NCBI RefSeq assembly: GCF_900177805.1
Contig: NZ_FXAX01000003.1
Span: 124,001 to 188,000 of the forward strand
Length of the DNA stretch: 64,000 nucleotides
Direction: 5' to 3'
Source of the DNA: Fibrobacter sp. UWB13
GTDB lineage: Bacteria; Fibrobacterota; Fibrobacteria; Fibrobacterales; Fibrobacteraceae
Below the pieces are notes generated by a model, which was given only the letters and a program-made list of their open reading frames with translations, was not told where the DNA came from and made no database searches. The position numbers and the translations under genes are program-made. Every line of letters begins with the position of its first letter. The stretch's first letter is position 1. Shown here one piece after another: positions 1 through 64,000 of this stretch.

Positions 1-364
1 ACGCTTTATACTGGCGAGAGGCGTACAAGCGGAGTCCGATAACTTCACGAGCGCCTAAATGATTATCCTTGAGATTAAAGGCATGGAGATTCTTGTATTC
101 TTCCGGTTTTGCCTCACCCGAGAACCACAAGTATTCTTTCGCCGATTTTTTATGACGGAGATAGAGACGATTGGGATGCAACGGGAACACCGGTTCCTGG
201 GAAATAGCAACAGAGCTATCCAATGCGATAGCCTTATCCGTTGCATGTTCTAGAACATTACCAACCTTGAAATGACTCGGATTCAATTTAAAGTTGCGAT
301 CTTCATCTGCCATGGTTATTGCTGGCACCAGCAATAAAAGCGGAAGCAATCGGGAAATGTTCAT
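1..364 (-). CDS. Secreted hypothetical protein, N-terminal part (runs off window)
   Basis: The first 121 codons of a minus-strand gene are present and the rest lies beyond the left edge. Translation starts at the ATG ending at 364, preceded by an AGGAG ribosome binding site. The N-terminus (MNISRLLPLLLLVPAITMA, then DEDR) is a clear Sec signal peptide with a likely cleavage after TMA, so the mature protein is exported. The following roughly 100 residues have no domain I recognise. They contain many aromatic and charged residues and read like an envelope protein. It lies downstream of uvrA on the same strand, 68 bp away. Exported: fairly sure. Function: unknown. Confidence 0.75.
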   Translation of the reverse strand, partial: MNISRLLPLLLLVPAITMADEDRNFKLNPSHFKVGNVLEHATDKAIALDSSVAISQEPVFPLHPNRLYLRHKKSAKEYLWFSGEAKPEEYKNLHAFNLKDNHLGAREVIGLRLYASRQYKA

Positions 365-432
365 AAGCGCTCCTGTCTTATTAAGGCTCTTCTTCTCAAA
401 AAAAATAATTTCTTCTAATCAAATTAGTTCCA

Positions 433-3400
433 TTATTTTGTAGAATTAGCCCCCATTTCAAGCAAATAACCGCCATTCGAACCACCGACAGGACCCAATT
501 CAACTTTCCAGTCAGCCAAACGGATAATATCGGGGTGGTGTTCAATGACAATGACCGTATCGCCACGCGCCGAGAGTCTGCGCAAAAGATTCCAGAGGAT
601 TTGAATGTCCTTCAAATGGAGACCAGTTGTCGGCTCATCGAGGAGGTAAACCATTTCTGTTGCCGGACGGCGGCAGAGTTCAGCAGCAAGCTTCAAGCGC
701 TGGGATTCGCCACCCGAAAGCGTTGTGACCGGCTGACCGAGTTTCACGTACGGGAGGCCCACATCGCGGAGGCATTCGAGCTTCGGCAAAATTTTCGGCT
801 GATCCTTGAAGAACTCGCAAGCTTCTACGACACGCATATCAAGTACATCGGCAATGTTCTTGCCCTTGAACGTGACTGTAAGCGTTTCCTGATTGTAGCG
901 CTTGCCACCGCAGACTTCGCAAGTTTCCCAGATGTCCGAAAGGAAGTGCATTTCGACCGCGACTGCACCACGGCCCTCGCAAGCGGGGCAACGGCCTCGC
1001 GCAAGGTTATAGCTAAAGCGACCGTAATCGAAGCCCTTCATCTTGGACTGTTCGAGTTTGGCAAACAGTTTGCGGATATCGTCAAAGACACCCGTAAAGC
1101 TCGCCGGCGTACTGCGCGGCGTTCCCGAAATCGGACTCTGGTCGACAAGCAAAACCTCGCCGCTCTGCTTTTTGCGACCGCGAGCCTGGAACTGCTTTTT
1201 GAGAGCCGGGAAGATTTCATCTACGACAAGCGAACTCTTGCCCGAACCCGAAACGCCACAGACAACGCTCACAGCCTTCTTTGGGAATTTTACAGACAAA
1301 TTCTTAAGGTTATTCGCCTTGAGGTTCTTGAATTCGTAAAATTCAGTATCATCCGTAATCTGCACGGGCTCCAGCTGGTTTGCCACCGGCGTGGAATACG
1401 TGAGGAACTTGACGGTTTCGCTGCGCGGGAACTGTTGCAGAGCATAAGGCTTCGCAAGTTCTGCTGGAGAGCCTTCGGCTACGACTTCACCACCAAAGTC
1501 TCCCGCCCCCGGACCCATATCAATAATGTGGTCTGCGGCTTGCATCATCTTGAGATCGTGTTCCACAACCACGAGCGTATTGCCAAGGTCACGCAAGCGG
1601 TAAAGCGTGTCCAAAAGTTTTGCAGTATCGCTTTCGTGAAGGCCGACGGTCGGTTCATCAAGCACGTACAAGACGCCTTCGAGACCGCTACCAATCTGGC
1701 TTGCCAAGCGGATGCGCTGCGACTCGCCACCGCTCAAAGTATCGCCCGCACGGTCAAGGCCAATATAGCCGAGGCCCACGCTAATCAAAAAGTCCAAACG
1801 GCCAATGATTTCGCGGAGGAGCGGAGCGGCAATTGTCGTCTTGCTTTGGATGGATGCGGACGTTGCATTTTCTTCGTTTGCGAAATCGACTTTTGCAAAC
1901 CAATCGCGAGCTTCGGCAATGCTCATGTGATGCACGTCCATGATGTTCTTGCCCAAGATGCGCACCGCAAGATATTCAGGCTTCAAGCGTTCGCCGTGGC
2001 AGTCGGGGCATTCTTCGCCATCCTTGAAGTGACCAAGACCAAGGCAAGTTTCGCAAGCACCCCAATGCGTGTTGAAACTGAAATGTTTCGGGTTGAGCGC
2101 AGAATCCATGTACCAGCCACATTCCGGGCAACCCGGCTTTTCACTAGCAGAAAGGCGTTCTTCGCCATCGCAATCCACGTACAAAATGCCGTTACCATCG
2201 CGGTAGCCGCGTTCAAACGCTTCGACCAAGCGGGCACGATTTTCTTCCTTGACCACCACGGAATCCACAACAGCGAGCAACTGTTTTTCGCGAATGGGGA
2301 TTTTCGGCAGCGGAAGTTCAACGAGCTTTTTGCCGAGATAAGCCTTGCGGTAACCCTTTTCCGTGAGAATCTTGGAGAGCTTAATTTCGTCCTTGATTTC
2401 GAACGGAGCAAGAATCGTCACCATCTTGTTGAGGTCACGGTCAAACGCATGCTGCATCAAGTCGCCCGTTGCATATGAGCTGACCGGCTTTCCGCAATGG
2501 AGGCAGTGAGCCGTACCCACGCGAGCCCACAAAATGCGGAAGTAATCGTAAATTTCAGTGAGCGTTGCCACCGTACTGCGCGGACTCTTGCTTGCGCTCT
2601 TCTGGTCAATAGCAATCGCAGGGGCGAGGCCCGAAATGGAATCAATGCTACCACGGTCAGGGCGGCCCAAGAAGCGGCGAGCATATGTGCTGAGTGTTTC
2701 CACAAAGCGGCGCTGTCCTTCGCTAAAGAGCGTATGGAACGCGAGGCTCGACTTGCCCGAGCCCGAAACGCCCGTAATCACAGTGAGCTTGTGGCGCGGA
2801 ATCGTCACGTCGATGTTCTTGAGATTGTGTTTGCGCGCACCATGAACTTCGATATCGAGCGAGTAATCTTCGCCCTTTTCGTCCGTACGTTCAAAATGCT
2901 TGTTTTCGCCGTGCTTTTTCGCAAGCACCGGAGCCAAATAACGCCCCGTCTCCGACTTTTTGCACTTGGCAATTTGTTCGGGAGTTCCCGTTGCAATAAT
3001 GCGGCCGCCATTCACGCCCGCATCCGGGCCCAAATCGATAATCCAGTCCGCACACTTGATCACGTCGAGGTTGTGTTCAATCACCACGACGCTGTTGCCG
3101 AGACTGCGCAAGCGGTTCAAGCATTCCAGCAATCGGCGGATATCTTCAAAATGCAAACCGGTTGTCGGTTCATCGAGCAAGTAAAGCGTCTTGCCCGTAC
3201 CCGGACGGCGCAGTTCCGAAGCAATCTTCACGCGCTGCGCTTCACCACCGCTCAAAGTCGTCGAAGGTTGACCAAGTGTCAAATAGCCAAGGCCCACTTC
3301 GCAAAGGAGCTTGAGCGGTTCTGCAATTTTCGGAATGTCCTTGAAAAATTCAGCGGCTTCGGCAATGCTCATGTCAAGCACTTCAGAAATATTCTTGCCC

Positions 3401-5724
3401 TTGAAATAAACTTCTCTGGTCGCTTCGTTAAAGCGCTTGCCATCGCACACATCGCAAGTGACTTGTACACTCGGCAAAATGTGCATATCGATGACCTTCA
3501 CGCCAGCACCTTCGCAAGCGTCACAGCGACCACCCTTCACGTTAAAGCTAAAGCGGCTCTTCGTGTACCCGCGCACCTTACTTTCTTCCATGCCGGCAAA
3601 CAAGTCGCGGATATCGTCCCAAATTTTAGTATAAGTTGCCGGGTTACTGCGCGGAGTACGTCCAATCGGCGTCTGGTCAATTTCGATGACCTTGTCGATG
3701 TTTTCTAGACCTTCCAAATGGTCAAACTTGCCGACCGGTTCTTCGGAATTGTAGAACACACGCGCAAGTTCACGGCGCAAAATCTGGTTGATAAGCGTAC
3801 TCTTGCCCGAGCCCGAAACACCCGTCACTACAGTAAACGCGCCGCCAAGCGGAATTTCGACATCGACATTCTTGAGGTTGTTTTCGCAAGCACCGCAAAT
3901 CTTGAGCTTTGGCGTATTCTTGTCAATTCTCATGCGCTGCGACGGGATTTCAATCGCTTTGCGACCGCTCAAGTACGCGCCCGTAAGTGACGACTTGTTC
4001 TTCTCCAGTTCGTCGACCGTGCCAGCCGCCAAAATGCGACCGCCCTCGACACCCGCGCCAGGGCCCACGTCAATCACGCAGTCCGCATGACGCATCGTAT
4101 CCTCGTCGTGTTCCACGATGAGAAGGCTGTTGCCTTGGGCTCGCAAGCGCTCGAGCATCTCGAGCAACTTATCGTTGTCACGTGGGTGCAGCCCAATGCT
4201 CGGTTCATCAAGCACATAAAGCACGCCCTGCAAGCCCGCCCCCACGGCGCTTGCGAGCCTGATACGCTGCGCCTCACCGCCCGAAAGCGTCGAAGCCTTA
4301 CGACTAATGTCCAAATAGCCAAGGCCCACGGCCTTCAAAAATCCAAGGCGACCACGAATTTCCTTGAGCACTTCGCGACCGATGCGCTGTTCCTTGGGGC
4401 TCAACTTGAGCTTGTCAAAAAACTCGACAGACTTTTCGACGGACCATTCCGTCATCTCGCAAATGTTATGACCGTGGAAATCGACAGCCGCCGCAATGCG
4501 GTTGATTCGCGTTCCGTGACATTCCGGACAAACACCGATCTGCATGTACTTTCGGAAGTGGTAAATATGCCACATATCCCAAAGTTCCTGCATAATCGTC
4601 ACCACGCCGCGTTCGCTCCCGCTCGGAGTCCCGTACAGCACGGCATCCTGTTGCGCCTTCTTGAGTTTGTTCCACGGCGTATCAAGCGAAAAATGCATTT
4701 CGTTTGCAACCGTGCGCAAATTGCGCCAGCCAAAATCGCTAAAGATGATGCAGCCGTCATCCTTCTTTTGCGGGGCAAGGCAGCCCTCTTTCAACGACAA
4801 ATTCGGATTCGGGACAATCAAGTTAATGTCAAATTCGCAGCTTTCGCCAAGACCCTTGCATGCGGGGCATTGACCCTTCGGATCGTTAAAGCTAAAGAAT
4901 CGCGGTTCAAGTTCCGGAATAGAAATTCCGCACTTCGGGCAAGCGAGCTGCGTACCCTGCAAGCGGTATTCTTCCTTCGCGGCACCATCCGCGCCCGCCT
5001 CTTGCGATGTCAGCAAGAACGACACGAGCTTTCCGTCCGTGAGCTTGAGCGCACCTTCAATGGCCTCGCGCAAACGGCTCATGTTCTTGCGTTCGAGCGT
5101 CAAGCGGTCAATCACCACTTCAATCGTGTGCTTCTCGTAACGCACCAACAGTGGCACTTCTTCGAGCCTGTAAATCGTCCCATCCACGCGCACGCGGACA
5201 AATCCATTTTCCTTGAGCTCCGCGAGTTCCTTGCGGTATTCACCCTTGCGCTCCTGCACAATCGGCGCCATCACCAAAATCTTTTTGTTCTCGTCGCTAG
5301 CGTACAAATTATCGACAATCTGATCCACCGACTGCGCCTGAATCACTTTGCCGCACTTGGGGCAATGCGGAACGCCAAGGCGCGCAAACATCAAACGGTA
5401 ATGGTCCAAAATTTCGACCACCGTACCCACCGTACTGCGCGGGTTACGGTTCACCGTCTTTTGGTCAATCGAAATCGTCGGCGAAATTCCGCGAACACTT
5501 TCCACATCCGGGTGCTTCATACGCCCGATGAACTGGCGTGCATACGCCGAAAGCGACTCCACAAAACGGCGCTGCCCTTCCTGGAACACCGTATCAAAAG
5601 CAAGGCTCGACTTGCCCGAGCCCGAAACGCCTGTGACCACGACAATCGAGTCGCGGGGAATCGTCAAATCAACATGGCGGAGGTTGTGTTCATGCGCATC
5701 ACGGATTTCAATAGATTTCGTCAT
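433..5724 (-). CDS. uvrA: UvrA excinuclease subunit A, tandem-fused double-length form
   Basis: This is the damage-recognition ATPase of nucleotide excision repair, working with UvrB and UvrC. At 1763 aa it is nearly twice the usual 940 aa, because two complete UvrA units are joined head to tail with the second starting near residue 960. Four Walker A motifs (GVSGSGKS) lie near residues 35, 638, 986 and 1495. Four ABC signatures of the type LSGGE[A/S]QR are present. CxxC zinc-finger pairs (CPKC, CPAC, CDAC/CDVC, CLHC, CPEC, CEVC) recur in both halves. Normal UvrA acts as a homodimer, so the fusion may be a covalent dimer; chlamydial UvrA is also double-length. The second half is more diverged. 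No frameshift is seen. Confidence 0.96.
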
Positions 5725-5789
5725 GGACGCAAATATAGAAAAAGAGGCCCCAAATGTCTAAAAATTAGTGAACATTTGAACAGAAATTA

Positions 5790-5822
5790 GATAGAAATAG
5801 CCACGATTTCTCGTGGCTATTC
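5790..5822 (-). terminator. Rho-independent terminator after the 5.9-7.7 kb lipoprotein gene
   Basis: An 11-bp inverted repeat (AATAGCCACGA / TCGTGGCTATT) with a 3-nt loop is followed on the minus strand by a T-rich stretch. It lies just downstream of the lipoprotein stop codon and upstream of uvrA. Confidence 0.75.
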
Positions 5823-5854
5823 TTTCCTCCTAACAATACAACTCTCAGACTTCT

Positions 5855-7714
5855 TTACTTACCGCATTGGTCGTAAGACCCGAACTTATCGACAACAAAT
5901 TCGCCATCCACAGGGAACTGAAGACGAACCGACGTAATTTTTCCGATGGCATCTTCAATCTTTTCACTAGATTCCTCGTCGACATTCTTGAAAGCCTTCC
6001 AAGAAACCTTGCCCCACGTCATGTCGTCGGAATATTCAACTTCAGCATACCAGTATTTATTTGCAGAAGCATCAGTAACGAGCGCGATTCTAACAAAGCT
6101 GTCAGTACTATAATGAATGCAGAAGCCATCCCACGCACTGATGTCAGCGGTTTCTTGTTTCGAACTGACCGTATTAAAGCCAATCGTTGCAACCTTATCC
6201 AAATCATAGATACCGTCATCCGACTTCACGTATCCCGTAAACTTGTGATACTTGCTTACCAAGGATTCAGTGACATAGCCATCATCATCAGCTTCGACAT
6301 CATCGGGGAAGCCGAAACTATACGTATCCATTTCATCTGGAGAATTCGTCCAAACGCCGCCAGCTGCTGCACCAGAGATGCCGAGATCCACGTGGTCACC
6401 ATCTTTAGAGCCATCCCACAAGAAGCTCTTTCCAGACTTGTAGCTAGAAGATTCCGTAGGCTTCACTTCCTTGAATTCGCCAGATTCCTTGACAGAAAGA
6501 TTTTCCGGCACCAAGGCGCTAATACGTCTGATTCCGACCATCGTTCCGGCCTTGTTTTCCTTTGCGAACTTGAAGCGAATCTTTGCCAGATGCTTAAGAA
6601 TATCGCTATCGGAACCCTGCAGGGCATCGGCAAATACCACACAGTTCTTTTCCATATCGTTGTTCTTGGTAAAAGTCATTGTCTTGCTCTTCTTTTCAAG
6701 GGTGCCCGCCGAGGAATCCCCAGGAACAAGTTCCATTACAATATCCATTTGCGATTCATATTCCAAGCACATGCCCTTCCACAAACCAGACACGTCTGCC
6801 GTATAAATGAAATCCTTGTTCTTTTTAGTGGTTTTCCCTGCAACAAGGAATTCAAAACCGACATCCGGATTGGAGTTAACATCATTAAAGATAACATGGC
6901 CATAATAACCTTCATGACTTTCAATTCTTTTGTCCAGCTCCGTATAATCTTCGGGAAAGACGCCGAATTCGGGGAGATCATACATCCATTCATAATAGGC
7001 ATGGGAAGAATCTTCAAAGAAAGTCATCGTACCAGAAGTTCCTTCATCGCCTTTAGCATAACCTGTCTTTACGCGAGCGCCGTCTGATTTACCAATCCAC
7101 AAATCCGAGCGAACATAAGGAGACAGACGTTGAATGCTAAATTCACCCGTTGAACCCGACTCGCCCACAAAAACGATTTGCACAGAACGCACCTTCTTGA
7201 CAACATCGGAACCATCCGTTTTATCCGATTTTTTCATCTTGAAATCTTCCCAAGATGCGCAATGGCTTTCGGATCCGGAATCCTTCATATTCAGACTGAC
7301 GAAAGGCACATCCTTATCCACAGAAGAACTTGCGTAGTCAGCCGTATCGAGGCGGACCTCCACGGTAAAGTCAGACTTGTACGAGACGCACAAACCATCG
7401 CTCCCCTGAGAAAGATCGGTCGGAGAACCATCCTCGTTGGAAACGTCATAGGCGATACCGGCACGTGCAAGGTCATCACCGGACTTTTTCAGCGAAACAC
7501 GACCGAGCAAAGCGCTCTTGCCATTTTCCAGCTTAATGTCCGATCCCTTCATGACGTTCCAATCCTTAAGATTGGCGGATTCATTCCAGAATGCGTTTTT
7601 TTCTTCGGTAGTTCCAAAATTTTTGGAAACCCCGGATTCGTCTGAACACGCCGTTAATGCAAGGGCCCCTAACAACCCCAAACACAAAACGTTAGTTCCA
7701 ATGTATTTATTCAT
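5855..7714 (-). CDS. Modular surface lipoprotein paired with a TIGR02147 regulator
   Basis: A lipoprotein of 619 aa with a signal peptide and lipobox LALTAC near residue 20, so probably lipid-anchored in the envelope. The body holds about three copies of a roughly 190-residue module, near residues 20-210, 215-420 and 435-619. Each has a block like DxSxWxGxCxxYxS and ends with a SxRLQFxxxGxFxxxxxSxY-type strand. The pattern resembles galactose-binding-like beta-sandwich domains (CBM11/CIA30 type); this is inference from motif shape only. The start chosen is the ATG at 7714, just after the regulator stop and behind GAGGG. An in-frame ATG at 7726 would overlap the regulator. Five paralogues lie at 44-55 kb. 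Confidence 0.8.
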   Translation of the reverse strand: MNKYIGTNVLCLGLLGALALTACSDESGVSKNFGTTEEKNAFWNESANLKDWNVMKGSDIKLENGKSALLGRVSLKKSGDDLARAGIAYDVSNEDGSPTDLSQGSDGLCVSYKSDFTVEVRLDTADYASSSVDKDVPFVSLNMKDSGSESHCASWEDFKMKKSDKTDGSDVVKKVRSVQIVFVGESGSTGEFSIQRLSPYVRSDLWIGKSDGARVKTGYAKGDEGTSGTMTFFEDSSHAYYEWMYDLPEFGVFPEDYTELDKRIESHEGYYGHVIFNDVNSNPDVGFEFLVAGKTTKKNKDFIYTADVSGLWKGMCLEYESQMDIVMELVPGDSSAGTLEKKSKTMTFTKNNDMEKNCVVFADALQGSDSDILKHLAKIRFKFAKENKAGTMVGIRRISALVPENLSVKESGEFKEVKPTESSSYKSGKSFLWDGSKDGDHVDLGISGAAAGGVWTNSPDEMDTYSFGFPDDVEADDDGYVTESLVSKYHKFTGYVKSDDGIYDLDKVATIGFNTVSSKQETADISAWDGFCIHYSTDSFVRIALVTDASANKYWYAEVEYSDDMTWGKVSWKAFKNVDEESSEKIEDAIGKITSVRLQFPVDGEFVVDKFGSYDQCGK

Positions 7715-7715
7715 A

Positions 7716-8549
7716 TCAGCCCTCATTATTTTTATGTGTATTTTTAGACAAAGGGAACATCTGCAAGTTCAATCGATAAACTTGACACGGTTCCTTACTC
7801 ATGTTGGCAATCGCCACAATCTTTCTGCGACAGGAATCCAGTTCCCGCACAATCTGTTCGTAAGTTTCTCGGTCAATCCCCATGGTCACACCGGAAACAT
7901 CACGCTCATGAATATCATACTCGTCAATAGCCTTCTGCGCAAAGCCAGCCATTTCACGGTGCATGGAGCGAACCACCAAAGGCATCACTTCGGAATTGCC
8001 GACCAAAGCCTTATCCGTCTGCACATAGACATTTTTGGACTTGCGCTGCAAAATCCCAACACTGACCATAAAGTCCAAGGATTTACGCACTTCATCCGCA
8101 GTGATCGGCTGCCAGCACATTTCGGCAACATCTTCGGGAGTTGCCCCCGGCATCATCGCCACCAGTTCGCGCAAAACAGGATTTTTCCAAGACTCAAAAT
8201 AAGTGAAGGCATCTCCATCAACTACACGAATCTTGTTTGCTTCCGCAATATCCTTCATGCTCGCAAAGGCGTTCTTTTTCGTTTCGTCATCCTTCGCCTG
8301 GTTATAGCGCACCAAACTGCGGAAATAGGCATACTCGAAGCCGCCCAGGTTCATGGCAGATGCCACCCTTTCAATACCTAGTTCGCTAAGGCTACTTTTC
8401 CCTTCGCACACCAACTTCAGGTAAGTCGGCGATGTGAAGCCAGCCAGACGAGCGAACTCACGCCACGTAAACGAGCAAGTCCTCTTACGTTCATCGTAAA
8501 AATCCTGCATGCAGCAGCGATAGTCACGATATTCTGTTACCGGTTTCAT
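7716..8549 (-). CDS. TIGR02147 family protein, putative transcription regulator
   Basis: A 277-aa member of the TIGR02147 family, expanded in Fibrobacter succinogenes and also known from Bdellovibrio-type genomes. Residues about 25-68 (SFTWREFARLAGFTSPTYLK onward) look like a Cro/CI-type helix-turn-helix. The remainder is a helical DUF4423-like domain containing the conserved stretch VSGVTMGIDRETYEQIVREL. It has no signal peptide or membrane segment, so it is cytoplasmic. The lipoprotein gene follows after one base. A promoter with an inverted ATGATAC repeat lies upstream, suggesting autoregulation. Two close paralogues at 52.3 and 54.6 kb have the same arrangement. Family: sure. DNA-binding role: inference. 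Confidence 0.88.
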   Translation of the reverse strand: MKPVTEYRDYRCCMQDFYDERKRTCSFTWREFARLAGFTSPTYLKLVCEGKSSLSELGIERVASAMNLGGFEYAYFRSLVRYNQAKDDETKKNAFASMKDIAEANKIRVVDGDAFTYFESWKNPVLRELVAMMPGATPEDVAEMCWQPITADEVRKSLDFMVSVGILQRKSKNVYVQTDKALVGNSEVMPLVVRSMHREMAGFAQKAIDEYDIHERDVSGVTMGIDRETYEQIVRELDSCRRKIVAIANMSKEPCQVYRLNLQMFPLSKNTHKNNEG

Positions 8550-8587
8550 AAGATCTCCCTATACGAATCATTTCCCTTCATGACTTT

Positions 8588-8634
8588 AATATAACATTTT
8601 TTGTATCATTAGACAAGTTTTAAATGATACAAAA
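8588..8634 (-). promoter_or_regulatory. Promoter with palindromic operator upstream of TIGR02147 gene
   Basis: On the minus strand a sigma-70-like promoter reads TTGTCT (8616-8611), 17-nt spacer, TATATT (8593-8588). A perfect 9-bp inverted repeat, TGTATCATT at 8602-8610 and AATGATACA at 8623-8631, extends to 12 bp with flanking T and A. One arm lies in the -35/-10 spacer and the other just upstream of -35, as expected for an autoregulator. Similar sites precede the paralogues at 53.1 and 55.5 kb. Confidence 0.65.
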
Positions 8635-8729
8635 TTAAAAAAATTGATTTTTTTTACAAAAAGGACTTGACTGAATCAAAACAAGTTTTTAAATATGGTC
8701 TACCGATTGAGAAATCAGTCGAACCACTT

Positions 8730-8805
8730 GGGGTGGTAGCTCAATTTTGGTTAGAGCACCGGCCTGTCACGCCGGAGGTTGCGAGTTCAAGCCTCGTCTA
8801 TCCCG
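8730..8805 (+). tRNA. tRNA-Asp (GTC)
   Basis: A complete cloverleaf is visible: acceptor GGGGTGG pairing with CTATCCC, D-arm, anticodon stem CCGGC/GCCGG around anticodon GTC at 8766-8768, and T-arm GCGAG TTCAAGC CTCGT with discriminator G. The CCA end is not encoded. A terminator follows within a few bases. Confidence 0.96.
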
Positions 8806-8807
8806 CG

Positions 8808-8841
8808 AAAAAGACTTCTCGAAAGAGAGGTCTTTTCGTTT
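8808..8841 (+). terminator. Terminator after tRNA-Asp
   Basis: A 12-bp stem (AAAAGACTTCTC / GAGAGGTCTTTT, one G-U type mismatch) with a GAAA loop is followed by CGTTTTTT, directly after the tRNA. Confidence 0.85.
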
Positions 8842-8963
8842 TTTGACGCTTTTTGCCGTTTTCGTCCTCCAAAAGCCATTTTAAACTATAGTCGCAATTG
8901 GAAGAACGCATTTTTCCTCCTTCTCCAAAAAATGTTTATATTAAAAATTAAGAAGGAGTTTTT

Positions 8964-10688
8964 ATGAAGAATATTCATAAATATATACTCATCGCCATTA
9001 TTTGCGGGCTTATATTCTTTGTTCTCGGATTTCCCTGCCGAGAACTTTTCAAGATTTCCGACACAACTGAAGTCCGCATTGTGGCAGCGCTCCCCTTATT
9101 GTTCGGTATTTCCTTTGGATTTGCAGGCGTCCTCGGCTGCGCGATTGCAAACCTCATCGCCGACATCATGTCAGGCTATGACGCGATTATCTTCATCCCA
9201 GGATTTTTCGTCCAGATTATTTACGGTTACGTCCCCGCCGTGATTTGGAACAGGCTCCGCAAAAACGACAAGAACAAGTTCAAGCTCGACAAGGTTTACA
9301 AGAATGTGCAATACATGCTCATCGTCATCCTAGATTCACTTGCGGCAGCGTTCATGGTCGTAAGCGTCATCAAACTAAAATTTGACGAACACTATTTTTC
9401 GATGCTCTCGGCAAACATTTTCTTCAATCAATTTATCACAATGGTGATTATAGGGTTTCCGTATCTAATCTGCGCCTCGCTCATTTGCCAGAACAACATA
9501 CGCAGAAAGCAGAAAAAAAATGCTAAGTTCATCTTTTCATTCTCGCTCAACGAAAAATTCATCTTGTTTTTTCTAGTCACGAGTATCGTTATTTCCGTAG
9601 CGATCGGTATTACAAGCTACCCAAGCATTGCGCTTAAATACGGCGAGAACAACCTTAACCTCTGGAACTACGTTTACTTTTACATCGGCGCCATACTGAA
9701 CATCGCCATCTGGGTTTCACTCGGGTTCCTCTACTACATGGAACGCACCGTCACAAAGCCTATCGAAAGCATGAGCGAAATCGCAAAGACTTTTGGGCAG
9801 AACAAAGATATTTACGAAAGAATCCATAAGACTCTGAAAAAATGCCAAAAATACGTCTACTTTACCTCCGAAGTCGGCAAGCTCGCCCGCTCGTACCAGG
9901 AAATGGCAACGGAACTGGACGATTACGTGAAGCACTTGACCGAGGCAACAGCCAAGCAACAGAAAGTCCATACGGAGCTTTCCATTGCAACGACAATCCA
10001 GCGCGCATCGCTATCAAAGCCCGTTAATGTTGAAGGTTTTGACAATTACGCTATGATGCGCCCCGCGCTTGAAGTTGGCGGCGACTTTTACGACAACCTC
10101 ATGATAGACGACGACCACCTCGCCCTTGTGATCGCTGACGTTTCAGGCAAAGGCGTCCCAGCAGCACTCTTTATGATGGTCTCCAAGATCGTGTTGAGAC
10201 ACAACTTGCAACACGGACTCTCGCCCGCCGAAGCCCTCAACCGCGCAAACGATGAACTCGCCGAACACAACGTTCACGACATGTTTGTCACATGCCTTTG
10301 CGGTGTGCTGAATATCAAGACGGGGCACCTCGTCTATGCCAATGCAGGTCACGAAAAACCGTTCATCAAGCATGAGAACGGAGAATTCGAGGTCGCCACC
10401 CTCAAAAGCGGTTTTGTCCTCGCCGGCATGGAAGGCTACAGGTACAAGGAATTCGAAGTGCAGCTCAAGCCGGGCGATACGATTTTCACCTATACCGACG
10501 GCGTTCCCGAAGCCACAAACGAAAAGGACGAAGAATTCGGCATGGAACGTTTGCAGAAAATTTTGAACGAATCCAAAGACGATTCTATCCGCCTCCTGTG
10601 CCGCAAAGTCCGCATGGCAGTCAAGGAATTTGCAGGGAACGCCCCGCAATTCGACGACATCACGATGCTAGCGTTCAAGATGAAATAG
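8964..10688 (+). CDS. Membrane-bound SpoIIE-type (PP2C) serine/threonine phosphatase
   Basis: A 574-aa signalling protein. The first 250 or so residues contain about seven hydrophobic helices, in two blocks resembling an ECF S-component or LytS-like sensor membrane domain. A HAMP-like linker and a coiled coil follow (about 265-345). The C-terminal 230 residues form a SpoIIE/PP2C phosphatase: GGDFYD and IADVSGKGVPAALFM carry the metal-binding aspartates, AGHEKP is the central motif and DDITMLAFK closes the domain. Such proteins usually dephosphorylate anti-anti-sigma factors; none is adjacent here, so the partner is unknown. The start follows an AAGGAG site. The gene stands alone between tRNA-Asp and the barrel gene. 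Confidence 0.88.
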   Translation: MKNIHKYILIAIICGLIFFVLGFPCRELFKISDTTEVRIVAALPLLFGISFGFAGVLGCAIANLIADIMSGYDAIIFIPGFFVQIIYGYVPAVIWNRLRKNDKNKFKLDKVYKNVQYMLIVILDSLAAAFMVVSVIKLKFDEHYFSMLSANIFFNQFITMVIIGFPYLICASLICQNNIRRKQKKNAKFIFSFSLNEKFILFFLVTSIVISVAIGITSYPSIALKYGENNLNLWNYVYFYIGAILNIAIWVSLGFLYYMERTVTKPIESMSEIAKTFGQNKDIYERIHKTLKKCQKYVYFTSEVGKLARSYQEMATELDDYVKHLTEATAKQQKVHTELSIATTIQRASLSKPVNVEGFDNYAMMRPALEVGGDFYDNLMIDDDHLALVIADVSGKGVPAALFMMVSKIVLRHNLQHGLSPAEALNRANDELAEHNVHDMFVTCLCGVLNIKTGHLVYANAGHEKPFIKHENGEFEVATLKSGFVLAGMEGYRYKEFEVQLKPGDTIFTYTDGVPEATNEKDEEFGMERLQKILNESKDDSIRLLCRKVRMAVKEFAGNAPQFDDITMLAFKMK

Positions 10689-10728
10689 ATTACGCTATTC
10701 CAATTTAGACCAAGACTTTATTATTTAT

Positions 10729-10757
10729 TTGACACATTTTAAGTTATTTTCTTATTA
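10729..10757 (+). promoter_or_regulatory. Sigma-70-like promoter of the 10.8 kb outer-membrane gene
   Basis: TTGACA at 10729-10734, a 17-nt spacer and TTATTA at 10752-10757 lie 20-50 bp before a start codon with an AAGGAG ribosome binding site. The -35 box matches the consensus exactly. Confidence 0.65.
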
Positions 10758-10778
10758 CAAGACAAGGAGAAAATAACT

Positions 10779-12002
10779 ATGAATACCATTAAGCTTACCG
10801 CAATGGCTTTTGGCCTTGCCGCTGCAAACGTTTTTGCGCAAGAAGCCTCAACAGCCCAAACAGCAAATCAGCCCGCAGTCGAACCTACAAAAGCTACAGA
10901 CGTAGCAGTCGAAAAGAAAGGTCCTGAATTCAAAGTATCCGGAAAAGCGGAGTTCGACGCATACGCACATGCATCAACAGCACAAGATCAAAGAATTTAT
11001 CATAGCTACGCCTCCACCATCGACGTAGACTTCAATGTCAAATTCAACGAAAACTGGTCTGCCTTTGCAGAAATTGAAGCCGATGGAAATTCCGAAGATC
11101 CATTCGTCACCTACAAAAAGGCATACATTCAATACAACAGAGGCGACAACTTCACACTCCGTGTGGGTGATTTGACATTCTCCGAAGGCGCATTCTCATT
11201 CTACAATTATGACGATGCAGGGATCTATGCCGCAGGCATGAGAGAACACGACATTCGTGGTCTAGACATGCAGCTATACGGATTTCAATTTGGTTTAGGC
11301 TTTGGTCGTGGCAGCAACGACTTTTCATGCAGCAAAAACATATCTTGCTATGGCGAAGCCAACAAAAGCTACGATATCCACTTAGCCTACCAATTTGATA
11401 TTGCGGGTCAATCATTCCGTCCGTTTTTCCACTATAAAAGCTGGCAAACAAAAGATGAAAACGAGCTTCACGCCGGCTTGCATACCGATCTTTTATTAGG
11501 ACCTTTTGACATCCACGCCGTTTATGGCTTGCATGCTGACCGCATGAAAAAGTCCTACCCTAACGCCACGCACGCGTTGTTAGCCGAACCCACGTTGAAC
11601 CTTGGCCGCGTGCTCATCAAAACAGGCATATTCTTCGCTTTCTTTGATGACGATATGGACAAGGCAACAATCCATGAATCCGGCGATGCTTATGAAATCC
11701 CTGAATACAAGTTTGCCTACGGCGAAATCGATTTCAAGGCAACCGACATCTTTACCGCAGGTTTTGTGGGTGAATGGCATACAAACACTATCGATAACAC
11801 GAAGGAACTCGGTTCTGTCAATTTCGGTCCGCGTCTTTACTTCAGCCCGGTCGAGAATCTCAATATGAAAGGTTTTGTAAAGGTCGTTGTCCCCGTGGGA
11901 GATGACTGGAAAAAGGATGAACACGACAAATGGGTATCCACCACCGATTACGGCAAAGACGCATCGTTCTACTTCGGCCTCGAAACGATATTCAACTTCT
12001 AA
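10779..12002 (+). CDS. Outer-membrane beta-barrel protein (porin-like)
   Basis: A 407-aa protein with a signal peptide (MNTIKLTAMAFGLAAANVFA) followed by a low-complexity Ala/Thr/Glu stretch to about residue 45. The rest is alternating amphipathic strands rich in Tyr, Phe and Trp, typical of an outer-membrane barrel. It ends in Phe (LETIFNF), as many barrel proteins do. Around residues 95-150 the text resembles phosphate-selective or maltoporin-like porins, but I cannot name the substrate. The gene has its own consensus promoter, an AAGGAG site and a downstream terminator, so it is a single-gene unit. Two other barrel-type genes lie at 24.5 and 56.4 kb. Confidence 0.75.
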   Translation: MNTIKLTAMAFGLAAANVFAQEASTAQTANQPAVEPTKATDVAVEKKGPEFKVSGKAEFDAYAHASTAQDQRIYHSYASTIDVDFNVKFNENWSAFAEIEADGNSEDPFVTYKKAYIQYNRGDNFTLRVGDLTFSEGAFSFYNYDDAGIYAAGMREHDIRGLDMQLYGFQFGLGFGRGSNDFSCSKNISCYGEANKSYDIHLAYQFDIAGQSFRPFFHYKSWQTKDENELHAGLHTDLLLGPFDIHAVYGLHADRMKKSYPNATHALLAEPTLNLGRVLIKTGIFFAFFDDDMDKATIHESGDAYEIPEYKFAYGEIDFKATDIFTAGFVGEWHTNTIDNTKELGSVNFGPRLYFSPVENLNMKGFVKVVVPVGDDWKKDEHDKWVSTTDYGKDASFYFGLETIFNF

Positions 12003-12020
12003 TCCACCCCAGAAATCCAC

Positions 12021-12054
12021 AAAAATCCTCGGTAAAACACCGAGGATTTTTCTT
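12021..12054 (+). terminator. Terminator after the outer-membrane protein gene
   Basis: A 9-bp stem (AATCCTCGG / CCGAGGATT) with a TAAAACA loop is followed by TTTCTT, 20 bp after the stop codon. Confidence 0.85.
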
Positions 12055-12079
12055 ATATTATCCCTAAAAAGGAGAGCTT

Positions 12080-13852
12080 ATGACCGTCCGAGCCGACGTT
12101 ACCCCAGATAATCCATCCCGTGCAGAAGTTGATTTTTCCCGCATAGCCAACTTACTCGACGACAATTGGCTCGTCTGGATGGACAGATCCTGGTATTTCG
12201 ACATCGACAGCACGGGCTCCGTCCTGCGTGAAGTCGACGCAGTCCTATACCACCGCAAGCACGGTCTCCTCCTTGTTGAATGCAAATCCGGGAAAATTTC
12301 CGCCCGTTTCCAAGCTCAAACAGGCAATGTTGTCTGGATGCAGAGCGGAAAGTCCATGGCAAAGCCCCCTCACATTCAAGTAGCATCACTAATCGCCCCA
12401 TTACACGAGCACATGAAAAAACTGCTCAAGGCACCCCTGAATAAAGAATTCTACAGAGTGCGTGTACAATGGGCGGTATGCTTCAGCGACATGGAAAACA
12501 TGGAAGGCATTCCTCTCTCGGAAATTCCGAGAAAGCGCGCGTTATTGAAGCCCGACATGCAAGACGTGAACAAGTTTGAAGAACGTTTAATTGAAATTCT
12601 CCAGACTCCCGAAGAATCCCATGGCGGGAACCCATATCCAAACGAATACCTTGACGAAGACGCATTCTTTGCGCTCCGCAACTTTTTCGACGGCATCGGC
12701 GACATACAAACCGCTGCAGACACTTTGCGCGAAGACAATTACTATTCCGAGCAAGCGACAGAAATGCAGCAGATGATGATGGAATCCATTTCCAGGAACA
12801 ACCGCGTGAGAATTGAAGGCGTGGCTGGTTCCGGAAAATCCCGCATGGTCATCTGGGAAGCGCTCCGACTTTCAAAAATCGGTAAAAGCGTCGCCATCGC
12901 TTGCTACAATGACTTGCTCGCCGAAGAGCTCCGCGAAGACGTAGAGAATGCGCTCGCTAAAGAACGCAAAATCGTGACCGACAAATACGGACGCGACGGA
13001 GGAGTCGGCTTCGGGAAAATCGAAGTCAACGTTTACGCCGACTGGTGCAAAAAATACGCCAAGGCAGTAAAGGAACTGCCTAAAATGGGCGCCGACAAAT
13101 CGCAGTATTACGACAAGGAACTGCCCAAGGCATTCACCAACGCCCAGACAAAACTGTTCAAGGACAAGAAGCAGCGCGAAAAGATGTTCTTTGACGCAGT
13201 CATTATCGACGAAGCGCAAGACTTCGCCAGCGAATGGATTGACACGCTCATCGGGCTCCTGCGCGATAAGGAACGCGGGTTTGCACGTGTTTTCTACGAC
13301 CCGGCGCAACGACTTTACGCCAACCGTGACGGCATCGAAAACGTCCAGGTAAAAGCCATGCCGGTCATGGTTCTCAAGCGCGGTTTCCGCAACACCAAGA
13401 AAATCCTGGAATGGATTTACAAGAACACCAATATTCGCTTGCAGAGCTACAACAACACGCCACAAGGGACGTCCGTCAAGGAATACCGCTACAAGGATGT
13501 TTCAGAAGAAGAGCAGCTGCTCATCAACAGCTACAACGAACTTGAGCGAAAGTACAGCGTCAAGCCTTCCGAAGTTCTCGTCGTCTCCATGCGTAGCGAA
13601 GCAAGATCCGGCATCAAAAACATCAAGGATGACCGTTTCGTGTGGAACAAGGTCGGCGGCAAGAAGCTCATTCAGGACAAAGTGAACATCGTGAGTGCCT
13701 ACCGCATCAAGGGACTCGACACGATGGCGGTAATCCTCGTCGATGTGGAAGAACCGACCGAGACAAGCAAGCGCGAAGACTGGAAACGCCTTCTGCTCGT
13801 TGGCGCCACCCGCGCCAAGAAACTGCTGACCGTCATCCGAAAGAAAGTGTAA
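12080..13852 (+). CDS. NERD domain and UvrD-like superfamily 1 helicase
   Basis: A 590-aa two-part protein. Residues about 15-180 form a NERD (nuclease-related) domain, including EVDAVLYHRKHGLLLVECKSG with the D...ExK nuclease-fold residues. Residues about 235-590 form a superfamily 1 helicase core: Walker A GVAGSGKSR, Walker B VIIDEAQDF, a QxxR-like motif (LKRGFRNTKKILEW) and the final motif (VGATRAKKLL). NERD-helicases are widely distributed and poorly characterised, with proposed roles in DNA processing or defence. The start ATG follows GGAGAG. It is a single gene between two terminator or promoter regions, with no modification or toxin gene beside it. Domain calls: strong. Biological role: unknown. 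Confidence 0.87.
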   Translation: MTVRADVTPDNPSRAEVDFSRIANLLDDNWLVWMDRSWYFDIDSTGSVLREVDAVLYHRKHGLLLVECKSGKISARFQAQTGNVVWMQSGKSMAKPPHIQVASLIAPLHEHMKKLLKAPLNKEFYRVRVQWAVCFSDMENMEGIPLSEIPRKRALLKPDMQDVNKFEERLIEILQTPEESHGGNPYPNEYLDEDAFFALRNFFDGIGDIQTAADTLREDNYYSEQATEMQQMMMESISRNNRVRIEGVAGSGKSRMVIWEALRLSKIGKSVAIACYNDLLAEELREDVENALAKERKIVTDKYGRDGGVGFGKIEVNVYADWCKKYAKAVKELPKMGADKSQYYDKELPKAFTNAQTKLFKDKKQREKMFFDAVIIDEAQDFASEWIDTLIGLLRDKERGFARVFYDPAQRLYANRDGIENVQVKAMPVMVLKRGFRNTKKILEWIYKNTNIRLQSYNNTPQGTSVKEYRYKDVSEEEQLLINSYNELERKYSVKPSEVLVVSMRSEARSGIKNIKDDRFVWNKVGGKKLIQDKVNIVSAYRIKGLDTMAVILVDVEEPTETSKREDWKRLLLVGATRAKKLLTVIRKKV

Positions 13853-13883
13853 AATTAAGGGCTTTAATTAGTCGCCCCGCCTC

Positions 13884-13912
13884 TTGACAGGCTAATAGCT
13901 ATTAGCTATTTT
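13884..13912 (+). promoter_or_regulatory. Promoter with 16-bp palindromic operator for the TetR operon
   Basis: TTGACA (13884-13889), a 17-nt spacer and TATTTT (13907-13912) form a near-consensus promoter. The spacer from 13891 to 13906 is the perfect palindrome GCTAATAGCTATTAGC. This is the usual place and size for a TetR-family operator. A further partial copy (TTAGCTAA, TTAGCC) follows before the gene. Confidence 0.75.
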
Positions 13913-13964
13913 AGCTAACACACATTAGCCATAAAAGCCGTAAACTTCAAAAACAAGAGGCGCC

Positions 13965-14558
13965 ATGTCCACTAAAGAAAAAATTCTAGAAACCGCATTA
14001 ACGCTATTTGCCAAAAACGGATACGATGGCACGAGCGTGGAGCAAATCGCCCAGGATGTCGGCATCAAGGCGCCTTCGCTTTACAAGCATTTCAAAGGCA
14101 AAGAAGACATTCTGAATTCGCTGATCGACATTGCCGAAGCGCGTTACGAGGAATCGTTCGGCTCCGCGAAGAAAGTCGGCACAATCCCCGAAAGCATCGA
14201 CGGATTCATCCACGAGACAATGAAGAAAGTGCGCTTTACGATGACCGACCCAATCATCAAAAAAATGCGCATTTTCTTGGTGCAGGAACAGTTCCGCAGC
14301 GAGCGCCTCGCCGAAATCACGACAAGGCATCAGGTGGATGGACTTCTGCAAATGTACAAGAAGATTCTCGAAACCCTGATGGCCGCAGGCGTGATTGTGA
14401 AGGACGACCCGGAAATGCTTGCGACAGAGATTACTGCGCCCGTAGCACTCTGGATTTCTAAAGTCGATCGCCAGCCGAAATGCGAAAAAGAAGCACTCAA
14501 ATTCATCGAGAAGCACTTACAACATTTTTTCAAGACATACACAAATGGAAACAGATAG
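13965..14558 (+). CDS. TetR family transcription regulator
   Basis: A 197-aa one-component repressor. The N-terminal helix-turn-helix spans about residues 5-50 (ILETALTLFAKNGYDGTSVE, then QIAQDV and SLYKHFKGKEDI), which is the canonical TetR/AcrR pattern. The C-terminal part is a helical ligand-binding domain of the usual length. It probably represses its own promoter through the palindrome at 13891-13906. The next gene (GNAT) starts 14 bp inside its 3' end, so the acetyltransferase, acyltransferase and flavoprotein downstream are probably co-regulated. The ligand is unknown; the neighbours suggest response to a small toxic compound. Confidence 0.92.
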   Translation: MSTKEKILETALTLFAKNGYDGTSVEQIAQDVGIKAPSLYKHFKGKEDILNSLIDIAEARYEESFGSAKKVGTIPESIDGFIHETMKKVRFTMTDPIIKKMRIFLVQEQFRSERLAEITTRHQVDGLLQMYKKILETLMAAGVIVKDDPEMLATEITAPVALWISKVDRQPKCEKEALKFIEKHLQHFFKTYTNGNR

Positions 14559-15066
14559 TTTTTTACTGCGCCCGTGGCGCGAAAGCGATGCGGAAGCTTT
14601 GTTCAAATACGCTAGCGATCCAGATGTGGGTCCACGCGCCGGTTGGGAACCGCACAAGAGCGTAGAAGAAAGCCTGCAAATCATCCGCACAATTTTTGGC
14701 GGGGATCACATGTGGGCCATCGAGCTGAAAGAAACGGGAGAACCCATCGGCTGTATCGGTTACCTGCTCAAAGGCGAAAGCAACATCGACATCGGCGAGA
14801 ACGAAGCCGAAGCCGGCTACTGGATTGCAAAGCCTTACTGGAACAAAGGAATTTGTACTGAAGCGTTAAAGCAGATGATAGACTATTGCTTCAATGAAAA
14901 ACACATCGATGTTCTCTGGAGCGACTTTTTCATCGACAACCCCGCCTCTGGACGCGTGATGGAAAAATGCGGGTTCCGCGAAACTGGAGAAATGCGCTAC
15001 TGCGAAAATCTTTATGGCGGCAGCAAGCGCCCCGTGAAAGTGATGAAACTCCGTCGAAACGGATAA
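14545..15066 (+). CDS. GNAT family N-acetyltransferase (RimJ/RimL type)
   Basis: A 173-aa GNAT enzyme that transfers acetyl from acetyl-CoA to an amine. It has the RimJ/RimL-like start (FLLRPWRESDAEALFKYASD), the central strand with IGCIGY, and the motif A region (GYWIAKPYWNKGICTEALKQ) where acetyl-CoA binds. The end has IDNPASGRVMEKCGFRETGE, typical of this subfamily. The start overlaps the TetR gene by 14 bp. Substrate could be a ribosomal N-terminus or a small molecule such as an antibiotic; the sequence does not decide. Confidence 0.9.
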   Translation: METDSFLLRPWRESDAEALFKYASDPDVGPRAGWEPHKSVEESLQIIRTIFGGDHMWAIELKETGEPIGCIGYLLKGESNIDIGENEAEAGYWIAKPYWNKGICTEALKQMIDYCFNEKHIDVLWSDFFIDNPASGRVMEKCGFRETGEMRYCENLYGGSKRPVKVMKLRRNG

Positions 15067-15097
15067 AGTCATCGGCGAACATATTTAAAGGCAAAAA

Positions 15098-15721
15098 ATG
15101 GCAAAAGAAATCGATCCGAAAAGCACAACGAGAGCGAAGGCGTTTGAGTTTTGGATGCAAGCTCCGAATCCGATGGTGACATTTTTCAAATCGTTGAATG
15201 TCACAAGGCTTGTGAAGGTGAGCAAGAAGCGCGGCTTGAAGTTCAACATGCTTATGGATTACTGCATCAGTAAGGCTGCGGCAAGCGTTAAGGAATTTTA
15301 CATGCTCCCGGTAAACGGCAAGCTCATGCAATACGATTCAATTGCGGTGAATACAATCGTGAAAAACGACGAAGGCGAAGTCAGCTCTTGCGACATCCCA
15401 TATTCCGAAGATTTGGCGACATTCAACCGCGACTACCTCAAGTACACAAAAATCGTTGCGGAAAGTTGCCAGGATTGGGACTTGTCCGAAAACAGCATGG
15501 TCATTGGCACTTCGGCTATTATCGATACAGAAATCGACGGCGCGGTCGGCATGAATTCCGGCATTTTCAACAACCCGTTTATGATTTGGGGACGTTACAG
15601 GAAGCGTCTCTTCCGCTATGAAATGCCAGTTTCGCTCCAGTTCCACCACACGCAAATGGACGGGGCTCACGCAGGGAAGTTCCTTGCGAACTTGCAACAA
15701 GCAATTGAGGAACTTCGATAA
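15098..15721 (+). CDS. Chloramphenicol acetyltransferase-like (CAT superfamily) acyltransferase
   Basis: A 207-aa protein of the type A chloramphenicol acetyltransferase superfamily. The catalytic motif HHxxxDG is present as FHHTQMDGAHA near residue 188. The preceding NPFMIWGRYRKR and LPVSLQFHH-type arrangement fits the fold, and the length matches the family (about 210-220 aa). Many chromosomal members do not inactivate chloramphenicol and are of unknown substrate. It lies 31 bp after the GNAT gene in the TetR-controlled run. Acyltransferase: confident. Drug substrate: not established. Confidence 0.87.
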   Translation: MAKEIDPKSTTRAKAFEFWMQAPNPMVTFFKSLNVTRLVKVSKKRGLKFNMLMDYCISKAAASVKEFYMLPVNGKLMQYDSIAVNTIVKNDEGEVSSCDIPYSEDLATFNRDYLKYTKIVAESCQDWDLSENSMVIGTSAIIDTEIDGAVGMNSGIFNNPFMIWGRYRKRLFRYEMPVSLQFHHTQMDGAHAGKFLANLQQAIEELR

Positions 15722-15764
15722 AATTCGGTAACACTTTTAAAGACCTTAGGTGTTATATAAAAAA

Positions 15765-15792
15765 GGAGATTCTCGCAGCCGCGAGAATGACA
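15765..15792. repeat. REP-like palindromic element at the flavoprotein start
   Basis: GGAGA, the stem TTCTCGC/GCGAGAA with loop AGCC, then TGACA. Elements with the same layout (a palindrome followed by rGATGACA or a variant) occur at 43.4, 44.3, 47.6 and 58.8 kb. This copy contains the upstream candidate ATG of the next gene, so either that ATG or the one at 15799 is the true start. Confidence 0.5.
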
Positions 15793-16778
15793 ATAAAAAT
15801 GACTTTAGTTTTGAACACATTGGAATCGGGCGATTGCTCGGAACAGATTAAAGCACTATTTGCAGACAAAAACGAAGAAATAGAAATCATCAACACTGCT
15901 GATTTAAAAATTATGCATTGCATGGGCTGCATCAACTGCTGGCTGAAAACTCCCGGCATTTGCAGCATCAAAGACGATTACGAAATCATCCTCAAAAAAC
16001 TTGTCAATGCCGAGAACTTCTGGGTTGTGGCAGATACGAAATTTGGCTTTATCGACTACCGCGGCAAGCGAGTCTTGGATCGCATCGTCCCGATGCTAAA
16101 CATGTACATCGAAATCCGCGATGGATGGGAACGCCACCAGTTGCGTTATCACCCACTGAATTTCGGCTTCATATACAAGGGCAACGGTAACCGCGAACTG
16201 CTTGAAGAATGGAGCATGCGAGTTGCTAGGAATATGGCAGGGCGTTCGCTGGGAGTTATTAGTTTAGACCAGAATGAGGTTTATGAAAACGCTGCGGAAA
16301 AGCAATCCAAGACCGCCGCGGCTCCGTTCGAAAACACCGAACAAATCATCATAATTAACGGAAGCCCGCGCGTCAAGAAGAACAGCAACACGAACAAGAT
16401 TGTCCAAGCTTTTGCCAAAGGGCTCGAAAAAGCGGGAATCACGCATAAGCTTTATTCGCTCTCAAACCATGCCGAATGGGACGAAGCCCGCGAAGCGTTC
16501 ATGACGAACGACAACATCATCATTGCTGTGCCACTCTTTGTAGAATGTCTGCCGAGTTTGTTGCTTGAATTCCTAAGTACACTCCCCACAGAACGCAAGC
16601 AACCAGCAAAACTCTCGTTCATTCTCCACGGCGGATTTGACGAAGGACATCAGCTGCGCTTGGGCGAAAAGTTTTTGCAGTCGCTCCCAGCGCAACTCGG
16701 TTGCACATGCGGTGGCGTCCTCGTGAAAGGCGGCAGTTTCTTGCTACGCAATCGCGAAAACAGCTACATCAAAAAGAT
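15787..16778 (+). pseudogene. NAD(P)H-dependent FMN reductase-like flavoprotein, 5' part, interrupted
   Basis: This is the first 330 codons of a flavodoxin-like oxidoreductase. Residues 1-110 begin like an iron-sulfur or flavodoxin-fold protein (MTLVLNTLESGD, CMGCINCWLKTPGIC). From about residue 190 a second flavodoxin segment starts (IIIINGSPRVKKNSNTNK), typical of FMN phosphate binding. The reading frame leaves recognisable sequence after YIKKI and runs 15 residues into foreign DNA. The missing C-terminus is found at 22598-22830, in frame if the 10-bp direct repeats are collapsed. The gene ends the TetR-controlled run. As assembled it should be inactive or produce a truncated protein. Confidence 0.82.
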
Positions 16779-16940
16779 CTCCGGCTCTTGCTGGAGACTG
16801 CCAGCCGGAAACAACTCCCGATAGAAATCATGAGGACTTACTTCCGGGTATCCCCTCTCCAACATAAGGGCTTCTTTCTCCCGATAAGCAGACTTCCACT
16901 CATACCCTCTTTTATCTCTCCTTTTGGTGTATTTTGCCAT
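16764..16940 (-). pseudogene. N-terminal remnant of a mobile-element primase/replication-type protein
   Basis: An open stretch of 58 codons beginning MAKYTKRRDKRGYEWKSAYR and continuing through ERGYPEVSPHDFYRELFP. The start ATG at 16940 has a GAGGTG ribosome binding site supplied by the neighbouring 100-bp repeat. The text resembles the N-terminus of large replication or primase-like proteins of Firmicutes plasmids and conjugative elements; this is recalled, not searched. The frame stays open only to about residue 54 and then reads through the left junction into host DNA before stopping at 16764. It is a truncated, non-functional remnant. Confidence 0.5.
16769..16778. repeat. Left direct repeat bounding the foreign insert
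   Basis: TCAAAAAGAT, identical to 22598-22607. Collapsing the two copies restores one continuous flavoprotein frame (YIKK then MTDKMLASY). This supports it as a target-site duplication or recombination site. The sequence is short and A-rich, so chance identity is possible. Confidence 0.55.
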
Positions 16941-16950
16941 AGTCTTTTGC

Positions 16951-17190
16951 ACCTCACTCCCTCTCGCCTTGACCGCTAATCTTATCAATGAGTTTTTTTT
17001 ACCTTTTTCCGTCAAGTATAAGGGAGTGCCTTTTGAGTGTCAATATCTACACCTCACTCCCTCTCGCCTTGACCGCTAATCTTATCAATGAGTTTTTTTT
17101 ACCTTTTTCCGTCAAGTATAAGGGAGTGCCTTTTTGATGTCAATATCTACACCTCACTCCCTCTCGCCTTGACCGCTAATCTTATCAATA
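16951..17190. repeat. Tandem 100-bp repeats, two full copies and a partial third
   Basis: Copies begin at exactly 16951, 17051 and 17151, a period of 100 bp. The first two differ at only about three positions, in a T-tract near their ends. The third matches for about 39 bp and then diverges. Each full copy contains CACTCCCT and AGGGAGTG as an inverted pair about 58 bp apart. The minus strand of the first copy supplies the GAGGTG ribosome binding site of the primase-like remnant. Possible roles are iterons, a regulatory leader or a duplication by slippage. Confidence 0.85.
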
Positions 17191-17232
17191 CATTTTTGCA
17201 CCTTTTTCTTCGTACCGACAAACTGGAATTTG

Positions 17233-17655
17233 TTACTCTTTTGTATCGTAAATAATTTTGCCCGTAAAGTAAATTGAAATGTCCATTTGAACTAAATCTT
17301 CTGTTTCTAAGATAGATAAATAACCAGAATACAATACTTGATTATACCCGTATAATTCATCTACAATTTCAAAGCTATAGTTTTTGTATCTCTTTATAAA
17401 GCGTTCCAGTTCTAATTTCTCACCGTTGAATTTTCCATAGTTTCCCCATTTGCTCTGCAACATAACGCAGGTACAATCAAAATCCACACCTTCGATTGTG
17501 ATGTTTCCCTCGACCTGTTCAAAAGGTTCTGTAAGTTTTTCATATCCGTCCTCGAATTCAAGGACTATTGTTTTATCTTGAATTATAATCTTTTTGACCC
17601 GCATATCATGCAGACTATATGGAATGGGCGGATTGTGTTTATATTCTGTCCTCAT
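17233..17655 (-). CDS. Hypothetical protein of the foreign insert
   Basis: A 140-aa acidic, AT-rich protein without signal peptide or membrane segment. Residues 18-60 read as short beta strands (MRVKKIIIQDKTIVLEFEDG, then GNITIEGVDFDC). The composition suggests an all-beta cytoplasmic protein like small Firmicutes proteins found on mobile elements, some annotated as immunity-like. I do not recognise a named family. The start has a GGGGAGGTCTC-type site upstream. It follows the coiled-coil gene by 38 bp on the same strand. Confidence 0.6.
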   Translation of the reverse strand: MRTEYKHNPPIPYSLHDMRVKKIIIQDKTIVLEFEDGYEKLTEPFEQVEGNITIEGVDFDCTCVMLQSKWGNYGKFNGEKLELERFIKRYKNYSFEIVDELYGYNQVLYSGYLSILETEDLVQMDISIYFTGKIIYDTKE

Positions 17656-17693
17656 GAGACCTCCCCGTCAAATTCTAATTTATCGATTTCTTT

Positions 17694-18287
17694 TTACTTA
17701 CTAATCATACCATACAACAGCATAAGAAACACTAAAATATTGCAGACCATACCGCCCCAAAACAGGTACAACTTCAAGCCCTCATATCTAAAAAAACTGT
17801 TCTTACTTTCCTCAAGCTCCCGGATCTTCTGCTTCATCACGCTCGTAAGTGTATCAGACTGCTTCTCAAGAAGCTTTGTAGCCCTCTGTATAGCCTCTAT
17901 ATTCGCCTGTAACGCCTTTCTAACCTCTTGGACGGTGTTTTCCTTAACCTCATCTTTCAGGCTCCCAATCTCGCCCGATATAGCGTCTTGAAGCAATTCG
18001 TTGCTGTTCTTCAGCAGCTCTACGCTCTGCTTCAGCTCGCTGATGAGCTTCCTGTTCTGCTCTGCGTCTCTCTGCCTGTTCTGCTCTGCCCTCACTTGTT
18101 CTTGATTTGACTGCTTCATCAATTCCTCGCAGTTCTCGCTCGACATCGCCAACGCTTCTTTGAGCAGACTGTTTTCCAGCTCTGTCCGGCTCTGTCGGTT
18201 TAACTCTTGAAGCTGCTCTCTTGGACTGCTCTGCTTCTGCTGTTCGTGCATTTCTCTCAAACTCATGCTCCATACTCTCCTTTCCAA
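17694..18287 (-). CDS. Coiled-coil protein with C-terminal membrane anchor
   Basis: A protein of up to 197 aa. Residues about 10-160 are Glu/Gln/Lys-rich heptad-like helices. Residues about 172-194 are one hydrophobic segment (LFWGGMVCNILVFLMLLYGM) followed by ISK, so it should be tail-anchored. An internal start (MSLREMHE, at 18266) is also possible. The first 113 codons overlap the 3' end of the relaxase remnant in another frame. Overlapping accessory genes behind relaxases are common in Firmicutes mobile elements. It may assist mobilisation, but that is inference. Confidence 0.6.
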   Translation of the reverse strand: MERRVWSMSLREMHEQQKQSSPREQLQELNRQSRTELENSLLKEALAMSSENCEELMKQSNQEQVRAEQNRQRDAEQNRKLISELKQSVELLKNSNELLQDAISGEIGSLKDEVKENTVQEVRKALQANIEAIQRATKLLEKQSDTLTSVMKQKIRELEESKNSFFRYEGLKLYLFWGGMVCNILVFLMLLYGMISK

Positions 18288-18729
18288 AATCCATATTGTA
18301 GTATTTTTCCAGCTTGTTATCCCTGATTTTACAAGCCTTTTCTCCTGCCTGTTCCCTGGCTAAGTCGGTATATGTGATGTACTTGTGGCTGTCCTGCCAG
18401 TCCACCCCGTACCCTCTTTCATTCATCAGCCGGATAAAGGTTTCCCGGCTGGTCGCTGTTTCCTTACAATCCAGCACCGCAAGGGCAATATCCTGCACAT
18501 AGCTTTTGACCTTTCCCTGCTCTGCCTGTTTCAAAAGCTGGTAGGTGTCTTTGCTCCATGCCACCGTTTCTTCCCGGACTTCTCCAGCAAATGTCTTTCC
18601 TTTCTCCGGCACATGCAAGCCCTGTTCCCAGCTCTGCTCGTTGCACCGTTCCTTTAAGTCTTTAAGGTCGTGCTTACTCAGAGGGTAATTTAGGGTATAA
18701 CAAAATAACCCACCCGAATATCGTTTTTT
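17950..18729 (-). pseudogene. Relaxase (MobA/MobL-like) C-terminal remnant
   Basis: An open frame of about 259 codons with no proper start. It opens after a TAA at 18730-18732. Recognisable relaxase-type text begins near 18693 (NYPLSKHDLKDLKERCNEQS) and continues through LHVPEKGKTFAGE and RGYGVDWQDSHKYITYTDL to a Glu/Arg/Ala-rich tail. The catalytic N-terminal domain with its tyrosine and HUH histidines is missing. The loss point is roughly 18690-18730, close to the terminator behind the KTR gene. This suggests the tet(O) block was joined to a broken mobilisation module by recombination. Family assignment is from memory of Firmicutes relaxases. Confidence 0.65.
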
Positions 18730-18759
18730 TTATTTGGTGAGTTTGTTCTTTCAAATACG

Positions 18760-18812
18760 AAACAAAAAGAGCCGATGATTCGTGAATTGTTCCACAATTT
18801 CATCGGCTCTGC
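18760..18812 (-). terminator. Terminator after the tet(O)/KTR unit
   Basis: An 11-bp perfect inverted repeat, AGAGCCGATGA at 18768-18778 and TCATCGGCTCT at 18800-18810, is followed on the minus strand by TTTTTGTTT. It begins a few bases after the KTR stop codon. Confidence 0.88.
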
Positions 18813-18815
18813 GTC

Positions 18816-18986
18816 TTAAGCGTCTGGCTCTTTGATGACAGTTATCTTCAAGTTGTCAACTTTAATCAATCTTTCTTGTCTGCATTTTGGACAATAAAGG
18901 GGATAATTCTCCAAAACAGTGTCCTTCCTAATTTTATTACGGGTTTTGCTCCCACAAACAGGACACAATATCCATTCGCATTTCAT
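18816..18986 (-). CDS. Cysteine-rich KTR domain protein downstream of tet(O)
   Basis: A 56-aa protein (MKCEWILCPVCGSKTRNKIR start) with two CxxC pairs, CPVC near residue 8 and CPKC near residue 32, and the GSKTR motif that names the KTR family. It probably binds zinc. Small genes of this type are common directly behind ribosomal-protection tetracycline resistance genes in Firmicutes elements, which supports a shared origin of the block. Its cellular role is not known to me. A start one codon earlier (18989) is equally possible. Confidence 0.85.
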   Translation of the reverse strand: MKCEWILCPVCGSKTRNKIRKDTVLENYPLYCPKCRQERLIKVDNLKITVIKEPDA

Positions 18987-19040
18987 CATAATTAGTCTCT
19001 AATCCTTTCAAATCTCATTTTATATGACTTTTGCAAGCTG

Positions 19041-20960
19041 TTAAGCTAACTTGTGGAACATATGCCGAACCTTATCTATACGGCTATTCGGGCGGCGGGG
19101 TTGGCAAATAAATTTACCAATAGCTGGCTGGTATCCTTTTAACTCTGTCAAGCAGACTCCCTGCCCATTTGTGAAATAAGTTAAATCGTTCCTGTATTCT
19201 TGAATACATCTAGCAGGGATTTCTCCTTTCAGAATGACCTCGTCATTCTTTATCTGAGTACTTACAATATCTGCACAATACCTTGGAGCATCATGATACG
19301 CCCGTGAGAGATATTCCTGCGGTGCATAAATTTCAAAGTGGAGATATGGCTCTAATAGTTCTGTCCCTGCTTTTTTTAAAGCCTGCTCCAATACGATAGG
19401 GGAAAGCAGCCGAAAGTCTGCGGGGGTACTTACAGGACTATAATACAATCCATATTCAAAACAGATTTTACAGTCTGTCACTTTCCATCCATACAGCCCC
19501 TGCTCGCAGCCATAAAGAACCCCCTCCATAACCGCATTTTGGAACGATTGATTTAAATATCCAAGTGAAACTCTGCTTTCATACTGCACTCCGCTTCCAA
19601 TAGGGAGCGGCTCTATGGACAACCCGACAGAAGCCCAGAAAGGATTTGGCGGGACTTCTATGTGGATGGTATATTCTGCTTTTCTAAGCGGTCTTTCCAT
19701 ATATATAACAGTAGGCTCTTTTATTTCTGCCTCCACATGATATTTTTCCTCAAGGATGGCACAAATGACTTCCATCTGCAGATTCCCCAAAAAAGAAAGT
19801 ATAATCTCATGCGTTGTAGTATCCACATAATATTTTAAAAGAGGGTCGCAATCTGAAATTTCTGTAAGTGCCCCAAGCAATATTTCCCGCTGTTCAGATT
19901 TCTTTACTGCAATCGTTGTTTGGAGCATAGGGAGAGGATTTTCAATAAATTTTCTCTGCGGCAACAGTATTTCGTTCCCCAAAATACTGTTTAGCTGCAA
20001 AACATCATTTGGTAAAATTACAATATCACCAGAGCAGGCTGTATCGGATGAATATAATTCACCGTTTGTCGGAACATACATCTCTGTGATTTTTATTTTC
20101 TCTTTTTCAGATATTCTAATAACATCCCTCAAATGCAATGTTCCGCTATATATACGCACATAAACAAAACGCCGCCTTTTCTCTGAATATTCAATCTTAA
20201 AAACCTGCCCGCATAGTTCAGATTGACCTTCAGGCGTTGATGAATAAAATTTACTGGCAATTACTTCTATAAGCTGCCGAATCCCCAGATTGTTTTTAGC
20301 GCTTCCGTGATAAACGGGAAATAACGTTCCGTTTTGGAATCTCCTGTTTTCTTCCTGTTCCAGTTCTGACATTTTAAACGGTTTCCCTGACATATATTTC
20401 TCTAATAGTTCATCGTTTCCCATAATTACCGCATCCCACTGTTCCATATCGTCATTGTCCGTTACATTTATATGGGGATGCTGCCCAACCTTTTGCTTCA
20501 CTATAATTTCCGAAGAAAGCTTTGCTTTCATTTCCCGATATACCATTGGCAAATCAATCCCCTCTTGGTCAATTTTATTGATGAAAAAAATTGTCGGAAT
20601 CTTCATTATCTGTAGTGCATGAAACAGTATACGGGTCTGTGCCTGTATGCCATCCTTTGCAGAAACTAATAATACTGCTCCGTCTAATACGGATAAAGAA
20701 CGGTATACTTCCGCCAAAAAATCCATATGGCCTGGCGTATCTATAATGTTGACTTTTACATCCTCCCACTGAAAAGATGTCACTGCTGTCTGGATAGTGA
20801 TTCCCCTTTGACGCTCCAAATTCATTGTATCTGTCCTTGTTGTGCCTTCATCTACGCTCCCTAGTTCTGCAATTGCACCACTGGTATACAATAAACTTTC
20901 CGTTAATGTTGTCTTTCCTGCGTCAACGTGAGCCAGAATGCCTAAGTTAATTATTTTCAT
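19041..20960 (-). CDS. tet(O): Tet(O) ribosomal protection protein, tetracycline resistance
   Basis: An EF-G-like GTPase of 639 aa that binds the ribosome and releases tetracycline. The G1 motif AHVDAGKTT is near residue 10, G3 is DTPGHMDF and G4 is NKID. The C-terminal end [13 protein letters not shown] is typical of the Tet(M/O/W) group. The whole sequence agrees closely with tet(O) as remembered, far better than with tet(W), and the length is exactly that of TetO. The start at 20960 ([11 protein letters not shown]) follows AAGGAAAATCAC. The frame stays open 32 codons further upstream through the attenuator hairpin, and I regard that as leader. No internal stop is present, so the gene looks functional. 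Confidence 0.96.
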
Positions 20961-21206
20961 GTGATTTTCCTTATCAACACCCAAAAAAGGGCATAAAAAT
21001 ACCCAGTGATAAATACTCCTATCACTGGGTAAATAACTCCAATAGCCCCCAAACACTTATATGTTTTCGGGCATATAAAATTACATGATAAAAGTATTCT
21101 TAAACTGGGTACAAAAAACTAAGCCCCATATTAAAAGTGAAACGGGACTGCTACTTTTTGTTCCCACTATCAAATTGACAGTTTATTTAAGAATACCTTG
21201 CCGCAT
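20961..21206 (-). promoter_or_regulatory. tet(O) leader with attenuator hairpin and micro-ORF
   Basis: On the minus strand a 7-codon ORF (MRQGILK, 21206-21183) is followed by about 150 nt of leader. Then comes an 11-bp inverted repeat, ACCCAGTGATA at 21001-21011 and TATCACTGGGT at 21020-21030, followed by ATTTTTATG and a CCCTTTTTT run. This layout resembles the transcription-attenuation leader known for tet(M). Expression may therefore rise when tetracycline slows leader translation or transcription; this is inference. The IS element begins about 75 bp upstream of the micro-ORF. Confidence 0.7.
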
Positions 21207-21277
21207 ATTTATTAACTCCTTGTATAATACTGAATCTAATTATATTCCTTAGATTAGGCAAGTCTTTTTCTGTAAAT

Positions 21278-22471
21278 TCATGCACAAAAAGCAGATTTTT
21301 CCATTTCCTTCTCGGTTAAGTAAGCTTTTTCTTCCATCCATTCCTCGTGTTGTTCCATCAGTAGCGAGCCGATGAGCCTCTCGTACGATTCTGGATTCGG
21401 GAAGACGCCTACGACTTTTGTCCTCTTCTTGATTTCCTTGTTCAGGCGTTCTACGCAGTTCGACGTCCTGATTCTTCGCCACCATCCCTCGTTGAAGTCG
21501 AAGTAGGTCATGGATTCCTCCGCGTTGCTTTCCAGCCAATCCGCGAAGGACTGGTGCTTCTTGGTCTCGGACCAGTATTGCACAGCACCGCGTAGCGCCA
21601 TGAGCGCATTCGCCTTGTCCACTTGGGAAAAGATGTTCCGCATTGTCCTGGCGATCTCCTTGCGCTCCTCGATTTTCCTCGCATACGCCTGCGCGTTCTG
21701 GCAGAGATGGAAGTAGCAGCGCTGCCAGGGAACCGCCGGGAACACGGCCTTCCTCGCCGCCTTCATTCCCGGGTGGTCGTCACTCACTATCAGCGTCACG
21801 CCGTGCATGCCCCGATTCACCAGGCTCGTGAAGAACGTCCTCCAGTGAACCTCGGCTTCGCTAGTAGAAACAGACATCCCGACCACCTCGCGCTTGCCTG
21901 CGGCATTGATTCCTATAGCCTGCAGTACTGCGGCATCTACGACGGAACCGTTCATGCGGACTCGCTGATATTCCGCATCTACGTAGAGAACCGAATAGCA
22001 TCCAAGGGGCCTCTCCCTGAACAGCCGTATCTCCTCGTCGAGCGTCTTCGCCGCATCCGACACCTGCGTGGAACTGACTTCGAGCCCGCACATTTTTTCG
22101 AGGATGTTCTTCACCTTGCGGGTGGAGACTCCCTGGACGTACATCTCCGCCATGGCGAGCGTCAGCGCCCTCTCGGAACGAAGCCCCTTTGTCAGCGATC
22201 GCGGGTAGAAGTCGCAGTCTCGTGTCTGCGGTATCGACAGGGCCACGGATCCGGAGCGCATTTTGACCGTCTTCGACTTGAAGCCGTTGGCGTAGCCCAG
22301 GCGGCCTTCGGTACGCTCGTACGCACCCGCGTTCAGGAATGCCTCCCGTTCCAGGCGCATCGCCTCGTTCATGGCCATCCGGAAGAGTTCCATCAGAAAA
22401 TCGGGTCCCTGGTCGATCAGGGCTTTCAAAATTGTCGGGTCAAAACTATATTTGTTTTCGGAGTTCTCCAT
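21278..22471 (-). CDS. IS256-family (mutator-type) transposase
   Basis: A 397-aa DDE transposase. The catalytic aspartates lie in YVDAEYQRVRMNG (near residue 166) and VSDDHPGMKAA (near residue 230). The last acid is in RTSNCVERLNKEIKKRT (near residue 340). These motifs and the length are typical of IS256/mutator enzymes. The frame is intact, so the element could still be active. It is transcribed in the same direction as tet(O), whose leader begins about 70 bp downstream of the transposase stop. Read-through or an outward promoter could thus affect tet(O) expression. Confidence 0.93.
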   Translation of the reverse strand: MENSENKYSFDPTILKALIDQGPDFLMELFRMAMNEAMRLEREAFLNAGAYERTEGRLGYANGFKSKTVKMRSGSVALSIPQTRDCDFYPRSLTKGLRSERALTLAMAEMYVQGVSTRKVKNILEKMCGLEVSSTQVSDAAKTLDEEIRLFRERPLGCYSVLYVDAEYQRVRMNGSVVDAAVLQAIGINAAGKREVVGMSVSTSEAEVHWRTFFTSLVNRGMHGVTLIVSDDHPGMKAARKAVFPAVPWQRCYFHLCQNAQAYARKIEERKEIARTMRNIFSQVDKANALMALRGAVQYWSETKKHQSFADWLESNAEESMTYFDFNEGWWRRIRTSNCVERLNKEIKKRTKVVGVFPNPESYERLIGSLLMEQHEEWMEEKAYLTEKEMEKSAFCA

Positions 22472-22540
22472 ATTTAGTCCTTTATTTGATTTATGGTAAA
22501 ACCAAAAATAGGATGTGGAAACTCCACTTTTTGTTTATAG
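21281..22540. mobile_element. IS256-family insertion sequence
   Basis: About 1.26 kb. Imperfect terminal inverted repeats share ACAAAAAG...TTTCCA: left arm about 21284-21308, right arm about 22511-22538 on the opposite strand. The left repeat overlaps the end of the transposase gene. No 8-9 bp target duplication is evident directly next to these ends, so one flank may have been rearranged. Its G+C-rich coding sequence contrasts with the AT-rich tet(O) block, which suggests it joined the block separately, possibly from a Fibrobacter-like host. Confidence 0.75.
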
Positions 22541-22597
22541 GGCCCAAAAGCGCAAAATTTCAGGCTCTTTTGATTTTACAGAAAGAAATTTACATCT

Positions 22598-22607
22598 TCA
22601 AAAAGAT
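22598..22607. repeat. Right direct repeat bounding the foreign insert
   Basis: TCAAAAAGAT, the partner of 16769-16778. The right arm of the IS ends about 57 bp before it, so the IS terminus is not itself the junction. Those intervening bases (22541-22597) carry no recognisable feature. Confidence 0.5.
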
Positions 22608-22830
22608 GACCGACAAGATGCTCGCCTCTTACACAACCATGGGACAATCTTTCGCCCGCAACGGCAATTTCATGACGCCCGAAGCAAAGAAATTTACAGG
22701 CTTCGAAAAAAATCCAAAGATAGGAATCCTGCTATTCAACCTCATTTTCAAGCGCATCGTCAAAAAGAACTTTGAGCGGATCGCGCAGGAATGGGGTTGC
22801 ACAGAACCGCTAGACCGTAAGCCGTATTAA
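22598..22830 (+). pseudogene. Flavoprotein gene, 3' part
   Basis: About 77 codons encoding the C-terminus of the interrupted flavoprotein. It reads from KKMTDKMLASYTTMGQSFAR through NGNFMTPEAKKF and ends CTEPLDRKPY. This is the usual tail of flavodoxin-like NAD(P)H oxidoreductases. The frame matches that of the 5' part at 15787-16778 when the direct repeats are overlapped. No start codon with a ribosome binding site precedes it. It confirms that the 5.8-kb segment is an insertion and not simply a neighbouring region. Confidence 0.82.
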
Positions 22831-22846
22831 ACAAAGGATCAACTTA

Positions 22847-23212
22847 ATGAAACTAAAGAAATTGGAACATAAACTAACCGTCTGTAAAGTAGCGGACATT
22901 AAAGATGTTGATACGGACAAGGATTTCTATTTCATTGGCAAGACCGATGAAGAAATATCCCTCGTATGCAAAACAGATGATGTACCCCAAAATACCATTG
23001 AACGAGATGATGGATGGCGAGGTTTCCGCATTCAGGGAGTACTTGATTTTTCTCTTATAGGCGTTCTTTCAAAGTTGTCAGCTATTCTTGCGGAAAATGA
23101 CATCGGAATTTTTGCGATATCCACTTTCAATACGGATTATATTCTTGTGAAAGCCGAAAATTTCGAGAAAGCGCTGAAAGTCTTGTCTGATGCGGGATAT
23201 GACGTGGTGTGA
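22847..23212 (+). CDS. ACT domain-containing protein
   Basis: A 121-aa protein of the ACT_7 type, a small-molecule-binding fold. The C-terminal half carries the ACT signature (FSLIGVLSKLSAILAENDIG, then IFAISTFNTDYILVKAE). The N-terminal half (residues 1-60) resembles the first ACT-like lobe of the same family. Such stand-alone proteins are related to the amino-acid-sensing domains of aspartate kinases. It follows the broken flavoprotein by 16 bp with an AAAGGATCAA-type site, and is probably the next gene of the same run. Ligand unknown. Confidence 0.83.
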   Translation: MKLKKLEHKLTVCKVADIKDVDTDKDFYFIGKTDEEISLVCKTDDVPQNTIERDDGWRGFRIQGVLDFSLIGVLSKLSAILAENDIGIFAISTFNTDYILVKAENFEKALKVLSDAGYDVV

Positions 23213-23295
23213 TATTTCAAAAAAACTACGGAAGGGACTTGACAAAAATTTCAAAACAGTGTACATTTGTGCATATAGTATAAGGAGGTTTTGCG

Positions 23296-23688
23296 ATGAA
23301 ATTAGAGGGCTTTGGATTTTTTGTCGATAACATGGCGACAATGGTCCGCTTTTATAGAGATGTCTTGGGTTTTGAAATCAAGGAAGACGAAAATACGACT
23401 AACGTTTTTCTAGAAAAGGACGGCACTTTGTTCTTGCTGTTCCGAAAATCCGATTTTGAAAAAATGACAAGCCAAAAGTTCGCTTACTGTAAAGGCGTCA
23501 ACGGGCATTTTGAAATTGCATTAGGCGTCGCGAACTATGCCGAAGTAGATAAGGCGTACGCCAAAGTCACTGCTGCAGGTGCAAAAGGCGTCATGCCGCC
23601 GACTACGGAACCGTGGGGGCAACGTACCTGCTACATCGCCGACCCCGAAGGCAATTTGGTAGAAATCGGGTCTTTCGTCAAGGATTAA
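23296..23688 (+). CDS. VOC family (glyoxalase/bleomycin resistance-like) protein
   Basis: A 130-aa protein with the vicinal oxygen chelate fold. The start MKLEGFGFFVDNMATMVRFY, then RDVLGFEI, and the end YIADPEGNLVEIGSFVK are the standard glyoxalase-superfamily borders. Metal ligands would be the acids and histidines near residues 8, 73 and 120; the terminal glutamate of NLVEIG is present. The start has an AAGGAGG site. Possible roles include detoxification or ring-cleavage chemistry, with no substrate evident. The zinc-ribbon gene follows by 17 bp. Confidence 0.88.
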   Translation: MKLEGFGFFVDNMATMVRFYRDVLGFEIKEDENTTNVFLEKDGTLFLLFRKSDFEKMTSQKFAYCKGVNGHFEIALGVANYAEVDKAYAKVTAAGAKGVMPPTTEPWGQRTCYIADPEGNLVEIGSFVKD

Positions 23689-23705
23689 CAAATAAAGGAG
23701 AAATC

Positions 23706-24293
23706 ATGGAATTAAAATTTTGTCAGAGCTGCGGAATGCCGCTCACACCGGAAATCCTCGGCACAAACGCCGACGGCAGCAAGAACGAAGAATACTGCAT
23801 CTACTGCTACAAGGACGGCGCGTTCACCGGCGACTTCAACATGGAACAGATGGTCGAATTCTGCTCGCAGTTCGTCGATGAATTCAACAAGAACACCGGC
23901 AAGAACCTCACCCGCGAAGAGTACAAGGCAGAACTCCGCAAGTATTTCCCGACTCTCAAGCGCTGGCGCCTCCCCGCGGACCAACTTCCGCACGCCACCT
24001 CGCCCATGAAGCAGAAGTTCATTGAAGAAGTCAATGCTCTCGGTATCAAGGACATGCCGAAAATCGACAACCTCTTTGTGCTGCAAGGTTCATTCATCAA
24101 TCAGGAATACAAGATAAACGGCAATAGCGTCAAGCTCTTGGACGATAACGCTAGCTACTGGGGCAACCAAGTCGAAAAGCTGGGAGCCGAAGGCCGCTGC
24201 TACGGAATTGCCTGCAACGAAAACTACATTCTCGTGAGCGAATACGGCAAGAACGGAGCTGATGCAGAAATCATCGTATTCAAGAAGAGGTAA
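23706..24293 (+). CDS. Zinc-ribbon domain protein
   Basis: A 195-aa protein beginning MELKFCQSCGMPLTPEILGT with CQSCG and EYCIYCYKDG, the two cysteine pairs of the putative zinc ribbon family. The domain covers about residues 1-80. The remainder, about residues 100-195, is a beta-rich part without a family I recognise, perhaps a small effector domain. The start at 23706 follows AAAGGAGAAATC. Neighbouring small VOC and ACT genes suggest a shared transcription unit. Function not known. Confidence 0.8.
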   Translation: MELKFCQSCGMPLTPEILGTNADGSKNEEYCIYCYKDGAFTGDFNMEQMVEFCSQFVDEFNKNTGKNLTREEYKAELRKYFPTLKRWRLPADQLPHATSPMKQKFIEEVNALGIKDMPKIDNLFVLQGSFINQEYKINGNSVKLLDDNASYWGNQVEKLGAEGRCYGIACNENYILVSEYGKNGADAEIIVFKKR

Positions 24294-24387
24294 AGGCCAT
24301 CCACCTCCAGTAGAAGTCCGCCCATCCTAGCCCATTCACTTGCCAAATAGTCTTACTTTAGCTATATTCAGCCCACCATCCAATTAT

Positions 24388-24460
24388 GGGGATATAGCTC
24401 AGTTGGTAGAGCGACAGGTTCGCAATCTGTAGGTCATGGGTTCGACTCCCACTATCTCCA
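24388..24460 (+). tRNA. tRNA-Ala (CGC)
   Basis: Acceptor GGGGATA pairs with TATCTCC and includes the G3-U70 pair that marks alanine tRNAs. The anticodon loop TTCGCAA gives anticodon CGC. D-arm, T-arm (TTCGA) and discriminator A are normal, and CCA is not encoded. Confidence 0.94.
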
Positions 24461-24463
24461 CGT

Positions 24464-24498
24464 AAAAGAGGCAAGCTTTCGCTTGCCTCTTTTTTTTA
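24464..24498 (+). terminator. Terminator after tRNA-Ala
   Basis: A 13-bp perfect stem (AAAAGAGGCAAGC / GCTTGCCTCTTTT) with a TTTC loop and a long T-run, directly after the tRNA. Confidence 0.92.
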
Positions 24499-24535
24499 AC
24501 TCCATATTACCAAATTCAATGAACGTCAAAGCCGC

Positions 24536-25783
24536 CTAAATATCCCATTTTACACCAAGCTTAAGCTGCGTGAGCACAGTGCTTTCGCGGTACAATCCCT
24601 TGTAGAAATTGGGCAAATCCATGTGTTTGTAGTTGCGTTCGAGCCCTAAATAAAAAGTCATCATCTTGTATTTCCACGAAGCTGAACCGCCCCAAGTGCC
24701 ATTGAACTTCTTGATTTTTTTGAAATCCTCGTCCGGTCCGCCAACAGCGAATCCATAGAACAAATTCATTTTCGCTTCAACGGAAAAGCGGTTCTTAAAC
24801 TTATACGAAATTCTAGAACGGAAAACCGGACCAAACCATTTGCCCATCGTCTGGCGGTAGACAATACTTTCTACAGAAGGTTCCGCAGGAGAATTCGCCT
24901 CATACATTTCATATTCATCATCGGTCATTTCGGCGCCATGGTCACTCAAATACTGCCAGTATTCATTATAAGCACTAACAGATTGTTTGTAGATCGCATA
25001 AGATTCCATAAACGATTTGTAGTCAAAAGCGGAATCCGCTTCAAATTTCGCCCCGACATAGACCGTTCCGTTCAAGCCCTCCGAAACAGTCCTGTGCCAC
25101 GACGCATAAGCAGCAAGCGACATCGGACCTGACGTTTGGTAATACGCCCAAGCCACCGCACCGACACGTTGCTTTTCAAAGCGGAACAAATCTTTTTCGA
25201 ACCAGAGGTAAAAATCCGAAGAAAGTTCCTTGCCCTCGATATTGAAATCGTAACCCGCATCCAGGAGCATCCCATGCCCCATCAGCGTGTATTCCAAACC
25301 AAGTACAAGGTTCCAGTCGTTCGTATCAAGAACCGACATTTCGTCGTTATTCAAGAAATAATCGCCCTGCACTGAAGCGGCAAACGTATGCGACCAGGTC
25401 GCCGTTGTATAATCAAAGTACGGGTTCACATTCAAGAAGAGGTCACCGCCTTTTTCAGCTTCCTCCAAACCCGTTTCCTTGTAGTGCATGCCGTAAAGTC
25501 CAAGTTCGCCAGCCAAATGGAATTCCCACGGACATGCCTCACTTGCAGCACTAGAATTTTCGCCATCCGCTAAGCCAAGTGCCGATTTGTAATCGCGAAT
25601 AATTCCCTGAATTTCATCCGTGTACTCGCCTGGCAACGCAACCGCCTCTTCAAAAGCCTTGAGAGCCGATGTAATATCACCAGCCTCCTCAAGCTTCATC
25701 GCTCGGTAATACGCTTCCTCCTGCGTCTCAGCATAGAGCGCAGTTGCAAGCACAAACATTATCAAACCAAACCAACGGATCAT
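24536..25783 (-). CDS. Outer-membrane barrel-type protein with N-terminal TPR-like segment
   Basis: A 415-aa exported protein. The signal peptide (MIRWFGLIMFVLATALYA) is followed by one or two TPR-like helices (AYYRAMKLEEAGDITSALKA). After a Ser/Ala linker near residue 80, the rest is aromatic-rich alternating strands with several WxxxY and SWKYKMMTFYLGLERNYKH repeats, as in an outer-membrane barrel. The start codon follows the stop of the Pro/Lys-rich gene with no gap (TAGATG), so the two are translationally coupled. Function unknown; a surface transport or assembly role is possible. Confidence 0.7.
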   Translation of the reverse strand: MIRWFGLIMFVLATALYAETQEEAYYRAMKLEEAGDITSALKAFEEAVALPGEYTDEIQGIIRDYKSALGLADGENSSAASEACPWEFHLAGELGLYGMHYKETGLEEAEKGGDLFLNVNPYFDYTTATWSHTFAASVQGDYFLNNDEMSVLDTNDWNLVLGLEYTLMGHGMLLDAGYDFNIEGKELSSDFYLWFEKDLFRFEKQRVGAVAWAYYQTSGPMSLAAYASWHRTVSEGLNGTVYVGAKFEADSAFDYKSFMESYAIYKQSVSAYNEYWQYLSDHGAEMTDDEYEMYEANSPAEPSVESIVYRQTMGKWFGPVFRSRISYKFKNRFSVEAKMNLFYGFAVGGPDEDFKKIKKFNGTWGGSASWKYKMMTFYLGLERNYKHMDLPNFYKGLYRESTVLTQLKLGVKWDI

Positions 25784-26281
25784 CTACTTTTTCGGGAAAG
25801 GTCCCTTCTCCCATTCATGCGGGTTCTGCTTTTCCCAGGGATTTCGTTCAATCGGACGAGGACCGAACGGGCGCATCGGTTCCATGCGACCTGGGACAAA
25901 CGGATTCATACCACCCTGCGGTCCCTTGTGCTGTTCCTTTTCGTCCAATTTCTTTTCGCGGACAAACTCATCCTTCGGCTTTTCCATATTCTTTTCATGC
26001 GGTTTCTCAGGAATCGCTGGCTTTGCAGCGACACTCGGCATATCCTTCTTTTCTGCAGCCGAATTATTCCTCAAGTCCTTGAGAATCTGCTCGCGGGCAA
26101 TGCGGCGTTTTTCACGCATTTTCTGCCAGTCCACATTTTCCTTTTCGGACATTTTCGGAGCTTTATCCAAAGTTTCACGAGCCTCGACAGGAGTCGGGAC
26201 GCTCGCTTCTGGGCGAGAATCTATTTCGCCAGCCATGGCGGTCGCCGCCATCACAGCGGATGCCATTACAATCTTCTTCAT
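25784..26281 (-). CDS. Secreted Pro/Lys/Glu-rich low-complexity protein
   Basis: A 165-aa protein with a signal peptide (MKKIVMASAVMAATAMA, cleavage before GEID). The mature part is dominated by Pro, Lys, Glu and Arg, with a basic predicted coiled-coil stretch (KMREKRRIAREQILKDLRNN) and a Pro-rich tail ending in KGPFPKK. It is likely an extended periplasmic or surface-anchored peptide. The start at 26281 follows TAAGGAGACTCACC. A longer frame to 26311 would lack a ribosome binding site. It is coupled to the barrel protein downstream. Confidence 0.7.
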   Translation of the reverse strand: MKKIVMASAVMAATAMAGEIDSRPEASVPTPVEARETLDKAPKMSEKENVDWQKMREKRRIAREQILKDLRNNSAAEKKDMPSVAAKPAIPEKPHEKNMEKPKDEFVREKKLDEKEQHKGPQGGMNPFVPGRMEPMRPFGPRPIERNPWEKQNPHEWEKGPFPKK

Positions 26282-26324
26282 GGTGAGTCTCCTTAAATTG
26301 AGCTTCAGCATTTTAAAAACATCC

Positions 26325-27779
26325 CTATACCTTAAAGTCTTCTTTTTTCAAGCCCAGGCGTTCCATAATTTCACGGAGCACCTTGCGGTCGATACCAAGA
26401 ATCGTAGAGGCGAGCGTAAGGTTCGCATTCGTATCCTTGAGCGCGCGCGAAATGACTTCGCGTTCGACCGCTTCGCGGGCTTCCTTGAGCGTGCGCGGCG
26501 ATTCCTTCGCCTGCACCTGCATGTCATCAAGTCCTAAATCCTTGGGCTGGATTACGCCATGCACGGCCTGCACCAAGCCTTTCTGCACGCGGTTTTCGAG
26601 TTCGCGCACATTGCCCGGCCAGTGGTAACCGAGCAGCGCCTTTTCAGCATTACGACTCAGGTGGAATTTTCCACGGCCATATTCTGCGCCATAGCGCTGG
26701 ATAAAATTCTCCGCCAAGAGCACTACATCCTGACCGCGATCGCGCAGCGGCGGGAGTTCAAGCGGCAGCACCTGAATGCGGAAGTATAAGTCTTCGCGGA
26801 AGCGTTTTTCGCGCACGGCCTCTTCCAAGTCCACATGCGTTGCACTGATTACGCGCACGTTCACCGGAATTTCACGGTTGTCGCCTACACGCGTGATGTG
26901 CTTTTCTTGCAACACGCGCAAAAGCTTCACCTGCATATTGAGCGGAAGCTCGCCGATTTCGTCAAGGAAAATCGTACCGCCATCGGCTTCTTCGAAAAAG
27001 CCCTTCTTGTTTTCAATCGCCCCCGTGAACGACCCCTTGGCATGCCCAAACATGAGCGATTCCATCAAGTGCTCCGGAATGGCACCGCAGTTCACCGCAA
27101 TAAACGGCTTTTCGGCACGCGGGCTATGCTTGTGGATGTAACGCGCCATCACTTCCTTGCCCGTCCCCGTCTCGCCACGGATAATCACCGGAAGCGGGAG
27201 CGGCGAAAGTTTATCGGCCATCGCAATCACATCGACCATCGCCTTCGAAGAATAGACAATCCCATCCTTGCGGACAACATTCTTAAGCGTATCGAGCGAT
27301 TCCTTATCGCGCAAACGATCATAAGCGGCAAACGCAAACTTTTCACAGACCGCCACAAACGAATCAAACAGAGCGCTATCTTCGTCGGTGAACGGTTCCT
27401 TGCGGGCGGCACGCTGCAAATAGAGATACCCCGCCTCGGATTCCGGCGTTCTAAACGGAGACACCATAATGCTCGTGAGCTGGTTCTGCACAATGGACTT
27501 GGACAAATCCGCCGACTCGTCATCGAGCTGGTTCCAAACCACGGCGCGCTTTTCGTTTTTCGCAAGTCGAACCGCCGAAATCGAAATCGAGACCTTCTCC
27601 GGATTCGAGAAATGAAGCGGTTCTTCGCCACCAATATCCAACACAGCGGCATCGGCATGCAAAACGCCTTTTGCCACTTCGAGAATTTTCGGGAAAAGAG
27701 CCTCCGGCTGTTCCTCATCTAAAAGAGTCTTGACCACATCAAGCATCTTTTCTGTAGCGAGCATGGATTCCGATTTCAT
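26325..27779 (-). CDS. Sigma-54-dependent transcription activator with GAF domain
   Basis: A 484-aa NtrC-class enhancer-binding protein. Residues about 10-165 form a GAF-like sensor domain with no receiver. The AAA+ core covers about 170-400: Walker A GETGTGKEVMARYIH, the sigma-54 contact loop as SFTGA, and Walker B GGTIFLDEIGELP. The C-terminal Fis-type helix-turn-helix is near residues 440-480 (LASTILGIDRKVLREIMERL). It should activate RpoN promoters. It lies 27 bp downstream of a kinase-like gene on the same strand, which hints at signalling through the kinase. Confidence 0.93.
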   Translation of the reverse strand: MKSESMLATEKMLDVVKTLLDEEQPEALFPKILEVAKGVLHADAAVLDIGGEEPLHFSNPEKVSISISAVRLAKNEKRAVVWNQLDDESADLSKSIVQNQLTSIMVSPFRTPESEAGYLYLQRAARKEPFTDEDSALFDSFVAVCEKFAFAAYDRLRDKESLDTLKNVVRKDGIVYSSKAMVDVIAMADKLSPLPLPVIIRGETGTGKEVMARYIHKHSPRAEKPFIAVNCGAIPEHLMESLMFGHAKGSFTGAIENKKGFFEEADGGTIFLDEIGELPLNMQVKLLRVLQEKHITRVGDNREIPVNVRVISATHVDLEEAVREKRFREDLYFRIQVLPLELPPLRDRGQDVVLLAENFIQRYGAEYGRGKFHLSRNAEKALLGYHWPGNVRELENRVQKGLVQAVHGVIQPKDLGLDDMQVQAKESPRTLKEAREAVEREVISRALKDTNANLTLASTILGIDRKVLREIMERLGLKKEDFKV

Positions 27780-27805
27780 AACAAAGCCCTTTTGCGGTTT
27801 TGCTG

Positions 27806-28975
27806 CTATTCGGCAGAGGGCACCGGGAGCTCCATAAGCAAGCTATCCACCTTCAAATCCGGGGCTTTCTCGCTTTCTACAGACGGCTCAATGTTCCTCG
27901 ACCGCTTTAACAGCCGGTCCCCTGTTGCATCGATACCGAAACTCATTGTTCCACTCGTAAGCAACAGCACTATCAAGAGTAATATAAGTCCCGAAACGCC
28001 CAAAACAGTCCATTTTAGCCAATTATTTTTCTTGCAAACGACAAACGGAAGCCCCTTTTCGAGGGTCACTGGAACTTTTCGCCCCACATTCAGGTTGTTA
28101 TCCGGGCGATTAATGGATTGGATATATTGGGTAATGCAACTCGAAAGCGCAATTTCCCCATGCGACACTTTATCAAGTGCAATTTCCAAAATTTCATCAA
28201 GCTCGTCAAAGTCTTCGACGCGATCCGAGACATCCGCACAGAGAAGTCCCGACCAAAGCGGTTCCAGCACCGAGAGCTGTTGCGCACCTTCGGGCGTATC
28301 AAAGGCGCCCGTTGCATAAAGCTTTTCTGAGATGTTCAAGTCCTGCACATTCGCCATCTGCTCGGCAAACTGCTCGTAACCATCTGCAGTAATCAGGTCC
28401 TCGCCCGCAATCCAGCGGTACAGCAAAAGCCCAAGGCTGAACAAGTCGCTTTTTTCATCGGCAGGCTTGCCCTGAAAGCGCTCCGGAGCCGCATAAGCAA
28501 GCGCACCCGGCCCCACAATGCCGCAGTCAATCAATACCGTCCGGAGTCCAAGACCCGCATTTCCGCCACCATCGCCATCCATCGCAAATATCACATTAGC
28601 GGGGCTCAAGTCGCCATGCGACACCCCCTGTTTGCGCAACGCCGCAAGCGCCGAAGAGACTTGCCTCAGCGCCACAAGCGCAACCGGCACCATCATACGC
28701 CCAAGCGTTTCCGAAGATTCGCCATTTATATAATCGTAAATCAGGTAAGGCGTTCCATCGCGATTGCCCCATTCTTCAATGCGGTACAGCCCCGGCTCAC
28801 GCACCTTATACGCACGTTCCACAACGTTTTCATCAAACGAGAATCCGTCATTATACCACTTGAGCACATACGGTGCGCCGCCCACATTCAACAGGTAAAT
28901 CGAGGCTTCGCCACCACGATGCAGCAAGGCGGCTCCCTTCACGGAGTCCAAGAGCGTTTTTTCGAATTTCTTCAT
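27806..28975 (-). CDS. Eukaryotic-type protein kinase-like protein with C-terminal TM segment
   Basis: A 389-aa protein from the ATG at 28975 (MKKFEKTLLDSVK). The kinase-like lobe holds a glycine-poor nucleotide loop and Lys in YVLKWY. The catalytic loop is HGDLSPANV in place of HRDxxxxN. DFG is replaced by DCG in LIDCGIVG, and YAAPERFQG is an APE-type motif. A single transmembrane helix (WTVLGVSGLILLLIVLLLTSG) lies near residues 325-350, with a periplasmic tail. Catalytic Asp and Asn are kept, so activity is possible though atypical. It sits between a TPR lipoprotein and a sigma-54 activator. Confidence 0.82.
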   Translation of the reverse strand: MKKFEKTLLDSVKGAALLHRGGEASIYLLNVGGAPYVLKWYNDGFSFDENVVERAYKVREPGLYRIEEWGNRDGTPYLIYDYINGESSETLGRMMVPVALVALRQVSSALAALRKQGVSHGDLSPANVIFAMDGDGGGNAGLGLRTVLIDCGIVGPGALAYAAPERFQGKPADEKSDLFSLGLLLYRWIAGEDLITADGYEQFAEQMANVQDLNISEKLYATGAFDTPEGAQQLSVLEPLWSGLLCADVSDRVEDFDELDEILEIALDKVSHGEIALSSCITQYIQSINRPDNNLNVGRKVPVTLEKGLPFVVCKKNNWLKWTVLGVSGLILLLIVLLLTSGTMSFGIDATGDRLLKRSRNIEPSVESEKAPDLKVDSLLMELPVPSAE

Positions 28976-28986
28976 GGCACGCCCGC

Positions 28987-29709
28987 TCACAGTTTACCTG
29001 AATAAACCATCGCCTTGAGCGAGTCTTCGGCAATGCGCGTCCACTTGGCAAGTACCGCATCTTGCGGCAACGCTTCACGCCCCATCGACCAGATATCCCA
29101 TGCGGATTCATAGTCATGAGCGTTCCAGTAAAGGTTTCCGAGGTTCACATACGCCGATGCAAATTTCGGTTCCTTGGTCACGATGTACGCATAAATTTTC
29201 TTGGCACCATCAATGTCACCATGCCCAGCCATGATTAGCGCCTTCAGATTATAGCTAAAGTAATTTTCCGGATCCAGCTGAATAGACTGGTCCAAAAGCG
29301 CCATCACCTTCGCCTGGACATTCTCGGCAAGCATCGCGCGGGCAAGGTAAAATAGCGCTGTCGAATACATAGGCTTCGACTTTTCGCTCGAATCCACCAC
29401 AGACAAAATTTTGAATTCGCGAACAGTGCGTTCCCAGAGCGCAAGCGTACTTTCTTTTAGGCGTTCCTTGTCTTCGGCAACGGCGTAATAGGCAATAGCA
29501 AGGCCATAGCGGGCATCGCGATTTGCAGGTTCAGCATCCAACACTTTCGAGAAGTTTGTAACAGCGCGGTCGTAATCGCCAATGCGGAGAGCCTCGTCAC
29601 CACGTTTCAGGTCATTCCCGTTGCAAGCACAAAGAACCGCCGCAACAAAAATTGCGAACAAGGCCCCAATAGCGCAACACAAACGATTATGGACAACCCG
29701 ACATTGCAT
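28987..29709 (-). CDS. TPR-repeat lipoprotein
   Basis: A 240-aa lipoprotein with a long N-terminus and lipobox VLCAC near residue 28. Three to four tetratricopeptide repeats follow, e.g. RIGDYDRAVTNFSKVLDAEP and LDQSIQLDPENYFSYNLKAL. TPR lipoproteins are usually protein-protein scaffolds in the periplasm or outer membrane. It is the first gene of a minus-strand run with the kinase-like and sigma-54 activator genes, 11 bp upstream of the kinase start. The three may form one signalling module. Confidence 0.85.
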   Translation of the reverse strand: MQCRVVHNRLCCAIGALFAIFVAAVLCACNGNDLKRGDEALRIGDYDRAVTNFSKVLDAEPANRDARYGLAIAYYAVAEDKERLKESTLALWERTVREFKILSVVDSSEKSKPMYSTALFYLARAMLAENVQAKVMALLDQSIQLDPENYFSYNLKALIMAGHGDIDGAKKIYAYIVTKEPKFASAYVNLGNLYWNAHDYESAWDIWSMGREALPQDAVLAKWTRIAEDSLKAMVYSGKL

Positions 29710-29730
29710 GCTAGAAGTATATATAAAATT

Positions 29731-29825
29731 TTAGTTATTAGTTACTAGTTATTAGTGAGTAGCATTGTTTATTTGTCAGCAGCTTACCGTTGACTATTGA
29801 CCTATGACCATTGACTAATGACCAA
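29731..29825. repeat. Intergenic short repeats of the TATTGACyAATGACC type
   Basis: An AT-rich stretch with repeated TTATTAGTTA units, followed by TGACTATTGACC, TATGACCATTGACT and AATGACCA. The same words recur at 42.4 kb and, in reverse orientation with a 14-bp period, at 55.6 kb. No gene lies here. Confidence 0.6.
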
Positions 29826-29860
29826 ACAAAAAACGCCCTCCGGGATTTCCAGAGAGCGTC
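29826..29860 (-). terminator. Terminator after the DUF3332 gene
   Basis: ACGCTCTC and GAGGGCGT (minus strand) pair over 8 bp with a 1-base wobble, followed by TTTTTTGTTTGG, 24 bp after the stop. Confidence 0.75.
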
Positions 29861-29883
29861 CAATGACCAAATTTGTTTGTCGA

Positions 29884-30321
29884 TTACTTTTCGATTTCGT
29901 ACTGAGCAACGAGGTTGCCTTCAGCATCGAGAGCACGAACGACGTTTTCATCGCGCTGGAGAGTGAGGCTCGTGGTTTCGCCCTTAACAGTGGTGTACTG
30001 CACAGAGAGAGTACCATCTTCGTTCTTCACAGCGGCAACGGAATTACCCTGTTCGTCCTTCTGGTAGTAGGAGTCGTCTGCAGCAAGCGGATTGGAACCG
30101 GTCCAGAATTCAACAGTGTTGAGGACGAGCCAGTCCACGAGACCGATACTGATCGGGTAAACCGGAACAACCCACATCAAGAAATGGACGCAGGAATTGA
30201 GCCACTTATTGCCCAAAGTGCCGTTCCAGCGGAGGAGCTTCTTAGTGAGACCATAGCTACCATGGCAGCCAGAGAGGACGAGAACGCTTGCGCAAAGAAG
30301 AGCGGCAATAGCTTTTTTCAT
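29884..30321 (-). CDS. DUF3332 family lipoprotein
   Basis: A 145-aa protein with signal peptide and lipobox VLSGC near residue 19 (MKKAIAALLCASVLVLSGCH). The region YGLTKKLLRWNGTLGNKWLN followed by a hydrophobic stretch (HFLMWVVPVYPISIGLVDWL) matches what I recall of DUF3332. The C-terminal 70 residues are a beta-rich soluble part. The hydrophobic stretch suggests association with the membrane beyond the lipid anchor. Own terminator; single gene. Function not known. Confidence 0.78.
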   Translation of the reverse strand: MKKAIAALLCASVLVLSGCHGSYGLTKKLLRWNGTLGNKWLNSCVHFLMWVVPVYPISIGLVDWLVLNTVEFWTGSNPLAADDSYYQKDEQGNSVAAVKNEDGTLSVQYTTVKGETTSLTLQRDENVVRALDAEGNLVAQYEIEK

Positions 30322-30436
30322 GATTATAAACTCCTTATATTTAAGTGTTTTGTTTTTGCAAAAAATATAAGAAACAATAATACAATTTGCTAGTGCAACA
30401 CTCTTTATCCCACAGTAAAATTACAATTACCTTTAC

Positions 30437-30799
30437 TTATTCCGTGAGTAAGCTCACATGTGGCTCAAGGATACGCAAGCGATTCAAATCACGATATTTG
30501 ACCCAGCGGAAGTCGTCGTATCCATATATATGGACAAAATTCCGGCAAAGTTCCACCTCGTAACCTAAAATCCGTCCCCCGTCTCCATAGCTAAAATCGA
30601 CCGCTCCGAGAGGGTGCATTTTCTGCGGATTTACCGTTAAACGCTCAAAAAAAGCCCTTTCCAGGGCATCTTCTGCAGTTTCGCCATCTTCCAAAATTTC
30701 GGTCGGGAGTTCCCAATAGCCCGGGAAAAGCATTCCACCACCTCTTTTACACATCAAAATCCGCCCTTTTCGCCGAACAATCCCGCAAACAGCCAGCAT
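30437..30799 (-). CDS. Nudix-like hydrolase with degenerate Nudix box
   Basis: A 120-aa protein of the 8-oxo-dGTP diphosphatase-like Nudix fold (MLAVCGIVRRKGRILMCKRG, then FPGYWELPTEILEDGET). The Nudix box normally ends RExxEExG. Here the corresponding segment is ALERAFFERLTV, with the first Glu of REU and one of the EE pair replaced. Metal binding could be weakened, so it may be inactive or have another role. The start at 30799 has a strong AGGAGGGG site. The upstream in-frame ATG (30826) lacks one. Confidence 0.75.
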   Translation of the reverse strand: MLAVCGIVRRKGRILMCKRGGGMLFPGYWELPTEILEDGETAEDALERAFFERLTVNPQKMHPLGAVDFSYGDGGRILGYEVELCRNFVHIYGYDDFRWVKYRDLNRLRILEPHVSLLTE

Positions 30800-30871
30800 T
30801 TTAACCCCTCCTGAGATACCGATCACAACTTTTTGCTTGCATTTCTTTTATTTTTTTAATAAATCTACAAA

Positions 30872-30889
30872 TATCATACAAAGATGATA
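30872..30889. promoter_or_regulatory. Inverted TATCAT/ATGATA site upstream of the solute-binding protein gene
   Basis: TATCAT, 6 nt, then ATGATA, a perfect inverted repeat followed by C. It shares the core of the putative TIGR02147 operators but has a shorter spacer. It lies 34 bp before the start codon, in the promoter region. It may be a related regulator site or chance. Confidence 0.4.
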
Positions 30890-30922
30890 CAATCTATGTT
30901 TTGGAAATTTAGGAGGTGAATC

Positions 30923-32485
30923 ATGAATGCGATAACTAAAGTGACTAGTATTATTACAGCTATTGCAGTTTCATCCATTTTTGCAGCCAAGGCACCCGTA
31001 GCTAAACCCGCCGCCAAAAAGCAGGAAGCTCTGACCGTCTGGATTATGCCAAACGGCGCATCGCCACAAGAAAAACTTGAACAGAGATTAAACCTCTTTA
31101 CCAAGAAAACAGGAATCAAGACAAAAGTCACCGTTCTGGACTGGGGTGTAGCCTGGAACCGCATCACGACGGCACTTGCCACCGGCATAGACGCACCAGA
31201 CGTATTACAGCTCGGCACAACATGGGTCCCGTACTTTGCTTCCCGCGGCGAAATCAAGCCTTTGAACGAATGGCTCACACAAATTGATTCCACGAGGTTC
31301 GTTCCCGTCAGCTGGAACACGACTCATATCGACTCCGACACGACCATCTATTCCGTTCCGTGGTTCATCGATATCCGCCCAATTTTGGCCAACAAACGCA
31401 TTCTCAAGAAGAACGACATCAATCCTGACGATGTCTCTACATTTGATGGATTCGTTAAAGCCATCCGCAAGGTGAACAACAGCCACGAAATGCTCGACGA
31501 CGGCACCAAGGTCCGCGCATTTGCATTCCCGGGAAAGAACGACTGGAATATCCCGCACAACTTCGCCCCGTGGATCTGGAGCAATGGCGGCAATTTCATC
31601 GAAAAAGACGCTAATGGCAAATGGAAAGCGAGTATCCTCACCCCAAAGACCATTTACGGTATCGCAAAGTACTTGAGCTTTGTGCTTGATACGCTTGTAA
31701 GTACAGATGCATTGCAGATGAATACGGCCCAGATTGTGCAACACTTTAATGCGGGTGAACTCGCCTTTATCGTAAACACATCCGAAGTCATCATGCAGAC
31801 GCGAATCGAAGGCGAAAAAGGCGGCCTTTTGAACACGAGAATCGGTAAGGATAGCGTGATGGCACTCCCCATCCCGACAGGCACGGAAGGTTCTGTCAGC
31901 TTTATCGGCGGAAGTAACCTCGCCATCCCGACAGGCAACAAAAAGCAAGAATCTTTGGATCTTTTACTTTATCTCACCAACGATGAAAACTTGGATGCAT
32001 ATACAAAGCAAATAGGCATGCTCCCCGCATCGAAGAAGGTTCTTGCCAACTGGTCCAAGGACGACGACTACAAGACGCTCGTTCCTATGCTCGGCACAGG
32101 GCGTGCCTACACAGCCATTCCAGAATGGGGCGATATTGAACAGATCCTCGGATCCATGTTCAGCGCCATTTGGGACCATCTCGAAATCCCGGCGCTTTAC
32201 TCCGAAGAAAAGATTTATGAAATCCTCGCGAATTATTCAAACGACATAAACAAGCACCTGAACCACCCAATTTCCGGAGACCTCACATTCGCAGAATTCC
32301 GCGAAACCTGGCATAAGGCATTGGGCATCAAGGACGAAAACCAGAACAAGGGTATCGAAGAAAAAACAAAGCCGACCGAAGAAAACGATTCCGGTTTCAG
32401 CCGTACCCCGTGGATTTTCGCCATCGCAGTGCTTTTAGGATTCGTTTTCGCCGTCACTCGTAGAAAAAACTCTAACAAAAAATGA
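30923..32485 (+). CDS. Extracellular solute-binding protein (family 1, sugar-type) with C-terminal membrane anchor
   Basis: A 520-aa protein with signal peptide (residues 1-23, ending FAAKAP) and an ABC-type sugar-binding fold, e.g. LTVWIMPNGASPQEKLEQRL, DAPDVLQLGTTWVPYFAS and YSVPWFIDIRPILANK. Family 1 sugar-binding proteins are usually free or lipid-anchored and encoded with permeases. Here a transmembrane helix near residues 493-512 (WIFAIAVLLGFVFAVTRRKN) anchors the C-terminus, and no permease is beside it. The next gene, 38 bp away, is a dCACHE-GGDEF protein. The pair could be a sensory unit. The start follows AGGAGGTGAATC. Confidence 0.87.
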   Translation: MNAITKVTSIITAIAVSSIFAAKAPVAKPAAKKQEALTVWIMPNGASPQEKLEQRLNLFTKKTGIKTKVTVLDWGVAWNRITTALATGIDAPDVLQLGTTWVPYFASRGEIKPLNEWLTQIDSTRFVPVSWNTTHIDSDTTIYSVPWFIDIRPILANKRILKKNDINPDDVSTFDGFVKAIRKVNNSHEMLDDGTKVRAFAFPGKNDWNIPHNFAPWIWSNGGNFIEKDANGKWKASILTPKTIYGIAKYLSFVLDTLVSTDALQMNTAQIVQHFNAGELAFIVNTSEVIMQTRIEGEKGGLLNTRIGKDSVMALPIPTGTEGSVSFIGGSNLAIPTGNKKQESLDLLLYLTNDENLDAYTKQIGMLPASKKVLANWSKDDDYKTLVPMLGTGRAYTAIPEWGDIEQILGSMFSAIWDHLEIPALYSEEKIYEILANYSNDINKHLNHPISGDLTFAEFRETWHKALGIKDENQNKGIEEKTKPTEENDSGFSRTPWIFAIAVLLGFVFAVTRRKNSNKK

Positions 32486-32523
32486 TTCGTTAGTTATATT
32501 TCTAATAAAAGACTAAAGGGCTT

Positions 32524-34224
32524 ATGGGATTAAAGATTTCTAACATCACGAACAGCATCATCATCAAAAGCTTATTGCTCTTGATTGTTTCGATGCTTGT
32601 CATCGTGATGATTGGAAACTACGTCTTTACCCAAAGGCAGATGAAGACGACCTTAAAGCTGAGTTACGATAACAACGAAACCCAGTTACAGCAGCTTGCC
32701 AACACAGCCAACAACGAAATGGAACAGTTCGCAAGCCGTCTTTCGCTGCTTGCCAAGACTTCCGAAATTCAAAGCATGGACAAGCTCACGGCGGCAGGTT
32801 ACCTCAAAAGCTTCAACATATCGTCGCTATTCATTTCGGGCGAATCCATATCGCTCTTTGACCGTAGCTACAATCTTGTCTGCAACAACTCCATGCTAGG
32901 CACAACCAAGATAACCTACCCTATCGAGTTCAATAGAATTTCTCCTCACAGGCCGACCATTTCTCCATGGTTCCGCGACACCGACGGCACTCCCAAGCGA
33001 GCCTTTGGCGTTGTCGTTTCGGACAGAGCCATGGGTGATGGAAGACTGGTATCAAACTTTTCGATTCGCCGACTCTGGAAATACTTTTCGGAATACAAAG
33101 TCGGGCAAAACGGCATTCTCATCGCATGCAATGGCCAAGGCGAAATCCTTTACCACCCGGATATGAGAACTTGGCTTGACGGAGTCCACAAGATTACGGA
33201 ACTCGGACTTGGCGACATGAACATCAAGCAGGATAGCGATAATTCCATTCGTTTCGTAAAGCTGGACAACGGAAAGTCCTACCTCATCAACAGGACTTTC
33301 AACCCGACTTACGACCTTGGTCTTATCGCCTTACAGCCTAAGACAGAAATTGATGCAATGGTTTCGTCGGTTCACCATGTCAGCCAAATCATTTTGTTCA
33401 GTTCGATTATCGCCATCTTGCTCGTGTCTCTTTGGCAAATCCTGATTGTCTGTAAGCCGCTCAACAACCTGATCGACCACATTTCACAGATTACCGAAGG
33501 AAACCTCAACATCGAGGAATTCAAGGCAAAGAGCAGCCAGGACGAAATCGGCAGACTCGCCAAGGTGTTCAACCAAATGCATGCAACCATCAAGCGACAG
33601 ATTCAGGAACTGAACGCGCATAGGGACATGCTTGAAAAAGAAGTCAAGGAACGCACCTACGAGCTTGAACAAGCTAACAAGAAACTGGACTTGATTTCGA
33701 GAACGGATGAACTGACGCAGTTGCCGAACCGCCGTGATATGCACAGGACGATTGAAAAGGAAGTCGACCGAGCAAACCGCTTTAGAAAGGCATTTAGCAT
33801 TATCTTTATCGATATTGACCATTTCAAGGATGTGAACGACACCTACGGACATGCAGCAGGCGATGCCGTACTCAAGTCTGTCGCAAGCACCATCCGCAGT
33901 CTGTTGCGCAAATACGATGTGCTCGCACGCTACGGTGGCGAAGAATTCTTGACTTTGTTGCCGGAAACGGAATTGAAGGACGCCTCACACGTCGCCGAAC
34001 GTTTCCGCAAGCAAATTGAAAACCAGACCATCTTCTTTGGCGGTCAGGAAATCAAAGTTACCATTACACTTGGTGTTGCCCAGTTCGATAGCAGCCAGGG
34101 CGCAGAAAAGTGCATCCAGCTTGCCGACAAGGCGCTTTACGAAGGCAAGGAACACGGTCGAAACAGGGTTATCCTCTGGACAGACGATAAAGCCGTAGAA
34201 AGCACCGAAAAGCAACAAGCATAA
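32524..34224 (+). CDS. Diguanylate cyclase with periplasmic sensor (Cache-like), HAMP and GGDEF
   Basis: A 566-aa membrane protein making cyclic di-GMP. A first TM helix (about 12-37) is followed by a periplasmic Cache-like domain (about 40-285). A second TM helix covers about 288-310 and a HAMP region about 311-365 (CKPLNNLIDHISQITEGNLN). A coiled linker leads to the GGDEF domain (DELTQLPNRRDMHRTIEKEV). The active site is GGEEF and the inhibitory site RKYD sits five residues before it, so feedback control is likely. It may receive input from the adjacent solute-binding protein. Confidence 0.93.
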   Translation: MGLKISNITNSIIIKSLLLLIVSMLVIVMIGNYVFTQRQMKTTLKLSYDNNETQLQQLANTANNEMEQFASRLSLLAKTSEIQSMDKLTAAGYLKSFNISSLFISGESISLFDRSYNLVCNNSMLGTTKITYPIEFNRISPHRPTISPWFRDTDGTPKRAFGVVVSDRAMGDGRLVSNFSIRRLWKYFSEYKVGQNGILIACNGQGEILYHPDMRTWLDGVHKITELGLGDMNIKQDSDNSIRFVKLDNGKSYLINRTFNPTYDLGLIALQPKTEIDAMVSSVHHVSQIILFSSIIAILLVSLWQILIVCKPLNNLIDHISQITEGNLNIEEFKAKSSQDEIGRLAKVFNQMHATIKRQIQELNAHRDMLEKEVKERTYELEQANKKLDLISRTDELTQLPNRRDMHRTIEKEVDRANRFRKAFSIIFIDIDHFKDVNDTYGHAAGDAVLKSVASTIRSLLRKYDVLARYGGEEFLTLLPETELKDASHVAERFRKQIENQTIFFGGQEIKVTITLGVAQFDSSQGAEKCIQLADKALYEGKEHGRNRVILWTDDKAVESTEKQQA

Positions 34225-34256
34225 ATAAGATTCGCAAAATTTCTATTTTTGCGTTC

Positions 34257-35285
34257 ATGAACATCGACTTCAACCGTAGACTTTCCATCGCTCCGATGCT
34301 CGACTGCACGGACCGCCACGAACGTTATTTTTTGCGTTTGCTTTCCAAGCACATTTTGCTTTACAGCGAGATGGTTGTGTCTACGGGGCTTTTGCATTGC
34401 GAGAACAAGGACTTGTTCCTCGGGCACGAGCCGTTTGAACACCCGGCTGTGTTGCAACTCGGCGGTAGCAATCCGGCAGATCTTGCCGCCGCATCAAAGC
34501 TCGTGGAAGCAGCAGGCTTTAGCGAAGTCAACTTGAATTGCGGTTGCCCATCGGACCGTGTGCAGAACGGGAACTTCGGCGCATGCCTCATGAAAGAGAA
34601 AAACGTCGTTGCCGATTGCTTCAAGGCAATGCAGGATGCCGTTTCGATTCCGGTTTCTATCAAGTGCCGCATTGGAGTCGATGATCTGGACAGCTGGGAA
34701 TTTTTCACAGACTTCATCCAGACCGTGCGTGATGCGGGCTGCAAAATTTTCATCGTGCATGCGCGCAAGGCTTGGCTCAAGGGACTTTCGCCTAAGGAAA
34801 ACCGCGAAGTGCCGCCACTCCATTACGAGTTCGTCCACCGCCTCAAGGCGGAGATGCCGGAGCTGAACTTGAGCATCAATGGCGGCTTCAAGACGCTCGA
34901 CCAGGTCGAAGAACAGCTGAAGGATTTGGACGGCGTGATGGTCGGTCGCGAAGCATACGAGAATCCGTGGTTCCTGCACGACGCCGATGCAAGAATCTTC
35001 GGGGATGTTCGCCCTGAAAGCAACAACCCGGCTGAGATTATTGCCGGAAACGCTCGCCCCGCCACAAGAAAGGCGCTCCTCGAAGCCTACCTCCCCTACG
35101 TCGAGAAGCAAACTGCTGAAGGCTGCCCTGCGACAATTCTCGTGAAGCACCTCTACGGACTTTTTGCAGGACTCCCGGGCGCCCGCAAATTCCGCGCCAC
35201 GCTCAGCAACGAGAGCCCCCGCGCCCACCTTTACGGAGGCGCCGCCGCCCTCATCCGAAAAGCGATGGAACTCGTCGGAGAATAG
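34257..35285 (+). CDS. dusA: tRNA-dihydrouridine synthase, DusA type
   Basis: A 342-aa flavin enzyme that reduces uridines in the tRNA D-loop. The start RRLSIAPMLDCTDRHERYFL is typical of DusA. The conserved NLNCGCPSDRVQNGNFGACL carries the catalytic cysteine. HARKAWLKGLSPKENREVPP and INGGFKTLDQVEEQL are characteristic of the subfamily, and MVGREAYENPWFL marks the FMN phosphate site. Length matches the family. The gene follows the GGDEF gene by 32 bp and may be read from its transcript. Confidence 0.94.
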   Translation: MNIDFNRRLSIAPMLDCTDRHERYFLRLLSKHILLYSEMVVSTGLLHCENKDLFLGHEPFEHPAVLQLGGSNPADLAAASKLVEAAGFSEVNLNCGCPSDRVQNGNFGACLMKEKNVVADCFKAMQDAVSIPVSIKCRIGVDDLDSWEFFTDFIQTVRDAGCKIFIVHARKAWLKGLSPKENREVPPLHYEFVHRLKAEMPELNLSINGGFKTLDQVEEQLKDLDGVMVGREAYENPWFLHDADARIFGDVRPESNNPAEIIAGNARPATRKALLEAYLPYVEKQTAEGCPATILVKHLYGLFAGLPGARKFRATLSNESPRAHLYGGAAALIRKAMELVGE

Positions 35286-35379
35286 CACGAAATCTTCGCC
35301 CCTACCCCTTGACAACCGAATAAAATTTTTCTCTATTTGGTGGCGTATTTTTAAGTTTAACCTTTAACGGAGATACAAC

Positions 35380-35475
35380 ATGCCTTGCGGAAAGAAAAGA
35401 AAGCGCAGGAAGATTGCGACTCACAAGCGTAAGAAGCGCCGTCGTCGTGACCGTCACAAAAAGAAACTTCGCTAA
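35380..35475 (+). CDS. Tiny basic protein of the AURKAIP1/COX24 (mS38-like) type
   Basis: A 31-aa protein starting MPCGKKRKRRKIATHKRKKR, with over 60 per cent Lys/Arg/His and a GKKRKR...HKRKKRRRR pattern. It matches small bacterial proteins annotated as AURKAIP1/COX24 domain, related to the mitochondrial ribosomal protein mS38, so it is probably a ribosomal subunit protein. The ATG at 35380 has a CGGAGATACAAC site, and a terminator follows. It is too short for standard gene finders and easily missed. Confidence 0.82.
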   Translation: MPCGKKRKRRKIATHKRKKRRRRDRHKKKLR

Positions 35476-35511
35476 TATCCGTTAGCATTTTCTTGTGATT
35501 TCCTGTAAAAG

Positions 35512-35540
35512 ACGGAGTGTAAAAGCTCCGTTTTTTCGTT
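35512..35540 (+). terminator. Terminator after the tiny basic protein gene
   Basis: ACGGAG / CTCCGT stem with an 8-nt loop followed by TTTTTCGTTTTTC, about 36 bp after the stop codon. Confidence 0.82.
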
Positions 35541-35634
35541 TTTCATTTAGAAAAGTGACCAATTTTAGCGACAAAAAGACATCTGTTGATTCACAAATCA
35601 AACGATAAATAGGGATACCCCCAAAGGAAACTAA

Positions 35635-36591
35635 ATGATAGATCGCAACAAACACTTCCTCCGCTTGACCGACTGGAGTGAAGAAAAAGTTCTCGAAACC
35701 ATCGAGATTGCCTCGCGTCTCAAGGCTGAAGTTCACGCTGGTAAGGTTTCTGACCGACTCCACGGCCAGAACATCGCCATGTTCTTCGAAAAACCGTCGC
35801 TGCGAACTATTACGACTTTCCAGGTGGGCATGAACCAGCTCGGCGGTCACGCCGTGCTCCTCTCCCCGGATTCTATCGGTCTTGGCAAGCGCGAAAGCGT
35901 CAAGGATGTCGCCCGCTGTCTCAGCCGCTGGGTCAACGCCATTGTGGTCCGTTGCTTCAAGCAGCAGCTCGTCGAAGAACTCGCTGAATATGGTACGATC
36001 CCGGTCGTGAACGCATTGACTGACGATTACCATCCGTGCCAGGCAATCGCTTTTGCCCAGATGATCAACGAAAACCTCGGCGGATTCAAGAACGGCAACA
36101 AGTCGAAGACGGTCGCCTTCATCGGTGATGGCAACAACGTCGCGAACTCCTTCCTTGCCCTTTGCTCTAAAGTCGGTATGAACTTCACGCTCGCTTGCCC
36201 GAAGGGTTTTGAACAGCCCGCCAAGGTTGTCGAAGAAGCTCAGGAAGGCTTGAAGAAGCACGGCTGTCAGTACCGCGTATTCCACGACCCGAAGGAAGCT
36301 GTCAAGGACGCCGACATTCTCTATAGCGACGTTTGGGTTTCTATGGGTCAGGAAGGCGAAAAGGCAACAAAGCAGAGCCACTTCTTGCCGTTCCAGATCA
36401 ACGACGAACTCTTGAAGCTCGCTCCGGCACATTGCAAGGTCAGCCACTGCTTGCCGGCTCACCGCGGCGAAGAAATCACAGACTCTGTGATGGACAATCT
36501 CGACGTGAACATGAGCTTCGAAGAAGCTGAAAACCGCCTGCACGCTCATAAGGCTGTTTTGTGGCAAGTGATGACTCCGTTCAACAAGTAA
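35635..36591 (+). CDS. argF: Ornithine carbamoyltransferase
   Basis: A 318-aa enzyme of arginine biosynthesis joining carbamoyl phosphate and ornithine to citrulline. The carbamoyl phosphate site is FEKPSLRTITTF, where the family normally has S[TL]RTR; the second Arg is Ile here, a possible divergence. HPCQAIAFAQMINEN and the catalytic HCLPAHRGEEI motif are intact, and the DALYSD-like strand DILYSDVWVSMG is present. Length is normal. A terminator follows. argG, for the next step, lies at 58.9 kb, so the arginine genes are scattered. Confidence 0.93.
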   Translation: MIDRNKHFLRLTDWSEEKVLETIEIASRLKAEVHAGKVSDRLHGQNIAMFFEKPSLRTITTFQVGMNQLGGHAVLLSPDSIGLGKRESVKDVARCLSRWVNAIVVRCFKQQLVEELAEYGTIPVVNALTDDYHPCQAIAFAQMINENLGGFKNGNKSKTVAFIGDGNNVANSFLALCSKVGMNFTLACPKGFEQPAKVVEEAQEGLKKHGCQYRVFHDPKEAVKDADILYSDVWVSMGQEGEKATKQSHFLPFQINDELLKLAPAHCKVSHCLPAHRGEEITDSVMDNLDVNMSFEEAENRLHAHKAVLWQVMTPFNK

Positions 36592-36613
36592 GAGTCAAGT
36601 CTTGATGAAATTC

Positions 36614-36639
36614 GCCCGGCATCACCGCCGGGCTTTTTT
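36614..36639 (+). terminator. Terminator after argF
   Basis: GCCCGGC / GCCGGGC, a perfect 7-bp G+C-rich stem with a 6-nt loop, followed by TTTTTT. Confidence 0.9.
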
Positions 36640-36695
36640 ATTGTCAACGCACCCCTAAATAGCTATATTTGGACTCGTTTTAAAAGGAGTTGCGA

Positions 36696-37667
36696 ATGTC
36701 CTTCATTCAGGATCTTAAGGAAAAAGTTCTCGGCGGTTACGAAATCACGCGTGATGAGGCAATTAAGCTTTTGAGCGAAGACCTCGACGAACTCACGAAA
36801 GCCGCCGACGAAATCCGAGAAAAATTCCACGGCGACGACTTTGATTTTTGTTCCATCGTGAACGCCCGCAGCGGTCGCTGCTCCGAAAACTGCAAGTACT
36901 GCGCCCAGAGCAGCTACTACCACACCGGCGCCCCGGAATACAAGTTGCTCAGCGCCGACGAAATTGTCGCCGACGCGAAGAAGAAAGAAGCGGCAGGCAT
37001 TCCGCGTTACTCCATTGTGACTTCGGGCCGTACGCTTTCAAATCGCGACGTGGAGCAGATTAGCGAAGCACTCCGCCGCCTGAAAAAAGAAACGAAGCTT
37101 TCCGTTTGCCTTTCGGCAGGACTCTTGAACAAAGAACAGTTCGACAAGCTCAAGGAAGCAGGCCTCACCCGCTTCCACAACAATCTGGAAACGTACCGCC
37201 GCCACTTCCCGGATGTTTGCACAACGCACACCTACGACGATAAAATCGGCGCACTCCAGAACGCACTTGCGGCTGGCCTCGAAATTTGCAGTGGCGGCAT
37301 CATGGGCCTTGGCGAAACGACGGAAGACCGAATCGACATGTGCCTGGATTTGCGCAAGCTTGGTGTCAAGTCCACTCCGGTAAACGTGCTGAACGCGATT
37401 CCCGGAACACCGTACGAGAATCTCCCCAAGCTCACGAACGACGAATTCTGCCGCATCGTGGCAATTTACCGATTTATCAACCCGAAGGCATTTATCCGTC
37501 TTGCAGGCGGTCGCGGCGTACTCGGCGACGACGGCAAGCGAGCTTTCAAGAGCGGCGCAAATGCAGCCATCACGGACGACATGCTCACCACTGCCGGCGT
37601 AAACAGTTGCAAGGACTTCGAGCTTGTGAAAGGTCTCGGATTCAAGCCACACGGATTTATCGGCTAA
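36696..37667 (+). CDS. bioB: Biotin synthase
   Basis: A 323-aa radical SAM enzyme inserting sulfur into dethiobiotin. The CxxxCxxC cluster is CSENCKYCAQSSYY. The second cluster region is present, with GGIMGLGET and LNAIPGTPYEN. The closing stretch FIRLAGGRGVLGDDG matches BioB rather than other radical SAM enzymes. The start at 36696 (MSFIQDLKEKVLGG) follows AAAGGAGTTGCGA; the TTG two codons earlier is less likely. No other biotin genes are nearby. Confidence 0.95.
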   Translation: MSFIQDLKEKVLGGYEITRDEAIKLLSEDLDELTKAADEIREKFHGDDFDFCSIVNARSGRCSENCKYCAQSSYYHTGAPEYKLLSADEIVADAKKKEAAGIPRYSIVTSGRTLSNRDVEQISEALRRLKKETKLSVCLSAGLLNKEQFDKLKEAGLTRFHNNLETYRRHFPDVCTTHTYDDKIGALQNALAAGLEICSGGIMGLGETTEDRIDMCLDLRKLGVKSTPVNVLNAIPGTPYENLPKLTNDEFCRIVAIYRFINPKAFIRLAGGRGVLGDDGKRAFKSGANAAITDDMLTTAGVNSCKDFELVKGLGFKPHGFIG

Positions 37668-37672
37668 AAATA

Positions 37673-37712
37673 AAAAAGCGTTTTCGCAGATTCCCTTTTC
37701 TGCAAAAACGCT
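37673..37712 (-). terminator. Terminator of the LanC/CysK/SDR operon
   Basis: AAGCGTTTT/c/GCAG pairs with CTGC/AAAAACGCTT around a 9-nt loop. On the minus strand the stem is followed by TTTTTTATTTTT. It lies between the LanC-like stop and the bioB stop, which converge. Confidence 0.75.
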
Positions 37713-37734
37713 TCCGGATTCTATGTTTTAAATT

Positions 37735-39153
37735 CTAAGCAGCTTTTACCGGATTCAAGAAGAGATATTCTACCGTTTCCGTTTTTATCTTTATGCCCTT
37801 TTCGTGAGCGTAGAGATAAAGCAATGCTGTACCGACACCAGCCGCGCCATCGTAAAGCCCCGTGTAGGTTTCTACAAAACCCGGCAATTTGCGAGTCCAA
37901 GCCGCAAACCAGCGACGTCCCTTGTCATCGTTCCAAGAATCACCGAGAAGCTTGTCTGCAGTGAGCTTCGCCTGTTCGATGTAGGATTCATCATTCAGTA
38001 CTTCTGCGGTCTTCACAAAATGAGCGAGGACGCCAGGGGCTCCGCAGCAAAGGCAATAACTATTCCAATAACCCGGAGTATGCTTGAGTGGAGCGCCGGT
38101 CTTGAGGATTCCCTTAGTGAGCAAGTCCACCCATTCCAAGTTTTCTTTGTTCTGAGTCACATCGAAAAGTTTGCGGAACAAAAGTGTTGTACCCACGGGA
38201 CCATGGCAAGTCGAAAGGTAATAGAAGTCATGGAAACGCCCCTTTTCCGGATTGTAGAGATACGGAATCAAAGCACCATTTTCATCGCCCTCAACGATTG
38301 CCGAAAGGAACTTGACAACTTCATTCGCCTTGTCGAGATAAGCTTTTTCCTTAGTTTCTTCGTACAAGAGAACATTCAAGAAAGCGGATCCAGCAGCACC
38401 ATGGCTAAAGTTAGGGAACACAGATTCCTTGGATTTCCAGCCAACAAGCGTCAAGTCCACGTTCTTGTAGTAAATGCCGCCTTCCTTGGCATGGACAATT
38501 CTCGTGTCTGTAAAAGCGACAACTTTTTTGGCCGCATCCAGATACTTCTTGTCTTTAGTCTTACGATAGACGTAAAGGAAGAAAAACGCGTAAGATCCAT
38601 CGGCCATCAGGTCGGCTTCGGTACTCCAGTGGAGCGTGTTACCGTCATCAACGCCTGCAGCGATGGAATCGTCTGCCGTGCGGATCAGGAATTCGCGGTA
38701 ACGCGGATTGCCCGTATGTTCGTAAAGCTGTTCCACGAAAACCGCCTGCCCCGCCGGTGACGCATAGACACTCGTTCCCCAGCCCTTGACCGGCCAAATA
38801 CCGCCGTCGTTTCCGTTTAACACATTATCAAAGAACTGTTTGCCTTCGTACGTGTTGAGGATGTATTCTGCGGCATCCTTAGCTTCTTGCAAATACACTT
38901 CGTCCTGAGTGACATCGTAAAGTTGCAAGAAGAATTGGCCAATGCCTGCCGAGCCGGCATAAAGGCCCTTAGGCGTAATCATCAAGTCGCCCTTGTACTC
39001 ATTTCCCGGTTCCGGGCTTGCTTTCCAGTACTTGCCTTGCGGCGTGACGACCTCGTTTGTCTTGAGATACTTGACAATCTGCAAGACCGCTTCGAGATAA
39101 TTTCCATTTTTGGAGGCACTAAAATCTAGATTCTGAACAAAGTTTAATTTCAT
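37735..39153 (-). CDS. LanC-like (lanthionine synthetase C family) protein
   Basis: A 472-aa alpha/alpha-barrel protein. Repeated motifs GLYAGSAGIGQFFLQLYD, FSHGAAGSAFL, STCHGPVGTTLLF, CLCCGAPGVLAHF and YDGAAGVGTALLYLY give the seven-hairpin pattern of LanC. Cys/His in CHG and CCG fit the zinc-binding and catalytic site of NisC/LanCL proteins. It could add a thiol to a dehydro-amino acid. It is the last gene of an operon with a cysteine synthase and an SDR, its start overlapping the cysK-like stop by one base (TAATG). No lanthipeptide dehydratase or transporter is beside it. Confidence 0.85.
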   Translation of the reverse strand: MKLNFVQNLDFSASKNGNYLEAVLQIVKYLKTNEVVTPQGKYWKASPEPGNEYKGDLMITPKGLYAGSAGIGQFFLQLYDVTQDEVYLQEAKDAAEYILNTYEGKQFFDNVLNGNDGGIWPVKGWGTSVYASPAGQAVFVEQLYEHTGNPRYREFLIRTADDSIAAGVDDGNTLHWSTEADLMADGSYAFFFLYVYRKTKDKKYLDAAKKVVAFTDTRIVHAKEGGIYYKNVDLTLVGWKSKESVFPNFSHGAAGSAFLNVLLYEETKEKAYLDKANEVVKFLSAIVEGDENGALIPYLYNPEKGRFHDFYYLSTCHGPVGTTLLFRKLFDVTQNKENLEWVDLLTKGILKTGAPLKHTPGYWNSYCLCCGAPGVLAHFVKTAEVLNDESYIEQAKLTADKLLGDSWNDDKGRRWFAAWTRKLPGFVETYTGLYDGAAGVGTALLYLYAHEKGIKIKTETVEYLFLNPVKAA

Positions 39154-40166
39154 TACACAGCCTCACTTTTCTTTTTTCTCTTGTACAAATCCGTGGAGAG
39201 ATACTTGTAACCATTATCGGCGTAAATCACCACAATGTTCTTGCCAGCCGCTTCGGGGCGTTTTGCAATCTGGATTGCTGCCGTAAGAGCTGCAGCCGCA
39301 GAGGTTCCAAGGAAGAGACCATCGGTCTTTGCGGTTTCCTGAGCGGTCTCGTAAGCTTCTTCGGCCTTGATGTCAATGATTTCATCAAATTCAAAACCGT
39401 TATTGCGGTTATCCTTGATAATCGTCGGCACCAAAGATTCATCAACACGGCCAAGCGGGAGCGTACCATCGACAATGTGTCCCGTAAAATCAGGATTATC
39501 CGGTCGAGAAGTCGGAGCGGCCTGCACGCCAATGATTTTCACGTTGGGATTCTTTTCGCGGAGGTAGCGACCCGTACCTACAATAGTACCTGCAGTGCCG
39601 CCCATGGCTACAAAGTAATCCACATGGCCATCCGTATCGTTCCAAATTTCAGGACCTGTTGTCTGGTAATGATATTCCTGGTTGGCGTTGTTCAGAGTCT
39701 GGCCCGTGTAATACTGGCCCTTTTCCTTGGCGAGGCGTTCCATACCCGCAATCAGATCATCGAGCACAAGGCCCTTCTTTTCAAAGTCGGCCACTTCCTT
39801 AATGTCATAGAAAGATTGCAAATCGAGACCGTAGCCTTCAAAAATCTGGACGCGTTCAATCGTCGTGCCGGGTTCAAGATAAGGGACATATTCGTAACCA
39901 AGAGCGTGACCAATACCCGCAAGCGCAATACCTGTATTTCCACTCGTCACGTCAATCAACGTATCACCTTTTTTGATAGCACCCTTCTTTTCGCCATCAC
40001 GGATAAGGGCAAGAGCAAGGCGGTCTTTCACAGAGCCAGTCGGATTCAAGAATTCGAGTTTACCGATAATGTGCGCTTTGAGGCCGTACTTAGATTCGTA
40101 ATTAGTCAGTTCAACAAGGGGAGTGTTACCAACGAGTTCAGCAATAGACTTATGAATTTTAGACAT
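39153..40166 (-). CDS. cysK: Cysteine synthase family PLP enzyme
   Basis: A 337-aa fold-type II PLP enzyme. The PLP lysine is in NPTGSVKDRLALALI. The substrate loop TSGNTGIALAGIGHALG is intact. The phosphate loop is GGTAGTIVGTGRYLR rather than GTGGT. The region usually GPSSGAA reads GTSAAAAL, so it deviates from typical CysK. It could be an O-acetylserine sulfhydrylase or a beta-synthase of another kind (cystathionine or lanthionine type). It lies between an SDR and a LanC-like gene in one operon. Gene symbol is provisional. Confidence 0.83.
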   Translation of the reverse strand: MSKIHKSIAELVGNTPLVELTNYESKYGLKAHIIGKLEFLNPTGSVKDRLALALIRDGEKKGAIKKGDTLIDVTSGNTGIALAGIGHALGYEYVPYLEPGTTIERVQIFEGYGLDLQSFYDIKEVADFEKKGLVLDDLIAGMERLAKEKGQYYTGQTLNNANQEYHYQTTGPEIWNDTDGHVDYFVAMGGTAGTIVGTGRYLREKNPNVKIIGVQAAPTSRPDNPDFTGHIVDGTLPLGRVDESLVPTIIKDNRNNGFEFDEIIDIKAEEAYETAQETAKTDGLFLGTSAAAALTAAIQIAKRPEAAGKNIVVIYADNGYKYLSTDLYKRKKKSEAV

Positions 40167-40220
40167 GTTTGAGAATCCTTTTTTGTTAAAATTTTTAATT
40201 TGTTAATAGATTAGATTATT

Positions 40221-41015
40221 TTATTCAGCATCACCGTAAATATTGACCTTGTTGTCTTCCTTGGTGGCGGTATAACCAGCATCTACAGGGAGCTTGATGC
40301 CTGTAATTGCAGAAGCCTGATCGCTCGTGAGGAAAAATACCGCATTTGCAATTTCTTCAGGTTCAATCCAACGGTTTAAAATGCTACGATCTTCAGCGGC
40401 CTTACGGAGTTTCGGATCCGAATAGTCATGTTTGATAGCCATCTCGGTCTTGGTAAAGCCCGGAGCTACAGAGTTCACGCGAATGCCATAGCGCCCTAGA
40501 TGGAACGCTGCAGCACGTGTAAGCCCATCGACTGCGGTCTTCGAAATGCCATAAGCAAACGGAGTCCATTCTGCAAAGGAGGCGACAAACGAAGAAACGT
40601 TCACAATAGCGCCCTTGATGCCCTTTTCAATAAAGACACGACCTACATGCTGAATCAAATAAAGGCTCCCCCAGAGGTTCACATTTTCGGCCTGTTTGAT
40701 TTCTTCCGGGTCAAAGCTAAGCACGTTTTTGCGATGGCCAACAATGCCTGCGTCATTGAACAAGGCATCAATGCGTCCGTACTTCTTAACGACTTGAGCA
40801 ACGACTTCTTGACCTTGTTTGTAATTAGCGACATCCAGCTCGTAAGCGGTCACATCGGCACCTTGAGCGGTGAGCTTCGCTACTTCGCCATCGAGCTGTT
40901 CTTTTTTGATATCCGTTGCGGCAACAGCCCAACCTTCCTTGACATACTTCTTGACAGCGGCAAGGCCAATTCCCTGTGCGGCACCTGTAATAACGATAAC
41001 TTTCTTTTCACTCAT
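40221..41015 (-). CDS. Short-chain dehydrogenase/reductase
   Basis: A 264-aa classical SDR. The cofactor motif is VITGAAQGIGLA (TGxxxGxG) near residue 9. NDAGIVG replaces the usual NNAG. Catalytic Ser is in VNVSSF, and Tyr and Lys are in YGISK. The closing stretch PVDAGYTATKED resembles DGGYTA of known SDRs. Aspartate in ATDIKKEQ suggests NAD rather than NADP, by the usual rule. It is the first gene of the operon, about 250 nt downstream of the predicted promoter. Substrate unknown. Confidence 0.88.
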   Translation of the reverse strand: MSEKKVIVITGAAQGIGLAAVKKYVKEGWAVAATDIKKEQLDGEVAKLTAQGADVTAYELDVANYKQGQEVVAQVVKKYGRIDALFNDAGIVGHRKNVLSFDPEEIKQAENVNLWGSLYLIQHVGRVFIEKGIKGAIVNVSSFVASFAEWTPFAYGISKTAVDGLTRAAAFHLGRYGIRVNSVAPGFTKTEMAIKHDYSDPKLRKAAEDRSILNRWIEPEEIANAVFFLTSDQASAITGIKLPVDAGYTATKEDNKVNIYGDAE

Positions 41016-41160
41016 TCTGAAATTCCTTTTTTTGGTTTTTGCGGATACACCGGTAAAAGCGGTTTCACTCGAAACCTTGACACATGTTATCCTGATTTGT
41101 TGTGATTCCTTTGACTTCTTTTCTATAACCGTTGAAGCCCAAAGGATAATTGGCTTCTGG

Positions 41161-41208
41161 TTAGTTTATTTTCAGAATGCCTTCCGGCATTCGACAGTCG
41201 CTACACAT
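41161..41208 (-). CDS. Cys-containing micro-ORF in the operon leader (putative)
   Basis: A 15-codon ORF, MCSDCRMPEGILKIN, with a strong GAAGGAG site 5 bp before its ATG. It lies in the long leader of the SDR/CysK/LanC-like operon. It contains a CxxC pair in its first five residues and overlaps the hairpin GAATGCC-GGAA-GGCATTC. It could be a cysteine-sensing leader peptide or a tiny protein. Existence is based only on sequence. Confidence 0.45.
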   Translation of the reverse strand: MCSDCRMPEGILKIN

Positions 41209-41277
41209 ATATGCTCCTTCGAAAGCCAAGGTGAAGTGAAAGACCTTTTCAATTCCCTATCGTTCTTGTGTGTTATA

Positions 41278-41306
41278 AAATTAGAATATACCTTCTGCAA
41301 TGTCAA
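41278..41306 (-). promoter_or_regulatory. Promoter of the SDR/CysK/LanC-like operon
   Basis: On the minus strand TTGACA (41306-41301), a 17-nt spacer and TAATTT (41283-41278). The resulting leader to the SDR start is about 255 nt and holds hairpins GAATGCC/GGCATTC, GAAGCC/GGCTTC and GGTTTC-GAGT-GAAACC besides the micro-ORF. The remaining 41307-41487 is AT-rich with TAGCTATA repeats and no gene. Confidence 0.65.
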
Positions 41307-41487
41307 GGCATAGAGATATACTATTTTATCATATGTAGCTATAAGATATAGCTATAACCATAAATACCAGATTATTGAAGGGAACGCGCGCACAAATGCT
41401 ATCCTAGACTATGATATTTATTACACATTCCGTCAAAACACCTTTAAAATCTGTTCTTGAAAGGTGTAATTAATTAAATTTCCATCG

Positions 41488-42294
41488 ATGGCTTTCAAAA
41501 GTCGCATTTTTACGGGAATTCTAGTGGTATGCAGTTTGGTGTTACTTGCCAACTGCGCTTTTCCCGTACGCCCAGGATACGACAGAAAGAGCGGTACCTA
41601 CAAGCGATACAGGGTGGCCACCACAACTCCTGAACCCGTCGATACCACCGCCGTAGACCCACAAGAAGAACTGGTGCAAGAAGAAAAACTAGCAGTCGCA
41701 TCAACAACAAGCACAGACTCGATTGCTCCCGCCGTTAAAGAAAAAACAAACTCGTCGGACTCCGCATCTCATACATCAAATTTAAAAAGCAAGCCTGATT
41801 CGACGGTAGTTCGGAAAGACTCAATCGTAAAAATTGATTCCACGAAAAAGGATTCTGTCAAAAAGCAACCCGCCAAAAAAACTGAAGTTGCATCAAAAGC
41901 CAAGAAACAAACAAAGCGCGTCTCAAAGCCCACAAACCTTGAAAAATACGCCAAGGAATGGCTAGGCGCCAAGTACGTTTATGGCGCAGCAAGCAAAAAG
42001 AAGACGGACTGCTCCGGCTACGTGATGCAAGTCTATAAAGGCTTTTACGGGATATCACTCGATCATAGCGCACAACATATTTATGACGATGGACGCGGCT
42101 ATTCCATCAAGCGTACAAAATTGCAAGAAGGCGATCTCGTGTTTTTCGGGAACTTCTGGAAAATCAGCCACGTCGGTATTTACTTGAAGGGCAACCGGTT
42201 CATTCACGCCAGTACGAGTAAGGGCGTGGTGATTACCTCCATGGACGATAACTATTGGTCGTCAAAATACAAAGGCGCAAGACGATTTAAGTAG
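41488..42294 (+). CDS. NlpC/P60 family peptidoglycan endopeptidase, lipoprotein
   Basis: A 268-aa lipoprotein. The lipobox LLANC is near residue 23. A Ser/Thr/Lys-rich linker with repeated DS motifs covers about residues 45-150. The C-terminal NlpC/P60 domain spans about 155-268, with catalytic cysteine in TDCSGYVMQVYKGFYG, histidine in HVGIYLKGNRFIHAS and the DLVFFG strand. It probably cleaves peptide cross-links of peptidoglycan during cell growth. The gene is monocistronic. The 186 bases after it contain no gene, only short repeats. Confidence 0.92.
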   Translation: MAFKSRIFTGILVVCSLVLLANCAFPVRPGYDRKSGTYKRYRVATTTPEPVDTTAVDPQEELVQEEKLAVASTTSTDSIAPAVKEKTNSSDSASHTSNLKSKPDSTVVRKDSIVKIDSTKKDSVKKQPAKKTEVASKAKKQTKRVSKPTNLEKYAKEWLGAKYVYGAASKKKTDCSGYVMQVYKGFYGISLDHSAQHIYDDGRGYSIKRTKLQEGDLVFFGNFWKISHVGIYLKGNRFIHASTSKGVVITSMDDNYWSSKYKGARRFK

Positions 42295-42380
42295 GAGTTA
42301 GTTTTTAGTCAATGGCTCTTTGTCATTAGTTTTAAATGAGGCGCCGATGGCGCGATTACAATAAATAGAAACAATTAACC

Positions 42381-42410
42381 AACAACCAATGACTATTGAC
42401 TAATGACCAA
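42381..42410. repeat. Intergenic CCAATGACTATTGACTAATGACC repeat words
   Basis: AATGACTATTGACTAATGACC lies within an otherwise featureless 42295-42480 spacer; related TTAGTCAATGG words occur just upstream. The same words occur at 29.8 kb and 55.6 kb. Confidence 0.5.
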
Positions 42411-42480
42411 CTACTAAATTCCATATTCTTTTTTCCTCCTACTTCCTACTTCTAACTTCCTACTTTTTATATTTCATCTC

Positions 42481-43353
42481 ATGAAGAAAATAGCATTCCA
42501 GGGCCGTCGCGGGGCCTATAGCGAAAGTGCCGCCTACCACCTGTTCGGAAACGATATCGAAGTCGTGCCGATGGACACGTTCGAACAAATTTTCCAGGGC
42601 ATTGAAACAGGTGTCGTTGACGGTGGCGCCATCCCTATAGAGAACTCGACAGCGGGTTCCATTTACGACAACTACGACTTGCTTTACAAGTGGCGCCATC
42701 CGATTGTCGCCGAAGTCAAGTTGCAGATTGAACATACGCTCTGCGCATTGCCGGGTACAAAGCTCGAAGACCTTACCGAAGTGCTGAGCCACCCGCAGGG
42801 ACTCGCCCAGTGCAGCCGCTTTTTCGGGCAACACCCGAACATCAAGAGCACCGCTTTTTACGATACCGCAGGCAGCGCCGAAGAAATCGCGAAGCGCGGC
42901 GACAAGCACATCGGTGCAATCGCAAGCGCATACGCAGCCAAGTTCTACGGTCTTGACATTTTAAAGCAAGGGCTCGAAAATTTGCCGGGCGTGAACTTCA
43001 CGCGCTTTTACGCGATTCAGAAAACCGCAATTGAATTGCCGGACTTCAAGGCTAACGAAACAGGCAAGCCGCCTATCAAGACGACGCTCCTTTTGATGTT
43101 GAGCGATTCCAGCAAGTCTGGCGCTTTGTACGAAGCGCTCGGTTGCTTTGCCAAGCGCAAACTGAACCTCACGCGCATCGAGAGCCGTCCGCATCCGGAC
43201 CGCCCGTGGGAATACATTTTCCACCTTTCATTCGAAGGCAATCCGAAGGACCCGAACGTCGTTGAAGCGCTCAAGGAATTGCAGCAGTACACCGATTTTA
43301 TTTACCGCCTCGGAAGCTTCCGCGAAGGAACAACGGAGAAACTGAGCTATTAA
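42481..43353 (+). CDS. pheA: Prephenate dehydratase
   Basis: A 290-aa enzyme of phenylalanine synthesis. The catalytic domain begins KKIAFQGRRGAYSESAAYHL and includes GAIPIENSTAGSIYDNYDLL. AYDTAGSAEEIAKRG-like text (FYDTAGSAEEIA) holds the conserved Thr region. The C-terminal ACT domain (LLMLSDSSKSGALYEALGCF, then LTRIESRPHPDRPWEY) carries the ESRP phenylalanine-binding motif, so it should be feedback-regulated. There is no chorismate mutase domain, unlike the enterobacterial P-protein. Possible co-transcription with rph is interrupted by repeats. Confidence 0.95.
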   Translation: MKKIAFQGRRGAYSESAAYHLFGNDIEVVPMDTFEQIFQGIETGVVDGGAIPIENSTAGSIYDNYDLLYKWRHPIVAEVKLQIEHTLCALPGTKLEDLTEVLSHPQGLAQCSRFFGQHPNIKSTAFYDTAGSAEEIAKRGDKHIGAIASAYAAKFYGLDILKQGLENLPGVNFTRFYAIQKTAIELPDFKANETGKPPIKTTLLLMLSDSSKSGALYEALGCFAKRKLNLTRIESRPHPDRPWEYIFHLSFEGNPKDPNVVEALKELQQYTDFIYRLGSFREGTTEKLSY

Positions 43354-43360
43354 GCACAAT

Positions 43361-43452
43361 TGTCACCCCGGCCGCTGTGCCGGGGGCACCACATGCGAAA
43401 AACGTGATTACAAAAATTAATTGATCCTATCGCCTTCGGCTCCAGGATGACA
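43361..43452. repeat. Two REP-like palindromes between pheA and rph
   Basis: TGTCACCCCGGC...GCCGGGGG (43361-43386) and GATCCTATCGCC-TTC-GGCTCCAGGATGACA-type text (43423-43452), in opposite orientations. Both end in a TGACA word like the copies at 15.8, 44.3, 47.6 and 58.8 kb. Confidence 0.6.
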
Positions 43453-43495
43453 AGATCAGAATGATGAGGCCGGGGAGACAACGCAAGGAGATTAT

Positions 43496-44221
43496 ATGGC
43501 ATACGAACGTACTGATAGAAAACCTGAAGAATTTCGCAATCTCAAGATGACCACGGGCTTCATTTCTAGCGCCGACGGTTCTGTCCTCATCGAGATGGGA
43601 CGTACCCGCGTCATCTGCAACGCAACGCTCCTCCCGAAAGTTCCGGACTGGCTTGCCGGTCGCGGCACGGGCTGGATCACGGCTGAATACAGCTTGCTCC
43701 CGCAGAGCACGGGCAAGCGCGTAGAACGCGAGCGCAAGGGCGCGAGCGGTCGCACGCAGGAAATCCAGCGCTTGGTGGGCCGTTCGCTGCGCGGCGCAGC
43801 CGATCTCGCCGCACTCGGCGAGAACGCCATCGTCGTGGACTGCGATGTGATTGAAGCCGATGGCGGCACGCGAACGGCTAGCATTATCGGTGGCTTTGTC
43901 GCACTCGCGATTGCAGTGAAGAAAATCAAGGAACGTCTCGGCATCACGCAACAAATCTTGAAGCATGGCATTACAGCAATCTCTGTGGGCGTCGTGAGCG
44001 GCAAGCCGCTTTGCGACCTCTGCTATGTCGAAGATTCTGCAGCCGACGTCGATATGAACGTCGTTATGCAAGACGCAAAGAATTTCATCGAAGTGCAAGG
44101 CACCGGCGAACACGCGAGTTTTGACCGCGCCATGCTCAACACGCTCCTCGACCTCGGCGAGAACGCCTGCAAGGAAATCTACAAGAAGCAGATGGAATTG
44201 ATTGGCGGCGAATTGCCGTAA
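43496..44221 (+). CDS. rph: Ribonuclease PH
   Basis: A 241-aa phosphorolytic exoribonuclease that trims tRNA 3' ends. RTDRKPEEFRNLKMTTGFIS is the typical start. RTRVICNATLLPKVPDWLAG, WITAEYSLLPQSTGKRVERE and IQRLVGRSLRGAADL match the conserved core with the phosphate-binding arginines. Acidic residues in VIEADGGTRTASIIGG are intact. Length is normal for Rph. The start follows AAGGAGATTAT. Confidence 0.96.
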   Translation: MAYERTDRKPEEFRNLKMTTGFISSADGSVLIEMGRTRVICNATLLPKVPDWLAGRGTGWITAEYSLLPQSTGKRVERERKGASGRTQEIQRLVGRSLRGAADLAALGENAIVVDCDVIEADGGTRTASIIGGFVALAIAVKKIKERLGITQQILKHGITAISVGVVSGKPLCDLCYVEDSAADVDMNVVMQDAKNFIEVQGTGEHASFDRAMLNTLLDLGENACKEIYKKQMELIGGELP

Positions 44222-44272
44222 TTTAGAGAGAAGATGGCGGATCTAGTCCGCCATGGCGTGGCCCAGTTGGCG

Positions 44273-44298
44273 CCCCCGCAACAATGTGCGGGGTGACA
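44273..44298. repeat. REP-like palindrome after rph
   Basis: CCCCGCA/TGCGGGG stem with a short loop and the terminal word GTGACA. The stretch 44222-44350 has no gene. Confidence 0.5.
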
Positions 44299-44350
44299 AA
44301 GTAAGACAAATGTCCAGTGAACACCCGCCGCGATTGCGACGGGCTTCATA

Positions 44351-45967
44351 TTATTTGATAACTAGGCCCTTTTTCCCAGAGACGAACGGGTCTTCGCCCG
44401 TCGAACAGAAATTCTTTTTTTCGGAGTACTTGCCAAGCCCTCTTATATTAATTCGGCTCTTAGCATTCGCTTCACCTTGGACAGCAAAGAGAATCGATGT
44501 CATAAATGTCGTACTGACTTCACTAAACACCGTCATAAAATTATCCCAATCGGCACATGCCGTCTTTAGCTCAATGGACTTGGGCAATGTCATCTTAGGC
44601 ATTCTAGAAAGATTTCCAAATCCACCTTCTTGAGTATAAGCCAAAATAACTTCCAAATCAGTGTCCGAAGCATACGTTACACACAAGCCTCCCCAACTTG
44701 AGATATTAGCCTTAGCAGCCGGCGAATTACCTTCAGACGGATCAACAATACCCGCGACATGGAAACCAACGCCCAAATAACCTTCCTTTGAAAATTCTAA
44801 TTCACCACAAACGCCCATACAGTAATCATAAATTTCATCGCCCGTCGTATATTCAATCCCAAGCGGTTGCGGTAATTTTACAGAACCAACACCGGACATA
44901 TAATCGCCAAAGCTGAACCAATATCCTGAAGTTTCGGTACCATTATCTAATCCCGTCTCAACGGTCGTCAGAGGAGCAGCAAATCCATTCCACATTTCGC
45001 TAACTTCCTTCGGTTCAGTGCAATCTCCACGGGGACTGCTACTCGACGAAGCTCTTTGCCCAGAACTGGAACTGCGCAATACGATAAACCCTTCGTCAAC
45101 ACTACTCTTTGGCAAAACATAGGCATAGCCATCGACATCGCAAGCTCCATACGCATCGTATTTACCGACAGCGGCAATAGAGAGGTGTCCCTTTGTACCA
45201 TCGGCACCCGGCATAATGAAACGAATGCTAGACACATGTTTTGAAGCCTCGGCCGCATTCAAAGCATCCCATGTAACGCATTTTTCTACAAATTCAGTTG
45301 ATTTACCAAATTCAACCTGATAAAAGGTATCGTCGTCTGAGTAAAGCCTCAAGAGCACATCCCTATCCGCAGCGTACGTCACACAGACGCCGCCCCAATC
45401 GCTGATGTCACCATACCTTAGGGCGTACGAGACATAGGGTTCTTCAATGCCCGCAACATTGAATCCCATTCCCCCAAAAATTTCAGCAGAGGTTCCTTTT
45501 CTAAAACGATATTCAGCGCAATAACTACCACAATATTCTACAAGCGCTTCCGCACATTCATACTCAGAAGTTTCAAAACCGCACACATCCGGGCTATAAA
45601 CCTCAGTAACACCGCCATCAGGATCATCGCTAATATTATACCAAAGCCCAGCACCACGTGTACTATCAGGATCATATCCCGTATTCACCAAATAGTCACC
45701 TTTGCTAGCATTCCACAAACAAGCAGCCGTATTTTTCGGCGTTTTGGCACTACTTGAGGAATTTACAATCACGCTACTTGATGACTCGCCCCCAACGACG
45801 CTCGATGACATTCCAACACCATCACTGCTACCAAGAACGGTTTCAACAGATGAACTGCTATTGCCGTAAGCCGGGACATCAAAACTACCCGACGGGTTAT
45901 CGTCAGAGCAAGCAACAAAGCCAAACAGCAAGGCACTCGCCGCAATATCTAAAATTCTCCTAAACAC
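44351..45967 (-). CDS. Modular surface lipoprotein, two modules
   Basis: A 538-aa lipoprotein with lipobox FGFVAC near residue 21 and a Ser-rich linker (SSSSVETVLGSSDGVG onwards). Two copies of the about 190-residue module follow, joined by another Ser-rich stretch near residue 305. Each includes DISxWGGVCVTYASD-type text and a closing strand such as INIRGLGKYSEK. Pairs of cysteines (YCGSYC, CMGVC) in the centre suggest disulphides. It is probably the last gene of the run starting at the TIGR02147 gene at 53.1 kb. The module resembles carbohydrate-binding beta sandwiches; function unproven. Confidence 0.8.
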   Translation of the reverse strand: MFRRILDIAASALLFGFVACSDDNPSGSFDVPAYGNSSSSVETVLGSSDGVGMSSSVVGGESSSSVIVNSSSSAKTPKNTAACLWNASKGDYLVNTGYDPDSTRGAGLWYNISDDPDGGVTEVYSPDVCGFETSEYECAEALVEYCGSYCAEYRFRKGTSAEIFGGMGFNVAGIEEPYVSYALRYGDISDWGGVCVTYAADRDVLLRLYSDDDTFYQVEFGKSTEFVEKCVTWDALNAAEASKHVSSIRFIMPGADGTKGHLSIAAVGKYDAYGACDVDGYAYVLPKSSVDEGFIVLRSSSSGQRASSSSSPRGDCTEPKEVSEMWNGFAAPLTTVETGLDNGTETSGYWFSFGDYMSGVGSVKLPQPLGIEYTTGDEIYDYCMGVCGELEFSKEGYLGVGFHVAGIVDPSEGNSPAAKANISSWGGLCVTYASDTDLEVILAYTQEGGFGNLSRMPKMTLPKSIELKTACADWDNFMTVFSEVSTTFMTSILFAVQGEANAKSRINIRGLGKYSEKKNFCSTGEDPFVSGKKGLVIK

Positions 45968-45998
45968 AACGCACTCCTTTATTACTTAATTATAAATT

Positions 45999-47534
45999 CT
46001 ATTTTTCAAAAAAGGCTGGTGTTTCAAAAGAGCACGCGCCATTAGCGGAATATTTCCCAATACCTGCCAAATTAAATCTGCATTGTTCTTGATCTACAGT
46101 GCCCTTTATAGCAAACTGGATAGCACCAACAGCTCGCCCCATATCAGGGTCATTTGGCGCAATTTCATTCCAAGTAAAGCACTTTTCGACAAGCCCACTG
46201 GACTTTGGCAAAGCGACCTTAGGAGAGTTCTCGTAAGGAACATCTTTTACAACAAAGTTCAAGTAAGCATCCTTTTCGGAATAGTAAGTGACGCAAACAC
46301 CGCCCCAGTCTTGAATATCTTCGAAAACGTAATCGCCATCATTAAAGCCCGCAATATTAAACGAGACCCCGCCAACAGCGTATTCAGCTCCTTCCAAGGA
46401 AAAATCCATCGTTCCACAAAAACCGAGACAAGTTTCAATAAGTCCCCCATATATTTCATAGTCAAACTCCCCTGACAGCTCCACCGGGAATTCAATATGA
46501 GCATAAGCGTCACCAGGAGACGCCTCAAAATGTTCCAACCAGCCCGCGTACCTGTCACGGTCATTATAGCCTGTTTTCACATGGGTTCCGTCAACACCTT
46601 TCCACAGGCAAGTCAAGGAATCATCGTCAGGAAAATCCACATTGACGCCATCATTAGGAAATTCCCAATCAAACGAAAATTCGTCCGGTTTATAAGTACT
46701 GATTCCCCTAATATTGAAAGTTCTCTTATCGTCGTCACCTTGGCTTTTAACCTCAAACATGATAGACAGGATTTCCTTTGCGGCCTCTTCTCCCGTATAG
46801 ACCTGGCGATTGATTGAATATTCGGAATATTTCCATCTAGTTATATCAAAACGGCTCCATTCTGCACATACAGTTTTAGGCTCGTCAATCCAATACAAAT
46901 TACGAAGTGTGGGTTCAGAACCACCATGCGTCGTTCTTTCTAGAAAGCCCTCAGGATATGCCATGAACGGCCATATTTCACTATTGGAATCAATTCCATC
47001 AACATTAACTTTCAAATGGACATACATCCAATAATCAGATTCATACGTGATACAGATACCACCCCAAGACGAGACATCCGCCGTAGCGCCGTCCCTGGCT
47101 AGTTGGATTTCAAAACCAGCCCAAGGTCTATACACTGAAGTATCGGGTTCAAGCGATCCGCATAAGCCATCACAATGTTTAAAAACAGAGGCCAAAGGAG
47201 TCGATGATTTTTCGAGTTCGACAGGGAAAACAATCTTCGATTTACCCTGTTGACCAAACAAGGTATCGCCAAAGGTTCGCCAAAAGCCCGTGCTATCGTC
47301 ACCCGTATTGACCTTGTAATCTATGGCTGGGTCCCACAAGTTATAGCGGCGAGCCTTTACCGCACCACTCGAAGAAGACTCGACTACGACACCGTCACTC
47401 GAAAGAGCATCTACAGACGAGCTACTCCCATCTGCGATAGGCTCAGCAATCGGAATCGAAGGATTGTCATCGGAACAGGCGGCAACGACAAAGAACAAAA
47501 TCGAAACCACTCCCCCAAGAATTCTCCTAAACAT
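45999..47534 (-). CDS. Modular surface lipoprotein, two modules
   Basis: A 511-aa paralogue with lipobox FVVAAC near residue 20, a Ser-rich linker and two modules. It shares long near-identical stretches with the 766-aa neighbour: both contain NDPDMGRAVGAIQFAIKGT and VKDVPYENSPKV. This shows recent tandem duplication. The opening of the first module (YNLWDPAIDYKVNTGDDSTG) is also near-identical. The second half of the module includes ISSWGGICITYESDY-type text. It lies 31 bp upstream of the previous lipoprotein gene. Confidence 0.8.
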   Translation of the reverse strand: MFRRILGGVVSILFFVVAACSDDNPSIPIAEPIADGSSSSVDALSSDGVVVESSSSGAVKARRYNLWDPAIDYKVNTGDDSTGFWRTFGDTLFGQQGKSKIVFPVELEKSSTPLASVFKHCDGLCGSLEPDTSVYRPWAGFEIQLARDGATADVSSWGGICITYESDYWMYVHLKVNVDGIDSNSEIWPFMAYPEGFLERTTHGGSEPTLRNLYWIDEPKTVCAEWSRFDITRWKYSEYSINRQVYTGEEAAKEILSIMFEVKSQGDDDKRTFNIRGISTYKPDEFSFDWEFPNDGVNVDFPDDDSLTCLWKGVDGTHVKTGYNDRDRYAGWLEHFEASPGDAYAHIEFPVELSGEFDYEIYGGLIETCLGFCGTMDFSLEGAEYAVGGVSFNIAGFNDGDYVFEDIQDWGGVCVTYYSEKDAYLNFVVKDVPYENSPKVALPKSSGLVEKCFTWNEIAPNDPDMGRAVGAIQFAIKGTVDQEQCRFNLAGIGKYSANGACSFETPAFFEK

Positions 47535-47592
47535 TCAACACTCCTTCACTTTGTCTATAAATTGTAATATATAATATTTCATTAAAAAAGGT

Positions 47593-47618
47593 GATCCCGG
47601 CACAAGGCCGGGAAGACA
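47593..47618. repeat. REP-like palindrome between lipoprotein genes
   Basis: GATCCCGGC-ACAAG-GCCGGGAAGACA. The 9-bp stem could also weaken transcription between the two lipoprotein genes on either side, since this 112-bp gap is the longest in the run. Confidence 0.5.
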
Positions 47619-47646
47619 TAAAGGGAATTGCTAGCAAGCTGTCTAG

Positions 47647-49947
47647 TTATTCAGTGACGAAATGTTCTTCTATAGGGCACTTTAAACTGTAATCGTATTC
47701 CGCATAAGTCGAATACTTGCCGAGTCCGTGAATATTGATTTTTTTCCGGGTTCCTTTTGCCCCGTAAACAACAAAGTTCACAGTCGTGAGATTCTTGGGG
47801 TCAACAAGTTTTCCATCGTCTGACTTAAATTCGTCCCACGTTAAGCAACTCGTTACCACTTCAGAACTCTTGGGAAGCGTCGCCTTAGGCAACTTGGGCA
47901 ACTGACTAATATCATGAACACCAGTGCTATTCATCACGACATCGATATCAGCTTCACTAGCATAAGTCACGCAAATGCCGCCCCATAATTTATCCGCATC
48001 GCCACTAAGCAAGGTGCCATCATTGTGATCAATTCCGGCAACATAAAAACCGAATCCGGCAAAATAATCATCCTTAAATACGGCAGTTCCGCAAACGCCA
48101 CCTTCATACAGGCTGCGATGGCTCCTACCACATGAATCAGGGAACTGGACACCATCATCAATCAAATTAGCCTTTTCTTCATCAGTCAAAGGCTGAGTAA
48201 AACTTGACTTATTCTCATCACTTGTATCTTCAATTGTATACCAATGTCCAGCGTTATCATCCTCAGACCTATTACAACCTGTAAACACCGCTCCAAAGAA
48301 AGACCACAGATCCGACAGCAATATGCACTGTTCTTCAACATAAAGTTTATGGTGCTTGGTCGTATCGACACTTGAACTGCTACGGATCCATGCCGAAGAC
48401 GAGCTTTTCGGGGTGATAACAGGCGTTTCAATAGAGCACGCGCCATTAACGGAATACTCCCCTATACCCGCCAAATTAAATCTGAATTTTTCATAATCTA
48501 CAGTACCCTTTATAGCAAACTGGATTGCACCCACCGCACGCCCCATATCAGGATCATTCGGTGCGATTTCATTCCAGGTAAAGCACTTTTCGACAAGTCC
48601 ACTAGACTTTGGCAAATCGACCTTGGGAGAGTTCTCGTAAGGAACATCCTTTACAACAAAGTTCAGGAATGCATCCTTTTCAGAAAAATAAGTGACACAA
48701 ACACCACCCCAATCCTGAATATTTTCAAAAACATAATCATCAGTATAGCCTGCAATGTTAAATGAAATACCGCCAACAGCGTAATCAGAGCCATCCAGAT
48801 TAATATCCATCGTTCCACAAAAACCAGCACACTCCCAAATAACGCTTTCATACATATAAGGGTCATACTCCATCGACGGATACGCAGGGAACTCAATATG
48901 AGCATAAGAGTTAGCAGGAGACTCATCAAAAGGCACCAGCATACCCGCGTATTCATCACGGTCATTATAACCCGTTTTCACATGGGTATCGCCCAAGCCC
49001 CCTTTCCACAAACAAGTCAATGTATCATCGACAGGGAATCTATCGTAAAATTTTTCATCCGGATACTTCCAGCCTTGTGTGGCATTACTTGGATCATAAG
49101 TACTAATACCCTTAATATTAAACACCTTATTTTCGTCATCACCGCGACTTTTAATTACAAACATTATGGACTGAATTTCTTTAGCCGCCTCATCCCCAGT
49201 ATAAACTTTGCTAATCTGCGAAGAGCCACTATTTTTCGCCCAAGAGCTAACATCAAAACTGCTCCATTTCATGCATTCAGTTTGAGCTTCGTTTGTACTG
49301 AACAAATTGAAAAGCGTAGGCGCAGGAGATTCCCCAATAGTCGTTTCACTTAAATAATTAGCGGGATACGCTTCAAAAGGCTTCGTTAAGCTATTGGAAT
49401 CAAATCCATCAACTTGAACCTTTAAATAAACACTAATTGAATAATCAGATTCGTAAGTAACACAAATACCGCCCCAAGATGAGATATCCGCCGTAGAGCC
49501 TTCCTTGGCAAGCGGGATTTCAACACCCGCCCAGGGACCAATCATTAAGTAATCGGGTTCAATCGATCCGCACAAACCATCGCAATGTTTAAAGACAGAA
49601 GAAAGCGGCGTCGACGAATTTTCAAGTTCGACCGGGAAAATAATCTTCGATTCGCCCTGAAGCCCAAACAAGTTATCGCCAAAGGTTCGCCAAAAGCCCG
49701 TGCTATCGTCACCCGTATTGACCTTGTAGTCTACAGCAGGGTCCCACAAGTTGTAGCGGGCCGTTTTTACCGCACCACTCGAAGACGACTCAATTACACT
49801 ATCATCACTCGAAAGAGCTTCTATAGACGAGCAGCTATCGCCCTCCGAAATAGAGTCATCGATACCGCCCGACGGATTGTCATCGGAACAGGCGACAACA
49901 CCAAGCAGCAAGGCAGAAATCACGCCACCAAAAATTCCCCTAAACAT
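47647..49947 (-). CDS. Modular surface lipoprotein, three modules
   Basis: A 766-aa paralogue with lipobox GVVAC near residue 20 and an N-terminal Ser-rich linker. It has three modules, the second and third separated by a Ser-rich linker near residue 525 (SSSSAWIRSSSSVDT). The first two modules are near-copies of those of the 511-aa neighbour, and the third resembles that of the 538-aa protein. It therefore looks like a duplication product with an added module. Cys pairs (CDGLC, CAGFC) recur in each module. Presumed cell surface; ligand unknown. Confidence 0.8.
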   Translation of the reverse strand: MFRGIFGGVISALLLGVVACSDDNPSGGIDDSISEGDSCSSIEALSSDDSVIESSSSGAVKTARYNLWDPAVDYKVNTGDDSTGFWRTFGDNLFGLQGESKIIFPVELENSSTPLSSVFKHCDGLCGSIEPDYLMIGPWAGVEIPLAKEGSTADISSWGGICVTYESDYSISVYLKVQVDGFDSNSLTKPFEAYPANYLSETTIGESPAPTLFNLFSTNEAQTECMKWSSFDVSSWAKNSGSSQISKVYTGDEAAKEIQSIMFVIKSRGDDENKVFNIKGISTYDPSNATQGWKYPDEKFYDRFPVDDTLTCLWKGGLGDTHVKTGYNDRDEYAGMLVPFDESPANSYAHIEFPAYPSMEYDPYMYESVIWECAGFCGTMDINLDGSDYAVGGISFNIAGYTDDYVFENIQDWGGVCVTYFSEKDAFLNFVVKDVPYENSPKVDLPKSSGLVEKCFTWNEIAPNDPDMGRAVGAIQFAIKGTVDYEKFRFNLAGIGEYSVNGACSIETPVITPKSSSSAWIRSSSSVDTTKHHKLYVEEQCILLSDLWSFFGAVFTGCNRSEDDNAGHWYTIEDTSDENKSSFTQPLTDEEKANLIDDGVQFPDSCGRSHRSLYEGGVCGTAVFKDDYFAGFGFYVAGIDHNDGTLLSGDADKLWGGICVTYASEADIDVVMNSTGVHDISQLPKLPKATLPKSSEVVTSCLTWDEFKSDDGKLVDPKNLTTVNFVVYGAKGTRKKINIHGLGKYSTYAEYDYSLKCPIEEHFVTE

Positions 49948-49978
49948 ACAACACTCCTTTATTTTGTTTATACTCTAT

Positions 49979-52291
49979 TTAAAGAACATAAAGAACAGCT
50001 GGTTCTTGACATTTTAAATAGGATGTGCCATCCAGTTCTTGATACGGGGCAATTCCCAAAATATTGAACGAACTGCTGGCATTATTCTTGGCATAATCAT
50101 AGAACAAAATCGACGATATCTTAGAAGGATCGATAGGTACCCTTGTTTCGCTGTCAACAAATTCATTCCAGGATTTACATTCAATCTTGGCATAACCATC
50201 TGTCTGTGGCAACGTCACGCCCGGCAATTTAGATACATTTGCAAAATCATTTTGCTCTGCATCATTTATAGCAATATGCAAATCATATTCCGATGCATAA
50301 ACAACACACATGCCGCCCCAATATTTGAGACTTTTAGCCTGCAACTTGCCATTTTCATCTTTATCAGCAATGTTAAATCCGAAGCCAGCATTTCCTGCAC
50401 CTTTATGTATGACACAAAGTCCCTGACAGCGGTTTAGAACAGGTTGCAACGAATCCTGACCTAACTCGCTATTCACTTGTACAGGATAAGTCTCATTGAC
50501 TTCGTCGTTGTCCTTGAATGCATACCAATGTCCACCATCACCTGTCGCTGTCGAATACCCCGTTTTCACACTCAAATAACCATCCGGACCATACCAAACT
50601 GGACTAAGATTTTTGAAAGAGCACTCATCTTTATACACCTTGCTACTGCTGGAACTGCGCGGGGTTCGACTCGAAGAACTTGTCGGCGTGTAAGAGGTTT
50701 TGGGGATGGAGCAAGCCCCATTAGCAGAATATTTTCCAATACCCGCTATATTAAACTGGTTCCTATCACCATCTTCATAGCTCTTTACAATAAACTGAAC
50801 CGAGCTTACCGCAGACCCCATATTAGGATCATTCGGGGCAAGGTCACTCCAAGTAAAGCATTTTTCTACAAGAGCCCCCGTAGCAGGGAGAGATGCTTTC
50901 GGAGATTCTTCATACGGAACGCCTTTTACAACAACATTTAGGTAAGCATCCTTTTCGGAATAATAAGTGATGCAAATGCCACCCCAATCCTTGATATCGG
51001 CAAATTTAGGCTTACCATAGCAAGTATTGCCTTCACAAGATGTCAACGAATCTTCAGCAATATTGAAGCCTACACCAGAAGCGGCATAATCGGCTTTTTC
51101 CAAAGTAAACTCCATCGTTCCACAAAAGCCTTTACATACATAGATAATAGGATTATACATATAGGGTTCATATTCCATCCCCCTATACGTAGGGAATTCT
51201 ATTCTTGTATACGCCCCCTCGGGAGAAACATCGAAATCATACAGCATCCCGACAAATTCATCCCGATCATTATAGCCCGTATTTACAATGCCAGACCTAT
51301 TCAAGCCCTTCCACAGGCAGGTCAAGGAATCGTCGTTTGTAGTAACCAGGCCTAAATCCGGTTCATTCGTACCGTCATCGCGATTCCACTGCGGAAGATT
51401 TTCATCGTAAGTACTGATACCAAAGATATTGAATTCTCCCGAGCCATCGGAATTACCCATAAATACAAAGTTGATTGCCTTGACTTCTTTAGCAGCCTCT
51501 TCGCCTGAATAGATCTTGCTCAATTTTGCCTTATTGTATTCCGCCCAGCTAGACACCTTAAAGTCGCTCCATTTGGCACAACGCGTAATGGCTTCATCAG
51601 AACCAAGCATATTCATAAGCGTTGGAGTATTCGTTAAAGTTTTCGGAAGCGTAATGCCCGGATAGGCCATAAACGGAGACGCATAGGCAATCGTATCTAT
51701 GCCGCCGACATCCACATTGAGATAGACACTCACCGGGTATTCAGAGGCATACGTCACACAGATACCGCCCCACGCGGAGATATCCACCGTCGAATTTTCT
51801 TCGGCAAGCGTAAAGCCAATACCCGCCCAAGGCTTTGATTCCATGCTTTGCAACTCAGCGCTTCCGCATACGCCTCCACAATAATCAATAACAGGATCTA
51901 AATTACTTTCAGAATATTCATTGCCCATTTCCACAGGCCAAGTGATGGTTGACCGGCCCCCTTCCGCATCATCGCTAAAACTGAACCAATATCCCGTATT
52001 TTCATTACCAGTATTGATTTTGTAGTCCGTTTTGCCATTCCACACATCAAACTTCGGAACAGCCTCTACACTGCTAGAGGACTGGACTGCAGATGAACTT
52101 TCAACAGCAGAAGAGCCGCCCACAACAGACGAACTGCTACCGTCATAAACAGACGAGCTGCTTTCACCATAGGCAATCGGATTACCATCTTCCGTGACAC
52201 CCGCCGTATTGTCGTCCGAGCACGCCATAAAGCCGAACGCGAACGCACATGCAGAAACGCATGCCGATATGTTAAGAAGATTCTTAAGCAT
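49979..52291 (-). CDS. Modular surface lipoprotein coupled to TIGR02147 gene, three modules
   Basis: A 770-aa lipoprotein, lipobox FGFMAC near residue 23, followed by a long Ser-rich linker (SSSSVYDGSSSSVVGGSSAV). Three modules follow, each with GICVTYASE or GICITYYSEKD-type text and Cys-x-x-x-Cys pairs (CGGVC, CKGFC, CQGLC). The start ATG overlaps the stop of the TIGR02147 gene by 8 bp (ATGCTTAA). The ribosome binding site GGAGGAGGG lies in the regulator's coding sequence. This is the head lipoprotein of the run of four. Confidence 0.83.
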   Translation of the reverse strand: MLKNLLNISACVSACAFAFGFMACSDDNTAGVTEDGNPIAYGESSSSVYDGSSSSVVGGSSAVESSSAVQSSSSVEAVPKFDVWNGKTDYKINTGNENTGYWFSFSDDAEGGRSTITWPVEMGNEYSESNLDPVIDYCGGVCGSAELQSMESKPWAGIGFTLAEENSTVDISAWGGICVTYASEYPVSVYLNVDVGGIDTIAYASPFMAYPGITLPKTLTNTPTLMNMLGSDEAITRCAKWSDFKVSSWAEYNKAKLSKIYSGEEAAKEVKAINFVFMGNSDGSGEFNIFGISTYDENLPQWNRDDGTNEPDLGLVTTNDDSLTCLWKGLNRSGIVNTGYNDRDEFVGMLYDFDVSPEGAYTRIEFPTYRGMEYEPYMYNPIIYVCKGFCGTMEFTLEKADYAASGVGFNIAEDSLTSCEGNTCYGKPKFADIKDWGGICITYYSEKDAYLNVVVKGVPYEESPKASLPATGALVEKCFTWSDLAPNDPNMGSAVSSVQFIVKSYEDGDRNQFNIAGIGKYSANGACSIPKTSYTPTSSSSRTPRSSSSSKVYKDECSFKNLSPVWYGPDGYLSVKTGYSTATGDGGHWYAFKDNDEVNETYPVQVNSELGQDSLQPVLNRCQGLCVIHKGAGNAGFGFNIADKDENGKLQAKSLKYWGGMCVVYASEYDLHIAINDAEQNDFANVSKLPGVTLPQTDGYAKIECKSWNEFVDSETRVPIDPSKISSILFYDYAKNNASSSFNILGIAPYQELDGTSYLKCQEPAVLYVL

Positions 52292-53111
52292 GATTTTTTC
52301 CCTCCTCCCACGTCAGCGGGAACAACTGTAAATTCAACCTGTAGACACGACCGACGCCACGGCCCTTCAAAGCGATTTGAGCGATGCGCTTGCGGCAAGC
52401 ATCAATTTCTTGCACAATTTGCTCGTAATCCTCGTCCGAAATTCCCATGGTAAGCCCAGAATAATTGCGTTCCGTCGACGAGAATTTTTCAAGAGCTTCA
52501 TCTGCAAAATGGATCATCTCATGATGCAAAGAACGCATCGCCACCGACATAATTTCAGGAGACCCCGTCAGATGCCTATCGACCTGTTCGTAGGCATCCC
52601 CGTTTTTCTTCAGCAGTCCTGCATCTACCATAAAATTGAGCGACTCGCGGACTTCCCCCGCTGAGGCATCCAAACAACAACGCCTCGCAATTTCACCCGG
52701 AGTCGCTCCAGGCATCACCGGTGCTAGCTCTCTCACCACCGGATGAATCCATGTTTCAAAATACTTATACGCATCGCCATCGACAACTTTCACAGCATTG
52801 TCTTTCGCAATCTTCAGCATTGATTCAAAAATGACTTTGCGGTCCGCATCCGTTTTGGCATGGCAGCATTCCACCATCAACTTAAAATAGTCTAGCTCGT
52901 AACCCACCAAATGCATTGCGGCACCGACTTTTTCTGCACCAACGGACGAAAGGCGCGTTTTGCCTTCACAGACAAGCTTCAAGTAAGTCGGCGACGTAAA
53001 ACCAGCCGCACGTGCAAATTCACGCCAGGAAAACGATGATACGCGTTTGCGTTCATCGTAATAGTCCTGCACATAGCAGCGATAGTCCTGATAATCCGTA
53101 ATCGGTTTCAT
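52284..53111 (-). CDS. TIGR02147 family protein, putative transcription regulator
   Basis: A 275-aa paralogue of the proteins at 7.7 and 54.6 kb; the three share long identical words such as GFTSPTYLKLVCEGKTRLS. The start taken is MKPITDYQDYRCYVQDYYDE at 53111, matching the paralogues; the longer frame adds 12 residues without a ribosome binding site. The N-terminal helix-turn-helix (residues about 24-65) and the LTMGISDEDYEQIVQEIDAC motif are present. It heads a run with four lipoprotein genes. ATGATAC sites lie over the -10 box and further upstream. Confidence 0.88.
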   Translation of the reverse strand: MKPITDYQDYRCYVQDYYDERKRVSSFSWREFARAAGFTSPTYLKLVCEGKTRLSSVGAEKVGAAMHLVGYELDYFKLMVECCHAKTDADRKVIFESMLKIAKDNAVKVVDGDAYKYFETWIHPVVRELAPVMPGATPGEIARRCCLDASAGEVRESLNFMVDAGLLKKNGDAYEQVDRHLTGSPEIMSVAMRSLHHEMIHFADEALEKFSSTERNYSGLTMGISDEDYEQIVQEIDACRKRIAQIALKGRGVGRVYRLNLQLFPLTWEEGKNHA

Positions 53112-53153
53112 AACAATAAATATACTTTGTTCTTTACAAAAATGCAATAATCT

Positions 53154-53233
53154 ATGATACTTTTTATCGAATTTTAGTCAATTTTAACGATTTTTGTTTA
53201 AAATCACAAAAACACAATGTATTTTAATGATAC
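53154..53233 (-). promoter_or_regulatory. Promoter and ATGATAC sites upstream of the 53.1 kb TIGR02147 gene
   Basis: On the minus strand TTGACT (53181-53176), 16-nt spacer, TATCAT (53159-53154). The -10 box lies inside one ATGATAC site (53154-53160). A second, AATGATAC at 53226-53233, lies about 70 bp upstream. Both halves match the core of the 8.6 and 55.5 kb operators. Confidence 0.55.
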
Positions 53234-53241
53234 ACAAAAGG

Positions 53242-53273
53242 CAAAAAAGAAGCCCACTCGAACGAGCAGGCTC
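53242..53273 (-). terminator. Terminator after the 53.3-54.7 kb lipoprotein gene
   Basis: A 9-bp stem with two G-U pairs (GCCTGCTCG / CGAGTGGGC, minus strand) and a TT-type loop is followed by TTCTTTTTT, about 25 bp after the stop. It separates the two adjacent TIGR02147 loci. Confidence 0.65.
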
Positions 53274-53295
53274 AACATGCTAGGAAAAAGCAAAC

Positions 53296-54657
53296 CTAGA
53301 AAGAAGTCACTTTCGAGGTATCAATAGAGCAAACGCCTTTGGCATCATACCTGCCAACAGCAATGATATTGAAGTGGATTTGATTAAATACATTTTCACT
53401 CGAATGAACTTCAAACTTAATGTCGGTCGCTTTTTCCGCCAACCCTGAGCCAGAGAAATCGTCCCAAGTGACGCATTTCTCAACAGGAGTCGTAGACGCT
53501 GCCAGAGTATAATCTTTTTCAAGAGAATCAGAGGCTAGTACCATACGCATATCTTTTTCAGCCATGTAGTACACACAAATTCCACCCCAATCGCTAATAT
53601 CCGTTGCAGTCACAATAGTATCACCGGAGTCCTCTTTAACAGCCATTTTGATTCCTACCCCCGCATACGCACGGGACGCGCTGCCCATATCCAAAGCGAC
53701 ACTCGCCGAGAGTCCGCCTTCAAACAATTCTTCATCAGTCAGCAATTCGATAGAGTTCTTGTAGCTCGGAGCTTCGGCAGACCAATACAACAGAGAAGCG
53801 CCACCATCGTTACGGTCATTGTAAGAATACCACAAACCACCTTTTATCTTCGGCGAGCCTTCCCAGACAAAGCTACTAGGATTACTCGAAGTTCCATTCC
53901 ACAGGCAGGGTTCTTGCTCCACGTTGTCATCTTGAACTTCAGTAGCTTTTACCGTTTCGACAGAGTCCAGATTCTCAACACCATGCTTGTAAGAGCTCAC
54001 ACCCTTGATATTGAAATAGCCCGATTCCTTCGCCTTGCCGATAAACTTAAACACAAGCGACGTCGCTTTCTTAGAAGCTTCAGCACCGGAATCATCCGAC
54101 GAATTACGCTTGAAATCAGCCCACTTGGCACAGCGGGCAGCAACAGCGCCCTTCTCCGTCTTATCAAAATTGACGGAGAGCATATCGCCCGAAGCATCGG
54201 AGCCATTTTTATAGCCCAGTTCGCCTCTCATGGCAAGTTCAGATTCATAAGAGACGCAAACGCCGTCCCATTCAGAAATATCTACCGTCGTATCTTTTTC
54301 AGTCAGCGCGATACCCACGCCCGCGCTCGGAGCAGAAGCATCGCCAAGTTCTACAGTTCCGCAAAGACCGCCGCAATGCGAGACCAGCGATTTCATGTTA
54401 TCCGAAGTAAGTTCATGCCCATCGAGCGTCGGGAAATTGATCTGCGACGAACCGCCTTCATCTTCATCATCCACGCTAAACCAGTAACCGGAGCTACCGT
54501 TGATATTGACGCGAGCCATACCGTTTGCGCCATTCCACAAGTCAAAAGCAATAGAATTGCCTTCTTCCGTAATTCCCGCAGTATTTGAGTCCTTGGAGCA
54601 CGCGACTGCCCCAATCAAAATTGTAAGCACAGACAAGTGAAGTACTTTACTGAGCAT
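53296..54657 (-). CDS. Modular surface lipoprotein coupled to TIGR02147 gene, two modules
   Basis: A 453-aa lipoprotein, lipobox IGAVAC near residue 20 (MLSKVLHLSVLTILIGAVAC). It lacks the long Ser linker of the neighbours. Two modules follow (about 35-225 and 245-445), with VDISEWDGVCVSYESE and SDWGGICVYYMAEKD text and the closing strands YFNIKGVSSY and FNIIAVGRYD. The start overlaps the stop of the upstream TIGR02147 gene by 11 bp. It is a separate cassette beside the larger locus. Confidence 0.82.
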   Translation of the reverse strand: MLSKVLHLSVLTILIGAVACSKDSNTAGITEEGNSIAFDLWNGANGMARVNINGSSGYWFSVDDEDEGGSSQINFPTLDGHELTSDNMKSLVSHCGGLCGTVELGDASAPSAGVGIALTEKDTTVDISEWDGVCVSYESELAMRGELGYKNGSDASGDMLSVNFDKTEKGAVAARCAKWADFKRNSSDDSGAEASKKATSLVFKFIGKAKESGYFNIKGVSSYKHGVENLDSVETVKATEVQDDNVEQEPCLWNGTSSNPSSFVWEGSPKIKGGLWYSYNDRNDGGASLLYWSAEAPSYKNSIELLTDEELFEGGLSASVALDMGSASRAYAGVGIKMAVKEDSGDTIVTATDISDWGGICVYYMAEKDMRMVLASDSLEKDYTLAASTTPVEKCVTWDDFSGSGLAEKATDIKFEVHSSENVFNQIHFNIIAVGRYDAKGVCSIDTSKVTSF

Positions 54658-55477
54658 TGGACTTATCCTCTTTCCACGTCAATGGAAACAACTGTAAATT
54701 CAACCTATAAACCCTTTCGGTCCCGTGACTGTTCAGGGCAATTTGCGCCACTTTTTTACGGCAAACATCGAGTTCCTGCAAAATCTTGTTATAGTCTTCT
54801 GCAGAAATCCCCATAGTGAGCCCCGTAAAGTTTCTCTCCGAGGGTGCAAAGCGATTGATGGATTCTTCTGCAAAGTGAGCCATTTCGCGATGCATGTAAC
54901 GCAGAGCGAGCGACACCGCCGAAGTCAAGCCTTTCAAGTGTTTGTCCGCCTGCTCGTAAGTGTCACCATTCTTTTTCAGGAGCCCAACTCGTACCATAAA
55001 TTCGAGCGACTCACGGACTTCCGCTGCAGAGACTCCCTGGCAGCAGCGCCTTGCGATATCACTCGGAGTTGCCCCAGGCATGACTGGAGCAAGCTCTCTC
55101 ACCACCGGATGTACCCAAGATTGAAAATACTTGAATGCATCGCCATCAACAATTTTGACCTTATTGTTTGATGCCAACTCGAGCATCGCTTCGTAAGCGA
55201 TTTTGCGTTCCTGGTCTGTTTTAGCATGGCAGTAAGTGACCATCGACTTGAAATACTCAAGTTCGAACCCAGCCAGCTCCATTGCCATTCCCACCTTTTC
55301 TGCCCCTTGAGGCGAAAGACGGGTTTTGCCTTCACAAACCAGTTTCAGATAAGTCGGAGACGTAAAGCCCGAAGCGCGTGTAAATTCTCGCCACGAAAAC
55401 GACGAAATTCGCTTGCGCTCGTTGTAAAAGTCCTGCATATAAATGCGGTAGTCTTCGTATTCCGTTACCGACTTCAT
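54647..55477 (-). CDS. TIGR02147 family protein, putative transcription regulator
   Basis: A 276-aa paralogue very similar to the 275-aa protein at 52.3 kb; both share RELAPVMPGATP and GFTSPTYLKLVCEGKTRLS. The N-terminal helix-turn-helix region (about 24-66) and LTMGISAEDYNKILQELDVC are present. The gene's start at 55477 (MKSVTEYEDYRIYMQDFYNE) fits the family. Two such loci side by side suggest local duplication. Its promoter carries an inverted ATGATA pair, like the first copy. Confidence 0.88.
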   Translation of the reverse strand: MKSVTEYEDYRIYMQDFYNERKRISSFSWREFTRASGFTSPTYLKLVCEGKTRLSPQGAEKVGMAMELAGFELEYFKSMVTYCHAKTDQERKIAYEAMLELASNNKVKIVDGDAFKYFQSWVHPVVRELAPVMPGATPSDIARRCCQGVSAAEVRESLEFMVRVGLLKKNGDTYEQADKHLKGLTSAVSLALRYMHREMAHFAEESINRFAPSERNFTGLTMGISAEDYNKILQELDVCRKKVAQIALNSHGTERVYRLNLQLFPLTWKEDKSNAQ

Positions 55478-55484
55478 AAGCGCA

Positions 55485-55596
55485 AATATATATTATTTTA
55501 TCATGTAAAACAACATTTCATGATACTACAATGCGTTTTTCAATCAAAAATAAGGAATTTTTCACAAAATTTTACAAATAGCAAATTTCATGATAC
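55485..55596 (-). promoter_or_regulatory. Promoter and operator-like sites upstream of the 55.5 kb TIGR02147 gene
   Basis: On the minus strand TTGTTT (55513-55508), a 17-nt spacer, TATATT (55490-55485). TATCATGTAAA (55500-55510) in the spacer and TTTCATGATAC (55516-55526) just upstream of -35 form an inverted repeat with one mismatch. A second TTTCATGATACTA lies at 55586-55598. The geometry matches the 8.6 kb promoter closely. Confidence 0.6.
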
Positions 55597-55610
55597 TAGG
55601 AGTTTGTTGT

Positions 55611-55686
55611 TAGTCATTGGTCAATAGTCATTGGTCAATAGTTATTGGTCAATAGTTATTAGTTATTGGTTTATGGATAGTTATGG
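55611..55686. repeat. Tandem 14-bp repeats AGTCATTGGTCAAT
   Basis: About four direct copies of AGTCATTGGTCAAT, the later ones with AGTTATTGGTCAAT, ending in shorter TAGTTATTGG words. These are the reverse complement of the words at 29.8 and 42.4 kb. No gene is present. Confidence 0.75.
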
Positions 55687-55691
55687 GTAAA

Positions 55692-55720
55692 AGAAAAAAG
55701 GCGGGCAGAAAAGCCCGCTC
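55692..55720 (-). terminator. Terminator after hisH
   Basis: AGCGGGC / GCCCGCC-type stem with a 6-nt loop, followed on the minus strand by TTTTTTCTTTT, 27 bp after the hisH stop. Confidence 0.82.
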
Positions 55721-55746
55721 TTACACAGTCTACTTTATAAAGCCTA

Positions 55747-56361
55747 CTAAATATTCCAGTCGCAGAAATTCTTAAGCATGGCAAGGCCGACCTCGCCACT
55801 CTTTTCCTGATGGAACTGGCTTGCGATTAAGTTATCCTTGCCCAAGAGTCCCGTGAAAGTCTGCGTACCGTAAGTCGTTTCGGCAAAGGAGTATTCAGCC
55901 GGAACTTGCGGGTAGTAGGAATGCACGTAGTAAAAGTCGCAACCACTGCGGATGCCCTTCATAATCGGGTGTTCGCGTGTAAAGTTTACCTGGTTCCAGC
56001 CCATGTGTGGAATCTTGAGGCCCGGTTCATCCTTGAAACGCACAGCACGACCCGGAATGAGACCAAGCGTCTTGACGCCACCGTCTTCTTCGCTTTCTTC
56101 GAGGATAATCTGGCAGCCGATGCAGATGCCAAGCACCGGGTTTCCTGCTTTGACCACAGCCTTGATGGCTTCGCCAATTCCGGTCTTGGTCAAGGTTTCC
56201 ATAGCCGAGGCTGCAGCGCCCACGCCCGGAAAAATCAGTCGCGTCGCTTTTGCAATTTCGTCTGGATCGCGGCTCACCTTGGCGTCAGCACCAATAAACT
56301 TGAGCGCGTTCATCACCGATGTCAAGTTGCCCGCATTGTAATCCACAACAGTAATAGCCAT
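55747..56361 (-). CDS. hisH: Imidazole glycerol phosphate synthase, glutaminase subunit HisH
   Basis: A 204-aa class I glutamine amidotransferase of histidine synthesis; it supplies ammonia to HisF. MAITVVDYNAGNLTSVMNAL is the classic start. The nucleophile is in GICIGCQIIL (usually GICLGMQ). The His and Glu of the triad are in FHQEKSGEVG. IPHMGWNQV and FYYVHSYYP are HisH-specific. No other his genes flank it, so it is apart from the pathway. Start with a GAGGTTTTT-type site. Confidence 0.95.
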   Translation of the reverse strand: MAITVVDYNAGNLTSVMNALKFIGADAKVSRDPDEIAKATRLIFPGVGAAASAMETLTKTGIGEAIKAVVKAGNPVLGICIGCQIILEESEEDGGVKTLGLIPGRAVRFKDEPGLKIPHMGWNQVNFTREHPIMKGIRSGCDFYYVHSYYPQVPAEYSFAETTYGTQTFTGLLGKDNLIASQFHQEKSGEVGLAMLKNFCDWNI

Positions 56362-56402
56362 AAAAACCTCATTAACTTTTACACGTACAAAGATAGAAAA
56401 AA

Positions 56403-56420
56403 GAACCGCCGAAGCGGTTC
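56403..56420 (-). terminator. Terminator after the 56.4-57.3 kb outer-membrane gene
   Basis: GAACCGC-TTCG-GCGGTTC is a perfect hairpin with a UUCG-type tetraloop followed by TTTTTTCT on the minus strand. Confidence 0.85.
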
Positions 56421-56448
56421 CCTTAAATAGTTTGGATTTGATTCTAAA

Positions 56449-57321
56449 TTAGAACCAGCGCCAGGTCACACCGACGAGAATCGTGTTCTTGTGCTGAGCA
56501 TCTTCATCCAAGTCCTTGTCGTATGCGATATCGTAGCCGACCTGGAATTCAAACAGCGGAGAAAGAGACACGGCGAGGAGGTTTTCCCACTTGCCATCGA
56601 TTTCGTCAAAACCCTTGAAGTTCACGAATGCCCAGAGGCGGCTCTTGAAGTTCACGATGTCGGAGAAAGCGTACTTGAATTCCGTAATGCTTTCGAGACC
56701 CGGTTCATCCTTGAACTTTTCGAATTTCTTAGTATCGCCATCATCAGCGTAGCCGTAACCGTGAGAAATGGTCATACGGTTTGCAAAGCCAAGACGAGTG
56801 GAGAAGTTGTCGTTCGGGAAGTAACCGACACCGGCCATCTGCGTGACGTAAGCCGGATCCATGAAGCAAGAAATAGCCTTCTTGACTTCGTTTCCGTCGT
56901 CATCTTCACTATACTCGTAACCCTTAGCAAACTGGCTTTCATAGCGGGCGCCAATATAGGGCTTGACCTGTTCAGAGACATTGAAGTCAAGCATGGTTTC
57001 GAGGAAGATCTTATCCGAAGACTTGCGCTTGCCGTAACCGTCTGTCCAGGTGTAACCAAGAGCGAGGTTCACCTTGTTACGCCAGTCCGCAACGTTCCAG
57101 TGGTTCTTAAGATCAGCATCATAGCTGAAGAGCCATGTGTAAGAGGAAGTACCGTCTTCGAACTTCCAGTTGCTGAACTGCATACGGGTGAACTTAACGG
57201 CAGCGACCACATCAGCAGTCATGTTTTCGGGAAGCCAAGCTTCGAACATGCCCCCGTCAGCAAAAGCTGTCGATGCAGAAATGAGTGCTGCACAACCGAT
57301 TGCGAATAATGACTTTTTCAT
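56449..57321 (-). CDS. Outer-membrane beta-barrel protein
   Basis: A 290-aa exported protein starting MKKSLFAIGCAALISASTAF at 57321, with a ribosome binding site AAGGAAG; the longer frame to 57414 is not needed. The mature protein is rich in amphipathic aromatic strands (WKFEDGTSSYTWLFSYDADL, VNLALGYTWTD) and ends VTWRWF with a C-terminal aromatic. It resembles small barrels of the OmpA/DUF family, but no exact family is recognised. Terminator follows. Divergent neighbour at 57.4 kb is another small envelope protein. Confidence 0.72.
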   Translation of the reverse strand: MKKSLFAIGCAALISASTAFADGGMFEAWLPENMTADVVAAVKFTRMQFSNWKFEDGTSSYTWLFSYDADLKNHWNVADWRNKVNLALGYTWTDGYGKRKSSDKIFLETMLDFNVSEQVKPYIGARYESQFAKGYEYSEDDDGNEVKKAISCFMDPAYVTQMAGVGYFPNDNFSTRLGFANRMTISHGYGYADDGDTKKFEKFKDEPGLESITEFKYAFSDIVNFKSRLWAFVNFKGFDEIDGKWENLLAVSLSPLFEFQVGYDIAYDKDLDEDAQHKNTILVGVTWRWF

Positions 57322-57438
57322 ATTACTTCCTTGTTTATGGTCCTTCTTTCCCATAGACCTTATTGTTTGGCTTAAAGATAACATTTTTTTATAGAAAAAA
57401 CGGAGCGGTTGCAATTTTCGATTGCTATTATTACAAAC

Positions 57439-57987
57439 ATGTTACTCAAGCACCTCGCCATAGTGTCTTTCTTGATTTTTTGCACCGGGTACGCCCTCGC
57501 AGACGAAACTGTCAACGTGAACGAGAACAAGCCCGCTGTTTCCGAAAAATCACCATGGACATTTGAAGTAGGGATTTCGGCGGGGCGCCCCACCCCGATC
57601 ATGGCAAATGCAGGTATCGGCTACAAGAACATCTTTTTCAGGGCGATGGGCGGAGGAATGCGCTTTGGCGCTGACGACTTTTGGGTCGGGTACCGTGGCG
57701 GGCTCGCCTGGGAATTTTTCCGAGAATTGCCATTTACGCTAGACCTCGGAATTGGGAGCGGATACTCTTTTGCGAAGGCGCCCAACAAGTATTTCAAGGC
57801 GCTGAACAGGGCGAATAAGGATCGCATGGTGCGCTCTTACAACTACAAGGAAACGCTCGACATTTCCGCAGAAGTGCGCACCTGCATTTACGGGGTGTTT
57901 ACGGACCTCGCGATTCCGGTACATTACTTTATGAAGCACGACGAACCGACCGTGCTTTGGCAAATCGGTTATACGTATAAATTCTAG
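57439..57987 (+). CDS. Secreted envelope protein, barrel-like
   Basis: A 182-aa protein. The signal peptide MLLKHLAIVSFLIFCTGYAL is followed by alternating strands (WTFEVGISAGRPTPIMANAG, WVGYRGGLAWEFF, FTLDLGIGSGYSF), ending in WQIGYTYKF with the terminal Phe of outer-membrane barrels. The size fits an eight-stranded barrel. The start chosen at 57439 excludes ten residues in front of it that lack signal-peptide character. Function unknown. Confidence 0.7.
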   Translation: MLLKHLAIVSFLIFCTGYALADETVNVNENKPAVSEKSPWTFEVGISAGRPTPIMANAGIGYKNIFFRAMGGGMRFGADDFWVGYRGGLAWEFFRELPFTLDLGIGSGYSFAKAPNKYFKALNRANKDRMVRSYNYKETLDISAEVRTCIYGVFTDLAIPVHYFMKHDEPTVLWQIGYTYKF

Positions 57988-58039
57988 ACGAAAGAACGCC
58001 GCAAGCGGCTACAGACGAAAGACTAGAGAGAACACATTT

Positions 58040-58744
58040 CTAGTCTTTGACGCAACGAACTGAAAAAGCCATGAACTTGGGACGATAGTCCACATCCGCA
58101 TTGTCATTCCTATAGATCAAGCGCATGGCATACGCATACTCGTCACTCTTCTCTGTAGAGATCCAAAAAGTTGCTTCGTTGCCCACATAGGTATAATCAC
58201 CCCCACCATCCCTGTAGCCGACAGGCAAAGCCGAGAACGCGTAATCATCCGAGCCGTTGCCGCTAGCTTTGGCAAAGTTCCAGCCACTTGTTGATTTAAG
58301 CATCTTGCCCGCAACAGAGTCGCCGCCAACAGCAGAGAACAATGTTTCAAACTCCGCTTTTGTCGGCAAGTGCCAGCCATTCGGACAAACACCACGCACC
58401 GGGGACATCGCCGAACATTCCGATTTATAGCCGCACCCCTTGCCGTTCGAACTCCACTCGCCAGCGCTGTCCATCGCCGCAGCCCATGTGTACAGGCGAC
58501 CGTACTTGGTGCAGTTGGAGGAATCGTCATTGAAACAGAATGATTTTTCCGTTTCAATGTTCAAGTTCTGAGCCATCCACGTCTGTTTTCCGATAACGAC
58601 AGTCTTATAGGTTTGACCGTCGCGGGAGTCCGTCAAAGTCGGTAAAGACTCCTTCCCCGAAGGGCTAGTTACAGAACTATCATCGCCGCAGGCGGCAAGG
58701 AAAAGTCCAATCCAAAGAGAAGCACAAAGAACAAATTTTTTCAT
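58040..58744 (-). CDS. TIGR02145 (Fibrobacter major paralogous domain) lipoprotein
   Basis: A 234-aa lipoprotein with lipobox FLAAC near residue 17. It contains the TIGR02145 domain, a paralogous domain found in many Fibrobacter succinogenes proteins. Diagnostic words are WMAQNLNIET, YGRLYTWAAAMDS, CPNGWHLPTKAEFETLFSAV and GYRDGGGDYTYVGNEATFWI. The fold is of the formylglycine/FGE-like or C-type-lectin-like kind, to judge by spacing. The start at 58744 removes nine residues without signal character. It supports the taxonomic placement. Confidence 0.9.
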   Translation of the reverse strand: MKKFVLCASLWIGLFLAACGDDSSVTSPSGKESLPTLTDSRDGQTYKTVVIGKQTWMAQNLNIETEKSFCFNDDSSNCTKYGRLYTWAAAMDSAGEWSSNGKGCGYKSECSAMSPVRGVCPNGWHLPTKAEFETLFSAVGGDSVAGKMLKSTSGWNFAKASGNGSDDYAFSALPVGYRDGGGDYTYVGNEATFWISTEKSDEYAYAMRLIYRNDNADVDYRPKFMAFSVRCVKD

Positions 58745-58753
58745 ATTACGAAT

Positions 58754-58785
58754 ATAAAAAAGAATTCCCACAAATGTGAGAATTC
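58754..58785 (-). terminator. Terminator-like hairpin downstream of argG
   Basis: GAATTCTCACA-TTTG-TGGGAATTC (one G-U) followed by TTTTTTATATTC on the minus strand, about 90 bp after the argG stop. It lies just upstream of the TIGR02145 gene start. Confidence 0.7.
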
Positions 58786-58797
58786 CTTAAAAGTAAT

Positions 58798-58832
58798 GGA
58801 TCCTATCGACCCTGCGGGTCGTGAGGATGACA
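58798..58832. repeat. REP-like palindrome after argG
   Basis: GGATCCTATCGACC...GGGTCGTGAGGATGACA, closely similar to the copy at 43.4 kb (GATCCTATCG...CCAGGATGACA). Confidence 0.6.
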
Positions 58833-58872
58833 TGCGAAGTATTGATGACAGCCAAGACGGCTGTCAAGAAAA

Positions 58873-60141
58873 TTACTTCTTGAGGCTCGGAACGCCACCG
58901 AAGTCGACGTTCGTCTTCTTGCCGAGCAAGAGGGCGCGAGTCTTGAGCGGGAGGCCGTAGCAACGGATGAAGCCAGTAGCATCCTTCTGGTCGTACATGT
59001 CAACGTCCGTGAATCCACCGAGGCCCATGTCGTACAAGCTGTACGGGCTCTTGATGCCGGCCGGGATGATGTTGCCCTTGTAAAGCTTGAGGGTAACTTC
59101 ACCCGTCACAACCTTATTCACTTCATTGAAGAAGGCGTCCATAGCCTGGCGGAGCGGAGTGAACCACTGGCCATTGTAGACAAGGTTTGCGTACGTCATA
59201 GACATCTTCTGGGCTTCGAACAAAGTTTCCTTGTCGAGCACGAGCTGCTCCAAGCATTCGTGAGCCTTGTAAAGGAGCGTGCCACCCGGAGTTTCATAAA
59301 CACCGCGGCTCTTGAGGCCGACGAGGCGGTTTTCAACGATGTCCAAAAGACCGCAAGCGTTCTTGCCACCGATTTCGTTCAAGAATTCGAGAAGTTCAAC
59401 AGCGCCCATCTTCTTGCCGTTGATAGCAACCGGATTGCCCTTTTCGAAGGAGATCGTCACGTGATCAGCCTTGTTCGGAGCCTTTTCATACGTGTTGGTG
59501 TGCTTGAGGAATTCGTACTTGTGTTCCTGTTCCGGGAATTCCAAGACGCCACCTTCGTGAGAAAGGTGCCAGAGGTTGCCGTCTTCGGAGTAGATCTTCT
59601 TCTTGCTGATGCCGTTGAGCGGAATCTTGTGTGCAGCGGCGTAGTCGATAGCGTCTTCGCGGCTGTGGAATGTCCAACGCGGGTCCTTCCACGGAGCGAT
59701 GACTTCGAGCTTCGGGTTGAGAGCGGCGTAGGTGAGTTCGAAACGGACCTGGTCATTACCCTTACCGGTAGCACCGTGAGCAACAGCGTAAGCGCCTTCC
59801 TTTTCGGCGATCTTAACCTGGTACTTAGCGATGAGCGGACGAGCAAAGGACGTACCGAGGAGGTAAGTGCCTTCGTACTTTGCACCGGCGCGAACGGTCG
59901 GCCAAACGTATTCTTCAAGGAATTCCTTCTTGAGGTCGAGAACGTAGCACTTGGAAGCACCCGTTGCAAGAGCCTTTTCTTCGAGAGCCTTTGCGTTCGG
60001 GAAGTCATTCTGACCGAGGTCGGCTGCGAATGCAATAACTTCGACGTCGTAGGTTTCCTTGAGCCAAGGAATGATGATGGAGGTGTCAAGTCCACCGCTG
60101 TAAGCGAGGACGACTTTCTTCTTGGATTCTGTTTTAGCCAT
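58873..60141 (-). CDS. argG: Argininosuccinate synthase
   Basis: A 422-aa ATP-dependent ligase of arginine synthesis joining citrulline and aspartate. The P-loop is [20 protein letters not shown] near residue 8. [20 protein letters not shown]-type text ([15 protein letters not shown]) and [19 protein letters not shown] are conserved core motifs. [19 protein letters not shown] marks the C-terminal part. The start at 60141 ([17 protein letters not shown]) is chosen over a frame extending 17 residues upstream. argF is at 35.6 kb. Confidence 0.95.
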   Translation of the reverse strand: [422 protein letters not shown]

Positions 60142-60307
60142 TTTGAATGTCCTTATGGAAAATTTTAGACGTTGTAAATATAGAATAGACAAGTGGCGAG
60201 AGAACAGAGGAACGAAAAATTTTTATTAAAAAAAGCATCCCCATTTTACTTGCAACAACAACGGCTTCAGCAAAGCATTCAACTCTATTTTTTCTATTTT
60301 CGAAAAC

Positions 60308-61324
60308 ATGAAACTTTCGGACAGAGCGCTTGGTTATATTTCTTTCATTGTATTTGCCTGCATTTTTGGCGGCATTTCTTTTGGCATGTGGGCGGCGCAT
60401 CAGAACGTACGCCAAACGGCGATAGTCGATTTTAACGAGCTTGGCTCTTTGCAACCCGAAGATCCCGTGGTATTGCGCGGCTACCGAGTCGGCACTATCG
60501 GAAGCGTCACCTGGCTCAAAGACCGCTCCCGCGTCGTCATTCACTTTACCGAACCGCTCAAGCTCCGCGAAGGTACACAATTCAATAACGTAAACTACGC
60601 ACTCATGGGGCAACGCCGTCTCGAAATCATCCCGTCAAAGACGGGAACCCTCATGCCAGAGAACCACGTGTTCCAAGGGCATTTTGAACCAGGCATTGCA
60701 GAAACGTTGCGCCTCATCGAAAACGTAAACGAACAACTCGAAGCTGTACAGAAGACGATTCTGCTGCTCGCCCAGGGAGATTCTTCACACAAGTCCGCCC
60801 CGGAAATTTATGAAGAAGCCATGCACTCCATCGAGGACATTTTTGCCCACACCGAAAAGACGGTCGGCACGCTCGGTCCCAAGATGATCAAGCTCTTCAA
60901 GCAAATGAATTCTTCGAGCAAGGCGCTGACCAAGACCGCACTCCAAGCAGATACTGCCATCAAGACGGCTACTGCAACAGTGAACGAAAAACTCTCGCTC
61001 GTCGACTCTGTCGTCATTTCGCTTACAGAAAACGCAAAGAAGACAAACGATGTTATCACGAGCATCGAAAACGGAATCGATTCCGAAACACTTTTGCAAT
61101 CCAAGGAACTTGTAGAAAAAATCAACGACATTATCGCAAGCCTCAACAGTGCCGTGCAAGCTATCGACACGAAGAATCTTGGATTCAAGGATAAAGACGG
61201 CAAGCCGATTAAGCTGATTACCTGGAAAAACATGAACATCATCGGTGATAACGCCCGCGACAAAGCTCGCAAGCGTTTAGAAGAAGCCAAGGCGCAACAA
61301 GAACAAAAGAAAGCAGGCAAGTAA
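60308..61324 (+). CDS. MlaD-type (MCE domain) lipid-transport substrate-binding protein
   Basis: A 338-aa membrane-anchored protein. One N-terminal TM helix (LGYISFIVFACIFGGISFGM) is followed by the MCE domain (residues about 40-125) with DFNELGSLQPEDPVVLRGYR and VGTIGSVTWLKDRSRV. The remaining 200 residues are a long helical coiled-coil tail. In Gram-negative bacteria MCE proteins shuttle lipids between inner and outer membranes with an ABC transporter, but no transporter is next to it. It precedes recG with no gap (TAAATG). Confidence 0.88.
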   Translation: MKLSDRALGYISFIVFACIFGGISFGMWAAHQNVRQTAIVDFNELGSLQPEDPVVLRGYRVGTIGSVTWLKDRSRVVIHFTEPLKLREGTQFNNVNYALMGQRRLEIIPSKTGTLMPENHVFQGHFEPGIAETLRLIENVNEQLEAVQKTILLLAQGDSSHKSAPEIYEEAMHSIEDIFAHTEKTVGTLGPKMIKLFKQMNSSSKALTKTALQADTAIKTATATVNEKLSLVDSVVISLTENAKKTNDVITSIENGIDSETLLQSKELVEKINDIIASLNSAVQAIDTKNLGFKDKDGKPIKLITWKNMNIIGDNARDKARKRLEEAKAQQEQKKAGK

Positions 61325-63418
61325 ATGGATTTATCGAACCTGCCCGGACTTGGTCCCAAGAGACTTGAAAAGCTGAACAAGTCCGGCTTAAGCACCATAG
61401 CCGATCTTTTATACAACATTCCGCGCACCTACCTCGACCAGACCAAGGTTTCAAAGATTGCAGACTTACACGATGGCGATCGCGCGGTCGTGATTGGGAT
61501 TATCACGCGCGCAGGGATAGTCAAAGGGCGCATGTCGCGCTTTATGGCAGTCCTCACGGATGGTTCCGCCGAAATTTCGCTTTTATTTTTCCGCGGCACA
61601 CGATTCATCGCAAACCGCGTGAAGCCGGGAACACGTTGGCTTGTTTCGGGTACGGTCGGTTCGTACCGCGGGCTGCAATTGGTGCATCCGGACATGCAGC
61701 CATTCGACGAAGGCGAAGCATTTAACGGACAAATTCTCCCCGTCTACCCGATTAGCGAAGTTTGCCGTGAAGCCAAAATGGAACAGCGGTTCTTCCGCAA
61801 TTTGTACAAGACGATTTTCAATTTTCCGGGACTCACGCTCCCGAACGCTTGCCCGCGCGAGCTCACGGACTATTTGCACTTTGCACCTGTGATGGACAAT
61901 CTCCGTACGCTCCACATGCCGAAAGATTTTGATTCCATTTACAAGGCGAAGCGCGAGCTCAAGATTTTGGAGCTTTTGCCGTTTTGCCTGCGCATGGTGA
62001 AGCGCCGCGAAAATCAAAAGATTCGCGGGCATGAACGCCAGATTGATTTGGGGAACGTGATGGCAGCGAAAGCGCGCCTCCCGTTCCAACTGACCGCCGG
62101 TCAGGACGCGGCGCTGAATACAATCATTGACGGTCTCAATGGCAAAAAGCAGTTCCACGCACTGTTGCAGGGCGACGTGGGCTGCGGAAAGACCGTCGTT
62201 GCCATGCTCGCCATTATGGCGGTCTGCGGAGCAGGCGAACAATGCGCTTTGATGGTCCCGACTGACATTCTCGCCCGCCAGCATTTCAAATCGCTCAAGC
62301 CGTTCTTTGATGCGGCTGGTATCCGCGTGCATCTGCTTGTCGGGGCAACTCCCGCCGCCGAAAAGAAGGTGATTCTCGGTGAACTCCAGATGGGGCTTTG
62401 CAACGTTGTCATCGGAACGCACGCGCTCTTTAGCAAAGATGTTTTCTTTGCAAAGCTCGGGCTCGTGATTATCGACGAACAGCACCGTTTCGGCGTGAGC
62501 CAGCGCGAAGCGCTGCTCGCCAAAGGCGACTACCCCGACATGCTCGTCATGAGCGCTACGCCGATTCCGCGAAGCCTCGCGATGACGCTTTACGGCGATT
62601 TAAAAGTCATCAGCATCAAGGAAAAGCCGGCAGGCCGTAAGCCTATCAAGACGCGTCTCGTGAACGCCGCAAAGCGCGAATCGATGAAGCAGTTTATTTG
62701 CAAGGAAGCCGCCGGCGGAAATCTTTGCTACTGGATTGCAAGCCGCGTGAACGCCGATGGCTCAGACAGCACCGACGAAAGCAACGCCCGCAGTGTCGAT
62801 GACATCGTGAACGAAATGCGTGCCTTTATCGCCGCCTTCGGCCACACCGATGTGAGCATTGCAAAGCTCAAAGTTGCAGGCGTCCACGGTCAAATGGACG
62901 ACACGCAAAGAGACGAAATCATCAAGCAGTTTGCAGCAGGCGAAATCCAGATTCTAGTTGCTACAACCGTTATCGAAGTCGGCGTGAACGTCCCTGCCGC
63001 AAATCTCATGGTCATCGACCAGCCAGACCGATTCGGTCTAGCGCAGCTTCACCAGCTGCGCGGCCGCGTAGGCCGTGGCAATCAAGAAGCCTGGTGCTTC
63101 TTGATGACACCCGAAGGCGAAGCCGCCGAAACGAGCATGGAGCGCCTCTCGCAATTTGCCGCTACCGAAGACGGCTTTGAGATTGCAGAACTCGACCTGA
63201 AAACTCGCGGCGCCGGAAACCTCGAAGGCAACGAACAGAGCGGAGCCTGGGTATTCCGCTGGTTCGACTGGATTCACGACCAGGAGCTCATTTCGCAAAC
63301 GCTCGAACGAGCAGAACACATATTAAAAGACGGTTCCGCATTCAACGAAACCGCCAAAGAAAAAATCCAAACCTGGTACAACGAGAAGCCCTCGGCAAAC
63401 GAGGACGGTGTCCATTAA
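61325..63418 (+). CDS. recG: ATP-dependent DNA helicase RecG
   Basis: A 697-aa fork-reversal helicase. The wedge (OB) domain is near residues 50-160 with TRAGIVKGRMSRFMAVLTDG. Helicase motif I is LQGDVGCGKTVVAMLAIMA, motif II is DEQHRFGV, motif III SATPIPRSLAMTLYG, motif V TTVIEVGVNVP and motif VI QLRGRVGRG. Length and order match RecG. The ATG follows the stop of the MCE gene directly. RecG rescues stalled forks and helps branch migration. Confidence 0.96.
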   Translation: MDLSNLPGLGPKRLEKLNKSGLSTIADLLYNIPRTYLDQTKVSKIADLHDGDRAVVIGIITRAGIVKGRMSRFMAVLTDGSAEISLLFFRGTRFIANRVKPGTRWLVSGTVGSYRGLQLVHPDMQPFDEGEAFNGQILPVYPISEVCREAKMEQRFFRNLYKTIFNFPGLTLPNACPRELTDYLHFAPVMDNLRTLHMPKDFDSIYKAKRELKILELLPFCLRMVKRRENQKIRGHERQIDLGNVMAAKARLPFQLTAGQDAALNTIIDGLNGKKQFHALLQGDVGCGKTVVAMLAIMAVCGAGEQCALMVPTDILARQHFKSLKPFFDAAGIRVHLLVGATPAAEKKVILGELQMGLCNVVIGTHALFSKDVFFAKLGLVIIDEQHRFGVSQREALLAKGDYPDMLVMSATPIPRSLAMTLYGDLKVISIKEKPAGRKPIKTRLVNAAKRESMKQFICKEAAGGNLCYWIASRVNADGSDSTDESNARSVDDIVNEMRAFIAAFGHTDVSIAKLKVAGVHGQMDDTQRDEIIKQFAAGEIQILVATTVIEVGVNVPAANLMVIDQPDRFGLAQLHQLRGRVGRGNQEAWCFLMTPEGEAAETSMERLSQFAATEDGFEIAELDLKTRGAGNLEGNEQSGAWVFRWFDWIHDQELISQTLERAEHILKDGSAFNETAKEKIQTWYNEKPSANEDGVH

Positions 63419-63421
63419 AAA

Positions 63422-63778
63422 TTAGAGCAAGCGCGTCATCGTTCCGACAACAAGAGCGATCAAGACAACGTTCAAGAAGAACATCGCGCGGCGCACAATC
63501 AAAAAGAAAATAGACTGCCAATGGAAAATGTGGTCGGTCGGGTTGATAAGTTCCTTCGCCGCCAAGAACACATTGATACCACCCGTCATCACGAGCATCA
63601 AAGCCCCCGGGAAATAGCCCTCGTTCCATACGAGAACCGTAAGCCACGCACCTGCAATCATGGCGATAATGCCGATGATAATTTCGACACGCATAAAAAT
63701 GCGCTTGACTTCGCGAGCACGCTTCCGACGATTCTCGCGAGCAGCCTCGTCTTGATTCTTTTCTTCATCCGTCGCCAT
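63422..63778 (-). CDS. Small membrane protein, hypothetical
   Basis: A 118-aa protein starting MATDEEKNQDEAARENRRKR at 63778. A charged helical N-terminus of about 30 residues is followed by four hydrophobic segments (EIIIGIIAMIAGAWLTVLVW, YFPGALMLVMTGGINVFLAA, HWQSIFFLIVRRAMFFLNVV and VLIALVVGTMTRLL). I recognise no family. It converges with recG, stops four bases from it, and is followed upstream by another envelope gene. Confidence 0.7.
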   Translation of the reverse strand: MATDEEKNQDEAARENRRKRAREVKRIFMRVEIIIGIIAMIAGAWLTVLVWNEGYFPGALMLVMTGGINVFLAAKELINPTDHIFHWQSIFFLIVRRAMFFLNVVLIALVVGTMTRLL

Positions 63779-63798
63779 GTTCAAATACCTTTAAAAGT

Positions 63799-64000
63799 TT
63801 ATAGTGAATACGATGTCGTCACAGAGTAATGCGCATCGCCCTTGCGTTTTCCATTCAGCGGGAAGCTCACATCAAGTTTATTGATCAAACGGGTAATAGA
63901 CTTCGTTTGAGCCAAGCGGATGCCAAAGCCCGCCACATAAATCAAATCCTTACGATTAATGTCTTTTACGCAAGCAGCCGTTTCGCCAACACTTCCAAAT
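63799..64000 (-). CDS. C-terminal part of an outer-membrane-like protein (runs off window)
   Basis: The last about 66 codons of a minus-strand gene whose start is beyond the right edge. The text GRKDLIYVAGFGIRLAQTKS-like (DLIYVAGFGIRLAQTKS) then LINKLDVSFPLNGKRKGDA and a C-terminal YSL give alternating strands as in barrel ends. Frame checked to the TAA at 63801-63799. Only the end is visible, so the family cannot be named. Confidence 0.6.
   Translation of the reverse strand, partial: FGSVGETAACVKDINRKDLIYVAGFGIRLAQTKSITRLINKLDVSFPLNGKRKGDAHYSVTTSYSL

Follow-up and report, generated by a model that had tools for sequence, protein, structure and literature searches.

The window analysed here is a stretch of 64,000 nucleotides from Fibrobacter sp. 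UWB13, and it contains a 15-codon micro-ORF upstream of a sulfur-amino-acid operon, all on the minus strand. The first gene of the operon (40221..41015) encodes an SDR-family dehydrogenase and is preceded by a Shine-Dalgarno sequence, AAAGGA, at 41024..41029. It is followed by the gene for a CysK/CysM-like pyridoxal-phosphate enzyme (39153..40166), which matches TIGR01136 with an E value of 1.5e-78 at a score under the curated cut-off of that family, and by the gene for a LanC-like protein (37735..39153; PF05147, E 1.3e-27). Elsewhere in the window, at 44351-52291 on the same strand, four adjacent large ORFs look like a tandem family, having similar starts of lipoprotein type and linkers rich in serine.

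The micro-ORF, MCSDCRMPEGILKIN, occupies 41208-41161 and reads ATG TGT AGC GAC TGT CGA ATG CCG GAA GGC ATT CTG AAA ATA AAC TAA, from the ATG at 41208 to the TAA at 41163-41161. Its Shine-Dalgarno sequence, GAAGGAG (41220-41214), noted as strong in a first-pass annotation of this DNA, lies 5 nt before the ATG. A promoter can be read from the sequence further upstream, with TTGACA at 41306-41301 and TAATTT at 41283-41278 separated by 17 nt, implying that the RNA starts at about 41270 and that a leader of about 255 nt precedes the SDR-cysK-LanC-like operon. The first-pass annotation had proposed a leader of this length from a good promoter; the leader and the position of the promoter are kept in the homologues, but the -10 box is weak and the promoter has no entry in the sigma-70 scan. 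Just 3' of the -10 box, the segment 41256..41272 may, in our reading, be a degenerate copy of a putative operator-like palindrome that relatives carry as CCTACAAGATTGATAGG.

The leader RNA has the potential to form several stems, beginning with a 5' stem-loop at 41230..41257. Inside the micro-ORF, directly after its conserved Cys codon (TGT, codon 5, at 41196-41194), GAATGCC (41192-41186) can pair with GGCATTC (41181-41175) as the hairpin s2:s3, spanning 41175..41192. A second hairpin pairs GAAGCC (41157-41152) with GGCTTC (41139-41134); both had been noted previously and both are present in the sequence. In a longer helix, H45 (41126..41163), UAACC..GAAGCC at 41163-41152 pairs with GGCUUC..GGUUA at 41139-41126, such that the 5' arm starts with the UAA that ends the micro-ORF and the loop contains UCCUUU. 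In the helix H56 (41107..41146), UCCUUU-GGGCUUC at 41146-41134 pairs with GAAGUC-AAAGGA at 41118-41107. The two helices are mutually exclusive because the arm 41139-41134 is common to both. The segment UCCUUU (41146-41141) is also complementary to the Shine-Dalgarno sequence of the SDR gene, and we propose this as a candidate contact.

The leader is far commoner than the SDR-cysK-LanC-like operon that it precedes in the window. Its 23-nt core, with at most three mismatches, occurs in 33 of 80 genomes of the genus, against 1 of 80 for a reversed control pattern, and a 151-nt leader query also finds it in three genomes of a second genus (G142, G143 and G144) and matches the edge of a contig in G150. 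The flanking sequence is similar too, with 73-82% identity over about 115 nt in most of the more distant copies. The SDR gene is present in 5 and the LanC-like protein in 9 of the 80 genus genomes (the latter judged at E 1e-20), and 6 genomes encode CysK-like enzymes closely related to that of the window, with 82-100% identity. Of 46 leaders first gathered, 39 were aligned; those dropped have no core ORF (G053, G010, G052, G152 and G064b), lie at a contig edge (G150) or have lost the ORF by deletion (G070a, one of two copies in G070, each of which carries a deletion). Behind the 39 aligned leaders stand metY in 33 cases, identified by MTTQNKLHFETLQ.HVGQE, the SDR gene in 4 and cysK in 2. Two copies are found in G011, one before SDR and one before cysK-LanC. 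One SDR copy in G038 keeps the promoter region with the ORF absent, and G008 has an SDR-cysK-LanC operon without the micro-ORF.

Some neighbouring observations concern the same genes. In three draft genomes (G030, G031 and G032) the contigs L074, L075 and L076 have the cysK or LanC-like gene at their start, which may reflect a break in the assembly at a repeated leader. A further LanC-like protein of G011, with 44% identity, is encoded at L064 6521-10398 beside genes that we take to be aminotransferase-like and cystathionine-synthase-like, indicating that LanC-like proteins here accompany sulfur-amino-acid enzymes. Beyond the phylum, the 23-nt pattern matches 10 stretches in the wider genome contigs, where we estimate a chance expectation of 7-8, and among these only L054 and L058 appear related. 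L058 (6564, minus strand) has a near-unchanged leader with an SDR gene on a contig from a horse faeces MAG that is labelled Bacteroidales and is probably mis-binned. Two matches were rejected: L059 (MCSDCSMPACKV, from a Clostridiales MAG), which has a good Shine-Dalgarno sequence but an unrelated context, and a match in G122 that lies antisense within another frame.

Is the micro-ORF maintained as a reading frame? Its ATG, ribosome site, frame and stop codon, the last as TAG or TAA, are kept in all 39 leaders, and the most conserved part of the leader is the stretch comprising the Shine-Dalgarno sequence, the ATG and the ORF. The 17 distinct ORF sequences encode 11 peptides, in which C-R-M-P at positions 5-8 and G at position 10 are invariant. 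None of the 17 has an internal stop in frame, compared with 15/17 and 17/17 in the other two frames, and the ORF of G143 and G144 contains an insertion of exactly two codons (MMCDSDCRMPKGILKFN). Conservation of the frame and of the Cys codons, with synonymous change in the ORF, had been named in the first-pass annotation as the check on its proposal. The frame is conserved, and the TGT of codon 5 is likewise kept in every leader, contrary to the refuting case that the annotation had set out. Of 21 single-step codon pairs, 7 are synonymous where a fraction of 0.18 would be expected, an excess so slight that codon statistics alone are no proof of translation. The two cysteines noted in the first five codons are real at this locus, but the first is no feature of the family, being at position 2 in 6 of the 39 leaders and differently placed in G143 and G144; the second is the only conserved Cys. 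Apart from the start, a single Cys codon and a single Met codon of the ORF are thus invariant, and a run of such codons is absent. Constraint on the RNA could also be a cause of the invariant core.

Folding with RNAalifold gives the 5' stem, the in-ORF hairpin, H45 and a terminal stem; H56, with its one arm in common with H45, was recognised by eye. Two alignments were used: A1, with 32 of the 39 leaders (all except G070b, G038, G011a, G011b, the horse-derived L058, G142 and G078), and A2, with 28 distinct segments, leaving out G142, which is without the UCCUU/AAGGA arms, and four G038/G011-type leaders; the G038 and G011 leaders diverge 3' of the ORF. In the 28 sequences, H45 is paired in 98.0% of 305 cells, with 5 cells changed on both sides, and the core of H56 (its shared-arm half) in 97.9% of 140 cells, with 4 such changes. 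Both helices exceed all 500 shuffles (0/500 for each) in percentage paired, two-side-changed cells and covariation score, in a test whose result can be inflated by relatedness among the sequences, and slid controls are paired in at most 64% (H45) and 69% (H56). Counted as pairs with two-sided changes, there are 2 in H45 and 1 in H56, which is not above the shuffles. The outer half of H56 (UCCUU with AAGGA), where the alignment slips, was read per sequence and stands outside these tool counts. The strongest point for the predicted alternative helices is that four sequences, G143, G144, G019 and G021, alter all three arms jointly, from AAGCC, GGCUU and AAGCC to GAGCC, GGCUC and GAGC.

Covariation also marks the 5' stem, in which 5 pairs are changed on both sides in the family (0/500 shuffles). 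The in-ORF hairpin s2:s3 is 100% paired in the 32 sequences of A1, but 6 of its 7 pairs never vary and thus offer no covariation evidence for it. A further candidate, pairing of GCATTCG before the Shine-Dalgarno sequence with CGAATGC, was rejected, one pair being broken in the window (GCTTTCG) while the rest barely varies.

The H45 and H56 states compete in free folding. When each is forced, their energies differ by a mean of 0.37 kcal/mol (sd 2.69) over 29 leaders, 22 of which have the two states within 3 kcal/mol; this set is without the G038/G011-type leaders, G142 and G070b, and also without G039, G078, G019 and G021, whose arms are unfit for the fixed pairs. The segment UCCUU is unpaired at 0.8-1.0 in the forced H45 state and at 0.0-0.2 in the H56 state. 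A modelled ribosome at the ORF stop masks an arm of H45, with H56 remaining in 36 of 38 models, whereas a modelled stall at the Cys codon switches only part of the family, H45 remaining the favoured state in 13 of 34 leaders, a set without the four of G038/G011 type. For the window's leader, the start codon of the SDR gene is predicted to be mostly paired in the H45 state (unpaired probability 0.03) and mostly open in H56 (0.78), and in this model H56 would fit as the open state. This shift is absent from most metY leaders, and nested folding makes pairing of the Shine-Dalgarno sequence itself almost equal in the two states.

Leader ORFs of other kinds precede further sulfur genes in the genus. 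A second metY gene, with cysK next to it in several genomes, has other short leader ORFs upstream, MRCRMCNQAEGGRA in the window's genome and, among those elsewhere, MKYRMCTLSEARGA, MSCRMCNRTEPSWKSQA and MFSVFYFEFLVRHNFRYGRMC; in G001 the stop is lost and the peptide is longer. The start could be located at 48 of 50 metY loci, and short ORFs with R-M-[CP] are found upstream of 26 of these (4 being the window's leader type), against a shuffle mean of 0.08, and with R-M-C upstream of 22, against 0.04. A search of 167 genomes with the G024 peptide gave convincing matches only in G024 and G151.

The gene metB is present in 54 of 111 genomes of the family, and for 42 of the 43 metB genes whose start was located the upstream region contains an ORF with three or more Cys codons, compared with 1.22 in shuffles (48 loci were examined, the other five being those of G022, G142, G148, G024 and G061). 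One such ORF is MTQNLMNMCCCCWGRCRTGD and that in the window's own genome is MNFPFNSLNFACCCRCRTGI; loci of this type are L253 (G000:C1:2168300-2169100), L215-L244, L254 and L257-L272. A perfect terminator stem with a T-run is present in 41 of the 42 Cys-run leaders and a folded stem in one, and the Cys codons in those 41 comprise 158 TGT and 24 TGC. The metB leaders are apparently cysteine attenuators. An antiterminator formed between the ORF tail and a terminator arm was rejected, with 3 of 41 against 53 of 820 shuffled tails, which is not above the control, and the claim for metB is therefore limited to the Cys-run ORF and the terminator. In G052, the gene for a 280-residue protein that is presumably methyltransferase-like (L162, minus strand, gene start ~4597) is likewise preceded by a leader ORF, MSIQFARFCCSSDRC, together with a strong terminator hairpin.

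Many of these sulfur-gene promoters contain a palindrome-like sequence, CCTAY-N7-RTAGG, suggesting that a transcription factor probably acts on them as well; in the window's genome, G000, the pattern has 8 matches, equal to the 8 for its reversed control. Operator-like sites there (L247, L249 and L252) lie before what we take to be metY-cysK, a gene of LysR type and, with the start MSENYKYGFVTDIENEAFEK, a sufB-like gene.

We think it probable, with moderate confidence, that the micro-ORF encodes a leader peptide through which a ribosome-dependent attenuator controls sulfur-amino-acid genes. Comparison of the homologues shows a short ORF between promoter and biosynthetic operon that is conserved in its ribosome site, start, frame and stop, together with two predicted helices, kept, mutually exclusive and of near-equal energy, which, from the comparison and the modelling, could be selected by the position of the ribosome. 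The micro-ORF would be translated, and the progress of the ribosome, whether it halts at the conserved Cys codon, and perhaps at the CGA or Met codon too, or reaches the stop, would pick H45 or H56. Because no intrinsic terminator was found in 40500-42500, the output is probably ribosome access to the next gene, with the anti-Shine-Dalgarno segment UCCUU left free in the H45 loop and paired within H56. A candidate direction is that cysteine starvation would cause the stall and leave s3 free to pair with s4, whereupon H56 would form and the operon be expressed; this would make sense physiologically. The sensor would most simply be the conserved Cys codon, by analogy with the metB leaders, and Met is a candidate co-sensor.

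Attenuation through a Cys-codon leader peptide had been suggested in the first-pass annotation, and it is the best-supported class, given the conserved frame and Cys codon and the metB Cys-run leaders with terminators in the same genus. Its simple form does not hold, however: one Cys codon is conserved, no intrinsic terminator was found, and the switch would consist of two alternative helices further 3'. Several observations count against the attenuator reading as a whole: the single conserved Cys codon, where classical attenuators carry runs, the small synonymous excess, the incomplete response to a modelled Cys stall, the near-constant pairing of the Shine-Dalgarno sequence, the low number of pairs with two-sided changes, the missing arms in G142 and the divergence of the G038/G011 leaders, the SDR loci of G038 and G008 that have no micro-ORF, and the failure to find a terminator. 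A wider reading, which we offer only tentatively, is of a set of leader peptides in two forms, a Cys-run transcriptional form at metB and a C-R-M-P or R-M-C form at metY and cysK that would read Cys and Met jointly through a two-state RNA showing or hiding an anti-Shine-Dalgarno sequence. R-M-C would then be a nascent-chain code across unlike leaders, and the leader would move like a cassette, before metY in most species and before SDR-cysK-LanC in the window's lineage, with two copies in G011.

The same leaders could be read in other ways. In a nascent-peptide arrest, the C-R-M-P or R-M-C motif would respond to a small molecule such as methionine, SAM, cysteine or O-acetylhomoserine by stalling the ribosome, and this event, not tRNA charging, would set the RNA switch. 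The invariance of C-R-M-P in the 39 leaders suits such a motif, and R-M is common to peptides of unlike leaders that use different codons (CGA ATG TGT in G024, CGG ATG TGC in G151), but much of this sharing is shared DNA too (TGTCGAATG). Moreover, some metY leaders have RMR or are without such an ORF (22 of 48 are without R-M-[CP]), and the plain Cys runs at metB point to tRNA charging, making arrest an unlikely explanation. We judge it improbable that the leader is instead a riboswitch-like RNA, binding a metabolite or protein, in whose conserved core the open frame is incidental. Strong nucleotide conservation, conserved stems and the small synonymous excess would all be expected of such an RNA. 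Against it, an Rfam scan of the window returned only two tRNAs at threshold and no riboswitch or other family, the conservation peak coincides with the translation signals and the ORF, the one insertion is of two whole codons, the stop is kept as either TAG or TAA, and paralogous operons with unlike leaders again have short Cys/Met ORFs.

The first-pass annotation had also raised the possibility that the peptide is a RiPP-like precursor, the substrate of the operon's LanC-like protein. The proximity of the two in the window and the LanC-like domain prompt this idea, but only G000, G001, G011 and G038 among the 33 leader-bearing genus genomes have a LanC-like gene, the other 29 being without one at E 1e-20. 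Most leaders stand before metY, the micro-ORF is missing from the SDR-cysK-LanC operon of G008, and the 15-residue peptide is without a leader/core layout; we regard this role as extremely improbable. The evidence is a better fit to a leader-peptide attenuator than to a riboswitch or a peptide substrate.

To our knowledge, cysteine leader-peptide attenuators are known from few bacterial groups. Comparative evidence now points to a whole set of them in the Fibrobacter family, suggesting a way in which these bacteria match sulfur-amino-acid synthesis to supply. The metY/cysK form, with one conserved Cys codon, an R-M motif and a two-state RNA, provides a testable case of a 15-codon ORF setting an RNA switch. 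In the literature searched, which covered few subscription papers, we found no report of leader-peptide control of sulfur genes in Fibrobacter, and the accessible part of an attenuator survey (PMC2965389) does not mention Fibrobacter. On this literature the kind of control is known, and the phylum, genes and peptide motif appear new.

How does the leader compare with known systems? Cysteine leader ORFs with Cys runs near the stop are described for Mycobacterium and other Actinobacteria (Seliverstov et al. 2005, PMC1262725), and leaderless Cys ORFs are named in the title of Canestrari et al. 2020, as cited in PMC9094748. As far as the available parts of these sources describe them, the likeness lies in a short Cys-codon ORF before sulfur genes with no obvious intrinsic terminator. 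Here, in contrast to the leaderless, poly-Cys mycobacterial class, the ORF has its own Shine-Dalgarno sequence in a long leader and a single conserved Cys codon, set in C-R-M-P; predicted helices cover its stop codon, the phylum is another one and metY is the usual target. Cys codons within a structured leader are likewise a feature of the uORFC-8-2 motif (PMC8632094), which is a candidate attenuator before cysS that combines tandem Cys codons with an intrinsic terminator. The metB leaders resemble it, whereas the window's leader has neither tandem Cys codons nor a terminator. Finally, the metBA genes of Campylobacter jejuni are preceded by MetL, a putative leader peptide containing three Met codons (PMC3847290). 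It resembles the Fibrobacter leader in its position before methionine genes, and is distinguished by Met codons as its sensor and by a short terminated RNA.
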